The position numbers were made by a program, and so were the translations under genes. Positions 1 to 40,725 of a DNA stretch of 40,725 bases are shown piece by piece (within the stretch, counting starts at the first letter, position 1; the number at the start of each line of letters is the position of its first letter). Source of the DNA: Balneolaceae bacterium (GTDB lineage: Bacteria > Bacteroidota > Rhodothermia > Balneolales > Balneolaceae); the NCBI GenBank assembly GCA_003561515.1, contig PWWL01000365.1, forward strand, positions 1 through 40,725, in the 5' to 3' direction. The notes beneath the pieces are model-generated. The model saw only the letters and a list, made by a program, of their open reading frames with translations. It had not been told where the DNA came from and did not search any database.

Positions 1-982
1 AAAGGCCGATGGCCGGAAAAATGTACGCGGCGATCGGAACATCGCTCCAGCCGGTAACGGATCCCTCCTCAATGCCGATTGTGAGCGGAAGTACAAGAAG
101 TACCAGAACAATGCCCATGATAATGCACGCCTGAAGCACATAGAACCAGTGAACCCGCTTCATCACATAGCCGCCAAGAAGCCTTCCCGCGGCCAGCGCT
201 CCGGCATAAATACTGGTGATTTGGACACTGATGGCATCTGGCAGCTGAAGTACCTGAAAATTGAATGTCGGAAGCCAGGTGTTGATCGCCTGCTCTATGT
301 AAACGTAGAAAAAGGCACCGATGATGAAGAAAATGACGACTACATATTTAATCAGGCCGATCATATCGTAAAAGTCCTGTTTGGGACTGCCCGTTTCTGT
401 TTTTATAGAGCTTTCATCAAGTCCGGTAGAGATAAGCAGGGTAAGGGCAAAACCGCCGATAGCGGCAAGCACCCAGTAGGTGTCGAGCCAGGTGATGGAA
501 TCGTACCGGCCGGCGAGGTCGATAAACCAGCCGAACAGCCAAAATCCGCCGAGTACCCCCACCATAAAAAAGCCTTCGAGGATACTCATAAAACTTGCGT
601 GGTCGTTGGCATCCTCAGTGATCAGGCTTACGGTGGAATAGACCGAGATTTTTATCAGTGCAAAGCTCACGCCCACCATCGCAAAAAGAAGCTGCGACAT
701 AGCAAACCCGCCAAAAAGGGGCATCATGATGCTGCCAATGATGATAACCACGAGGCCGGCAATCATAGCATTTTTATATCCGAACCTTGGAATCCAGGAT
801 GCCAGCAGAAAGGATGCCACGGCGATGGAGAGGTCTTTCCATGCTTCAAGTACGCTGGCTGCCTCGGGAGTGACGCCGAAATCGTTAATGACCTGGAGAA
901 TAACCACACCCACGCTGTTGAGCAGAATGGCGAAGATAATGTAGTTACATATAAGGGAGAGCTTGATTTTCCAGTTTTTCAT
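1..982 (-). CDS. MFS permease, 5' part (3' end beyond window)
   Basis: The reverse complement of 1-982 is open from an ATG at 982 to the window edge, giving about 327 residues with no stop. The listed + strand ORF 149-991 is its shadow. The protein opens MKNWKIKLSLICNYIIF and shows a series of hydrophobic membrane segments separated by short charged loops, including a central cytoplasmic loop with acidic and lysine residues (LDESSIKTETGSP), as in 12-helix major facilitator superfamily carriers. The overall look is closest to the FucP/fucose-galactose-type permeases, but the substrate cannot be read from the sequence. It would sit in the inner membrane as a secondary transporter. About the last quarter of a usual 400-residue MFS protein is missing off the left edge. 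No strong ribosome binding site is seen. The next gene upstream on this strand is eno, more than 400 bases away, so it probably has its own promoter. Confidence 0.8.
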   Translation of the reverse strand, partial: MKNWKIKLSLICNYIIFAILLNSVGVVILQVINDFGVTPEAASVLEAWKDLSIAVASFLLASWIPRFGYKNAMIAGLVVIIIGSIMMPLFGGFAMSQLLFAMVGVSFALIKISVYSTVSLITEDANDHASFMSILEGFFMVGVLGGFWLFGWFIDLAGRYDSITWLDTYWVLAAIGGFALTLLISTGLDESSIKTETGSPKQDFYDMIGLIKYVVVIFFIIGAFFYVYIEQAINTWLPTFNFQVLQLPDAISVQITSIYAGALAAGRLLGGYVMKRVHWFYVLQACIIMGIVLVLLVLPLTIGIEEGSVTGWSDVPIAAYIFPAIGL

Positions 983-1034
983 GCCGATTGATTGAATTGA
1001 TATGAATTCGGGACATGAGATAGAGAAACGAAAT

Positions 1035-1068
1035 CCCCTCCTTTTCAAGAAGGGGTCGGGGGTGGTTG
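1035..1068. repeat. G/C-run hairpin repeat (copy 1)
   Basis: A run of CCCCTCC, a short loop and AAGGGG is followed by GGGGGTGGTTG. The same layout recurs at 24385-24420, where the hairpin is perfect, and related C-run/G-run pieces occur near 10921-11101, 36471-36860, 38311-38462 and 40595-40619. It lies upstream of the MFS gene in the MFS-eno gap. It is probably a dispersed non-coding repeat of this genome; its function is unknown. Confidence 0.6.
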
Positions 1069-1253
1069 AATCAGGTTTCGATTCTGATTTATTGTAACAC
1101 CCCTCAAGCCCGCTGAAAAAAGTGGGGACTTTTCATTGTCAGGTTCAAGGATTTAACCCCGGACTCATGTCGTGTTTAACACAGCTAAAGAGAACTCGGA
1201 AAATCTACTTTCAAGAGGGGAGATTTCAAAATCAATCTTCATTATTCGCTATA

Positions 1254-1336
1254 CGTTAATGGTATAGTCGTGTAATGGTTAAACGGCGGTTGTTTCAGAT
1301 TTTACGATTACACCAATAACCATTACACCATTAACG
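1254..1336. repeat. Imperfect inverted repeat in MFS-eno gap
   Basis: The left arm starting CGTTAATGGT (1254) and containing TGTAATGGTTA is mirrored by the right arm TAACCATTACACCATTAACG (1317-1336). The right arm is a compressed copy lacking about 9 central bases of the left arm. Together with the hairpin at 1351-1384 it makes this 434-base gap strongly foldable. No ORF is convincing in 983-1416. Confidence 0.55.
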
Positions 1337-1350
1337 AATGGCAATCGAAT

Positions 1351-1384
1351 CCTTCAAGCTTCCGAAAGTCCGGAAGCCTGAAGG
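1351..1384 (-). terminator. Hairpin downstream of eno
   Basis: CCTTCA-A/G-GCTTCCG pairs with its complement around a short loop, giving a stem of about 13 bp that begins 33 bases after the eno stop codon on the reverse strand. There is no T-run after it, so it may stabilise the 3' end of the eno message instead of being a classic rho-independent terminator. Confidence 0.45.
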
Positions 1385-1416
1385 TTCATTACTTGATTGA
1401 TAAATAAAGTACCGCC

Positions 1417-2718
<1,302 letters not shown>

Positions 2719-2724
2719 TTAGTC

Positions 2725-2750
2725 TTAGCGTTGTATTAATGTAACGCTAA
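2725..2750. promoter_or_regulatory. 26-bp palindrome between eno and HAD gene (candidate operator)
   Basis: TTAGCGTT and AACGCTAA are separated by 10 bases whose centre is the self-complementary ATTAAT. Eleven of the 13 symmetric base pairs match. It lies in the 73-base divergent space, 22 bases upstream of the eno start and 27 bases upstream of the HAD gene start. A dimeric regulator bound here could control both genes; alternatively it folds as a hairpin in a leader transcript. No cognate regulator is seen in the window. Confidence 0.5.
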
Positions 2751-2776
2751 ATCCTGTTTCCTTAAAGTAAAACCCC

Positions 2777-3445
2777 ATGAAACCAATACTTTTGTTTGAT
2801 ATTGATGGCACTCTGTTAAAAGTGAAAAGAGATTTTTTGTTAGGTGTGATTGAGTCTATTCTTGACGAACTGAATCTAATGGAGAAAAAGGCTCTTAATT
2901 CATCTTTCGCCGGCAGAACCGATAAAGATATTTTTATAGAATTGAGTGAGAAGGCGGGTGGGGGTGACCATCACTATGAGCTCATAAAACAATTATACGT
3001 CAATGAAATGCTGTCTGGCTTGTCGATAGATCATGTTGATCTGATTCCAGGGGCTGAGGCGGCGGTTCAATACGTAATGGAAAATGGAATCTCAGCAGGT
3101 CTGTGTACGGGAAATTTTAAGGAAGTGGCATTTAAAAAAGTGGAGGCTGCTGGTATGAAGAATATTTTTCCTTTTGGAGGATTTGGATGCCACCATGCCG
3201 ACCGAATTTATCTGCCGGGAGATGCACGGGCAGATTACAGCCGGGTTTATTCGGAAGATCCCGATCCGGCCAACTTTATCGTAATCGGCGATACGCCAAA
3301 CGACATACGATGTGCCAGGTACTTTGGAGCACGGTCGGTAGCTGTAACTACGGGTGGTTTTTCAGCTGAAGAGCTTCAGAAGCACAGTCCGGACCTGGTT
3401 CTTGACACGCTTTCTAATCCGGATCAGTGGTTAAATGAAATTTAG
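2777..3445 (+). CDS. HAD-superfamily phosphatase (phosphoglycolate phosphatase-like)
   Basis: A 222-residue haloacid dehalogenase-fold hydrolase. Motif I is LFDIDGTLL near the N-terminus (nucleophile Asp and acid/base Asp). Motif II is the CTGNF stretch, about residue 115. Motif IV is IGDTPNDIRCA, with a GDxxxD metal-binding pattern. A helical cap lies between motif I and motif II, as in the Gph/PGMB subfamily. The family removes phosphate from small metabolites such as phosphoglycolate or sugar phosphates; the actual substrate cannot be assigned. It is divergent from eno across the palindrome and its end is only 5 bases from the convergent outer-membrane gene. Confidence 0.85.
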   Translation: MKPILLFDIDGTLLKVKRDFLLGVIESILDELNLMEKKALNSSFAGRTDKDIFIELSEKAGGGDHHYELIKQLYVNEMLSGLSIDHVDLIPGAEAAVQYVMENGISAGLCTGNFKEVAFKKVEAAGMKNIFPFGGFGCHHADRIYLPGDARADYSRVYSEDPDPANFIVIGDTPNDIRCARYFGARSVAVTTGGFSAEELQKHSPDLVLDTLSNPDQWLNEI

Positions 3446-3450
3446 TTGGC

Positions 3451-4317
3451 TTACCAAAACCAGCCGAATGTAAAACGAATGAGCGGTGTGCCAAAGAATT
3501 TCTGAGCCGAAAAGAAGTCCTCAAAAATCGGGTTGTTGTTTTGATCGGTCTCCAGAACGACAAATCGACCCTGTAGTGTACCTAAGACGGAGGGCTGATT
3601 TGGACTCATGATTTGGATACCATCCGGGAAGTAATAAAAGTAGTAGCCGAATTCAACCGAGTTCAGGCGAGCCATGTTGCTTCCAATATCAACGCCAATC
3701 TTAAGTTCACCGGCACCTCCAAAGTGCCACGATCCATCACTCCATCCCTGGAAAATATCATTAATGGGCGTAGGGCTAAATTGCTGAAACTCATCGGCAT
3801 TGATTTGTATCAGCTCATTGCCAATAAATCTATATCCAAAGCCCTGAGGGTCGTCGTAGTAAGGGTAAGAGAAAGCAGCTACTCCTCCGGCAGCGGCACT
3901 CACAAAAAAGCGATAGTTTTCCTGGATGAGATCCGGGAAAATTCTCTGTCTGAAACCAAGAAGTACCGGAAAAGCAAAGGCCCTTCTGAATTTATTTGGA
4001 ACAATTTGCTGGCCAAAGAAGAAGTCGGTGAATGTTTGTTCACTGGCATCGCGCAGGCCGGTAATACCAAACTTCAGGTACCCCTCGGCCTGTGGAGCAA
4101 TAACTCTTCTGAATTCGCCGCCAAGACCGAATCCAAAATTGTTCATGTCAATATTAATGCCGAACCCTGAGGAGTAGGCATCCTGCAGAGAAGTTACATT
4201 TCTGGGTGTGGGCATCACTTCAGGTTCCTGAACCTGTGCATAGAGTTGATCTGTGGCAAGAAAGAGAATTGATGAAAGCAAACAGGCGATCAGATAGCGT
4301 CCGTACTTTAAAGTCAT
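3451..4317 (-). CDS. Predicted outer-membrane beta-barrel protein, unknown role
   Basis: The ORF track starts this at 4383, but I prefer the ATG at 4317, which gives MTLKYGRYLIACLLSSILFL, a textbook signal peptide ending near LYAQ. The 22 residues before it look unlike a coding N-terminus. The mature part (about 265 residues) alternates aromatic and polar residues, carries repeated glycine-rich turns (NNFGFGLGGEFRR, FGYYFYYFPDG) and ends in FTFGWFW, an aromatic C-terminus typical of beta-barrels inserted by the Bam complex. I recognise no specific family. It is convergent with the HAD gene (5-base gap). It probably resides in the outer membrane; its function is unknown. Confidence 0.75.
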   Translation of the reverse strand: MTLKYGRYLIACLLSSILFLATDQLYAQVQEPEVMPTPRNVTSLQDAYSSGFGINIDMNNFGFGLGGEFRRVIAPQAEGYLKFGITGLRDASEQTFTDFFFGQQIVPNKFRRAFAFPVLLGFRQRIFPDLIQENYRFFVSAAAGGVAAFSYPYYDDPQGFGYRFIGNELIQINADEFQQFSPTPINDIFQGWSDGSWHFGGAGELKIGVDIGSNMARLNSVEFGYYFYYFPDGIQIMSPNQPSVLGTLQGRFVVLETDQNNNPIFEDFFSAQKFFGTPLIRFTFGWFW

Positions 4318-4527
4318 ATTGGGTAGTTTGGATTGTGGTATGGAATCGTAACGAAAAAGATATCGATTCCATTGCATGCACATTTAGTAAGATGAAAGTA
4401 TTAAATAATCGAATCCAATCTGGGATATAAGAAAACCGTATTTGATTATTGTTCTATTTAGGCTTTTATTCAGGCAGAAAAATTGCCCTTACAACATCTT
4501 TTACAAATCAACTTCGATTCGTGATTT

Positions 4528-4920
4528 ATGAGTAACATCACAAAGTACTTGGTTTACGGGCCAAATGATACGTTAAGACGATTGCCCGTTAAAATGCTGG
4601 ACAGCATTGAACCGAAATACCTTTACAAATATAATTCAGCAACAAACAAGGATGAAATCTATGTTGCCGTTTATGAACAGTTCGAGAAGCAAATAAATGC
4701 CACAATTACGCTAACCTGCATTGTGGAGTGTACGCCAGCTCATACCAGGATTGAACTGAAGAAAGCCGGAGGCCGTATGGGTTTCAGGGGTAGTTCGTTG
4801 TCGGAAGAAAAAAGTATCGAATCGGATGTAGTTGACTTTATTATGGATTACTCCAAACGATTTGGTCTCTCTCTTCAGGAAGAAGTTGAAGCCCCTCCCG
4901 CTGAAGAAGACAAGAATTAA
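4528..4920 (+). CDS. Conserved-looking protein of unknown function, 130 aa
   Basis: An ATG-initiated ORF of 130 residues with no signal peptide or membrane segment. It has a central pattern of alternating hydrophobic strands (ATITLTCIVEC, HTRIELKKAGG), a glycine-rich turn GGRMGFRGSS, and an acidic tail rich in Glu and Pro (EEVEAPPAEED). I do not recognise the family. It precedes prmC by 21 bases on the same strand and is likely cotranscribed with it. Codon use resembles its neighbours, and no competing ORF explains the region, so I consider it real. Confidence 0.7.
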   Translation: MSNITKYLVYGPNDTLRRLPVKMLDSIEPKYLYKYNSATNKDEIYVAVYEQFEKQINATITLTCIVECTPAHTRIELKKAGGRMGFRGSSLSEEKSIESDVVDFIMDYSKRFGLSLQEEVEAPPAEEDKN

Positions 4921-4941
4921 TCTGCGTTACCCGGATATAAA

Positions 4942-5808
4942 ATGAGCGGCAACAAGCTCTGGACCGTTGTGTCGATGCTTGAGTGGGCAACGGAATACTT
5001 TGAATCTAAAGGTGTTGACAATCCCAGGTTGAGCATAGAGTGGCTGCTGGCCGATCTGCTTGGCGTTCGAAGGCTCGATATCTATTTAAAATTCGACCGA
5101 CCGCTATCTCCATCCGAGTTGGATCAGCTAAGGCCCAGGATTAAACGAAGGGCATTGCATGAACCGCTCCAACATATTACGGGCAGTACCGAATTTATGG
5201 GACTAACGCTGAAGGTTAACAGGCATGTACTGATTCCGAGACAGGAAACAGAACAGCTCGTTGAGCTTATCCTTAAAAAACATCCGCACGATCCAGCAAA
5301 ACCAATAAAGCTGCTGGACATGGGAACTGGAAGCGGCTGTATTCCAATAGCTGTAAAAAAGCACCGTCCCGATTGGCATTGCGCGGGAATTGATATATCA
5401 GAAAAAGCTCTCGTAGTTGCCCGGGATAACGCGGAACGTTGCAAAGCCGATGTCCATTTTTATTTGGGTGACATATCAGATCCACAGTCGATTCATGATT
5501 TTACAGCTTCACACTGGGATATTGTGGTTTCTAATCCGCCGTACATTTTACCGGAAGAAAAAGATACACTGGATACCCAGGTATGGAAATATGAACCCGG
5601 TATCGCTCTCTTCCATGAAGATCCCGTGCTGCTTTACAGAGAAATCGCAGCTTTTGCTTCATCAAAAAATGCCGAACTGTTTCTGGAATTAAACAACAAG
5701 ATTGCAGACAGAATCAGAGATGAAGTAATGCCATATTTTGGTCAAACGGAGCTTAAAGCAGACTATGATGGGAACCAACGATTTCTGGTTGGATTAAAAA
5801 GCTCCTAA
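4942..5808 (+). CDS. prmC: Release-factor glutamine methyltransferase PrmC
   Basis: It methylates the glutamine of the GGQ motif in peptide chain release factors RF1 and RF2 using S-adenosylmethionine. The 288-residue protein has an N-terminal helical domain (about 1-85), the linker element LQHITGSTEFMGL, the conserved LIPRQETEQLVE, the SAM-binding motif LLDMGTGSGCIPIA (about 123-136), and the catalytic substrate-binding NPPY in VSNPPYILPEE (about 195-205). The length matches the HemK/PrmC family. It lies 21 bases after the 130-aa unknown gene and directly upstream of the candidate origin and dnaA. Confidence 0.95.
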   Translation: MSGNKLWTVVSMLEWATEYFESKGVDNPRLSIEWLLADLLGVRRLDIYLKFDRPLSPSELDQLRPRIKRRALHEPLQHITGSTEFMGLTLKVNRHVLIPRQETEQLVELILKKHPHDPAKPIKLLDMGTGSGCIPIAVKKHRPDWHCAGIDISEKALVVARDNAERCKADVHFYLGDISDPQSIHDFTASHWDIVVSNPPYILPEEKDTLDTQVWKYEPGIALFHEDPVLLYREIAAFASSKNAELFLELNNKIADRIRDEVMPYFGQTELKADYDGNQRFLVGLKSS

Positions 5809-5869
5809 CCCATTCAGTACCAGAGGATTTTTTAGAATTCCCACAAGATTTCTTGAAAGCTGCGTTTTT

Positions 5870-6186
5870 CAGCAAAATACGTGTGGAAAACTTGTGGAAA
5901 AATTTTTCTTCTCCCTCTTGCCATACGAGCTTAATTGTAAAATGTACGTTATGTAATTGTTACGCGATGTCAAGCAGATTCTGCTAAAATTTTAAATAAA
6001 TACCTTAACCATTGCGCACCAGTTAGTTAAAGTATTTTTTAAATTGTGGATAACTTTCTCAGAATTGAAAAACTATTGTTTGATTTGACGCCAATAAATT
6101 CCCATTTTTGTGACGGCTATGACAGAAGATCTTGTTTGACGTGTGGATAACTATAGGGACAAATGCAAATTTTTTATTAGTTTTTT
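5870..6186. other. oriC: Candidate chromosomal replication origin (oriC) with DnaA boxes
   Basis: This AT-rich, non-coding stretch lies directly upstream of dnaA. Two perfect DnaA boxes (TGTGGATAA, complement of TTATCCACA) are at 6045-6053 and 6142-6150. Two near-consensus boxes (TGTGGAAAA) are at 5882-5890 and 5893-5901. All four share one orientation. Long A/T tracts between the boxes (for example around 5985-6045) could serve as the unwinding element. Many bacterial origins adjoin dnaA, so this is a good candidate, but boxes upstream of dnaA can also serve only for autoregulation. dnaN, recF and parAB, often found nearby, are absent here. Confidence 0.6.
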
Positions 6187-6188
6187 TT

Positions 6189-6193
6189 GGAGG
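6189..6193 (+). promoter_or_regulatory. Strong Shine-Dalgarno deciding the dnaA start
   Basis: GGAGG lies 8 bases before the TTG at 6202, an ideal distance. The TTG at 6187 used by the ORF track overlaps this site and cannot use it. Most other genes here lack such a clear site, so it is informative for the start. Confidence 0.7.
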
Positions 6194-6201
6194 CATTAAC
6201 G

Positions 6202-7647
6202 TTGAATACGCTAACTGCGGACAGTGCCTGGAATGAGTGTTTGGAGATCATTCAGGACAACATCAGTTATCAAAAATATAAATCGTGGTTTGAACCGATC
6301 AAGCCAATTAAGCTGGAAGAAGGGACGCTTACAATACAGGTACCAAGCCAGTTTTGGTATGAGTGGTTAGAAGAGCACTACTATAATATGCTCCGCTCTA
6401 CCATAGCCAAAGTACTTGGCAAGGAGGGTAAGCTTGAATATTCGGTTCTGGTGGAGAAATCGGATCGCCTGGAAGATAATCGTTCGATTCGCCTGCCTCA
6501 AAGGCCAATGGCGCCCCCCAAGCCGCAGGAGATGAACACATTTGCGGATTACTATCCCGGGAAGATTGAAAATCCTTTTGTAATCCCCGGCATCCGTAAA
6601 ACGAATATCGATTCAAATCTGAATTCAAATTATGTATTTGAAAGGTTTATTGAAGGAGACTGCAATCGGCTTGCGCGTTCTGCTGCAATGGCTATTGCTG
6701 AAAACCCGGGCAAAAATTCGTTTAATCCTCTCTTTGTTTATGGTGGTACCGGCCTTGGAAAAACGCACCTCGTTCAAAGTATTGGCAATAAAATAAAGCA
6801 GGAATTCGGTGATGAGCTTGCTGTACTATATGTATCATCAGAAACCTTTACAAATGAATTTGTACAGGCAATCCGTAATAATCGAGCGAGCGAGTTTACC
6901 ACCTTCTACCGGAATATTGATGTATTAATGGTAGATGACATTCAATTCTTTAGCGGTAAAGAAAAAACACAGGAAGAGTTTTTCCACATTTTCAACGCAT
7001 TGCATCAGGATGGAAAACAGATCATTTTAAGCAGTGATCGTGCGCCAAAAGACATACCCGACATCGAAGATCGCTTAATATCAAGATTTAGCTGGGGACT
7101 GAGTGCAGACCTTCAAATTCCGGAATATGAAACACGCTATGCTATTCTGGAAAGAAAAGCGAATGACAACGGTATCAACATCGATGCGAATATTCTTGAA
7201 TTCATTGCCCATAATTTCAAATCGAACGTAAGAGACCTCGAAGGAGCGATTATCAAATTGCTGGCAACGGCATCGCTAAAGCATGTAGATGAAATTGATC
7301 TGGCCATGGCAAAGTCGGTTTTGAAAGACATGGTGAAAAGTTCGCACTCACAGGTATCGATAGAGTCAATTCAGAATTTCGTTTGCGAGTATTTCGGTAT
7401 CGATACAAACAAGGTTCGGGAAAAAACCAGAAAGCAGGAAATCGTTGAAGCACGGCAAATTGCCATGTATCTCTCGAAAAAATTTACCAAGTCAAGCCTT
7501 AAAACTATTGGCCTTCAATTCGGAGGGCGCGATCATTCTACTGTAATTCACGCAATTTCAACGGTAGAAGGGCGTCTCTCAACCAGCCCCAAGCACAAGC
7601 GTATGTTAAGAGAGCTGGAGCAAAAAATTGAAGTGGCTACGCTGTAA
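6202..7647 (+). CDS. dnaA: Chromosomal replication initiator DnaA
   Basis: An AAA+ ATPase that binds DnaA boxes and opens the origin. I place the start at TTG 6202 (MNTLTADSAWNECLEII) instead of TTG 6187, because GGAGG lies 8 bases upstream; this gives 481 residues. Domain I (helicase/DiaA interaction) covers about 1-80, and a short linker rich in Pro and Arg follows. The AAA+ core has Walker A GGTGLGKTHL (about 192-201), Walker B VLMVDDIQFF, sensor 1 ILSSDRAP and the arginine-finger region DRLISRFSWGL. The C-terminal helix-turn-helix domain carries the DnaA signature FGGRDHSTVIHAI. Upstream DnaA boxes imply autoregulation. A good terminator follows at 7684. Identification is certain; only the start is in doubt. 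Confidence 0.97.
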   Translation: MNTLTADSAWNECLEIIQDNISYQKYKSWFEPIKPIKLEEGTLTIQVPSQFWYEWLEEHYYNMLRSTIAKVLGKEGKLEYSVLVEKSDRLEDNRSIRLPQRPMAPPKPQEMNTFADYYPGKIENPFVIPGIRKTNIDSNLNSNYVFERFIEGDCNRLARSAAMAIAENPGKNSFNPLFVYGGTGLGKTHLVQSIGNKIKQEFGDELAVLYVSSETFTNEFVQAIRNNRASEFTTFYRNIDVLMVDDIQFFSGKEKTQEEFFHIFNALHQDGKQIILSSDRAPKDIPDIEDRLISRFSWGLSADLQIPEYETRYAILERKANDNGINIDANILEFIAHNFKSNVRDLEGAIIKLLATASLKHVDEIDLAMAKSVLKDMVKSSHSQVSIESIQNFVCEYFGIDTNKVREKTRKQEIVEARQIAMYLSKKFTKSSLKTIGLQFGGRDHSTVIHAISTVEGRLSTSPKHKRMLRELEQKIEVATL

Positions 7648-7683
7648 TTTTTTTGGCCGGCTATTTCTCTAACACAGTTCATT

Positions 7684-7722
7684 ATCCGCCCGTGATGGTT
7701 CATCATTGGCGGATTTTTTTTT
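7684..7722 (+). terminator. Rho-independent terminator after dnaA
   Basis: ATCCGCC pairs with GGCGGAT, with an inner TGATG/TCATCA pairing, followed by nine T residues. It lies 37 bases after the dnaA stop. Confidence 0.85.
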
Positions 7723-7829
7723 ACCCACATGGAACATAAAATCTCTTGTGGCTCTCGATTGCTGCAAGCTTTGATTCCCCAAAAACGTAAAGAAATACCT
7801 AATCGACTAAATAATAGCCCGGAAAATAA

Positions 7830-8189
7830 ATGGATAAAATCACGCTTAAGTCTATCGAATATTTTGCACACCATGGTTATTACGATGAAGAAAGACAGAG
7901 AGGAAATCGGTTTGAGGTAGATATCACGGCTAAGGGTAATTTCAGTGATGCAGCAAATGGTGATGAGCTTGAAAAGACATTCGACTATGAGAGAGCGGAA
8001 AAAATGGTGTCGGATGTGATGAACGGTAAATCAGTTAAACTGATTGAAACAATCTGCAAACGTATAGGGGACGATATTTTTTCTGCAGATCCTTCCATTT
8101 TAGAACTGAAAGTGGCTATCAGAAAATTGAGTCCTCCTATAAAAAATCCTGCACAATATTCGGAAATAGTAATGAAATGGAAACGGTAA
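7830..8189 (+). CDS. folB: Dihydroneopterin aldolase
   Basis: It converts 7,8-dihydroneopterin to 6-hydroxymethyl-dihydropterin and glycolaldehyde in tetrahydrofolate synthesis. The 119-residue length is typical. The family opening IEYFAHHGYYDEERQRGNRF contains the active-site Glu and Tyr. The TFDYERAEKMV segment and LIETICKRIGDDIF (the conserved LIE-x(3)-R/K-I region) are present. The overlapping ORF at 7729 is a shadow. The stop overlaps the folK start by 13 bases, which implies translational coupling. Confidence 0.93.
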   Translation: MDKITLKSIEYFAHHGYYDEERQRGNRFEVDITAKGNFSDAANGDELEKTFDYERAEKMVSDVMNGKSVKLIETICKRIGDDIFSADPSILELKVAIRKLSPPIKNPAQYSEIVMKWKR

Positions 8190-8665
8190 TTATTGCCGCT
8201 GGATCTAATCTTGGCAACAGGCTGGATTATTTGCGTAAGGCAGGTTCATTTTTAGAGGAAATAAGCGAAGACGAGATCTTTAAGTCTTCAATCTGGGAAT
8301 CGGAACCCGTTGGTGCTGCGAAATATACTTTTTATAACAGCGTGGCATCCATCACTACCGGGCTTCGCGCTGAAGAGCTACTAAAGGAATTAAAAGATTT
8401 TGAAATAAAATGTGGCCGTGAAGCCAAACCTGAGAGATGGGGACCGCGCATTCTGGATCTTGATATCATCCTGTACGGAAACTTGGTGATTGAGTCTGAG
8501 ACTCTTATTATTCCACATCCTGAATATCATCGAAGGCTGTTTGTGCTGTTACCACTATTAGAGATTTGCAAGCACCAGAAAGTACCGGTAAGCGGTAAAA
8601 CGATTGAAGCAATGATAACGGATGCTCCCAAAATAGTCATACACAAAAGTAATCTCAGCTGGTAA
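8177..8665 (+). CDS. folK: 2-amino-4-hydroxy-6-hydroxymethyldihydropteridine pyrophosphokinase
   Basis: HPPK transfers pyrophosphate from ATP to 6-hydroxymethyl-dihydropterin, the step after FolB. The 162-residue protein shows AAGSNLGNRLDYL at the N-terminus, SSIWESEPVG, and the ATP/Mg2+-binding signature RWGPRILDLDIILYG (the GPRxxDLDI/L motif) near residue 92. IPHPEYHRRLFVLLPL is the conserved substrate-binding helix. It overlaps folB by 13 bases and is followed 23 bases later by the deoxynucleoside kinase. Confidence 0.95.
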   Translation: METVIIAAGSNLGNRLDYLRKAGSFLEEISEDEIFKSSIWESEPVGAAKYTFYNSVASITTGLRAEELLKELKDFEIKCGREAKPERWGPRILDLDIILYGNLVIESETLIIPHPEYHRRLFVLLPLLEICKHQKVPVSGKTIEAMITDAPKIVIHKSNLSW

Positions 8666-8688
8666 AACCGGCGCCCGAGCAACTAAGC

Positions 8689-9336
8689 ATGCCAAACAGA
8701 TTCGACTTTATAGCTATTGAAGGCGTAATAGGAGCAGGCAAAACAACTCTTGCCGGGCTATTGGCCGAACGTCACGGTGCCCGTTTAGTGCTTGAGCAAT
8801 TTGAGGAAAACCCATTCCTCCCAAAGTTTTATGAAAACCGGAAGCGTTATGCTTTTCAGACCCAGCTCGCATTTCTCGCGAGCCGCTTCAAACAGCAGGA
8901 AAGAGTAACCAGCCGTGACCTTTTCAGTGATTTCATTATATCAGATTATATTTTTGAGAAAGACCGAATATTTGCCAGGCTCAATTTAGACGAAGACGAG
9001 ATGGGTCTTTATGATAACATTTATAGCATTATGACCGGCATATCGGCTCGTCCCGACCTTGTTATTTATTTACAGAGTACTGTAGACAGACTAATGGAAA
9101 ACATAAGAAACAGAGGCAGAGATTACGAAAAGCATATTACAAGTGATTATTTGCAGGAACTAAGCGATTCTTACAACCAGTTTTTCTATCACTACAATAA
9201 AGCTCCGTTGATGATCATTAACTCAACAGAAATTGATTTTGTAAATAATCCCGCCCATCTGTCGTATATTGAAGAGCAGATATTTGATCAGCCAATACGA
9301 AGCAATACACATATCCATATAATTCCAGATTCATGA
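8689..9336 (+). CDS. Deoxynucleoside kinase (dGK/dCK family)
   Basis: It phosphorylates deoxynucleosides at the 5' position in the salvage pathway. The 215-residue protein has the P-loop EGVIGAGKTTLA (about 11-22), the substrate-site region FQTQLAFLASRFKQQ, a DRIFARLNL stretch matching the family's catalytic ERS/DR segment, and DLVIYLQSTVDRLMENIRNR with the arginine-rich lid RNRGRDYE. Which base it prefers (A, G or C) cannot be decided from the sequence. Its stop overlaps the next start by 4 bases (ATGA), placing it in the fol operon. Confidence 0.88.
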   Translation: MPNRFDFIAIEGVIGAGKTTLAGLLAERHGARLVLEQFEENPFLPKFYENRKRYAFQTQLAFLASRFKQQERVTSRDLFSDFIISDYIFEKDRIFARLNLDEDEMGLYDNIYSIMTGISARPDLVIYLQSTVDRLMENIRNRGRDYEKHITSDYLQELSDSYNQFFYHYNKAPLMIINSTEIDFVNNPAHLSYIEEQIFDQPIRSNTHIHIIPDS

Positions 9337-9557
9337 TTCGCTGGCTTTTAATAGCTTTATTTATTTACCTGATTTACAAGTTAATACGGGGGCCAAGGCC
9401 CGGCCGCCAGCAAAAAGAACCGTTTCGTTTTGGCGGCTTTCAAAACAGGAACAGTGGTTACAGCGGAAACAATAATCGGCGAAAAAATCTGGATCAGATC
9501 GAAGAAGCCGAATTTGAGGATATCACCAATAAAAAGGAGAAAAAAAAGGATAGCTGA
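9333..9557 (+). CDS. Small membrane protein, DUF4834-like
   Basis: A 74-residue protein with one N-terminal transmembrane helix (WLLIALFIYLIYKLI), then an Arg/Pro/Asn-rich soluble part and a charged tail with EEAEFEDI. The layout (N-terminal helix, RPGRQQ-like basic stretch, acidic EDI near the C-terminus) resembles DUF4834 proteins of Bacteroidota; I recall that family from memory and cannot verify it here. It overlaps the kinase stop by 4 bases and the TPR start by 1 base, so it is a true operon member. Function unknown. Confidence 0.75.
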   Translation: MIRWLLIALFIYLIYKLIRGPRPGRQQKEPFRFGGFQNRNSGYSGNNNRRKNLDQIEEAEFEDITNKKEKKKDS

Positions 9558-10099
9558 TGAGTTTTGAAGAAAAGCATAAACAGGGATATGAGCTTTTGCA
9601 TGAAAAGGATCTCGACCGAAGTCTTGACACTGCTCGCGATCTGCAAAAACTAAACCCGGACGCACCTGAAGGTTACACGCTTGAGGGCGAGGTCATGCAA
9701 AAGCTAAACCAATGGGAAGCATCCATCAAATCATTCAATGAAGCCATCGATAAAGACAGCGGCAGTGGCAGACTGTACAATCTGAGGGGATATTCGCTTC
9801 TCAATTCTGATGATGCTGAAAAAGCACGTGAGGATTTTGAAAAAGCAATTGAGCTTGACGGCCTGCCCTCGGCACACCGGAATCTGGTTCTCTACAAGAT
9901 TATGAGCGGTAAGGCTCAGGAAGCTATCTCTTACCTGCTCGACAGAATCCGTGCACAGCCCCGGGATATAGAAAATTGGATACTTATGGGCGATCTGATG
10001 AAAAAAGGCGGACATGATGAAAAAGCACGTACCTACTACGAGCAGGCGCTGAAAATGGATCCGGAGAACGATTACGTGAGAGAACTGCTGGAGGGATAA
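9557..10099 (+). CDS. TPR-repeat protein
   Basis: A 180-residue soluble protein made of tetratricopeptide repeats. Recognisable units include PEGYTLEGEVMQKLNQWEAS, a repeat around SGRLYNLRGYSLLNSDDAEK, and the C-terminal KKGGHDEKARTYYEQALKMDP; the small-Gly/Ala and final-Pro positions fit the TPR consensus. Such proteins mediate protein contacts, and the partner is unknown. The start overlaps the previous stop (TGATG). It is the last gene of the folB operon; a REP-like palindrome and a shared terminator follow. Confidence 0.85.
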   Translation: MSFEEKHKQGYELLHEKDLDRSLDTARDLQKLNPDAPEGYTLEGEVMQKLNQWEASIKSFNEAIDKDSGSGRLYNLRGYSLLNSDDAEKAREDFEKAIELDGLPSAHRNLVLYKIMSGKAQEAISYLLDRIRAQPRDIENWILMGDLMKKGGHDEKARTYYEQALKMDPENDYVRELLEG

Positions 10100-10103
10100 C
10101 CTG

Positions 10104-10134
10104 GTACGACGGACAGCCTGTCCGGCAAGGAAAG
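10104..10134. repeat. REP-like palindrome (copy 1)
   Basis: CGGACA-GCC-TGTCCG forms a hairpin. The flanks (GTACG before, GCAAGGAAAG after) match the copies at 20565-20597 and 20745-20777, so this is a dispersed element. It begins 5 bases after the TPR gene stop. Confidence 0.65.
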
Positions 10135-10274
10135 TTTGTCCAAAGCCCACAACTCATATCCTTAGCCTGATTCTCACCAAAGTTCTTAACAGGTTTCTTG
10201 AAAAAATCCCGCAAAACAGCATTACGAATAATGAAGGGTGAACGCTTTGCTCAGTGCAATTCTACCTAAAACAA

Positions 10275-10307
10275 AAAAACCCCGAACCGTTACCGGCCGG
10301 GGTTTTT
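10275..10307. terminator. Bidirectional terminator between TPR gene and secG
   Basis: AAAAACCCCG pairs with CGGGGTTTTT around a short loop. It has T-runs on both strands and could end both the folB operon (+) and secG (-), whose stop lies 17 bases away. Confidence 0.85.
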
Positions 10308-10323
10308 AACAAAGTGAAAAAGA

Positions 10324-10683
10324 TTATTCGTTGTCGTCGATATCCTGTTGCTGTGGAACAGCAGGTGCAGTTTGAGATGGCACAGTAAAATCGGAAGTGT
10401 CCACATTCTGCATGCCTTGTTGCTGGATGGCACTTTGCGAACCGCCTTCGCGGTCGATGGCGAAGTTTGCAAGTACGCTAAGCGATAAAAATAATACAGC
10501 CAGAATGGTTGTTGTTTTCGACAGCAGGTCGGCAGTTCTTCGGGCACCCATTGCAGCGCCTCCTGCCATTCCGGCCGCGAGGCCTCCGGAAAGTCCTTCT
10601 CTCTGTCCCGGTTGAAGTAGTACAACAATGATCAGCAGAATGCAGATCAGTGTAATTAAGCTTATGATAATTGCGTAGAGCAT
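10324..10683 (-). CDS. secG: Preprotein translocase subunit SecG
   Basis: A small accessory subunit of the SecYEG channel in the inner membrane. The 119-residue ORF has two transmembrane helices (about 3-23 and 56-76) around the SecG signature VVLLQPGQREGLSGG and a Gly/Ala-rich cytoplasmic loop containing MGARRTADLLSKTT. The C-terminal tail is Gln/Ser/Thr-rich with an acidic end (DIDDNE), longer than in E. coli but common in Bacteroidota. It faces the TPR gene across a shared terminator and appears monocistronic. Confidence 0.92.
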   Translation of the reverse strand: MLYAIIISLITLICILLIIVVLLQPGQREGLSGGLAAGMAGGAAMGARRTADLLSKTTTILAVLFLSLSVLANFAIDREGGSQSAIQQQGMQNVDTSDFTVPSQTAPAVPQQQDIDDNE

Positions 10684-11134
10684 ATCGGAAAATCAAATAT
10701 TTTATTCTAAAGAGCCTTAAAAATATCACTATTTAAAGACTTAACAAAGCACTGAATTAAGATCAGTTTGCTACATTTTGAGATAACGACATTGTCAAGA
10801 AAAAATTGCAGCGGTACAGGCAGATTTAATATGCTGAGAGTTTGAGCTTAATCATTTTTCCCAATACCAACTCTATTTAACGCGAGTTTTCGATACAACA
10901 ATTTATATAAGAGTGTCTCCCATTCCCGAAGGTCCCACTGGAAGTCTCCCATTGAGGGGAGAACCTTTTTTAGGCGGGGAGGAGTGTTTTTGTCGTGAAT
11001 TATGAACTATTTAACTTGTACCCGAACCGGTTAAACACTCAGAAGATCATTCCCACTGGCCCCTTTCTCCCACTGGGATCCCTGTAGGAAAAGTGGGATT
11101 GTTGTGTGGCCTTCGCTGTTAAACCGAACCAACA
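10684..11134. other. Non-coding gap with repeat debris
   Basis: No convincing ORF lies on either strand between the secG start and the SRAP-like gene stop. The right half carries degraded C/G-run repeat pieces: CTCCCATTGAGGGGAG near 10950, and CCCACTGG and CCCACTGGGA-type motifs near 11051-11100 with a matching AAGTGGGA. These resemble the family seen at 38311 and 1035. The left half should hold the secG promoter, which I cannot pinpoint. Confidence 0.5.
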
Positions 11135-11749
11135 CTATTTAGGGATCGGCTGGATTAGTTTGGGGTCATTGTATTTAGGGTCATTTACTTTTTTGCTTAC
11201 ACGCATTACCGAAAGATCCGTAAGAAGAACTCTATTAACAGAAGATGTTAACAGTTCTATATTCCTTGCGCCATCGTCAATCCATCGAAGAGCCGTATCA
11301 CGATCCAAAATAAGAGGCATTTTTTCTGACATGGGCTGCACTAGTACATTGGCGTCGCTGATGATGAATTTGATAAAGCGCTGATCATCTTCAAATATTA
11401 ATCCGGGAGTTACCATCAGTGGGCCATTAAGCATTCTGACAAAAAAAGGATGATCCTTTTCACGATTATCTTTCCATACATAAAAACCACTCAAGGGTAT
11501 TGCGCATGGGATAGCTCCCTTTGTTAGCAGCTCACTGCTCGTTTCTAGATCTGCAGTGGAATCACCATTTTTTGAGCCCCATCTGATTCTTGTAATACCA
11601 ATCTCATTGTTTTCTTTGCTTACCACAGGAATGTGATAGCCGGTAGTGATATTGTAATGAGGCTCAAATAACTGCTCACTTTCTGCAGTGATGCCAAAAA
11701 AGGTTTCTACTTCCTGTTTAGTTGCAAAAAATGCGATACGTGCAAGCAT
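11135..11749 (-). CDS. SRAP (YedK/HMCES)-fold protein lacking the catalytic residues
   Basis: The 204-residue protein aligns along its length with the SOS-response-associated peptidase family, which crosslinks abasic sites in single-stranded DNA through Cys2. Matching landmarks are the N-terminus MLARIAFFAT (family MCGRF), YNITTG (family YNVAPG), IRWG, IPLSGFYVWKD (family GFYEWK), MPLIL before TALRWI, and the C-terminal KLIQPI. Yet Cys2 is Leu, the family Asn and Arg (NARxET) are Thr and Asp (TADLET), the Glu of FYEW is Val, and the His of HDRMP is Ser (SEKMP). The frame is intact and the start is unambiguous. I infer a non-catalytic paralogue, perhaps retaining DNA binding; it is not a simple pseudogene. 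Confidence 0.8.
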   Translation of the reverse strand: MLARIAFFATKQEVETFFGITAESEQLFEPHYNITTGYHIPVVSKENNEIGITRIRWGSKNGDSTADLETSSELLTKGAIPCAIPLSGFYVWKDNREKDHPFFVRMLNGPLMVTPGLIFEDDQRFIKFIISDANVLVQPMSEKMPLILDRDTALRWIDDGARNIELLTSSVNRVLLTDLSVMRVSKKVNDPKYNDPKLIQPIPK

Positions 11750-11829
11750 AACTTTTTTTGATTAATGTATTGAATGATAGTAAGATAATCCTACTTTAGT
11801 AAATAGTTTTTAAGACGAGGCGTTCGCTG

Positions 11830-12693
11830 ATGAGAAAGATCTTTTATAACCGATACGAGAACAGACTTCGGATGTTTTGGCGTGTGCTCATTGTCACAAC
11901 CATTCTGATGGCGGCAATTATTGCATTCTCTGGACTAACTAGTACAGGATACGGATTCACGATTCCGCTGGCCATTACGATGATGTTAATTCTTTGGTTT
12001 GCATCAAAGAAAGTAGATAAAAGGCCTTTTTCAGAATATGGGTTCGAACTCAAGGCAATCTGGTTTCGTGATTTTGCAGCCGGCTTTTTGATGGCTGCGC
12101 TGGCAATGGCTTCCATTGTTCTGATAAGTGTTGGCATGGATTGGATGGTGATTGACGGCTTCAATGCTACAGCGCGGTCAGGCTCATTCCTGATCGGAAT
12201 TAGCTACATTTTACTTGTAATGATTGCTGTAAGTATATGGGAGGAAGCTTATTTTAGAAGTTATCTTATCAGTAATTTCACTGAAGGGTTTCATGGAAAA
12301 TGGATGAGCAAAGGCGGTGCCATTCTGCTTGCCGTGGTTGTTTCTTCAATCATATTCGGAATGCTTCATTACGGCAATCCAAATGCCAGCTGGGTTTCAA
12401 CGCTGAATATATCCATTGCTGGATTGGTGTTCGCATATCCTTATATTGTGACGAAAAGTATTGCCATACCCGTTGGGATGCATCTCTCCTGGAACTATTT
12501 TCAGGGTGCAATTTTCGGATTGCCTGTAAGCGGCAATCAGTTTGATCAAATGCTTATGGTCGTTGATGTTACGGGTCCGGAGGTATTCACTGGAGGCAGT
12601 TTTGGGCCAGAGGCTGGAGCAGCCGGCCTGCTTGGGCTGATGATACTGGTGACTCTCAACGAGGTATACATCACCCGCTTTTATATGAAGTGA
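11830..12693 (+). CDS. CPBP family intramembrane metalloprotease
   Basis: A 287-residue, multi-pass (about eight helices) inner-membrane protein with the CAAX-protease/bacteriocin-processing (CPBP, ABI) motifs: WEEAYFRSYL (EExxxR, about 140-149), FGMLHYGNPNA (FxxxH) and MHLSWNYFQG (HxxxN/B). These supply the glutamates and histidines of the predicted active site. Substrates of most family members are unknown. It starts 80 bases from the divergent SRAP-like gene. The next gene, the motif-less helicase, follows after about 100 bases that include the hairpin AATGTGG/CCACATT (12731-12755). Confidence 0.88.
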   Translation: MRKIFYNRYENRLRMFWRVLIVTTILMAAIIAFSGLTSTGYGFTIPLAITMMLILWFASKKVDKRPFSEYGFELKAIWFRDFAAGFLMAALAMASIVLISVGMDWMVIDGFNATARSGSFLIGISYILLVMIAVSIWEEAYFRSYLISNFTEGFHGKWMSKGGAILLAVVVSSIIFGMLHYGNPNASWVSTLNISIAGLVFAYPYIVTKSIAIPVGMHLSWNYFQGAIFGLPVSGNQFDQMLMVVDVTGPEVFTGGSFGPEAGAAGLLGLMILVTLNEVYITRFYMK

Positions 12694-12795
12694 AAGCCTA
12701 CTTTCGTTATTTAAGAGGCTTGTTGAATTGAATGTGGTTTTTTTATAGCCACATTACTTGTTAATTGAAATTTTGAAAAACATTGAGGTTACACA

Positions 12796-14211
12796 TTGTC
12801 GTTTAATCAATTTCGACTACGTTCCGATATTTTGAAAGGGTTGCAGGATGTAAAAATTGACAGTCCCTCCCAGTTGCAGAAAAAAATTTATAAAGCCGTT
12901 CAAAAAGGATCTGATCTTGTAATAAATACCACGGTTGAAGAAAAGCCGGAAGTCGGTTATTTGATATCCCTGCTCAATCAGATTGCAAAATCTGAAAGGA
13001 GGCAGGGAACCAGGGCTATTATTCTTACCGGCGACAAACAGCGCGCAAAGCAAATTGATGAATGGATTTGGGCGATAGGCTACCATGCTTCCATCGAAAG
13101 CGCATGCATTACGGAAGATGGAAATCCTGAAGACCAGATAAAGGCTCTTGCCGCTGGCCCTGTTGTTATTGTTGCTACTCCGGCACGTTTGGCCGAGCTT
13201 CTTGAAAAATCAAAAATGGTTTTTAGAGAGGTAGAGCAGATGATTGTTGACCAGGGCGAAACTGTACAGGAATGGGGCTCGGTTGAAACAGTTTCGAAGA
13301 GAGTAATTGGCAAATGCCAAAAGATCATCACAGCTTCCAAAGACAGTAAAGAACTACGCGATGCTGAAAAAAATCTGCTTACAGAACCGGAACTTGTTAC
13401 ACTGGCGAAAAAGAAAGATGCTGCCAAAATAAACGGGAAATCATCGGCGGATGATACGCCCGTAATTGCCCGCGATTTGACCCAATACTATATCAAAGTT
13501 CCGCCAAGGTCGAAGATTACAACGCTAATGGCTCATCTCCAAAACCATGAGGCAGATACGGTGGTAATCTTTACAGCATCACGAAGAACTGCCGACAGAC
13601 TTTATAAAGTCTTCAGAAAAGCAAACAAGCGTGCTGTAAGTGTTCACAGCCAACTTAAAAAAGAGACATTCAATGAACGGTTCGACCGGTTCAAAACAGG
13701 AAATGTTCAACATTTCATTGTCGGTGATTTTTCAGCTGCAGATATACCTCTAGAGCACGCTACGCAAGTAATCAATTACGATGTTCCGGAAAGCGTAGAG
13801 GAGTACAAGCTTCGCGCTGAGTTGGTTGGTGATGGCAAGGCTACGAAGATTGTTTCGCTGGTTTCTAAACAAGACCGGGACGATATTAATACCATTTGTT
13901 CTGAACTTGGATATGCACCTGAAGAGGTGCCTTTACCGAAATCGGTGAAAGAGAAAAAGGAAGCGGGTGAACAAAAGCCAAATGGAAAGCAGAAATCCAG
14001 GGCAAAAAAACCAGGGGCTAAAGAACGTGGAAAAGGCAGAAGTAAGCAAAAGGGCAAGAAGCGCGGCCGTCCTAAATCATCAGCCAAAACAAAACCCAAT
14101 ATCGAAGGTTTACCAAGGCCTACATTCGACCAACTTGAAGGCGGCCGGGCCGGTAAGAAAAAAGAAGAAAAAAAGGGTCTGGTTGGCTTTATCAAAGGGC
14201 TGTTCTCCTGA
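12796..14211 (+). CDS. DEAD-box helicase-like protein without ATPase motifs, basic tail
   Basis: The 471-residue ORF begins at TTG 12796, with GAGG about 7 bases upstream; no nearby ATG exists. It keeps the DEAD-box two-domain layout: a Q-motif-like SPSQLQKKI (24-32), TPAR (128-131, motif Ib), a C-terminal RecA-like domain with VVIFTASRRTADRLY (256-270) and QVINYDVPE (324-332). But motif I reads NTTVEEKP instead of a GKT loop, DEAD reads DQGE (152-155), SAT reads TAS, and HRIGRxGR reads YKLRAELVGDG (337-347). A Lys/Arg/Gly-rich tail (about 383-455) should bind nucleic acid. I infer an ATPase-dead RNA-binding homologue. The frame is intact over the full length, which argues against decay. Confidence 0.8.
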   Translation: MSFNQFRLRSDILKGLQDVKIDSPSQLQKKIYKAVQKGSDLVINTTVEEKPEVGYLISLLNQIAKSERRQGTRAIILTGDKQRAKQIDEWIWAIGYHASIESACITEDGNPEDQIKALAAGPVVIVATPARLAELLEKSKMVFREVEQMIVDQGETVQEWGSVETVSKRVIGKCQKIITASKDSKELRDAEKNLLTEPELVTLAKKKDAAKINGKSSADDTPVIARDLTQYYIKVPPRSKITTLMAHLQNHEADTVVIFTASRRTADRLYKVFRKANKRAVSVHSQLKKETFNERFDRFKTGNVQHFIVGDFSAADIPLEHATQVINYDVPESVEEYKLRAELVGDGKATKIVSLVSKQDRDDINTICSELGYAPEEVPLPKSVKEKKEAGEQKPNGKQKSRAKKPGAKERGKGRSKQKGKKRGRPKSSAKTKPNIEGLPRPTFDQLEGGRAGKKKEEKKGLVGFIKGLFS

Positions 14212-14247
14212 TTATTGAAGAAATCCGAACATAAACTGTTTGAGCTT

Positions 14248-15747
14248 TTACCTTTGGATTTCGCGCATTTGTCTAAACGATGTTTCTGAATCGGCAGGTG
14301 GAGTTGTGTATAGGCTTACGAGCCAGGTTGCAAGCCACGCAGCAATGAAACCAGGAATCAGTTCGTACATCAGATTGCTAAGATAGGGTGTGTAGTACCA
14401 CAGTATGGTAACCAGGGTGCCTGTAATTAATCCGGCGAAGATACCGGCGCGGGTTGTACGCTTCCAGTAGAGGGCAAGTATGGATGTTGGTCCGATAGAC
14501 GCCCCAAGTCCGGCCCAGGCAAAAAGTACAAGCCAGAATACCAGCTCTTCAGCCACAAAACCAAAAAGAAGCGATATTACCACGAGCAGGAAAACGACGC
14601 TGCGGCTTAAGAACACCAGCTTTTTTTGAGATATTTGCTCATCCTTTTTTATGATCTTTTCGTAGACGTCGCGCACCACACTCGACGCAGCCACGAGTAG
14701 CTGTGAGTCGGCGGTAGACATAATTGCGGCAAAGATGGAAGCAAGCACAATTCCAAAAAGGACCGGATGCAAATATTGCTGAGCCAGCATAGGGAAGAGA
14801 TTCTCGGTATCGGCTGCAGGCAGCATCCCGGCTTCAGGAAATACGGCTCTGCCAGCCAGTCCAATAAACACGGCGCCCCATGCCATCAGTACATTCCAAA
14901 CGGTTCCAACAACGGCAGCATATCTCAGCTGCATGGGGTCATCTATCGACATATACCGGGAGAGTATATGTGGATTTCCGGGCGAACCTAAACCAATTCC
15001 CACAAAACCGATTGCAGCACCCACGGATATGGCAAACGGGTCAACATACATCATATCCATCAAAGCAAGCTGTTGCAGCAGGCTTGTGAGGCCTCCAAGT
15101 TCAATGATGGCAATGACGGGAAGAAGTACAAGAGCCAGAATCATGAAAATAGCCTGTAGCATATCACTGAGACTTACGGCGAGAAAGCCGCCAACAATTG
15201 TATATGCAACTACGATGATTGCAGTAACCAAAATGCCCGTGTTCATCTCCATCCCGAAACCGGATGCAAAGGCTTTTCCACCTGCAACAAACTGTGCAGA
15301 TATGTAGCCAATCATAAAAATCAGGAAAATCGTAACAATTGCAATTCTTAACCGGCCGTCTTTATCCCCAAATCGTTCGGCAAAGAAGTCGGGTATTGTG
15401 ATACAGTTTCTGTTTTCAGTAAAATTTCGCAACTTGCGGGCATAATAGAGGAATAAAAAAACCTCAACAACAATATAGCCGAGCACAGCCCATACCGCTG
15501 ACGGCCCCTGGGCATAAGCCATACCGGTAACGCCGAGTAGCAGCCATGCGCTGCGGCCAGAGACAACGGCAGAGAGCGCAACTACAAAACGATTCATCTT
15601 TCTCCCGCCAATAAAGTACTCACTGATTCCCTGTGAGGAGAATCTGGATGCATAAATCCCGATACCAATCACCATAACGAGGTAGGCAACAAAGGCACCA
15701 ATAGACCACGGATCGTTAGCCACCGATATAATATCCGTATCATCCAT
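14248..15747 (-). CDS. putP: Sodium/solute symporter, PutP (proline) subgroup
   Basis: A 499-residue, about 13-helix inner-membrane carrier of the SSS family. It aligns with E. coli PutP: EYFIGGRKM, FVVALSAVVSGRSAWLLLG, ITIPDFFAERFGD, GGFLAVSLSDMLQA, GSPGNPHILSRYMS, AIMSTADSQLLVAASSVVRD and AWAGLGASIGPT. Proline is the likeliest substrate by similarity, which would fit an amino-acid-using or halotolerant cell, but substrate is an inference. In the position of PutP Asp55 (SDMSGW), a Na+-site residue, this protein has Gly followed by Arg (SGRSAW). The start codon lies inside the end of a 31-aa membrane ORF (15740-15835), suggesting translational coupling. Confidence 0.88.
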   Translation of the reverse strand: MDDTDIISVANDPWSIGAFVAYLVMVIGIGIYASRFSSQGISEYFIGGRKMNRFVVALSAVVSGRSAWLLLGVTGMAYAQGPSAVWAVLGYIVVEVFLFLYYARKLRNFTENRNCITIPDFFAERFGDKDGRLRIAIVTIFLIFMIGYISAQFVAGGKAFASGFGMEMNTGILVTAIIVVAYTIVGGFLAVSLSDMLQAIFMILALVLLPVIAIIELGGLTSLLQQLALMDMMYVDPFAISVGAAIGFVGIGLGSPGNPHILSRYMSIDDPMQLRYAAVVGTVWNVLMAWGAVFIGLAGRAVFPEAGMLPAADTENLFPMLAQQYLHPVLFGIVLASIFAAIMSTADSQLLVAASSVVRDVYEKIIKKDEQISQKKLVFLSRSVVFLLVVISLLFGFVAEELVFWLVLFAWAGLGASIGPTSILALYWKRTTRAGIFAGLITGTLVTILWYYTPYLSNLMYELIPGFIAAWLATWLVSLYTTPPADSETSFRQMREIQR

Positions 15748-15835
15748 CGTTTTCTGAATCTTTTTTAGCCAGCCAGATAGCTAACAAAATAATGGAGACG
15801 GGAAGGACGAACATTACCAGGTAAAAGAAAAACAT
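15740..15835 (-). CDS. 31-aa single-helix membrane micro-protein coupled to the symporter
   Basis: Not in the ORF track. ATG at 15835 (reverse strand) opens 31 codons encoding MFFFYLVMFVLPVSIILL then AIWLAKKDSENDG, ending in TGA at 15740-15742. It is one transmembrane helix followed by a short charged tail. Its last codons overlap the symporter ATG (15747) in another frame by 8 bases, so translation of the two is probably coupled. Small accessory subunits encoded next to sodium symporters are known (for example MetS with the NSS carrier MetP). By analogy this may stabilise or assist the PutP-like carrier; that role is inferred. Confidence 0.7.
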   Translation of the reverse strand: MFFFYLVMFVLPVSIILLAIWLAKKDSENDG

Positions 15836-15970
15836 CAGCCGTCTTTTCAGTTATAAAGTGAGGTAAAGAGAATTAAATAGATATCTGTCTATGTAACAAA
15901 ATAAGAGCTCAGCCGTAGCAGTATGTATTGATGTTTTGGTTAATGAAATGACACTATCAAAGAGATAGAT

Positions 15971-16003
15971 ACCCGATATCCTGAAACGATATCGGGTTTT
16001 TTT
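15971..16003 (+). terminator. Rho-independent terminator reading on the + strand, no + gene upstream
   Basis: ACCCGATATC pairs perfectly with GATATCGGGT around CTGAAAC, followed by seven T residues on the + strand that run into the gdhA stop codon. On the reverse strand the hairpin starts within a few bases of the gdhA stop but has no T-run after it (ATCTATCTC). So it is either the gdhA 3' hairpin or the end of a short + strand transcript from 15840-15970. Confidence 0.7.
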
Positions 16004-17405
16004 ATGGAAAGATTCCCATGCCTTCATACATTGAGCCAACCTTATTGATAGCGCTTATAAAGGCAGCGGTTCTCAGGTCTACTCCATGGTGCTTGCGCAG
16101 GTTATTTATTTCGTTGTAGGCATTAACCATGGTTTCTTCAAGTCCAGAATCCACCAGTTCCCTTTCACCCCCACCCTGAGCGAGAAATTCAAGCTCTTTG
16201 TCGGTAAACTTTCTGTCGGAGATGGTTTCAATTACGGATAAGATTTTTTTATAGCTGTTTTCCTCAAACCTCTTGCCCATTCTTCCAAACCTCACATGTT
16301 GAATGTTTTTGAGCCATTCAAAATAAGATACGGTTACACCGCCTGCGTTCAGGTAGTTGTCTGGAATGATAAGCGCTCCGCGTTCCTTAATGATTTCGTG
16401 AGCAGCAGAAGTGGTTGGCCCGTTGGCGGCCTCACCGATTATTTTTGCCTTAATGCGCTTGGCATTTTCTTCATTTATCTGGTTTTCGAGCGCGGCGGGA
16501 ATAAGAATATCACACTTCGTTTCAAGTACGGACTTGTTGGTTTTCAGTGTTTTGGTTCCCTTGAAACCCTTGATGCTGCCCGTCTCTTTTTTATACGCCA
16601 TAAGTTCTTCGAGGTCAATGCCTTTATCACTGTGGATCGAGCAATCCCATTCCGCAACACCGGTCAATATGGATCCTGCTTCAGTCAGGTATTTGGCAGA
16701 GTGATAACCGACGTTACCAAGACCTTGTACCACAAGTGTTTTACCATCGAGCCCGGTTGTGAGTCCAAGCTCCTCCATGTCTTCTTTATTACTGCAGGCT
16801 TCTTTGATGCCGAAGTAGACACCCCGGCCGGTTGCCTCTGTACGCCCCCTGATGCCTCCCTGGCCAAGAGGCTTGCCGGTTACACAGCCTTCCGCATCTA
16901 TATCGTTTGTAAGCTGCCGATAGGTGTCAAAAATCCATCCCATTTCACGAGCACTTGAACCGTAGTCGGGCGCCGGTACATCATTGCCCGGACCAATGAA
17001 GTTCTTTTTATAAAGTTCGTATGTGTATCTGCGAGTTACCCTTTCAAGTTCGGTAACCGAAAAATTCTTTGGATCTATCTTGATCCCCCCTTTCGCACCT
17101 CCAAACGGTACATCCACTACTGCACATTTGTACGTCATCAAAGCGGCAAGCGCCATCGTTTCATCTTCACTAACCATGGTGCTGTAGCGGATCCCTCCTT
17201 TGGTGGGCATTTTATGATGACTGTGTTCTACCCTGTATCCGTCAATCACAATTACGGAACCGTCATCACGCTCAATTGGAAATTGAATATGAAGCACATC
17301 ATTACAGGCCTTCATTTGTTCCAGAAATCCTTTATCGAGCTTGGTGTAGGCAGCGGCTTTATCGAATGCCTTGTTAACCTGTTCAAAAAACTTATACTCT
17401 TTCAT
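16002..17405 (-). CDS. gdhA: Glutamate dehydrogenase (Glu/Leu/Phe/Val dehydrogenase family)
   Basis: A cytosolic enzyme that interconverts glutamate and 2-oxoglutarate plus ammonia. The 467-residue protein has the substrate-binding stretch MPTKGGIRYSTMVS and the catalytic-lysine signature VDVPFGGAKGGIKIDP. It also has GPGNDVPAPDYGSSAREM, a glycine-rich Rossmann turn VVQGLGNVGYHSAKYL in the C-terminal nucleotide domain, and ANGPTTSAAHEII followed by IPDNYLNAGGVTVSYFEW. NAD versus NADP use cannot be settled by eye. It probably handles glutamate made by the hut genes further along. The ATG at 17405 is the natural start. Confidence 0.94.
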   Translation of the reverse strand: MKEYKFFEQVNKAFDKAAAYTKLDKGFLEQMKACNDVLHIQFPIERDDGSVIVIDGYRVEHSHHKMPTKGGIRYSTMVSEDETMALAALMTYKCAVVDVPFGGAKGGIKIDPKNFSVTELERVTRRYTYELYKKNFIGPGNDVPAPDYGSSAREMGWIFDTYRQLTNDIDAEGCVTGKPLGQGGIRGRTEATGRGVYFGIKEACSNKEDMEELGLTTGLDGKTLVVQGLGNVGYHSAKYLTEAGSILTGVAEWDCSIHSDKGIDLEELMAYKKETGSIKGFKGTKTLKTNKSVLETKCDILIPAALENQINEENAKRIKAKIIGEAANGPTTSAAHEIIKERGALIIPDNYLNAGGVTVSYFEWLKNIQHVRFGRMGKRFEENSYKKILSVIETISDRKFTDKELEFLAQGGGERELVDSGLEETMVNAYNEINNLRKHHGVDLRTAAFISAINKVGSMYEGMGIFP

Positions 17406-17494
17406 TGTGAAGCGAATGTTTTATTGCTGTTATGGTAGACGTGTTGGTCTAATTGTCGCAAATAAGAAATTCAGTTCCAAATGTTTCCCGCACA

Positions 17495-18022
17495 TTATCT
17501 TGATAGTTTAACGGAGTAAATTTGGCTCCACTTTTCAAGATTGCCAGAAGTTTCGAAAAGCGCCAACGATTGCACATACAATTTTGAAGGGAGCAGTGAA
17601 GATATGGTGGCGAATTCATTGTGAAGATCTTTACAATCCGATTCGCCATAAAGAAGTGAAATATGGAAAGAATGGCGTTTTGCGAAACCACTTCCCAAAA
17701 AAGTGTCTGCTACATTCGCAGCATTTAGCAGGCTATCGGAAGGGCTAAGCTCTGAATAGTATCGCTGAAAGGGTGGGTTACCGCATATCGGTTTTTCGAC
17801 GGAAAGTTTACAAGTGGAGAGATTGCTTGCGATGGATTTGGCAGCTGACTTCAAATCTGCGACTGGAATATCGGGGGTGGCAGCGAGTGTAATGTGAGGT
17901 TTGAAGCGAGGTGCGCCAAACGTATCAGCAAGCGAAGATATGATGCGGCTGATTGCCCGATACGAAACAGGGTCGGGCATCAGCCATAGTGTATACTTTG
18001 GTTTTTGAAGGCTCGGGGTCAT
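17495..18022 (-). CDS. 2H phosphoesterase-family protein (cyclic phosphodiesterase-like)
   Basis: A 175-residue protein with two His-x-Thr/Ser motifs, HITLAA (His about 43) and HISLLYG (His about 120), the hallmark of the 2H phosphoesterase superfamily that opens cyclic phosphates or processes RNA 2'-5' ends. The spacing and the WLMPD opening are closest to the plant/fungal-type cyclic phosphodiesterases acting on ADP-ribose 1'',2''-cyclic phosphate, but the true substrate is unknown. Its ATG overlaps the stop of the upstream membrane gene by 4 bases (18019-18022), so the two form an operon. Confidence 0.8.
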   Translation of the reverse strand: MTPSLQKPKYTLWLMPDPVSYRAISRIISSLADTFGAPRFKPHITLAATPDIPVADLKSAAKSIASNLSTCKLSVEKPICGNPPFQRYYSELSPSDSLLNAANVADTFLGSGFAKRHSFHISLLYGESDCKDLHNEFATISSLLPSKLYVQSLALFETSGNLEKWSQIYSVKLSR

Positions 18023-18312
18023 TCCGGATTGTAGGGCTGACTCGCACGCGCGTCAGTTACCTGTTCCGGATGGAAGCTGAATACATTAATCAAAAACAAA
18101 AAAGCAATAGAACCTATAGCGGCATAAATTAGCGGTCCGAAAAGTCCAAGCAGAATACAGATCACGCCAATCAGAACCGATCCAATAGATCCCCAGACAA
18201 GATTTCCAATTACCCCTATTCCTCTCTTGATCATTATAAGGTCGGTAATGTAACCTACAAGTAAACCGATTGAAATTAACCAGTAGATTGTTACGCCATT
18301 TAATTCTTCCAT
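18019..18312 (-). CDS. Small membrane protein, GlsB/YeaQ/YmgE-like
   Basis: A 97-residue protein with three hydrophobic helices (about 8-25, 38-60 and 63-80). The pattern GLLVGYITDLIMIKRGIG followed by IGNLVWGSIGSVLIG resembles the GlsB/YeaQ/YmgE (transglycosylase-associated) family. The C-terminal tail is short and polar. It is the first gene of a two-gene operon with the 2H phosphoesterase and is divergent from dinB. The stress link of the family is known only loosely, and function here is unknown. Confidence 0.65.
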   Translation of the reverse strand: MEELNGVTIYWLISIGLLVGYITDLIMIKRGIGVIGNLVWGSIGSVLIGVICILLGLFGPLIYAAIGSIAFLFLINVFSFHPEQVTDARASQPYNPE

Positions 18313-18403
18313 TCTGCCAATGCTGAAATTTGTTTTACTTTATTTGTAGCATCTAAGATAGCAAGTTTTCTTTTTTTTGCACAGCAAGAATAATCCAATA
18401 TTG

Positions 18404-19516
18404 ATGAACCGGACCGCGGAAACCCTCAGAAAAATTATCCACGTGGATATGGATGCATTTTATGCATCGGTTGAGCAGCGCGACTTCCCGGAGTACAGGG
18501 GCAAACCCGTAGTTGTTGGCGGCTCACCACAGGGCCGCGGTGTAGTGGCGGCCGCCAGTTACGAAGCGCGAAAATACGGAATCAGGTCGGCCATGCCAGC
18601 ATCAAGAGCGGTGAAGCTCTGCCCCCAAGCGGTTTTTTTGAAACCCAGATTTGAAGTGTACCGCGACGTTTCACACCAGATACGTGAAACTTTTTTTGAA
18701 TACACCGACCTGGTGGAACCTCTCTCGCTAGATGAAGCCTACCTTGATGTAACCGAAAACCACAAACAAAATCCTTCCGCAACGCTGATTGCGAAAGAGA
18801 TCAAAAAGAGGATCCGTGAGGTAACCGGGCTTACGGCATCGGCGGGTGTGGCATCCAACAAATTCCTGGCAAAGATTGCATCAGACCTCGACAAGCCCGA
18901 CGGCCTCAGCGTGATCACACCTGATGAAGCACAGGAGTTCATCGAAAAGCTGAAGATCGGTGAGTTCTACGGTGTGGGAAAAGCCACTCAGGAAAAAATG
19001 GAAAAACTCGGTATCCGCACCGGCGCCGACCTGAAGCAGTGGGATGAGGTTGACCTCGTAAAGCAGTTTGGCAAGTCGGGCCATCACTACTACAGGATTG
19101 CCAGGGGCATCGACAATCGCAGAGTGAAGCCCGACAGGATCAGGAAGTCGATCGGAAAAGAGCGGACGTTTTCAGAAGATGTATCGGACCTTGAGTGGAT
19201 TGGTGAGTTCCTGGATCAGCTGTCGGAGAAGATCTCTTTGTCGATGCAAGAGATGGACGCATCCGGAAAAACAATCACCCTGAAGGTTAGGTACAAAAAC
19301 TTTGAGACGGTAACCCGGAGCAGCACCCTGAACCACTACACCAGCAAGGTAGAAGATCTGTCGTCAACGGCCCGAAAGTTACTCACAGAAACCGAGGCCG
19401 GAATCAGAGAGGTAAGGCTGCTCGGAATTTCCGTATCATCCCTCAATCTTGCGGAAGGCGGCACGTTCGGAGAACAGCTTGAACTTCCATTCAAAGGAGA
19501 TAATTTGGCAGGATAG
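18404..19516 (+). CDS. dinB: DNA polymerase IV (Y family)
   Basis: A translesion DNA polymerase. I use ATG 18404 (MNRTAETLRKIIHVDMDAFY, 370 residues) instead of the track's TTG 18377, which adds nine residues unlike the family. Catalytic motifs are VDMDAFYASVEQRD (metal Asp), SYEARKYGIRSAMP (incoming nucleotide), and PLSLDEAYLDVT (catalytic Asp-Glu). A helix-hairpin-helix thumb region sits around GEFYGVGKATQEKMEKLGI, and the little finger domain follows. The C-terminus carries QLELPF, a beta-clamp-binding motif. No LexA-like box is evident in the short divergent region. The YdjM-like gene follows 48 bases later. Confidence 0.95.
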   Translation: MNRTAETLRKIIHVDMDAFYASVEQRDFPEYRGKPVVVGGSPQGRGVVAAASYEARKYGIRSAMPASRAVKLCPQAVFLKPRFEVYRDVSHQIRETFFEYTDLVEPLSLDEAYLDVTENHKQNPSATLIAKEIKKRIREVTGLTASAGVASNKFLAKIASDLDKPDGLSVITPDEAQEFIEKLKIGEFYGVGKATQEKMEKLGIRTGADLKQWDEVDLVKQFGKSGHHYYRIARGIDNRRVKPDRIRKSIGKERTFSEDVSDLEWIGEFLDQLSEKISLSMQEMDASGKTITLKVRYKNFETVTRSSTLNHYTSKVEDLSSTARKLLTETEAGIREVRLLGISVSSLNLAEGGTFGEQLELPFKGDNLAG

Positions 19517-19564
19517 ACTCGGACAGCAGAAATGAATAACCCAAATGCAATCAGTTAATGTGAG

Positions 19565-20560
19565 ATGGATCCTGTAACACACGGCCTTGTTGGCGCGGCG
19601 GCGGCCACTACAGTTTCGGATAAAGAGAAGATGAGGCCGGCAGCCTTTGCCGGTGCGGTGTCGGCCATGATGGCCGACCTTGACATCTTTATTCACAATC
19701 CGGCCGATCCGCTTCTCAACATCGAAATTCACCGGCAGTTTACCCATTCTATCGTCTTCATCCCGGTGGGTGCACTCATTGCTTCCGCGGTTCTGTGGTG
19801 GCTGCTTCGAAAACATCTAAGCTTCAGGGAGCTCTATCTCTATTCGCTGGCCGGCTATGCCACCGCAGGCCTGCTGGATGCATTTACAAGTTACGGCACC
19901 CAGCTGCTCTGGCCGTTCCTGGATACCCGCTTTGCGTGGAATGTGATCTCGGTGGTTGACCCGGTTGTAACCATCGGCCTCATCGGCTTCATCGGCTTTG
20001 CCATATGGAAACAGAGGCGGTTATTCATCGGCTTTGCCTGGACATGGCTGGTCTTTTTTCTGCTCTTCGGCTGGCTGCAGCACAACAGGGCCGAATCGGC
20101 TGCCGAAGCACTTGCCGAGCTCAGGGGGCATTCAGCGAGCGAGCTTGTGGTGAAGCCCACCATCGGCAATCAGCTGCTGTGGAGGGCTAACTACAAATAT
20201 GAAGGGATGATTTACACCGATGCGGTAAGAACCGGCACATTCAGGGGGATACAAATCTATGAGGGAGAAGCGGAGCCCGAAATCATTCCGGAGCGCGATT
20301 TTGCCGAATTCAAAAACACCACGCTGTTTAATGATCTGAAGCGGTTCGAAAAACTCTCAGAAGGATTTCTTATACGTCACCCCGATAAACCCGAAGTTAT
20401 CGGCGACGCGCGCTATTCCATGCTGCCCACTTCCATGATACCGCTCTGGGGTGTGGAAACCGACACCACCGATACCGAACGGCACCTGCCCTTCCTCTAC
20501 TTCCGCGATGCAAGCGAAGAAAACCGCAACGACTTCATGGATATGCTTTTGGGTAGGTAG
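19565..20560 (+). CDS. YdjM-family membrane-bound metal-dependent hydrolase
   Basis: A 331-residue protein opening MDPVTHGLVGAA, the classic YdjM/LexA-regulated hydrolase start with its conserved His. Further metal-ligand-type residues are DLDIFIH and HRQFTHSI, followed by several transmembrane helices (about 61-80, 84-104, 126-146 and 153-175) and a soluble C-terminal half. Proteins of this family are predicted inner-membrane hydrolases of unknown substrate; E. coli ydjM belongs to the SOS regulon. Its position 48 bases after dinB suggests a shared transcript and possibly a shared DNA-damage response. A REP-like palindrome starts 4 bases after the stop. Confidence 0.85.
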   Translation: MDPVTHGLVGAAAATTVSDKEKMRPAAFAGAVSAMMADLDIFIHNPADPLLNIEIHRQFTHSIVFIPVGALIASAVLWWLLRKHLSFRELYLYSLAGYATAGLLDAFTSYGTQLLWPFLDTRFAWNVISVVDPVVTIGLIGFIGFAIWKQRRLFIGFAWTWLVFFLLFGWLQHNRAESAAEALAELRGHSASELVVKPTIGNQLLWRANYKYEGMIYTDAVRTGTFRGIQIYEGEAEPEIIPERDFAEFKNTTLFNDLKRFEKLSEGFLIRHPDKPEVIGDARYSMLPTSMIPLWGVETDTTDTERHLPFLYFRDASEENRNDFMDMLLGR

Positions 20561-20564
20561 TACC

Positions 20565-20597
20565 ACGTACGCCGGACAGCTTGTCCGGCATGGAAAG
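20565..20597. repeat. REP-like palindrome (copy 2, left arm of 33-bp inverted repeat)
   Basis: The core GCCGGACA-GCT-TGTCCGGC is a perfect 8-bp hairpin. The whole 33 bases recur as an exact reverse complement at 20745-20777. It sits just after the YdjM-like gene. Confidence 0.8.
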
Positions 20598-20744
20598 TCT
20601 TCAATACCATGGAAAACCTTTGGTTGAGAGTACATCTCAATCATTGGGTGATGAATTCCAATTATTCCGAGAACGCCCTATCTGGCCGGTGTAAGTTTAG
20701 AATCAGGATTAATTACTTTAGTTGATTCTTTCCCCGCGCATAAT

Positions 20745-20777
20745 CTTTCCATGCCGGACAAGCTGTCCGGCGTACGT
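20745..20777. repeat. REP-like palindrome (copy 3, right arm of 33-bp inverted repeat)
   Basis: An exact reverse complement of 20565-20597, with 147 non-coding bases between the two. The pair resembles a two-palindrome interspersed element (BIME-like) and lies in the leader region of the sigma-factor operon. Confidence 0.8.
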
Positions 20778-20858
20778 AAAACTTTTTTGGCCGGTGCGTC
20801 GTCTTATAGATGAAATCACAAAATCAAACAGAATAACCGGGCCTGATTCTTGAAAAAG

Positions 20859-21428
20859 ATGGACGATGATTTGCTTGTAAAGCAGGTGCAGTTGGGCGAC
20901 CCGCGAGCATTTGACGTGCTGGCGGAAAGGTGGCGTGAAAGGATTCACCGGTTTGTATTTCGCTACTTCGGGAATGCCGATGATGCAGGTGAAATCACCC
21001 AAAAGACACTGATCCGCGTCTACAGGAAAATTCATGAACTGGATGAGCCCTCAAGCTTTTCCCCCTGGATTTACCGAATCGCCAATAATCTCTGTCTTGA
21101 TGAAGTGAAGCGGGCAGGCCGAAAAAGGTCGCAGCCCCTTGGCAGCTGGGCAGAGCGTATTCCGGAATCGGAAAATCACATGCCATCAAAACAGCTCGAG
21201 AGTCGTGAACTGGGTGAAATTGTGCAGGATGCGCTCATTACCCTGCCCGATGAACAGCGTATCGTGATTATCCTGAAAGAATTTGAAGGAATGAAATTCC
21301 GTGAAATTGCAGACATCCTCGATGAGCCTGAAAACACAGTGAAATCAAGAATGTACTATGGCCTGAAAGCCCTCAGGAATACATTAACCAATTGGAACAT
21401 CCAAAAAGAGTATCTGAACAATGACTGA
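20859..21428 (+). CDS. ECF-type RNA polymerase sigma factor
   Basis: A sigma-70 family extracytoplasmic-function factor of about 189 residues from ATG 20859; the TTG at 20850 in the track would add three residues and either is possible. Sigma region 2 spans VLAERWRERIHRFVFRYFGN through ITQKTLIRVYRKI and FSPWIYRIANNLCLDEVKR. Region 4 contains LPDEQRIVIILKEFEGMKF and the helix-turn-helix REIADILDEPENTVKSRMY. The anti-sigma gene overlaps its end by 8 bases, the usual coupling. It probably responds to an envelope cue and likely controls its own operon, including the secreted coiled-coil protein. Confidence 0.92.
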   Translation: MDDDLLVKQVQLGDPRAFDVLAERWRERIHRFVFRYFGNADDAGEITQKTLIRVYRKIHELDEPSSFSPWIYRIANNLCLDEVKRAGRKRSQPLGSWAERIPESENHMPSKQLESRELGEIVQDALITLPDEQRIVIILKEFEGMKFREIADILDEPENTVKSRMYYGLKALRNTLTNWNIQKEYLNND

Positions 21429-22095
21429 AAAAGAAGCCCGTGAAAAATTGATGGACTATCTCTACGATGAGATGGATGAATCGGAGAAAGCCCGGTTTGA
21501 AGTGTACCTGGCGGATAACCCTCAGCTTCAAAATGAACTGAAGGAGCTGCAGGGCACCCGGTCGGTATTTGAAAAAGCGGAATTTGAAGTGCCGGAAGCA
21601 GGCCCGCTTTCCATGCATGATTTTACCGGGAAGCGGAGCGTAAGAGAAAAGGTACAGGTGTTGTCAACTCTCAGGCACTGGGCGGTTGCGGCATCGGTGC
21701 TGATTGCGGGCGTACTTCTGCTGGCGTATGCAGACCTGCGTGCCGGGTTTGACGATAACGGCTTTTACCTGACGATGGGGCAGGCTCCTGTTCCGGCACA
21801 AACCACAGCTGAACAGTCAGCGGTAACTGAAGAACAAATACTGATGCTCCTTGAGCAGATTCGTGAAGAAAATGCGCTGCTTATGACTGCCTTTGCCGAG
21901 CAAAGCCTCCAGCGGCAAAATGAACAGCTCGAGGAGGCGATGAACCTGCTTGCAGCTTACTACCAGGAGCAGCGGCGCCAGGACCTTTTGATGATCGCCG
22001 AGGGCCTCACACGGCTCGAAGAGGATACCTACTACCGTTTTCTGCAAACCGATGAAACCATCGGAGAGCTTATCTACGCGTTAAGCAATCCGTGA
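21421..22095 (+). CDS. Single-pass anti-sigma factor
   Basis: A 224-residue protein overlapping the sigma gene by 8 bases. The N-terminal cytoplasmic part (1-80) is acidic and helical (LMDYLYDEMDESEKARFEVY), matching the anti-sigma domain pattern, but it lacks the His-x3-Cys-x2-Cys zinc motif of ZAS proteins. One transmembrane helix spans about 86-104 (HWAVAASVLIAGVLLLAYA). The periplasmic part is Glu/Gln-rich and likely coiled-coil (residues about 135-215). It should hold the sigma factor inactive at the membrane until a signal arrives. Confidence 0.85.
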   Translation: MTEKEAREKLMDYLYDEMDESEKARFEVYLADNPQLQNELKELQGTRSVFEKAEFEVPEAGPLSMHDFTGKRSVREKVQVLSTLRHWAVAASVLIAGVLLLAYADLRAGFDDNGFYLTMGQAPVPAQTTAEQSAVTEEQILMLLEQIREENALLMTAFAEQSLQRQNEQLEEAMNLLAAYYQEQRRQDLLMIAEGLTRLEEDTYYRFLQTDETIGELIYALSNP

Positions 22096-22140
22096 GTAAT
22101 TCCTGAACAGAGCCGCTAACTTTTTAACTGAATTACCGCT

Positions 22141-23478
22141 ATGAAACACCTAATCAATACACTTATCAAAATTGCCCTTTTAATTGTTACACTTCTTTTC
22201 GGCAGCCAGGCGCTCATGGCGCAAAGCGAACAGCTGCAGCGTGATATGAGGATTGCTGAACGGATTCTTGAAGAGATTTTTACACCACCGGTCACACAGC
22301 CAAGGCAGGTTGCAATTGCCGGCGGACGAACTATTGAAAGCAGGTATGTACCGGGAGTCGGAGTCCATTTTATTGTAAACAAGACGGGCGCAGGCAGTAT
22401 CGTAATCTTTGGCAGCAGGCCGGAATCTGACGATCGTGAAGGTAAAACTGAGGATTGGGTAAAAAACAATGCGATGGAATATTTTACACAATACGCATCT
22501 CAGCTTAGAGATCTGCCGGGCAATGAACAGGTGCGAATTACCTATGGGATGCGGGCTTCATCACCGCACATCTTAATAAATCCTCCAGCTGCCAACCGTT
22601 CTCATACTGAACCACGAAAAACAATTTGGGTCAGTAAATCAGAGATAGACAGATTTGCCGAAGGCCGTATTTCTGAATCAGAATTTCGAAATCGTATTTC
22701 ATCTCATTCGCTCACAACTGCCGGTGAACATCGTGATCTGGATATCTTTGCAACAGTTCTGGAAACTGCACTAAAATCAGGTGAAACAGAACATTTAAGG
22801 ATAAGCGGAAAACCTCAGTTTGATTACTTGCCGGGCTATGGAGCACATTACAACATCAATCTGAATCGCGGTTTCCGCTTTTTGATGCGCACCGGACTCA
22901 TGGACATTGCCCGGCAAATCGATGATATGGAGCTCGAAGATGTCAATATTCAGATTGATCTTGGCAGGCTCCCCGATAACTTGAGTAAAGAAATTGACGT
23001 TCAGATAAATCAAATGGATCTGAATCTCGATAGCCTGAGGCTCTCTTTGCAAAGGCTGGAGGATACACTCAAAGTCAGAAGTGGTGACATCATGTTTCAA
23101 CTGGAAGAGTTGAGAAGCCAGGCAGAAGAATCACGACGCAGGGCAGAAATTACCCGAGAACAGTGGGAAGCAAACAGGGAGCAGTGGGACGAAGCGCGTC
23201 AGCGTTTCGAGAGGTCGCGTGAACAATTTGCAAGAACCTCCCAGCGGGATACAACGGATCTGTCGGCAGATTTTGAAAATATCATATCGGAAATAACATC
23301 TGTAATCAGCGACTATGGTACCACTTTGAGATCACTCTCAGAAGTCGAAATGCTGATGATCACCATCAACTGGCCGCAGAGAAACCCCACTATTCCGGAG
23401 AAAACACATATCCGAATATCAAAAAGTGACATACTTGCCGGACGTGAGCCGGTTATCGAGCATACCTCAGTAAGATAG
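22141..23478 (+). CDS. Secreted coiled-coil protein of unknown function
   Basis: A 445-residue protein with an N-terminal signal peptide (hydrophobic IALLIVTLLFG, likely cut after LMAQ). The middle repeats a two-part pattern: GVHFIVNKTG near residue 75 and GYGAHYNINLNRG near 235, suggesting a duplicated domain. Residues about 285-380 are rich in Glu, Arg and Gln with heptad spacing (EELRSQAEESRRRAE, REQWEANREQWDEARQRF), a likely coiled coil. I recognise no named family. It is the third gene of the sigma/anti-sigma operon (45-base gap) and ends at a strong terminator, so it is a plausible effector or sensor partner in the periplasm. Confidence 0.75.
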   Translation: MKHLINTLIKIALLIVTLLFGSQALMAQSEQLQRDMRIAERILEEIFTPPVTQPRQVAIAGGRTIESRYVPGVGVHFIVNKTGAGSIVIFGSRPESDDREGKTEDWVKNNAMEYFTQYASQLRDLPGNEQVRITYGMRASSPHILINPPAANRSHTEPRKTIWVSKSEIDRFAEGRISESEFRNRISSHSLTTAGEHRDLDIFATVLETALKSGETEHLRISGKPQFDYLPGYGAHYNINLNRGFRFLMRTGLMDIARQIDDMELEDVNIQIDLGRLPDNLSKEIDVQINQMDLNLDSLRLSLQRLEDTLKVRSGDIMFQLEELRSQAEESRRRAEITREQWEANREQWDEARQRFERSREQFARTSQRDTTDLSADFENIISEITSVISDYGTTLRSLSEVEMLMITINWPQRNPTIPEKTHIRISKSDILAGREPVIEHTSVR

Positions 23479-23510
23479 ATACCTCAGAAATCAAAGAAGG
23501 TACCATACAG

Positions 23511-23540
23511 GCCGTCGCTATGATAAGTGACGGCTTTTTT
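23511..23540 (+). terminator. Rho-independent terminator after the sigma-factor operon
   Basis: GCCGTCGCT pairs with AGTGACGGC around ATGATA, followed by six T residues. It lies 33 bases after the stop of the coiled-coil gene. Confidence 0.88.
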
Positions 23541-24504
23541 AGTAATGGGTAGGTAATTTTGCCCATGAAAAGATAAGATCTGTTCATTTGATTCGAATGC
23601 CACAAGATAAGTTCTATCAGTCTTTTCCCACGTGGATCCCTCAGTGGCAGACTGATATATGTGCCAATATAAAAGGTGTAAGCCTTACATATCATCCCGA
23701 GAATTCGGGAGGGCAACGCCCCGGGTTTGCGGATCAGTGATATAAAACCCCGAGCCCGAATTCAGATCAACGCCCTGATTCAATCCGAGGGGTTAATAGG
23801 GAAAACCCATCAACAGGTACAATGCCCACGGCTCCAATTCATGAGATCGCGGACAAACCTCCGGATTATGATTTCGTGAATTTCCACAAATACAGGCAGG
23901 AGGTTAGGGGTTCGCGCACTGCTGGTGCTACCGACCAGACATTCCTGCCGGAATGTAAACTCCAAAAAAAAGACAATCTAAATTATGTATTGGTTTGCTG
24001 ATACCGGGAATTCAAGGCCGATATATCAACTTTAAAAGTATAATTTTTTATTTATTTACGGACATATCACCCCTAACTTGCCAACTGTTTCCAATTTACT
24101 CACATTCCTCAATAGCAATAAATCCGTTTTTTATCCGTACTTTTCCATGCTGAATCAACTGACGTTCGTCGTTGACCTGCCCGGTACAAGTTTTTTGCCT
24201 CTCTTCAGGAAGTTTACATCTCTTCTGAAAATTGTAAATCGCGCTATTGGCCAGGGAGTATCCTCACATTCCCACTGTATTTATTCAAGAAGTATATCAG
24301 GAGCAGAGTGATGCGCGGTATGGGCGACAGATATTTTTTTAAACTGAGTTCGATAAAGATCTGCCTTCTTTGAAGCAATGTAGTCCCCTCCTTATGAAGG
24401 AGGGGAATAAGGGGTGGTTGGATAATGAGGCCCCGATGTTTTGGGATTTTGTTTTCTATTTTTTTAATCGAACTCACTTCAACCTATTACAGAACAATCC
24501 TTTT
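23541..24504. other. Non-coding, repeat- and hairpin-rich region
   Basis: About 960 bases without a believable gene; the TTG-started ORF 24078-24311 has no coding character. Notable folds are TATCAGTCT/AGACTGATA (23615-23623 with 23649-23657), CCCGA-GAAT-TCGGG (23696-23709) competing with GAATTCGGG/CCCGAATTC (23701-23709 with 23755-23763), and AACCTCC/GGAGGTT (23856-23862 with 23899-23905). GGCAGGA/TCCTGCC (23895-23901 with 23943-23949) encloses CTGGT/ACCAG, and ACATTCC-TGCC-GGAATGT (23939-23956) competes with it. This could be mobile-element debris or a structured RNA. The deaD-like promoter should be in the last 150 bases. Confidence 0.5.
24385..24420. repeat. G/C-run hairpin repeat (copy 2) in helicase leader
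   Basis: CCCCTCCTT-ATG-AAGGAGGGG is a perfect 9-bp hairpin followed by GGGGTGGTTG, as at 1035-1068. It lies about 85 bases upstream of the helicase ATG and explains why the track's ORF extends to 24370: that extension is repeat, not protein. Confidence 0.7.
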
Positions 24505-25797
24505 ATGAACATGACCAAATTTTCAGAGCTGGGCATCCGGCCTGAGATCCTTAAATCCATCAACGAAATGGGCTTTGAAGCCCCAACTCCAATCCAGGAG
24601 AGATCCATCCCAATCATCAGATCAGGCGGTGATATGGTTGGCCAGGCACAGACCGGCACCGGTAAAACCGCAGCGTTTGGCATTCCGGCGCTTCAAAAAG
24701 CCGATACCGGCTCAAAACTGCCATCGGTGATTATACTTTGCCCTACCCGTGAACTTGCCATCCAGGTTACCGGAGAGTTGATCAAGCTTTCAAAATATCT
24801 CGAAGGTATCTGGATTGTGCCGGTGTATGGAGGCCAGCCTATCAGCCGGCAGCTCACTGCACTGAAAAAAGGTGCCCAGATAGTGGTTGGAACACCCGGA
24901 CGTGTGATCGATCACCTGAAGCGCGGAACGCTGAAGCTCAACAATCTGAAAATGGTAATTCTTGATGAAGCCGATGAGATGCTGAACATGGGCTTTCGCG
25001 AAGACCTTGAAGAGATTCTGAGTTACAGTAAGGGCAAATCGCAAACCGTCATGTTTTCAGCTACGGTTCCGAAGGCGATCCGCCAGATTATGGAAAACTG
25101 GATGGACAAGCCCGACATGGTAAAGGTGGACGGGAAAGCTGAAACCGCCGCAGGCATCGATCAGTTTGTAATGGAGGTGCGCGATTCTGTTCGAACGGAA
25201 GCCGTATCCCGCATAATGGATATGACCAATTTCCGGCTAGCCCTCATTTTTTGTAATACCAAGCGGCTTTGTGATTCCCTGGTTCAGGAGCTGCAGGCGC
25301 GGGGATACTCCGCCGATGCACTTCACGGCGATATGACCCAAAATATTCGCGACAAGGTTATGAACAACTTCCGCAACGGAAAAATTGAAATGCTGGTGGC
25401 CACGGATGTTGCCGCACGGGGCCTTGATGTGGAAAATGTGGATGTGGTATTCAACTACGACATACCGCAGGATCCGGAATACTACGTGCACCGAATCGGG
25501 AGAACCGGCCGTGCAGGACGTACAGGCATGGCCATAACCTTTGCTTCGGGACGAAAGATGAAGCGAATCCGTTTTATTGAAAAAATTACACGGGCCAAAC
25601 TGACGCCAATCCCAATGCCTACAGTGAGGGAAGTTCAGCAGTCGAAAATGGATGTGCAGATGGAGGAGGTTCTCGAAACCCTTGAAGCCGGCGGGCTTCG
25701 GGAATACATTGAACTTCTCGAGCCGGTTGCCGAACAGGGTTATTCAGCGATTGAGATCGCGGCGGCACTGATGAAGCAGAAAGTAGAGAAAGGATAA
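24505..25797 (+). CDS. DEAD-box ATP-dependent RNA helicase, compact form
   Basis: I use ATG 24505 (MNMTKFSELGIRPEIL, 430 residues); the track's 45 extra residues come from a repeat. All motifs are intact: Q motif FEAPTPIQE, motif I AQTGTGKTAAF, Ia PTRELAIQV, Ib GTPGR, DEAD as DEADEMLNMGF, SAT, IV ALIFCNTKR, V VATDVAARGLD and VI HRIGRTGRAGR. It therefore unwinds RNA duplexes using ATP. After the core only about 60 residues remain, so it lacks the long basic or RNA-recognition tail of E. coli DeaD and DbpA. The intact motifs make a useful contrast with the motif-less homologue at 12796-14211. The stop lies 116 bases from the convergent M14 gene. Confidence 0.93.
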   Translation: MNMTKFSELGIRPEILKSINEMGFEAPTPIQERSIPIIRSGGDMVGQAQTGTGKTAAFGIPALQKADTGSKLPSVIILCPTRELAIQVTGELIKLSKYLEGIWIVPVYGGQPISRQLTALKKGAQIVVGTPGRVIDHLKRGTLKLNNLKMVILDEADEMLNMGFREDLEEILSYSKGKSQTVMFSATVPKAIRQIMENWMDKPDMVKVDGKAETAAGIDQFVMEVRDSVRTEAVSRIMDMTNFRLALIFCNTKRLCDSLVQELQARGYSADALHGDMTQNIRDKVMNNFRNGKIEMLVATDVAARGLDVENVDVVFNYDIPQDPEYYVHRIGRTGRAGRTGMAITFASGRKMKRIRFIEKITRAKLTPIPMPTVREVQQSKMDVQMEEVLETLEAGGLREYIELLEPVAEQGYSAIEIAAALMKQKVEKG

Positions 25798-25871
25798 TCG
25801 ACGAATTAATTTGTGCTGAACAGAATGCTCAAGGCAGCGATATTGCTCAAACATAATTCTTGCCCACACAC

Positions 25872-25898
25872 GAAGCAGCGCCATTAGGCGCATGCTTC
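25872..25898. terminator. Hairpin between convergent helicase and M14 genes
   Basis: GAAGCA-GCGCC and GGCGC-A-TGCTTC form an 11-bp stem with one bulge and an ATTA loop. It can fold in transcripts from both sides. There is no T-run, so termination is likely but not certain. Confidence 0.5.
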
Positions 25899-25913
25899 AA
25901 AGTGGTTTAGGCT

Positions 25914-28457
25914 TTAATTCCCCACAAAAAACACCGCATTCACAAACAGCAGCTTGCCGTTTTCCCAGAAGCCGCGGAAGAGCGGGTTGTCTATGAGGTA
26001 CACAACGTCGCCCGATCCGAGCGACTGTGCCCCAAACACCAAGGAATTTTCAAGCATCTCTTTGGCACCGGCTCCTGCAAATCCGCTCATATGTGCATCG
26101 GTTCGTACAGCTCCCACATTCCAGCCATTATCGAGGAAATCGTAGGCATCCGCACTGTTTTTGAGGCTGAAGTATATGTCTCCATAACCGAATGCAAGCG
26201 GATGAGTGTTATCGAGATGTACACGGAAAGTAGACCCCGAGGTAGTGTTGCTTACGAACCTTCGCTGACGTTCAGCGTAGGGCTGTAATTTGCTTTCAAC
26301 GTCAGGTTCATCGGCAGTCCTCATTTTTTGAGTCAATTGAAATCCGTTCCGGTTTGAAAATATCCGGTTTGCGCTTCCGAATGTAATCAGGGTACCGCCG
26401 CTGCGCACCCACTGGCTGATGCGATCGATGGCTGAATCTGTAAGGATGTTATTATATGATCCCGATGGCAGTACCAGCACGTTGTAATTGTCGAGATCGG
26501 CGCGATTCAAATAGGTGGTATGGAGCATGGTGGCCGGGTAGCGAAGCTGGTGATCGAAAAAATGCCAGATTTCGCCTGCATTCAGAGAGGCAGTTCCCTC
26601 GCCCAATAACACTGCCACCTCCGGTTTTTCGATAAAACGGACATCCGAGGATCCGAAATCGGCACCCGTTCCAACAAAGCCGGTCGGTGAGGCGATCAGG
26701 TTACGGCTGTGAGTTTCGGCGGCTTCGCGAACAATTTGGTCAAAATTACTGCCCAGCGCCCGGTTATTGCTGCGCGTAATAACGAGTGTACCTTTGGCGA
26801 ACGATTCACCGTTCAGGGTAAACGGAATTTCCGCAAACCGGCTTTTAACGCCTTTTCTTGTGATTTCTGCTAAAAACCTCGCATCGTCCATGGTATTCCA
26901 TCGCAGAACATATGCATAAGGCCGTTCAGGGCCTGTAACACTGCTGCTTCTGAAGTCGGCCGCGGTGATATTCATTTGCGGGTTTTCACGCCGTTCGAGG
27001 GCATACCCCTCCAGGCCGAACCGGTAGTGTGCTTCCCATGAGGTGATATCGTATGTGAGTGAATCAACGAGCTCCGGGTTGGGCTCAAAGATCACCCTTA
27101 CAAGCTGCGATTGCGGTTGGAATGCACTGATCAGGATGTCGTTGGGCTGAATGGAGACCCGCCCAGTTTCTCCGGTGGTAAAGTTGAATCCGTCTCTGTT
27201 GCGGCTCGAGCCTGCCGTGCCGTATTGGATATTGGTTCTGTCGAGGAAACTGAGCAAGTTGTAAATCTTGTCCGGGTTATTGTCCCCTTTCACCACAAAC
27301 GTCTTATACTGGCTGTCGGGATTGTTCATTCCCCTTTCGAAATGCCGGCGAAACTCTTCGATCATCCGCTCAGAATGTTGCGACGCAGTTTCAACTGTCG
27401 ACATACCGGTTACGTGATGGTGCAGCAGCCTGTCGGCCAGGGTGAGCGTATCGCCTTCGGGTGTTTCGATGGCAAGACCGGCAAGGCTATGGCCTGCCTG
27501 CTCATAGGTCATGCCGATGGCGCCGTGGAATGTTGGCCAGGTATCGCCAAAGCTCGGATAAAAAAGATCGAATCGCTGCCGGGTGAAGTAGAGCCATCCT
27601 TCCTCATCGAAATAGCGGATATGATTTTCACCGATGGTTGTCTGAAACTCGCGCTGCCAGTCGGTAATGGACGTGTGGAACGGTTCGGCCGCCGGCGCAA
27701 AATAATAGGGCGCAGTGTAGCTCTGCTCATGATAATCGACATGAACATGAGGCATCCACAGCTTGTAGATATCATAGCGCATCTGCGACTCCTGTTGTAC
27801 CTGCCACGCCCAGTCGCGGTTCAGGTCGAACATGTAATGGTTCGAGCGCCCGCCGGGCCATGGTTCGTGATGTTCCCGTGCATCAAACGCAGCATTAACC
27901 TCAGCTCCAACCATGTTGTGGAACCACTGTGTGTAGCGGTCGCGTCCGTCAGGGTTCAGCATGGGATCCATGATCACTACTGTATTCCTGAGCCACTCTT
28001 TCGGTTCCCGATTATCGGGGCGTACAAGTTCATGCAAAGTTCGCATGGCCGCTTCACTGCTCGATGTTTCATTTCCGTGAATGTTGTAGCTGAGCCACAC
28101 AATCCCTTTTTTATTGGGTGTCGGTTCACCGCTTTCGAGGCCTGTTAGCCGCAGGTTGTTTAGGCGGATTTCATCAATATTTGAATGATTTTCGGGAGAG
28201 GTTACCACAAGGTAAACAAGTTCACGCCCCTGGTAGGTTTCGCCGTAATGATGAATGGTTACCCAATCCGACTCTTCGGCCACATGGGTCACATACGCCA
28301 GCACACGATGATGGTGAGTCCATCGTTCACCCAGTTCGTAACCCAGGAACTCATCGGGCGACTGAAGCTGAGCGAATGCGGTTGAAGTGATCAGGAAAAG
28401 CCCGATCAGGCAGGAGAAAAAGGATATCTGTTTTTGCATGATCTTTTGTAGGTTCAT
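25914..28457 (-). CDS. Secreted M14-family zinc carboxypeptidase with C-terminal amidotransferase-like domain
   Basis: A large (847 residues from ATG 28457; ATG 28439 is also possible) exported metallopeptidase. The signal peptide includes ISFFSCLIGLFLITSTAFAQ. The M14 domain shows SYNIHGNETSSSEAA (zinc His and Glu), MDPMLNPDGRDRY (substrate Arg), DLNRDWAW, HVDYHEQSY (third zinc His) and GMTYEQAGH (catalytic Glu). The C-terminal part (about 640-760) resembles a ThuA/glutamine-amidotransferase-like fold: YNVLVLPSGSYNNIL, ISQWVRSGGTLITFG. It probably trims peptides in the periplasm or outside the cell. It is divergent from the 5'-nucleotidase with an 81-base shared promoter region. The long + strand ORF 27111-28148 is its shadow. 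Confidence 0.88.
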   Translation of the reverse strand: MNLQKIMQKQISFFSCLIGLFLITSTAFAQLQSPDEFLGYELGERWTHHHRVLAYVTHVAEESDWVTIHHYGETYQGRELVYLVVTSPENHSNIDEIRLNNLRLTGLESGEPTPNKKGIVWLSYNIHGNETSSSEAAMRTLHELVRPDNREPKEWLRNTVVIMDPMLNPDGRDRYTQWFHNMVGAEVNAAFDAREHHEPWPGGRSNHYMFDLNRDWAWQVQQESQMRYDIYKLWMPHVHVDYHEQSYTAPYYFAPAAEPFHTSITDWQREFQTTIGENHIRYFDEEGWLYFTRQRFDLFYPSFGDTWPTFHGAIGMTYEQAGHSLAGLAIETPEGDTLTLADRLLHHHVTGMSTVETASQHSERMIEEFRRHFERGMNNPDSQYKTFVVKGDNNPDKIYNLLSFLDRTNIQYGTAGSSRNRDGFNFTTGETGRVSIQPNDILISAFQPQSQLVRVIFEPNPELVDSLTYDITSWEAHYRFGLEGYALERRENPQMNITAADFRSSSVTGPERPYAYVLRWNTMDDARFLAEITRKGVKSRFAEIPFTLNGESFAKGTLVITRSNNRALGSNFDQIVREAAETHSRNLIASPTGFVGTGADFGSSDVRFIEKPEVAVLLGEGTASLNAGEIWHFFDHQLRYPATMLHTTYLNRADLDNYNVLVLPSGSYNNILTDSAIDRISQWVRSGGTLITFGSANRIFSNRNGFQLTQKMRTADEPDVESKLQPYAERQRRFVSNTTSGSTFRVHLDNTHPLAFGYGDIYFSLKNSADAYDFLDNGWNVGAVRTDAHMSGFAGAGAKEMLENSLVFGAQSLGSGDVVYLIDNPLFRGFWENGKLLFVNAVFFVGN

Positions 28458-28538
28458 ATCGTTGTTCCGGGAACAGTTTGCCAATAAAAGAGCCTAAACA
28501 TAAACAAAACCGTAATACGCTAAAAGCATGGGGTTGTA

Positions 28539-30518
28539 TTGAAGAGAAAAAACCTTTCATCATCAGAGTTATCGCGATCCGAAAAAACGGCCGGTTCTGT
28601 GAGGCTTGCAGCCTGTTTGCGTGGAATTGCGGCTGTACTGATTGCAGTGATGTTCAGTTCATCTGTACATGCTCAGGAGCTTCGCTTCACCATTCTTCAT
28701 ACCAATGACGAGCATTCGCATCTGATCCCTATACCCGCCGTCGACGATCACCCCGATTACGAAAACCCGGCAGTGGGTGGTTTTGCCAGGATTGCCGGTG
28801 CCGTAAATATGATCCGTGACAGAAAGGCCGAAAACGGGGAGCCTGTTTTGCTGTTATCAGGCGGTGATATACTGGGAGGCCCCGCATTCGGCTGGCTGCC
28901 GCTCAGGGAAGGGCTCTCCCCGGAGTTATCCCTGATGCAGAGAATCGGGTACGATGCGTTCACTATCGGCAATCACGAATTCGACTACGGGCCGGATGTG
29001 CTGGCCCGCTACCTGCGAGATGCGGGATATCCTGAAGCCAATAAGAGAACAGCCATCCTGGGAACAAATACCCGGCCACCTCAGGATCATCCGCTGAGTG
29101 AAATGGGCATCCGGAACCACTACACCAAAGAGCTTGAAAACGGCCTTAAGGTCGGAATATTCGGTCTGATAGGCGACGATGCCATATCCAAAACCGCAGA
29201 GCCGGGGCCGGTTAATTTTGAGGACCCGATCCGGTCAGCCAGAAAAGCCGTGGACTCGCTGATCGCTGCAGGCGCAGATGTCATCATATCGGTAAATCAT
29301 TCCGGGGTAACGGAAGACCGTCAGCTTGCAGCGGCCGTTCCGGAAATTGATGTAATCGTTGGCGGACATTCGCACACTCCACTTTATGAGCCAATCACAG
29401 TCGGGAAAACGGTGATTGTGCAGGCCGGGCAGTACCTGAACTACCTGGGCATTCTGGAGCTTTCGTGGGATCCCGAAGAGCAAAGGGTGCACATCATGAA
29501 TGATCCGGAACAAACCCCGTTTTTGATGAAGATGGATCAGAGTGTGCCCGAAGATGAAGAAATTGCGGCAGAAGTGGCCCGCTATAAAGCTATTCTGAAC
29601 AGCTGGGTAGAAGAACTCACGGAGGGTGAGATCCGCAGTGTAAGACAGATCATTGCAGCTTCAGCATTCCCGATTACGAGAAATGAGCGGCAGAGAGAGT
29701 CGGCCATCGGCAATTACATCACCGATGCGATGAAGCGTGCAGCTGAAGATGTCCTTGGCAAGCAGGTGCATATCGCGGTGCAGGCCAACGGGGCCATCCG
29801 AAGCAACATCGTGCCCGGCACCATGGAGTGGAGCGAAGGAAGGCTTTCATTTTATGATCTTGTTATGGCAAACGGATTGGGCTACGGTGATGACGGAAAC
29901 CCCGGCTACCCGATGGTCTCTTTTTACCTCACCGAAGATGAGGTTCGGCGCGCGCTGGAAGTTTCGGTGCTGCTGTCGGGACTCATGGGTGATGCTTATT
30001 TTCTGCAATTTTCGGGGCTGAAGAAGTTGTACGATCCCGGGCGTGCCGTTCTGCTGCGAATTCCCTTTTCCGGAACGCCGATCCCCACCGGGCGCGCGGT
30101 CCTGAGCGCCGAACTCGACCGCGAGGATGGTGAATTGTACCGGATACGCCGGGGCAGTGATGAGTTGCTGCATGTGGTAACCGATTACTACATTGCCGGA
30201 TTTCTGCCGCTGGTGGGCGATGCGGTTCCGAACCTGGCAGTAACACTGCGCGATGAAAACGGCAATCCGGTGGAGCTGAATGACACTATTGTTTACCGGA
30301 ACGGCAGCCAGCTCAAAGTATGGCAGGCGATCCTCTATTATACCCTTAGCCACGAACAAAATGAAGATGGCCTGCCGGTGATTCCCGCCAGATATCAGGA
30401 ACCAGAAGGGCGAATGGCCGTAACTTTTACACTTCCACTTTGGGTTTGGCCGGCTGCCGCTTTTATTATAGTGATTCTTGTGATTGGACTGATTTTTATG
30501 AAACAAAGAGGAAGGTGA
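28539..30518 (+). CDS. Membrane-anchored 5'-nucleotidase / metallophosphoesterase (UshA-like)
   Basis: It hydrolyses nucleotides to nucleosides outside the cytoplasm. The start is TTG 28539; no ATG is available before the signal sequence, which runs to about residue 45 (GIAAVLIAVMFSSSVHAQ). The metallophosphoesterase domain shows TILHTNDEHSHL, LLLSGGDILGGP, TIGNHEFDYG, ISVNHSGVTEDRQL and VGGHSHTPLY, which together give the two-metal site. The 5'-nucleotidase C-terminal domain follows (ESAIGNYITDAMKRAAED, VQANGAIRSNI). Unlike E. coli UshA, it ends with a hydrophobic helix (WVWPAAAFIIVILVIGLIF) and KQRGR, so it is probably tethered to the inner membrane facing the periplasm. Length 659. Confidence 0.9.
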   Translation: MKRKNLSSSELSRSEKTAGSVRLAACLRGIAAVLIAVMFSSSVHAQELRFTILHTNDEHSHLIPIPAVDDHPDYENPAVGGFARIAGAVNMIRDRKAENGEPVLLLSGGDILGGPAFGWLPLREGLSPELSLMQRIGYDAFTIGNHEFDYGPDVLARYLRDAGYPEANKRTAILGTNTRPPQDHPLSEMGIRNHYTKELENGLKVGIFGLIGDDAISKTAEPGPVNFEDPIRSARKAVDSLIAAGADVIISVNHSGVTEDRQLAAAVPEIDVIVGGHSHTPLYEPITVGKTVIVQAGQYLNYLGILELSWDPEEQRVHIMNDPEQTPFLMKMDQSVPEDEEIAAEVARYKAILNSWVEELTEGEIRSVRQIIAASAFPITRNERQRESAIGNYITDAMKRAAEDVLGKQVHIAVQANGAIRSNIVPGTMEWSEGRLSFYDLVMANGLGYGDDGNPGYPMVSFYLTEDEVRRALEVSVLLSGLMGDAYFLQFSGLKKLYDPGRAVLLRIPFSGTPIPTGRAVLSAELDREDGELYRIRRGSDELLHVVTDYYIAGFLPLVGDAVPNLAVTLRDENGNPVELNDTIVYRNGSQLKVWQAILYYTLSHEQNEDGLPVIPARYQEPEGRMAVTFTLPLWVWPAAAFIIVILVIGLIFMKQRGR

Positions 30519-30670
30519 TCTCTGATTGTAGATAGTTGATTGCTCAATCTAAAGCGCAATTCAGTTATAAAGCTGCAGTCTGTTAATCACCTTCTCGTGG
30601 TCACATACCACCGGCATAACCAATGTAAGAATTGTTATACAGACTATATCAACCTGATAGGTTTATAAAG

Positions 30671-30886
30671 TTACTTGAATGCGGTTTCCCATGCTGTCCG
30701 AAATGCAGCCAGTATATGGTCCCAATCATCAACGGCGTGGCAAAGCAAAACAATTATAACGCCGATTGCAAGTAATGTCATACCCCAATCATCGCGTCTG
30801 TATATTTTTTTTAGCGCATTAAAAATAAATAAGATTCCCACAAACAGCATAGCATTTGCGAGAAGCCACTCTGCATAAAATTCCAT
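30671..30886 (-). CDS. Small two-helix membrane protein, unknown
   Basis: A 71-residue ORF with two hydrophobic helices (about 7-24 and 34-50) separated by the basic loop KKIYRRDDWG. Its soluble C-terminal end contains HAVDDWDHILAAFRTAW. The positive loop and helix spacing look like a real membrane protein with the loop in the cytoplasm. The family is not recognised. It stands alone, convergent with the 5'-nucleotidase; the 152-base gap between them shows no clear feature. Confidence 0.6.
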   Translation of the reverse strand: MEFYAEWLLANAMLFVGILFIFNALKKIYRRDDWGMTLLAIGVIIVLLCHAVDDWDHILAAFRTAWETAFK

Positions 30887-31003
30887 AATTCTCTCTATTA
30901 GTCGGTATTTTTACCGTATCAACTGTCACTCTCTAAACGTAAAGCATATCTTAAGATCGGATGCTTTTCGCGTATTTAACAGTTTGATTTTTCTAATGAT
31001 CGA

Positions 31004-31408
31004 CTAGGATTTTCGAAGAGCTTTTACAATTTCTTCAGGAGGCCTTATGGGCCTGCCGTTTTGCATAAATACAGCCGTAACCAAACCTTTTAATGTGAGC
31101 TCATCATTTGGTATCCGATATATATTTTGCTCAAATACAAAACGGACATTTCCCTGTTGCCATGCGTTCATCCGAACCACAAAAGAATCGTCGCCCATAA
31201 GCGGACGTTTATACTCAAGCTCCACTTTGTGAACCACAGCGTCCATGCCGCGGCTGTGCAATTCGTTAAAGTTGAGTCCGATCTCTTTCAGGTACTCATG
31301 GCGTGCATGTTCCAGGTAGTTTTGATAGACGGAGTTATTAACTACTCCCTGAGTATCGAGTTCATAATCCCGAACGGTAAATGAAAGTTCGAACTGATAG
31401 CTCTTCAT
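31004..31408 (-). CDS. Hotdog-fold acyl-CoA thioesterase (YbgC/FadM-like)
   Basis: A 134-residue 4HBT-family protein. The catalytic-type opening FTVRDYELDTQGVVNNSVYQ matches the family RxxDxDxxGHVNN pattern (here with Gln for the His). HARHEYLKEIG and ELEYKRPLMGDD are the helix and strand that follow in the fold. Such enzymes hydrolyse acyl-CoA thioesters in the cytosol; the chain length preferred is unknown. It stands downstream of pfkA on the same strand with a 223-base gap in which I see no gene. Confidence 0.85.
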   Translation of the reverse strand: MKSYQFELSFTVRDYELDTQGVVNNSVYQNYLEHARHEYLKEIGLNFNELHSRGMDAVVHKVELEYKRPLMGDDSFVVRMNAWQQGNVRFVFEQNIYRIPNDELTLKGLVTAVFMQNGRPIRPPEEIVKALRKS

Positions 31409-31631
31409 GGAGACTAGATCTTTTAAAAATTAGCATAGTCTGCCTGGCACCCTGGCCAATTTGCCCGTACCGCACGAAAAATATGAACATGAAAGTGCCA
31501 AGAAGAATCGTAAGCGAACATCCCCTTCAATCCATAAAATTGAGACAAAAAGCGAGCCCGGGCTATTGCCTTTCGATGCTCATCTATGAGAAATGTGGAG
31601 GAGCTTTAATAAAAACGCACACCTCAAAAAT

Positions 31632-32849
31632 CTACTCTTTTTTATCAATCTCGCTCGCCATAATAAAGAGCGGCTGATTCTCGAAGCTCTTGTAAAATGG
31701 CCTCAAACGCTCAGTATTGTAGTGTTTTTCTACGTTTACAACCTTGCTTCGGCTGGTTACAATATCAATTGGAATGTTGCCGTAACGTCCGTTATTCAGT
31801 ACTACAAGTCTTCCATGAACTTTTTTCAAAATAAGATCGAGTGCAAGATTTCCGAAGGCCATGGGTGCAATAGAGTCGATTGCATCAGGGTCGCCGCCCC
31901 GTACCATGTACCCGAGTTTCTGATTAACGGTACGAATTTCATGTCCGTTATTATACTTGGGTGAAAGTCTGGTGAGCTCTTCACTTACAAGATCTCCAAT
32001 GCCTCCAAGCTTTTTATGTCCAAAAGCATCTGCCTTGCCGCTTTCAAAAACCATCTCTCCGCCTTCAAACATTGCACCTTCTGATATAAGTACCATCGAG
32101 TATTTACTTGGATTTTGGTTTCTGTCTTCAACCATCAGCTCGGCAAGCTGTTCCATGTTAAACTTATACTCGGGGATTACGCATCGATGCGCGGCGCCGG
32201 CCATGGTTGGCAGCATTGCAGTAAAGCCGGCGTAGCGGCCAAATACTTCCATCACGAGAAATCGCTCATGAGACCCTGCCGGTGTTCTGAGGATGTTGGC
32301 GAGGTGGATGGTTCGCGTAACACAGGTGCTAAAACCTATACAGTAGTCGGTACCGGGAACGTCGTTGTCCATCGTTTTAGGTATTGCCACTACTTTGAAG
32401 CCTTCCTGGTGCAGTCGAACACCATAACTCAGGGTGTCATCACCCCCGATTGGAATCAGCGTATCAATCCCAAGGTAATCAAGGTTCTTAAGAACTTCTG
32501 GTGTAAGGTCATTTACATCATCAGTGTATGAATCACGGTACTGATCGGGTAAATTTTCCTTTTTGACTCTGCTTGGATTTGTACGTGAGGTGTGGAGAAA
32601 TGTGCCCCCGGTACGTCCGGCTTTGTCTACGATATCAACATTTAACTCTAAAAAGTTTTTACTGTTATCAGCATTATCATCACGAATAATGTCAACCATA
32701 CCGCCCCAGCCACGACGGATACCAATAACTTTGTACCCCTCACGTATTGCTCTGATGGTTACTCCTCTGATAGCCGGATTCAGGCCTGGAACATCGCCCC
32801 CTCCGGTAAGAATACCTATTACTCCTTTTATCTTATTGATGTTTGCCAT
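31632..32849 (-). CDS. pfkA: 6-phosphofructokinase, probably pyrophosphate-dependent
   Basis: It phosphorylates fructose 6-phosphate at C1. The 405-residue protein follows the PfkA fold: GILTGGGDVPGLNPAIRG, PIGGDDTLSYG, AIPKTMDNDVPGTDYCIGF, ERFLVMEVFGRYAGFTA and KLGYMVRGGDPDAIDS. At the two positions that separate phosphoryl donors (E. coli Gly104 and Gly124) it has Asp (GGDD) and Lys (PKTMDND), the combination known for pyrophosphate-dependent enzymes. I therefore predict a reversible PPi-PFK, which could serve glycolysis and gluconeogenesis. ATP use is not excluded without assay. It is about 85 residues longer than E. coli PfkA, partly from an insertion after RTGGTFLHTSR. Confidence 0.9.
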   Translation of the reverse strand: MANINKIKGVIGILTGGGDVPGLNPAIRGVTIRAIREGYKVIGIRRGWGGMVDIIRDDNADNSKNFLELNVDIVDKAGRTGGTFLHTSRTNPSRVKKENLPDQYRDSYTDDVNDLTPEVLKNLDYLGIDTLIPIGGDDTLSYGVRLHQEGFKVVAIPKTMDNDVPGTDYCIGFSTCVTRTIHLANILRTPAGSHERFLVMEVFGRYAGFTAMLPTMAGAAHRCVIPEYKFNMEQLAELMVEDRNQNPSKYSMVLISEGAMFEGGEMVFESGKADAFGHKKLGGIGDLVSEELTRLSPKYNNGHEIRTVNQKLGYMVRGGDPDAIDSIAPMAFGNLALDLILKKVHGRLVVLNNGRYGNIPIDIVTSRSKVVNVEKHYNTERLRPFYKSFENQPLFIMASEIDKKE

Positions 32850-33116
32850 AGCCTAATTTGTTATGAGTTTACTGAGACTTTTTAAGATTCAATTTTTGAA
32901 CCTGAACAAGGAAATTAAAAAAAATTAAGCTCTGATTATGGGACAAATCAATTTTTCGGAAGAAAAGCGCTTCCAAAATTTTATAACTTCCATCAGCACC
33001 CAAGTCCGGCAGATATTCGATTTTAAACGGTGCAATCGCTCAGTAAGGTTTTCTCATCTCGATAGCTTGTCTGGGAGGGGTGCTTAACTCGCTAATTCTG
33101 GTAAATAGACCGTAAC

Positions 33117-34616
33117 ATGGACCTAAGCATATCAACACTGTACAAAGACCTGGAAAAAAGAATAGGCCAGCTGAGGTATCAGCACAAAGACTTGATTAAA
33201 TCACGTGAAGTGGTAAATGATGCACTAAGGGATGGAAACATCTACTATGGAATAAATACCGGGTTTGGTGCTCTGGCGGCGAAACGAGTGAACGGCGATG
33301 ATCTGCGTCAGCTTCAAAGAAATCTTATTCTTTCTCACGCTGTGGGAGTGGGTAATTTGATTCCGAAAGAAATAAGTCGATTGATGCTGCAGTTAAAGGT
33401 TCACGCTCTGGCCATTGGGTATTCAGGAATATCCTTAGAGACGTTTAGCCGCCTTATGCTTTTTCTTGAGAAAGACTGGATACCCGCAATCCCCGAAAAA
33501 GGAAGCGTGGGAGCTTCGGGTGACCTTGCTCCGCTGGCTCACATGTCGCTGCCACTGCTTGGACACGGGTCATTCTGGAATAGGGAGGGTACGGACATCA
33601 TTCCGGCCGGCGATCTTCTGGCCAAACAAGGACTTGAGCCGGTAGATCTTCAGCCGAAAGATGGCCTTTCTCTCATTAATGGCACGCAGCTTATGAGTGC
33701 ATACGGTGCCTGGGTTCTCGAAAAGTCGCTTCAGCTGCTAAAAGCGGCCGACCTGGTCTCGGCCATGAGCCTCGAAGCGCTTCAGGGCAGTCTCACCCCT
33801 TTCGATGAACGGATTCATAAAATAAGGCCACACAGGGGCCAGGCCGAAGTTGCGGAGAATATCCGCAGCCTGCTTTTGCAGAGCGAAATCCTGGAGTCGC
33901 ACCGGCATTGCGGCAAGGTGCAAGACCCCTACTGCCTGCGATGCGTGCCCCAGGTGCATGGGGCCAGCCGCGATGCAATCGGATACGCTATCGGTGTGGT
34001 TGAAACCGAAATCAACTCGGTAACCGACAACCCGCTGGTATTTCCCGACGGTGATATTCTGAGCGGGGGCAACTTTCACGGGCAGCCGCTCGCCCTGGTG
34101 CTCGATTTTGCAAAGATAGCCCTGGCGGAGATTGCCAGCATTTCGGAGCGCCGCACTTACCTGCTGCTGGAGGGGCACGACGGACTTCCAAAACTGCTGA
34201 TGCAGGAAACGGGCATTAATTCCGGGTTTATGATTCCTCAGTATACCTCGGCAGCCCTGGTTTCCGAAAACAAAGTGCTTTGCCACCCATCATCTGTCGA
34301 TTCCATCCCAACCAGCCTGGGGCAGGAAGACCACGTGAGCATGGGCAGCATAAGTGCGCTGAATCTGCTTAAAGTGTATGAAAACGTGGAGCAAGTGCTG
34401 GGCATTGAGCTCTTCACCGCAGCGCAGGCGCTCGATTTTCGAAAGCCTCTAAAGCCGGGCAAGGGAGTTGAAACTGCGCACAGATACATCCGAGAAAGCA
34501 TCCCCCATGCCACCGAAGACCAGTACTTCAGGGATGATATTAGTCTTGCCGTTGACCTGATCCGCAACCGCGGAATGATTGAAAAAGTGGAGGCGGAGGT
34601 TTCGGTGTTGAATTGA
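33117..34616 (+). CDS. hutH: Histidine ammonia-lyase
   Basis: It deaminates histidine to urocanate, the first step of histidine degradation. The 499-residue length is typical. The Ala-Ser-Gly triad that forms the MIO cofactor is in KGSVGASGDLAPLAHM. Other signatures are YYGINTGFGALA (catalytic Tyr loop), NGTQLMSAYGAW, QDPYCLRCVPQVHGA, SVTDNPLVF, and NFHGQPLALVLDFAKIALAE. The preceding 267-base gap from pfkA should contain the promoter and any regulatory site; I see no clear palindromic operator there. The addiction-module antitoxin follows 65 bases downstream. Confidence 0.96.
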   Translation: MDLSISTLYKDLEKRIGQLRYQHKDLIKSREVVNDALRDGNIYYGINTGFGALAAKRVNGDDLRQLQRNLILSHAVGVGNLIPKEISRLMLQLKVHALAIGYSGISLETFSRLMLFLEKDWIPAIPEKGSVGASGDLAPLAHMSLPLLGHGSFWNREGTDIIPAGDLLAKQGLEPVDLQPKDGLSLINGTQLMSAYGAWVLEKSLQLLKAADLVSAMSLEALQGSLTPFDERIHKIRPHRGQAEVAENIRSLLLQSEILESHRHCGKVQDPYCLRCVPQVHGASRDAIGYAIGVVETEINSVTDNPLVFPDGDILSGGNFHGQPLALVLDFAKIALAEIASISERRTYLLLEGHDGLPKLLMQETGINSGFMIPQYTSAALVSENKVLCHPSSVDSIPTSLGQEDHVSMGSISALNLLKVYENVEQVLGIELFTAAQALDFRKPLKPGKGVETAHRYIRESIPHATEDQYFRDDISLAVDLIRNRGMIEKVEAEVSVLN

Positions 34617-34681
34617 AGTTTAACTTTACAGGAATTCAGCTTTTTTGAATATTACCATACACAAATTAAAGAGCAGAGCCC

Positions 34682-34906
34682 ATGATAAAAGAAAAATTTC
34701 CGGAATTGGAAAAGCTTACAGATGAGGAAAAATTGATTCTGATTGGAGAATCGTGGGATGAGGTTATGTCGGAGGCATCTTTAGAGCTATCTGACTGGCA
34801 AAAAGAAGAGCTTGACAGGAGGATGAAGCATGCTGAAGAACATCCTGAAGATTCTGTGCCATGGGAAGTTGTAAGAGAAAGGCTTTTCAGAAAGTATAAT
34901 GCCTGA
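34682..34906 (+). CDS. Addiction-module antitoxin (PF09720-type)
   Basis: A 74-residue acidic protein whose layout (LTDEEKLILIGESWDEV, LSDWQKEELDRRMKHAEEHP, VPWEVVRERLF) matches the 'putative addiction module component' family that pairs with RelE/ParE-type toxins. Normally it neutralises the toxin by direct binding. It overlaps the start of the toxin reading frame by 8 bases. The toxin gene is broken, so this antitoxin is now orphaned. It lies between hutH and hutI, an unusual position. Confidence 0.88.
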   Translation: MIKEKFPELEKLTDEEKLILIGESWDEVMSEASLELSDWQKEELDRRMKHAEEHPEDSVPWEVVRERLFRKYNA

Positions 34907-35194
34907 AATTTCATTTCTTGAAATTGCGATTCGGGATATTGAAGCTGCCAGAGATTGGTATTACGTGCAACAACCCGATCTTGGTGAGGAGTTTGCAGCA
35001 CAGGTAGAATCAGCCATCAAGAAAATCCAATCTACTCCGAATGCTTTTCCAGTGAAACATGGACTTTTAAAACTGAAGCTGGTTAAAAATTTCCATTTAC
35101 AATATTCTACAAAATTGAATCCCATGATTTAATCAGGATTCATGCGTGACTTCATCAAAGACAAGACATAAATACAATTATTCAAAAAAGATAA
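34899..35194 (+). pseudogene. RelE/ParE-family toxin, frameshifted and with a premature stop
   Basis: The first ~64 codons read as a normal RelE/ParE toxin (ISFLEIAIRDIEAARDWYYV, FPVKHGLLKLKLVKNF). After VKNF the annotated frame gives HLQYSTKLNPMI and stops at 35132. The next frame instead gives FPFTIFYKIESHDLIRIHA, then a TGA, then LHQRQDI, which is the expected toxin C-terminus. So one T is missing from a T-run near 35090 and a codon before LHQRQD has become TGA. Without this C-terminal strand the toxin should be inactive. The reconstructed frame ends at 35194, just before hutI. Confidence 0.82.
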
Positions 35195-35203
35195 ACTGGT
35201 ATA

Positions 35204-36430
35204 GTGCCGACTCTCAAAAACATCTCTACCCTCTACACCTGCCGCGATCAAGGCGGTCAGGCCGACGTCCATCCCATTGAAAAGGCTGCCATCGCCTGGG
35301 AAAACGGGATCACTCAATGGGCCGGAAGGGAAGAAGAGCTGCCTGAGGAATATGCCGGCGAAAAAGCACTGGATGCCGGGGGCTGCATCGTGATTCCCGG
35401 GCTGATTGACTGCCACACCCATCTCAGTTTTGGAGGATGGAGATCCGATGAGTTTGAAATGCGGATTCAGGGCAGGAGCTATCTTGAGATTGCCAAAGCG
35501 GGCGGGGGCATCCTCTCTACAGTGAAGGCCACCCGGCAGGCAAGTGAAGATGAGCTGTTTGCAAAGGCTGCCAGGCTGCTGGAAGAGATCATGAATACAG
35601 GCGTCACGGCCATCGAGTGCAAAAGCGGCTATGGGCTTACTCTGGAGGATGAGCTGAAACAGCTTCGTGTTTACCGGCGGCTGAAAGAAGCGTATCCCGT
35701 GCACATTGTCTCCACTTTTCTCGGGGCGCACACCTTTCCGCCTGAATACAAGAGCGACCGCAAGAGTTATATCGATTTGCTGATCAATGAAATGATTCCC
35801 GCCGTTGCCGAACAAAATCTCGCGGAGTTCTGCGACATTTTTGTGGAAGATTCGGCCTTTACAACGGATGAAGCCCGCCGCATCCTGCAAGCCGGGAAAG
35901 AGCACGGTCTCACACCCAAGCTGCATGCCGATCAGCTCACTTCAGGCGGCGGGGCCGAACTGGCCGCCGAACTCGGTGCCGTGAGCGCCGATCACCTCGA
36001 GCAGGTTTCCGGCCGTGGGATTGAGATGATGGCAAAAGCCGGGGTCATCGGGGTAACACTTCCCACGGCATCCCTCTACACGCAGCAGCCCTACCTGAAC
36101 TGTCGCCGGCTGGTGGATGGCGGGGTAAAAGTTGCGGTGGCCACCGACTTCAACCCGGGCTCGGCGCCCAGCTACGATCTGTCCCTGGCCATGATGCTCA
36201 CCTGCAACCACGGCCGATTAACTCCCGCCGAGGTCCTTAAAGGCGCCACCATCTACGCCGCGGCTGCCATTGGTCTTGAGAAAAAAACCGGCTCCATCGA
36301 ACCGGGCAAGTCTGCCGATTTCCTGCTGCTCGATGAGCTTGATATCAACTTCAGGATGTACCATTACCGGGGGAATGCGCCTGTGCGTGTGTTTTTGAGG
36401 GGTGAGGTGCGTGGGGGAACAGTTAGGTAA
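35204..36430 (+). CDS. hutI: Imidazolonepropionase
   Basis: It hydrolyses 4-imidazolone-5-propanoate to N-formimidoyl-glutamate, the third step of histidine degradation. The start is GTG 35204 and the length 408, the family norm. Metal site and signatures of the amidohydrolase fold are IDCHTHLSFGGWRSDEFEMR, the conserved AKAGGGILSTVKATRQA, CKSGYGLTLEDELK, PKLHADQLTSGGGAELAAE, ATDFNPGSAPSYDLSLAMML and GSIEPGKSADFLLLD. It begins 10 bases after the end of the broken toxin frame. Urocanase, the intervening step, is not in the window. Confidence 0.96.
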   Translation: MPTLKNISTLYTCRDQGGQADVHPIEKAAIAWENGITQWAGREEELPEEYAGEKALDAGGCIVIPGLIDCHTHLSFGGWRSDEFEMRIQGRSYLEIAKAGGGILSTVKATRQASEDELFAKAARLLEEIMNTGVTAIECKSGYGLTLEDELKQLRVYRRLKEAYPVHIVSTFLGAHTFPPEYKSDRKSYIDLLINEMIPAVAEQNLAEFCDIFVEDSAFTTDEARRILQAGKEHGLTPKLHADQLTSGGGAELAAELGAVSADHLEQVSGRGIEMMAKAGVIGVTLPTASLYTQQPYLNCRRLVDGGVKVAVATDFNPGSAPSYDLSLAMMLTCNHGRLTPAEVLKGATIYAAAAIGLEKKTGSIEPGKSADFLLLDELDINFRMYHYRGNAPVRVFLRGEVRGGTVR

Positions 36431-36470
36431 GATAACCTGAAATCGACCTATAAATTTATTGAAGAGTGTA

Positions 36471-36511
36471 CCCCTACCGAAGGGTCGGCACCAAGTGTGG
36501 TTTGAAGGGGG
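36471..36511. repeat. Left arm of a perfect 41-bp inverted repeat
   Basis: Begins CCCCTACCGAAGGGTCGG and ends TTTGAAGGGGG. It is the exact reverse complement of 36816-36856. The neighbouring GCAATGGGGGATGATA (to 36526) is repeated in inverse form at 38430-38454. It lies 40 bases after the hutI stop. Confidence 0.9.
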
Positions 36512-36589
36512 CAATGGGGGATGATAAGGTTTGAATTTAAACTTAGTTGATGATTACTTGACTCAATTTTAGGAGTTAGTGTTTCTGGC

Positions 36590-36618
36590 TGAGTTTCGCT
36601 TCGCGGGGCTCATTTTTT
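36590..36618 (+). terminator. Terminator between the repeat arms, downstream of hutI
   Basis: TGAGTTTCGC pairs with GCGGGGCTCA (three G-T pairs) around TTC, followed by six T residues. It is the likely end of the hutI transcript, although 160 bases beyond the stop. The rest of 36512-36815 is AT-rich and shows no ORF. Confidence 0.6.
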
Positions 36619-36815
36619 ATACACGAAGTGAAAAGTTGAGCACAAATGAATCCATTCATATTCTGCGGAAATCCGCGCTAAACACAGCGTAACTCTGCGA
36701 GAAATAACTGCATTGTAATTTTTTGTTATATTATTAAGTGCAATTTTAATAATAATTTAATTGATCCAAATCAACGCTCAGAGGGTCATTCCCCCTCAGC
36801 TCTTACGAGCTTCTC

Positions 36816-36856
36816 CCCCCTTCAAACCACACTTGGTGCCGACCCTTCGGTAGGGG
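36816..36856. repeat. Right arm of the perfect 41-bp inverted repeat
   Basis: The exact reverse complement of 36471-36511, 304 bases apart. Directly before it (36772-36810), CAACGCTCAGAGGGTCATTC to GCTCTTACGAGC is found again inverted at 38349-38387 with about 35 of 39 bases identical. It lies 47 bases from the alaC stop codon. Confidence 0.9.
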
Positions 36857-36902
36857 GGGTTAAAACTTCGTTGTTATACCGCAATCACGCTGCTTATTTT
36901 CA

Positions 36903-38075
36903 TTACTTTAATACCCGGTTGATCTGCCGCACTGCCTGCCGTATTCGGTGGGTGTTTTCGACCAAACTCATTCTCACATAGCCTTCGCCGGCAGGACCGA
37001 ATCCGATACCGGGCGATACCAACACCTCCGCTTCTTCCAGAAGCCACTCGGCAAACTTCAGCGATCCCATATCGCGGTATTTCTCGGGCAATGGGGTCCA
37101 CACAAACATGGCTCCGCGGTTTTTGGGAATCTGCCAACCCGAACGAGCCAGCCCCTCAATCAGCACATCGCGCCTTCTTTCATACTTGGCTGCAATTTCA
37201 TCCACATTTGCCTGGTCACCTCTCAGGGCGGTGATCGCCGCCACCTGTATCGGGGTGAACATCCCGTAATCAAAAAATGACTTGATTCTCGATAGCAGGT
37301 GCACAATTTCAGCATTCCCCAGGCAGAAGCCGCAGCGCCAGCCGGCCATGTTGTACGATTTGCTCATGGTAAAAAACTCAACCGCAATCTCTTTCGCACC
37401 CTCGGTCTGCAAAATACTTGGTGCTTGAAAACCACCGAAAGTGATATCCTTGTAGGCAAAATCATGAATCACAATGATATTCTTCTCCCTGAAATAGGGC
37501 ACCGTTTCTTCAAAAAATTCCGGCCCCACCGTTGTGCCCGTCGGGTTGTGAGGATAGTTGAGGAAAATGGCTTTTGGAGCGGAATCCAGTTTTTCGAGGC
37601 TTTCAATCAGTTGGTCCGCTTTATCCGTCACGGGAATGTTTACCGGTTCAGCACCCGCAATAACCACGCTCCACATGTGAACGGGAAAGTAGGGTTCGGG
37701 TACCGCACAAAGTTCGCCGGGTCCCAGCAGCGCAAGCGCAAGGTGAGAAAGCCCCTCCTTGCTCCCGATCGTTGCAATCACTTCCTTCTCGGGATCGAGC
37801 TCAACCCCGTACCGTTCTTTATAATGGTCTGATGCAGCCCGCAGCAGATGCGGTATTCCGGTGGCTCTTGAATAGCGGTGCGACTTATCATCCTCGATCA
37901 CTTCATGAGTTTTTTCCACAACCTCCCTTGATGCGGGCATATCCGAGTTGCCCATCCCAAAGTCGATGATGTCTTTGCCCAGTTCCCGAAGCTGCTGTTT
38001 TTCAGCATTCAGCTTTCCGAACAGGTAGTAGGGAAGCTGCTGCATTCGGGTTGATGGAATGATTCTAGATGACAT
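36903..38075 (-). CDS. alaC: Class I aminotransferase, AlaC type (alanine transaminase)
   Basis: A PLP-dependent cytosolic aminotransferase. The 390-residue protein resembles E. coli AlaC closely: IDFGMGNSDMPA, HRYSRATGIPHLLRA, ATIGSKEGLSHLALALL, YPHNPTGTTV, VIHDFAYKDI, the catalytic-lysine stretch FFTMSKSYNMAGWRCGF, RIKSFFDYGMFTPIQVAA and VSPGIGFGPAGEGYVRMSL. AlaC makes alanine from pyruvate and glutamate; related enzymes use other keto acids, so substrate is likely but not proven. It is the only reverse-strand gene in the hut region and is bracketed by inverted repeat copies. Confidence 0.9.
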   Translation of the reverse strand: MSSRIIPSTRMQQLPYYLFGKLNAEKQQLRELGKDIIDFGMGNSDMPASREVVEKTHEVIEDDKSHRYSRATGIPHLLRAASDHYKERYGVELDPEKEVIATIGSKEGLSHLALALLGPGELCAVPEPYFPVHMWSVVIAGAEPVNIPVTDKADQLIESLEKLDSAPKAIFLNYPHNPTGTTVGPEFFEETVPYFREKNIIVIHDFAYKDITFGGFQAPSILQTEGAKEIAVEFFTMSKSYNMAGWRCGFCLGNAEIVHLLSRIKSFFDYGMFTPIQVAAITALRGDQANVDEIAAKYERRRDVLIEGLARSGWQIPKNRGAMFVWTPLPEKYRDMGSLKFAEWLLEEAEVLVSPGIGFGPAGEGYVRMSLVENTHRIRQAVRQINRVLK

Positions 38076-38310
38076 GATTATCTGCGTTTAATCCGCCGGT
38101 TGATTTGGTCAGATTTCGGTTATAGACCCAATATCGGGAAATTGGGTTCTTTGTTCCGAAAAGTGTACATAAAACTGAAAAAAGATTCCGACTGTTATAC
38201 ACCGACCCTGCATTCGGTTTCACTTTGCAATCAGACAGTTTGTACATTTAGCATCATAAAACTTTTAACCAACATGAGTTTGAAATCGGAATGCCGGTAA
38301 AATTAGTCCC

Positions 38311-38462
38311 CCTTTTCCCACTGGGTTCACTTTTGGGGAGGTTGCAAGGCTCGTAAGAGCCATTGGGGAATGACCCTCTGAGCGTTGGGTTTATTCAGAT
38401 ATTCAATAATTGACCTAAAACTCATTACATATCATCCCCCATTGCCCCTTCAAAGGGGGAGA
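38311..38462. repeat. Composite G/C-run repeat upstream of alaC
   Basis: Contains CCCACTGGG with TTTTGGGGAGG, the 39-base segment 38349-38387 (inverted copy of 36772-36810), and TATCATCCCCCATTG at 38430-38444 (inverted copy of 36512-36526). The remaining part of the 38076-38509 gap is AT-rich with a weak ACCCAAT/ATTGGGT hairpin at 38126-38147 and no ORF. Confidence 0.75.
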
Positions 38463-38509
38463 CTCTTTAACGAACTCATATATTGAAATGACGTTAACTA
38501 ATTCTCTAT

Positions 38510-39649
38510 ATGCTGCTTGAACCACTGATTTGGTTTTTTATTGGGTTGGCCGCTTTGATTGGCGGTGCTGAGCTCATTGTGCGTTCTGCTTCAAAACTGG
38601 CAGGATTTTTCGGCATCCCAAGGCTTATCATTGGCCTGACCATTGTCGCATTCGGAACTAGCGCCCCTGAACTGGCCATTAGCATTCAGGCGGGTATCGA
38701 TGGAAATACCGACCTGATGATGGGTAACATCGTGGGCAGCAACATTACCAATATTCTGCTGATTCTCGGAATCACAGCCATATTTATCCCGCTAAAAGTT
38801 CACACCAACCTTATCAGGATCGATGTTCCGGTCATGATCGGAATCTCAATCCTGCTCTACATTTTTGCCTGGAGCGGCGCTATTACATTCATCGAGTGTG
38901 CCATCCTTGTTACGCTCCTGGTGTTCTACATGATTTTCCTTGCTCGTCAGAGCGGTTCGGCCTCAGTGCCTGCCGACCGGGAAAAGAAAAAAAGAACACC
39001 TGCTGCTGTGGCCATATATACCATCCTTTGCGTTGTGGGGTTTGTTCTTTTGGTTTCCGGTGCCCGATGGCTTGTTAACAGTGCGCTGGTACTTGCCGAA
39101 ATGGCCGGCGTGAGTGAGCTTGTGATTGGTCTCACGGTTGTGGCATTTGGCACATCTCTTCCCGAGGTTGTTACGGTATTGGTGGCTGCTTTAAAAAAAG
39201 AGAGAGATATTGCCGTGGGAAGCGTTATCGGGAGCAACATTCTGAACATTCTCGCTGTACTTGGAATTGCAGGGCTCTTCATACCTGAGTCGATACCTGT
39301 AAAACCGGCCCTGCTTAGGTTCGACCTTTTGGTTATGCTTGCGGTATCGATTGCCTGTATTCCGATTTTTTTTACCGGGCATAAAATAAGCCGGTGGGAA
39401 GGGTTCCTCTTTCTCGGATATTATACCTCTTATATTTTTTATCTGTTTTTGTCGTCCGCCGAGCACGAGGCTCTCGAAGCCTTCAGCACTACAATGCTGT
39501 TGTTTGTGATACCCATCACGGCCATCAGTATTCTTGCAGTAGCCATTAGGGAGTGGACGGTGAGGCTTCGATTCAGAAAATTCAGAGGATTCGGATGGAA
39601 AGAGAAAAAGAAGAAAGAAAAAGAAACGGAGGACGGCAGTGAAGAATAA
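38510..39649 (+). CDS. Calcium/sodium antiporter (CaCA family, YrbG-like)
   Basis: A 379-residue inner-membrane cation exchanger with about ten transmembrane helices in two inverted halves. Each half carries an alpha-repeat: VAFGTSAPELAISI with MGNIVGSNITNILLILG, and VAFGTSLPEVVTVL with VGSVIGSNILNILAVLG. The Glu of GTSxPE and the Asn of GSN are the ion ligands of this family. It likely expels Ca2+ in exchange for Na+. The C-terminal tail is Lys/Glu-rich and cytoplasmic. Its last 11 bases overlap hutG, so the two are probably cotranscribed, an odd pairing. Confidence 0.93.
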   Translation: MLLEPLIWFFIGLAALIGGAELIVRSASKLAGFFGIPRLIIGLTIVAFGTSAPELAISIQAGIDGNTDLMMGNIVGSNITNILLILGITAIFIPLKVHTNLIRIDVPVMIGISILLYIFAWSGAITFIECAILVTLLVFYMIFLARQSGSASVPADREKKKRTPAAVAIYTILCVVGFVLLVSGARWLVNSALVLAEMAGVSELVIGLTVVAFGTSLPEVVTVLVAALKKERDIAVGSVIGSNILNILAVLGIAGLFIPESIPVKPALLRFDLLVMLAVSIACIPIFFTGHKISRWEGFLFLGYYTSYIFYLFLSSAEHEALEAFSTTMLLFVIPITAISILAVAIREWTVRLRFRKFRGFGWKEKKKKEKETEDGSEE

Positions 39650-40535
39650 CAATGATCCGCGTTTACGCGATCTTATTAGCGCTGAGCCGGCGGTCGAGAC
39701 CTCAGTTAGAATTATCGGTTTTCCGTCGGATGCGGGCGTACAAATCAACGGGGGGCGACCTGGTGCCTCACATGCACCGGAACCTATTTTCGAACAGCTG
39801 CTGAAACTGACCCCTCACGCGCACTGGTACGAGCGCCATTCGGAACTGCTCTCCAGAACCTGCGGCATCACCATGTTGAGCTGTACAGGGCATGTTGAGA
39901 AAGACCAAGAAAATCTTGGAAATACCGTGGCTGCCTGTCTGCAAAAAGGCATTATGCCAATAATTATTGGCGGCGGACACGAAACTTCTTTTGGTCATTT
40001 CCTGGGATATGCCGGAGATGGTCAATCGGTACGGATTCTGAATCTTGATGCGCACGCCGATGTTCGCCCTCTCAAGGATGGAAAAGCCCATTCCGGCTCC
40101 CCATTCAGGCAGGCTCTTGAGCATCCTTCAAAATCCTGCCACTCCTACAGCGTATTCGGGCTGAATCCCGCTTCTGTGTCGGCCGATCATTTCCGGTATG
40201 TAAGTGAGAACGGTATGGCCGACTATGAGGACGACCTTAAGCGATCGGGGGTTAGGAAGTGGTTTGAATTAGCTGCAATGGATGGGATGCCGGTTATGGC
40301 AACCATGGATATGGATCTCGTGAACCATGCCGGCGCGCCCGGAGTAAGCGCGCCTAACAGTTCAGGAATCACCACTCGCAAGTGGCTGCGGCTAGCCTTT
40401 GAGCTGGGCCGCCAGCCTGCAGTTTCCTCGTTCGATCTTTGCGAAGTAAACCCCGTTTATGATCGTGACGGACAAACCGTTCGCCTCGCTGCCCTCACCA
40501 TCTGGAATTTTCTGCTCGGGGTGACGTTGCGTTAA
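39639..40535 (+). CDS. hutG: Formimidoylglutamase / arginase-family hydrolase
   Basis: It cleaves N-formimidoyl-glutamate to glutamate and formamide, the last step of histidine degradation. The 298-residue protein belongs to the ureohydrolase family with its Mn-binding motifs: IIGGGHETSFGH (first His), LNLDAHADVRP (Asp, His, Asp) and ATMDMDLVN, plus SFDLCEVNPVYD near the end. RIIGFPSDAGVQINGGRPGA is the typical N-terminus of this group. The hut context and the GGGHE form favour HutG over agmatinase or arginase. It overlaps the antiporter by 11 bases. Confidence 0.88.
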   Translation: MKNNNDPRLRDLISAEPAVETSVRIIGFPSDAGVQINGGRPGASHAPEPIFEQLLKLTPHAHWYERHSELLSRTCGITMLSCTGHVEKDQENLGNTVAACLQKGIMPIIIGGGHETSFGHFLGYAGDGQSVRILNLDAHADVRPLKDGKAHSGSPFRQALEHPSKSCHSYSVFGLNPASVSADHFRYVSENGMADYEDDLKRSGVRKWFELAAMDGMPVMATMDMDLVNHAGAPGVSAPNSSGITTRKWLRLAFELGRQPAVSSFDLCEVNPVYDRDGQTVRLAALTIWNFLLGVTLR

Positions 40536-40617
40536 TTGGTTTGAATGTGAATTAGCCAACTAATATGCACCCCGTAACCTGCATTTAAGGCCACAATTTA
40601 AAAGTCCCCTCTGGAGA

Positions 40618-40725
40618 GGCTGTGTGAAAATTATGAGTCAAGTATTCTGTAAAAAATGTTGTTTTTCTGGGTTTTTCATGGATTAAATTACTGATTATCA
40701 TTATCTTATGTATGTATATTTTACT
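40618..40725. mobile_element. Possible insertion-sequence end at the window edge
   Basis: GGCTGTGTGAAAA at 40618-40630 resembles the terminal inverted repeat of some IS families (IS1182-like, from memory). Just before it a C/G-run repeat (TCCCCTCTGGAGAGG, from 40594) stops abruptly, as if interrupted. No transposase is visible before the window ends. Confidence 0.25.

Follow-up and report, generated by a model that had tools for sequence, protein, structure and literature searches.

A conserved branch of SRAP-fold proteins in Balneolaceae that lacks the residues for crosslinking abasic sites

A founding analysis of the SRAP superfamily termed Cys2 absolutely conserved (PMC3765255), so an SRAP-like protein that begins with MLAR raises the question of whether such a protein is still an SRAP, and what it could do in the cell. 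In YedK, the abasic-site ring is opened by Glu105 and His160, the α-amine of Cys2 attacks as the first nucleophile with the help of Glu105 to give a Schiff base, and the Cys2 thiol closes the thiazolidine; the lyase of the C2A E105Q mutant is 25-fold slower than that of C2A, and crosslinking and lyase activity both drop sharply when Cys2 and Glu105 are missing (PMC9436759). The gene examined here, SRAPx, lies in a 40,725-nucleotide stretch of Balneolaceae DNA (the window), which comes from a draft MAG of genus g1 with 408 contigs and 84% completeness.

An intact SRAP reading frame without the crosslinking site

The features of the gene are as follows.
11135..11749, minus strand: SRAPx, an SRAP-fold protein of 204 aa without crosslinking residues (ORF, Pfam, AF2, Foldseek, clade support)
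11744..11746, minus strand: SRAPx codon 2, Leu for the crosslinking Cys2 (YedK alignment; Cys in 0/50 relatives)
11477..11479, minus strand: SRAPx codon 91, Val for the catalytic Glu105 (YedK alignment; Glu in 0/50 relatives)
11327..11329, minus strand: SRAPx codon 141, Ser for His160 (YedK alignment; His in 1/50 relatives)

The ORF is intact and starts with an ATG that gives the N-terminus MLARIAFFATK. Because only four codons separate this ATG from the upstream stop, an alternative MC start is impossible. SRAPx matches the whole Pfam SRAP profile (PF02586) with 77.6 bits, against a gathering score of 27.1 bits, and no other Pfam domain was matched. The closest solved structures by sequence are entries of E. 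coli YedK. The AlphaFold2 model, calculated from 33 homologues, has a mean pLDDT of 92, and its top Foldseek match is 6kbz_H (TM 0.85), which is YedK with ssDNA carrying an abasic-site analogue; the further matches are YedK, HMCES, and other SRAP structures, and nothing else. Since the Pfam score, the nearest structures, and the AF2/Foldseek results agree, SRAPx has a true SRAP fold, and by profile and predicted fold it is a member of the SRAP domain superfamily.

Compared with YedK and HMCES (PF02586), SRAPx shares the fold and the profile, Arg4, Trp106, and Pro164 (E. coli YedK numbering), and the C-terminal VN..N..LI[EQ]P region, but it lacks Cys2, Gly3 (replaced by Ala), Asn75, Arg77, Glu105, and His160, the loop that carries the Asn75/Arg77 motif in the NARxET region is shortened, and it has an ending of its own, an invariant QPIPK. 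The sequence-only reading had proposed the simultaneous loss of Cys2, the Asn/Arg pair, the Glu, and the His in an intact SRAP ORF, and both the YedK alignment and the Pfam match bear this out; the four strings that it quoted, MLAR, TADLET, FYVW, and SEKMP, are all present. Its pairing of TADLET with NARxET holds in part: NAR is missing in each alignment tried, but the pairing itself is one possible alignment, and another matches position 75 to an Asn from the loop before it.

The losses are shared by the whole group of relatives. When 50 SRAPx relatives from Balneolaceae were aligned with 23 canonical SRAPs from the same order, Cys2, Gly3, Asn75, and Glu105 were found in 0% of the former versus 100% of the latter, and His160 in 2% versus 100%. 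Arg77 is kept in 8% and Arg162 in 28% of the relatives, while Arg4, Trp106, and Asn37 are invariant among them. Judged from this alignment, the losses lie far beyond chance expectation. The replacing residues vary across the clade: A, S, I, V, M, and others at position 2, which is variable or shifted; V, I, L, K, and Q at position 105; and S, T, D, and N at position 160. Because the YedK-type residues are missing, we infer that SRAPx does not crosslink. The residues lend strong support to a loss of crosslinking: every one by which a crosslinking SRAP is recognized (Cys2, Glu105, His160, Asn75/Arg77) is gone, and the protein would be unable to form the thiazolidine at abasic sites and is expected to be a poor AP lyase.

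Conservation and selection in Balneolaceae

A full-length SRAPx relative is present in 71 of the 82 Balneolaceae genomes searched, including the named genera Rhodohalobacter, Fodinibius/Aliifodinibius, Gracilimonas, and Balneola, and one more genome (G004) has it split over contigs. It is absent from the draft genome G089 and from nine genomes of three small-genome genera. The 50 relatives form a single clade with a support of 100/98, and the pairwise dN/dS of SRAPx (0.04–0.18) lies in a similar range to that of the canonical paralogue (0.07–0.13). Selection is purifying, and SRAPx is therefore not a dying gene. One relative (G062:C17:25562-26200, genus g21) carries an in-frame TAG, as a pseudogene or an error. 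That case and the draft status of the window's own assembly are what could speak for SRAPx as an artefact of sequencing or a pseudogene in decay, a reading whose probability is close to nil and which is refuted by the conserved clade: the losses are repeated in 50 relatives, isolates as well as MAGs, nearly all frames are intact, and the dN/dS is low. The distinct subfamily suggested from the sequence alone is backed by the shared losses, the supported clade, and the purifying selection. Orthologues with MLAR, FYVW, and SEKMP were also expected; the losses are indeed common to the clade, but the exact strings differ at positions 2 and 105.

Across 393 sampled genomes from the phylum, no protein outside Balneolaceae scored in the SRAPx range. 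No SRAPx relative was found in viral contigs and PADLOC gave no match for SRAPx, and a phage or mobile origin was dropped on these grounds. A search for an SOS box in 51 SRAPx upstream regions gave just A/T tracts and no common LexA-like palindrome.

A locus shared with crosslinking SRAPs and a degenerate helicase-like neighbor

The neighborhood of SRAPx contains the following features.
10324..10683, minus strand: SecG gene, a conserved neighbor that marks the locus in other families (Pfam SecG 63.4 bits; synteny)
11750..11829, no strand: intergenic region of 80 bp separating the starts of SRAPx and CPBP, which are divergent (sequence)
11830..12693, plus strand: CPBP/Rce1-like membrane protease gene, a conserved neighbor divergent from SRAPx (Pfam Rce1-like 63.9 bits; synteny)
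12796..14211, plus strand: DEADx, a degenerate DEAD-box helicase-like protein of 471 aa and candidate partner (Pfam, motif loss, co-occurrence)

The order across the family is DEADx, CPBP, divergent SRAPx, MscS, and SecG; some members lack CPBP or MscS. The MscS-type channel gene that most relatives have between SRAPx and SecG is absent from the window; the gap at 10684-11134 holds dispersed CCCACTGG-like words, in which TRF found no tandem repeat.

In a sister family of the same order (f3), the same five genes occur at the locus. Its locus SRAP is complete, with MCGR, NARSET, FYEW, and HDRMP, and so is its locus helicase, an RhlE-type DEAD-box protein with GTGKT, DEAD, SAT, and HRIGRTAR; both were intact in all ten f3 loci fetched, one of which (L146) has no CPBP match. 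The f3 locus SRAPs (L036, L037, L138-L147) resemble SRAPx in their neighborhood, clade, PFYIRLL motif, and Lys/Arg-ended C-terminus, but differ in having the full crosslinking site and in adjoining an intact DEAD-box helicase. The orientation of the SecG-MscS pair relative to the SRAP gene is inverted in f3 (L138-L147) versus the window's family (f1). In a third family (f5), three SRAPs beside the same CPBP gene (L035, L041, L056) are half-decayed: they lack Cys2, Asn75, and His160, and two of the three keep Glu105. In a further family (f4), a canonical SRAP at a CPBP/SecG locus (L055 1010-1681, genome G054) seems frameshifted in its 3' part, by an assembly error or decay.

SRAPx (f1) and the locus SRAPs of f5 and f3 group together, apart from every other canonical SRAP (98/94); the branching order among the three groups is ambiguous (AU p 0.4). 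Because locus and clade are shared, SRAPx is best regarded as a decayed descendant or close sister of a locus-tied crosslinking SRAP. The ancestor would have been a normal crosslinking SRAP in a locus with a DEAD-box helicase, a CPBP protease, MscS, and SecG; the Balneolaceae lineage would then have lost everything needed for crosslinking to AP sites, with the fold and the invariant residues kept under selection. The series from intact f3 through half-decayed f5 to the fully decayed Balneolaceae form offers a handle on how a repair enzyme turns into a pseudoenzyme. The sequence-only reading mentioned neither the intact counterpart, nor the half-decayed third-family form, nor the degenerate DEAD-box neighbor.

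DEADx matches the Pfam domains DEAD (43 bits) and Helicase_C (47 bits), and its matches are RhlE/CshA-type helicases. It resembles these DEAD-box RNA helicases in its two RecA-like domains, the Q-motif Gln, the TPxRL of motif Ib, and the motif IV region. Unlike them, it has no GKT, SAT, or HRIGR, and DEAD is replaced in most members: SAT and HRxGR occur in 0/30 homologues, the GKT of motif I is absent from an alignment of 31, and motif II reads DEAD in 1/30 and DEAx in 7/30. By these motifs (I, II, III, VI), DEADx would not qualify as an active DEAD-box helicase. Its own features are a Lys-rich, low-confidence linker and a conserved C-terminal tail (LPRPTFDxLxGG...F.KKLF.; in the window LPRPTFDQLEGGR...GFxKKLFS). 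A weak, sub-cutoff match to the DNA polymerase III chi subunit (HolC) was also seen. DEADx and the helicase of the f3 locus do not fall together in the DEAD tree (AU p 0.02; long branch), and DEADx was therefore dropped as a tree-supported orthologue of that helicase; it may be a duplicate or replacement instead of the decayed original. An intact RhlE is retained elsewhere in Balneolaceae genomes. The window contains a further RhlE-like DEAD-box helicase gene at 24502-25599, which is 42% identical to the helicase of the f3 locus (289 bits).

Both SRAPx and DEADx occur in 69 genomes, nine have neither, and the discordant cases are limited to draft assemblies (G001, G002, G089, and G004, in which SRAPx is split). 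Within 2.4 kb lie 59 of the 69 pairs, 58 of them divergent; in genus g21 and a few others, the two genes are apart or on separate contigs and both are still present. In the rpoB tree, genus g5, which has neither, is nested inside a clade having both, which indicates at least one joint loss. The co-retention is suggestive of a shared function, but it may instead reflect that both are core genes of the family that were lost in small-genome lineages. The mirror-tree distance correlation with SRAPx is positive for DEADx (partial r 0.27–0.35), yet weaker than for CPBP (0.55), and was set aside as support for a specific SRAPx-DEADx pair.

Possible functions of a non-crosslinking SRAP

We consider it probable, at roughly 0.7, that SRAPx represents a conserved SRAP pseudoenzyme branch derived from the crosslinking enzyme of the locus, acting by non-covalent binding, perhaps with DEADx. 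That SRAPx has another role, as the sequence-only reading supposed, is a fair inference, and it would now most likely act by binding and serve as a scaffold or a regulatory subunit. DEADx is its best candidate partner, though only tentatively so. It is a rather unlikely extension of this reading that the ancestral repair locus of SRAP and helicase became a co-inherited, two-protein, non-catalytic complex with a new nucleic-acid or regulatory job.

The main rival to a scaffold or regulatory subunit is a reversible form of what YedK and HMCES do, in which SRAPx would bind abasic or junction DNA non-covalently and shield it at replication forks. Arg4, Trp106, and Asn37 are invariant, the top structural match is a YedK-ssDNA complex, and as the sole SRAP of 22 genomes SRAPx could occupy that niche; however, the residues retained are conserved in canonical SRAPs too and may be structural, most members have lost Arg77 (retained in 8%) and Arg162 (28%), and the Fodinibius proteins are strongly acidic. 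The net charge of SRAPx relatives spans +3 to -28 (L083 of Fodinibius has -26, with a pI of 4.2), which speaks against one conserved nucleic-acid surface and counts against the main reading too. We regard the shielding role as improbable, at about one chance in five. Less probable by far is a catalyst with another chemistry, using the N-terminal amine or a Lys at 105. Members from Fodinibius and Gracilimonas do read FYKW, with Lys at 105, and in YedK it is the α-amine that attacks first (PMC9436759), but a working enzyme would be expected to conserve a new active site, and the clade has no common substitute at positions 2, 105, or 160.

A canonical SRAP elsewhere in the genome, for which the sequence-only reading had suggested looking, does exist: a separate gene on another contig (G000:C62) has MCGR, NARAES, FYEW, and HDRMP. 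Such coexistence, found here and in many other genomes, would allow SRAPx to be a decoy or regulator of the same cell's canonical SRAP. A Pfam SRAP search covered 23 Balneolaceae genomes chosen for a single SRAP in the profile search. In 22 of these, the one match lies at the SRAPx position, the single-contig genomes G061 and G095 included; the remaining genome (G001) gave two matches, both of them fragments of one SRAPx. These 22 genomes have SRAPx yet no canonical SRAP, and SRAPx is therefore not just an accessory to the canonical SRAP. The role as regulator of a paralogue is weakened to a slight chance, marginally below that of a new chemistry. The same 22 genomes, which hold the dead form only, call for caution in annotating each PF02586 match as an AP-site shield.

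In the open-access literature, we found no description of a non-crosslinking SRAP branch or of an inactive bacterial DEAD-box paralogue; the SRAP superfamily itself is known, and the conserved non-crosslinking branch is what appears to be new. SRAP has been taken as a superfamily of a single chemistry defined by Cys2, and a family-wide branch without Cys2 implies that the fold is useful beyond crosslinking. SRAPs from the Marinoscillum family of Bacteroidota (L098, L099, L192-L194, L200) resemble SRAPx in lacking Cys2, Glu105, and His160, but they have another neighborhood and are placed among canonical SRAPs. Their Cys loss is probably independent of that in SRAPx, which suggests that such losses occurred more than once. 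The relatives L188-L191 of these Marinoscillum-family proteins are canonical.
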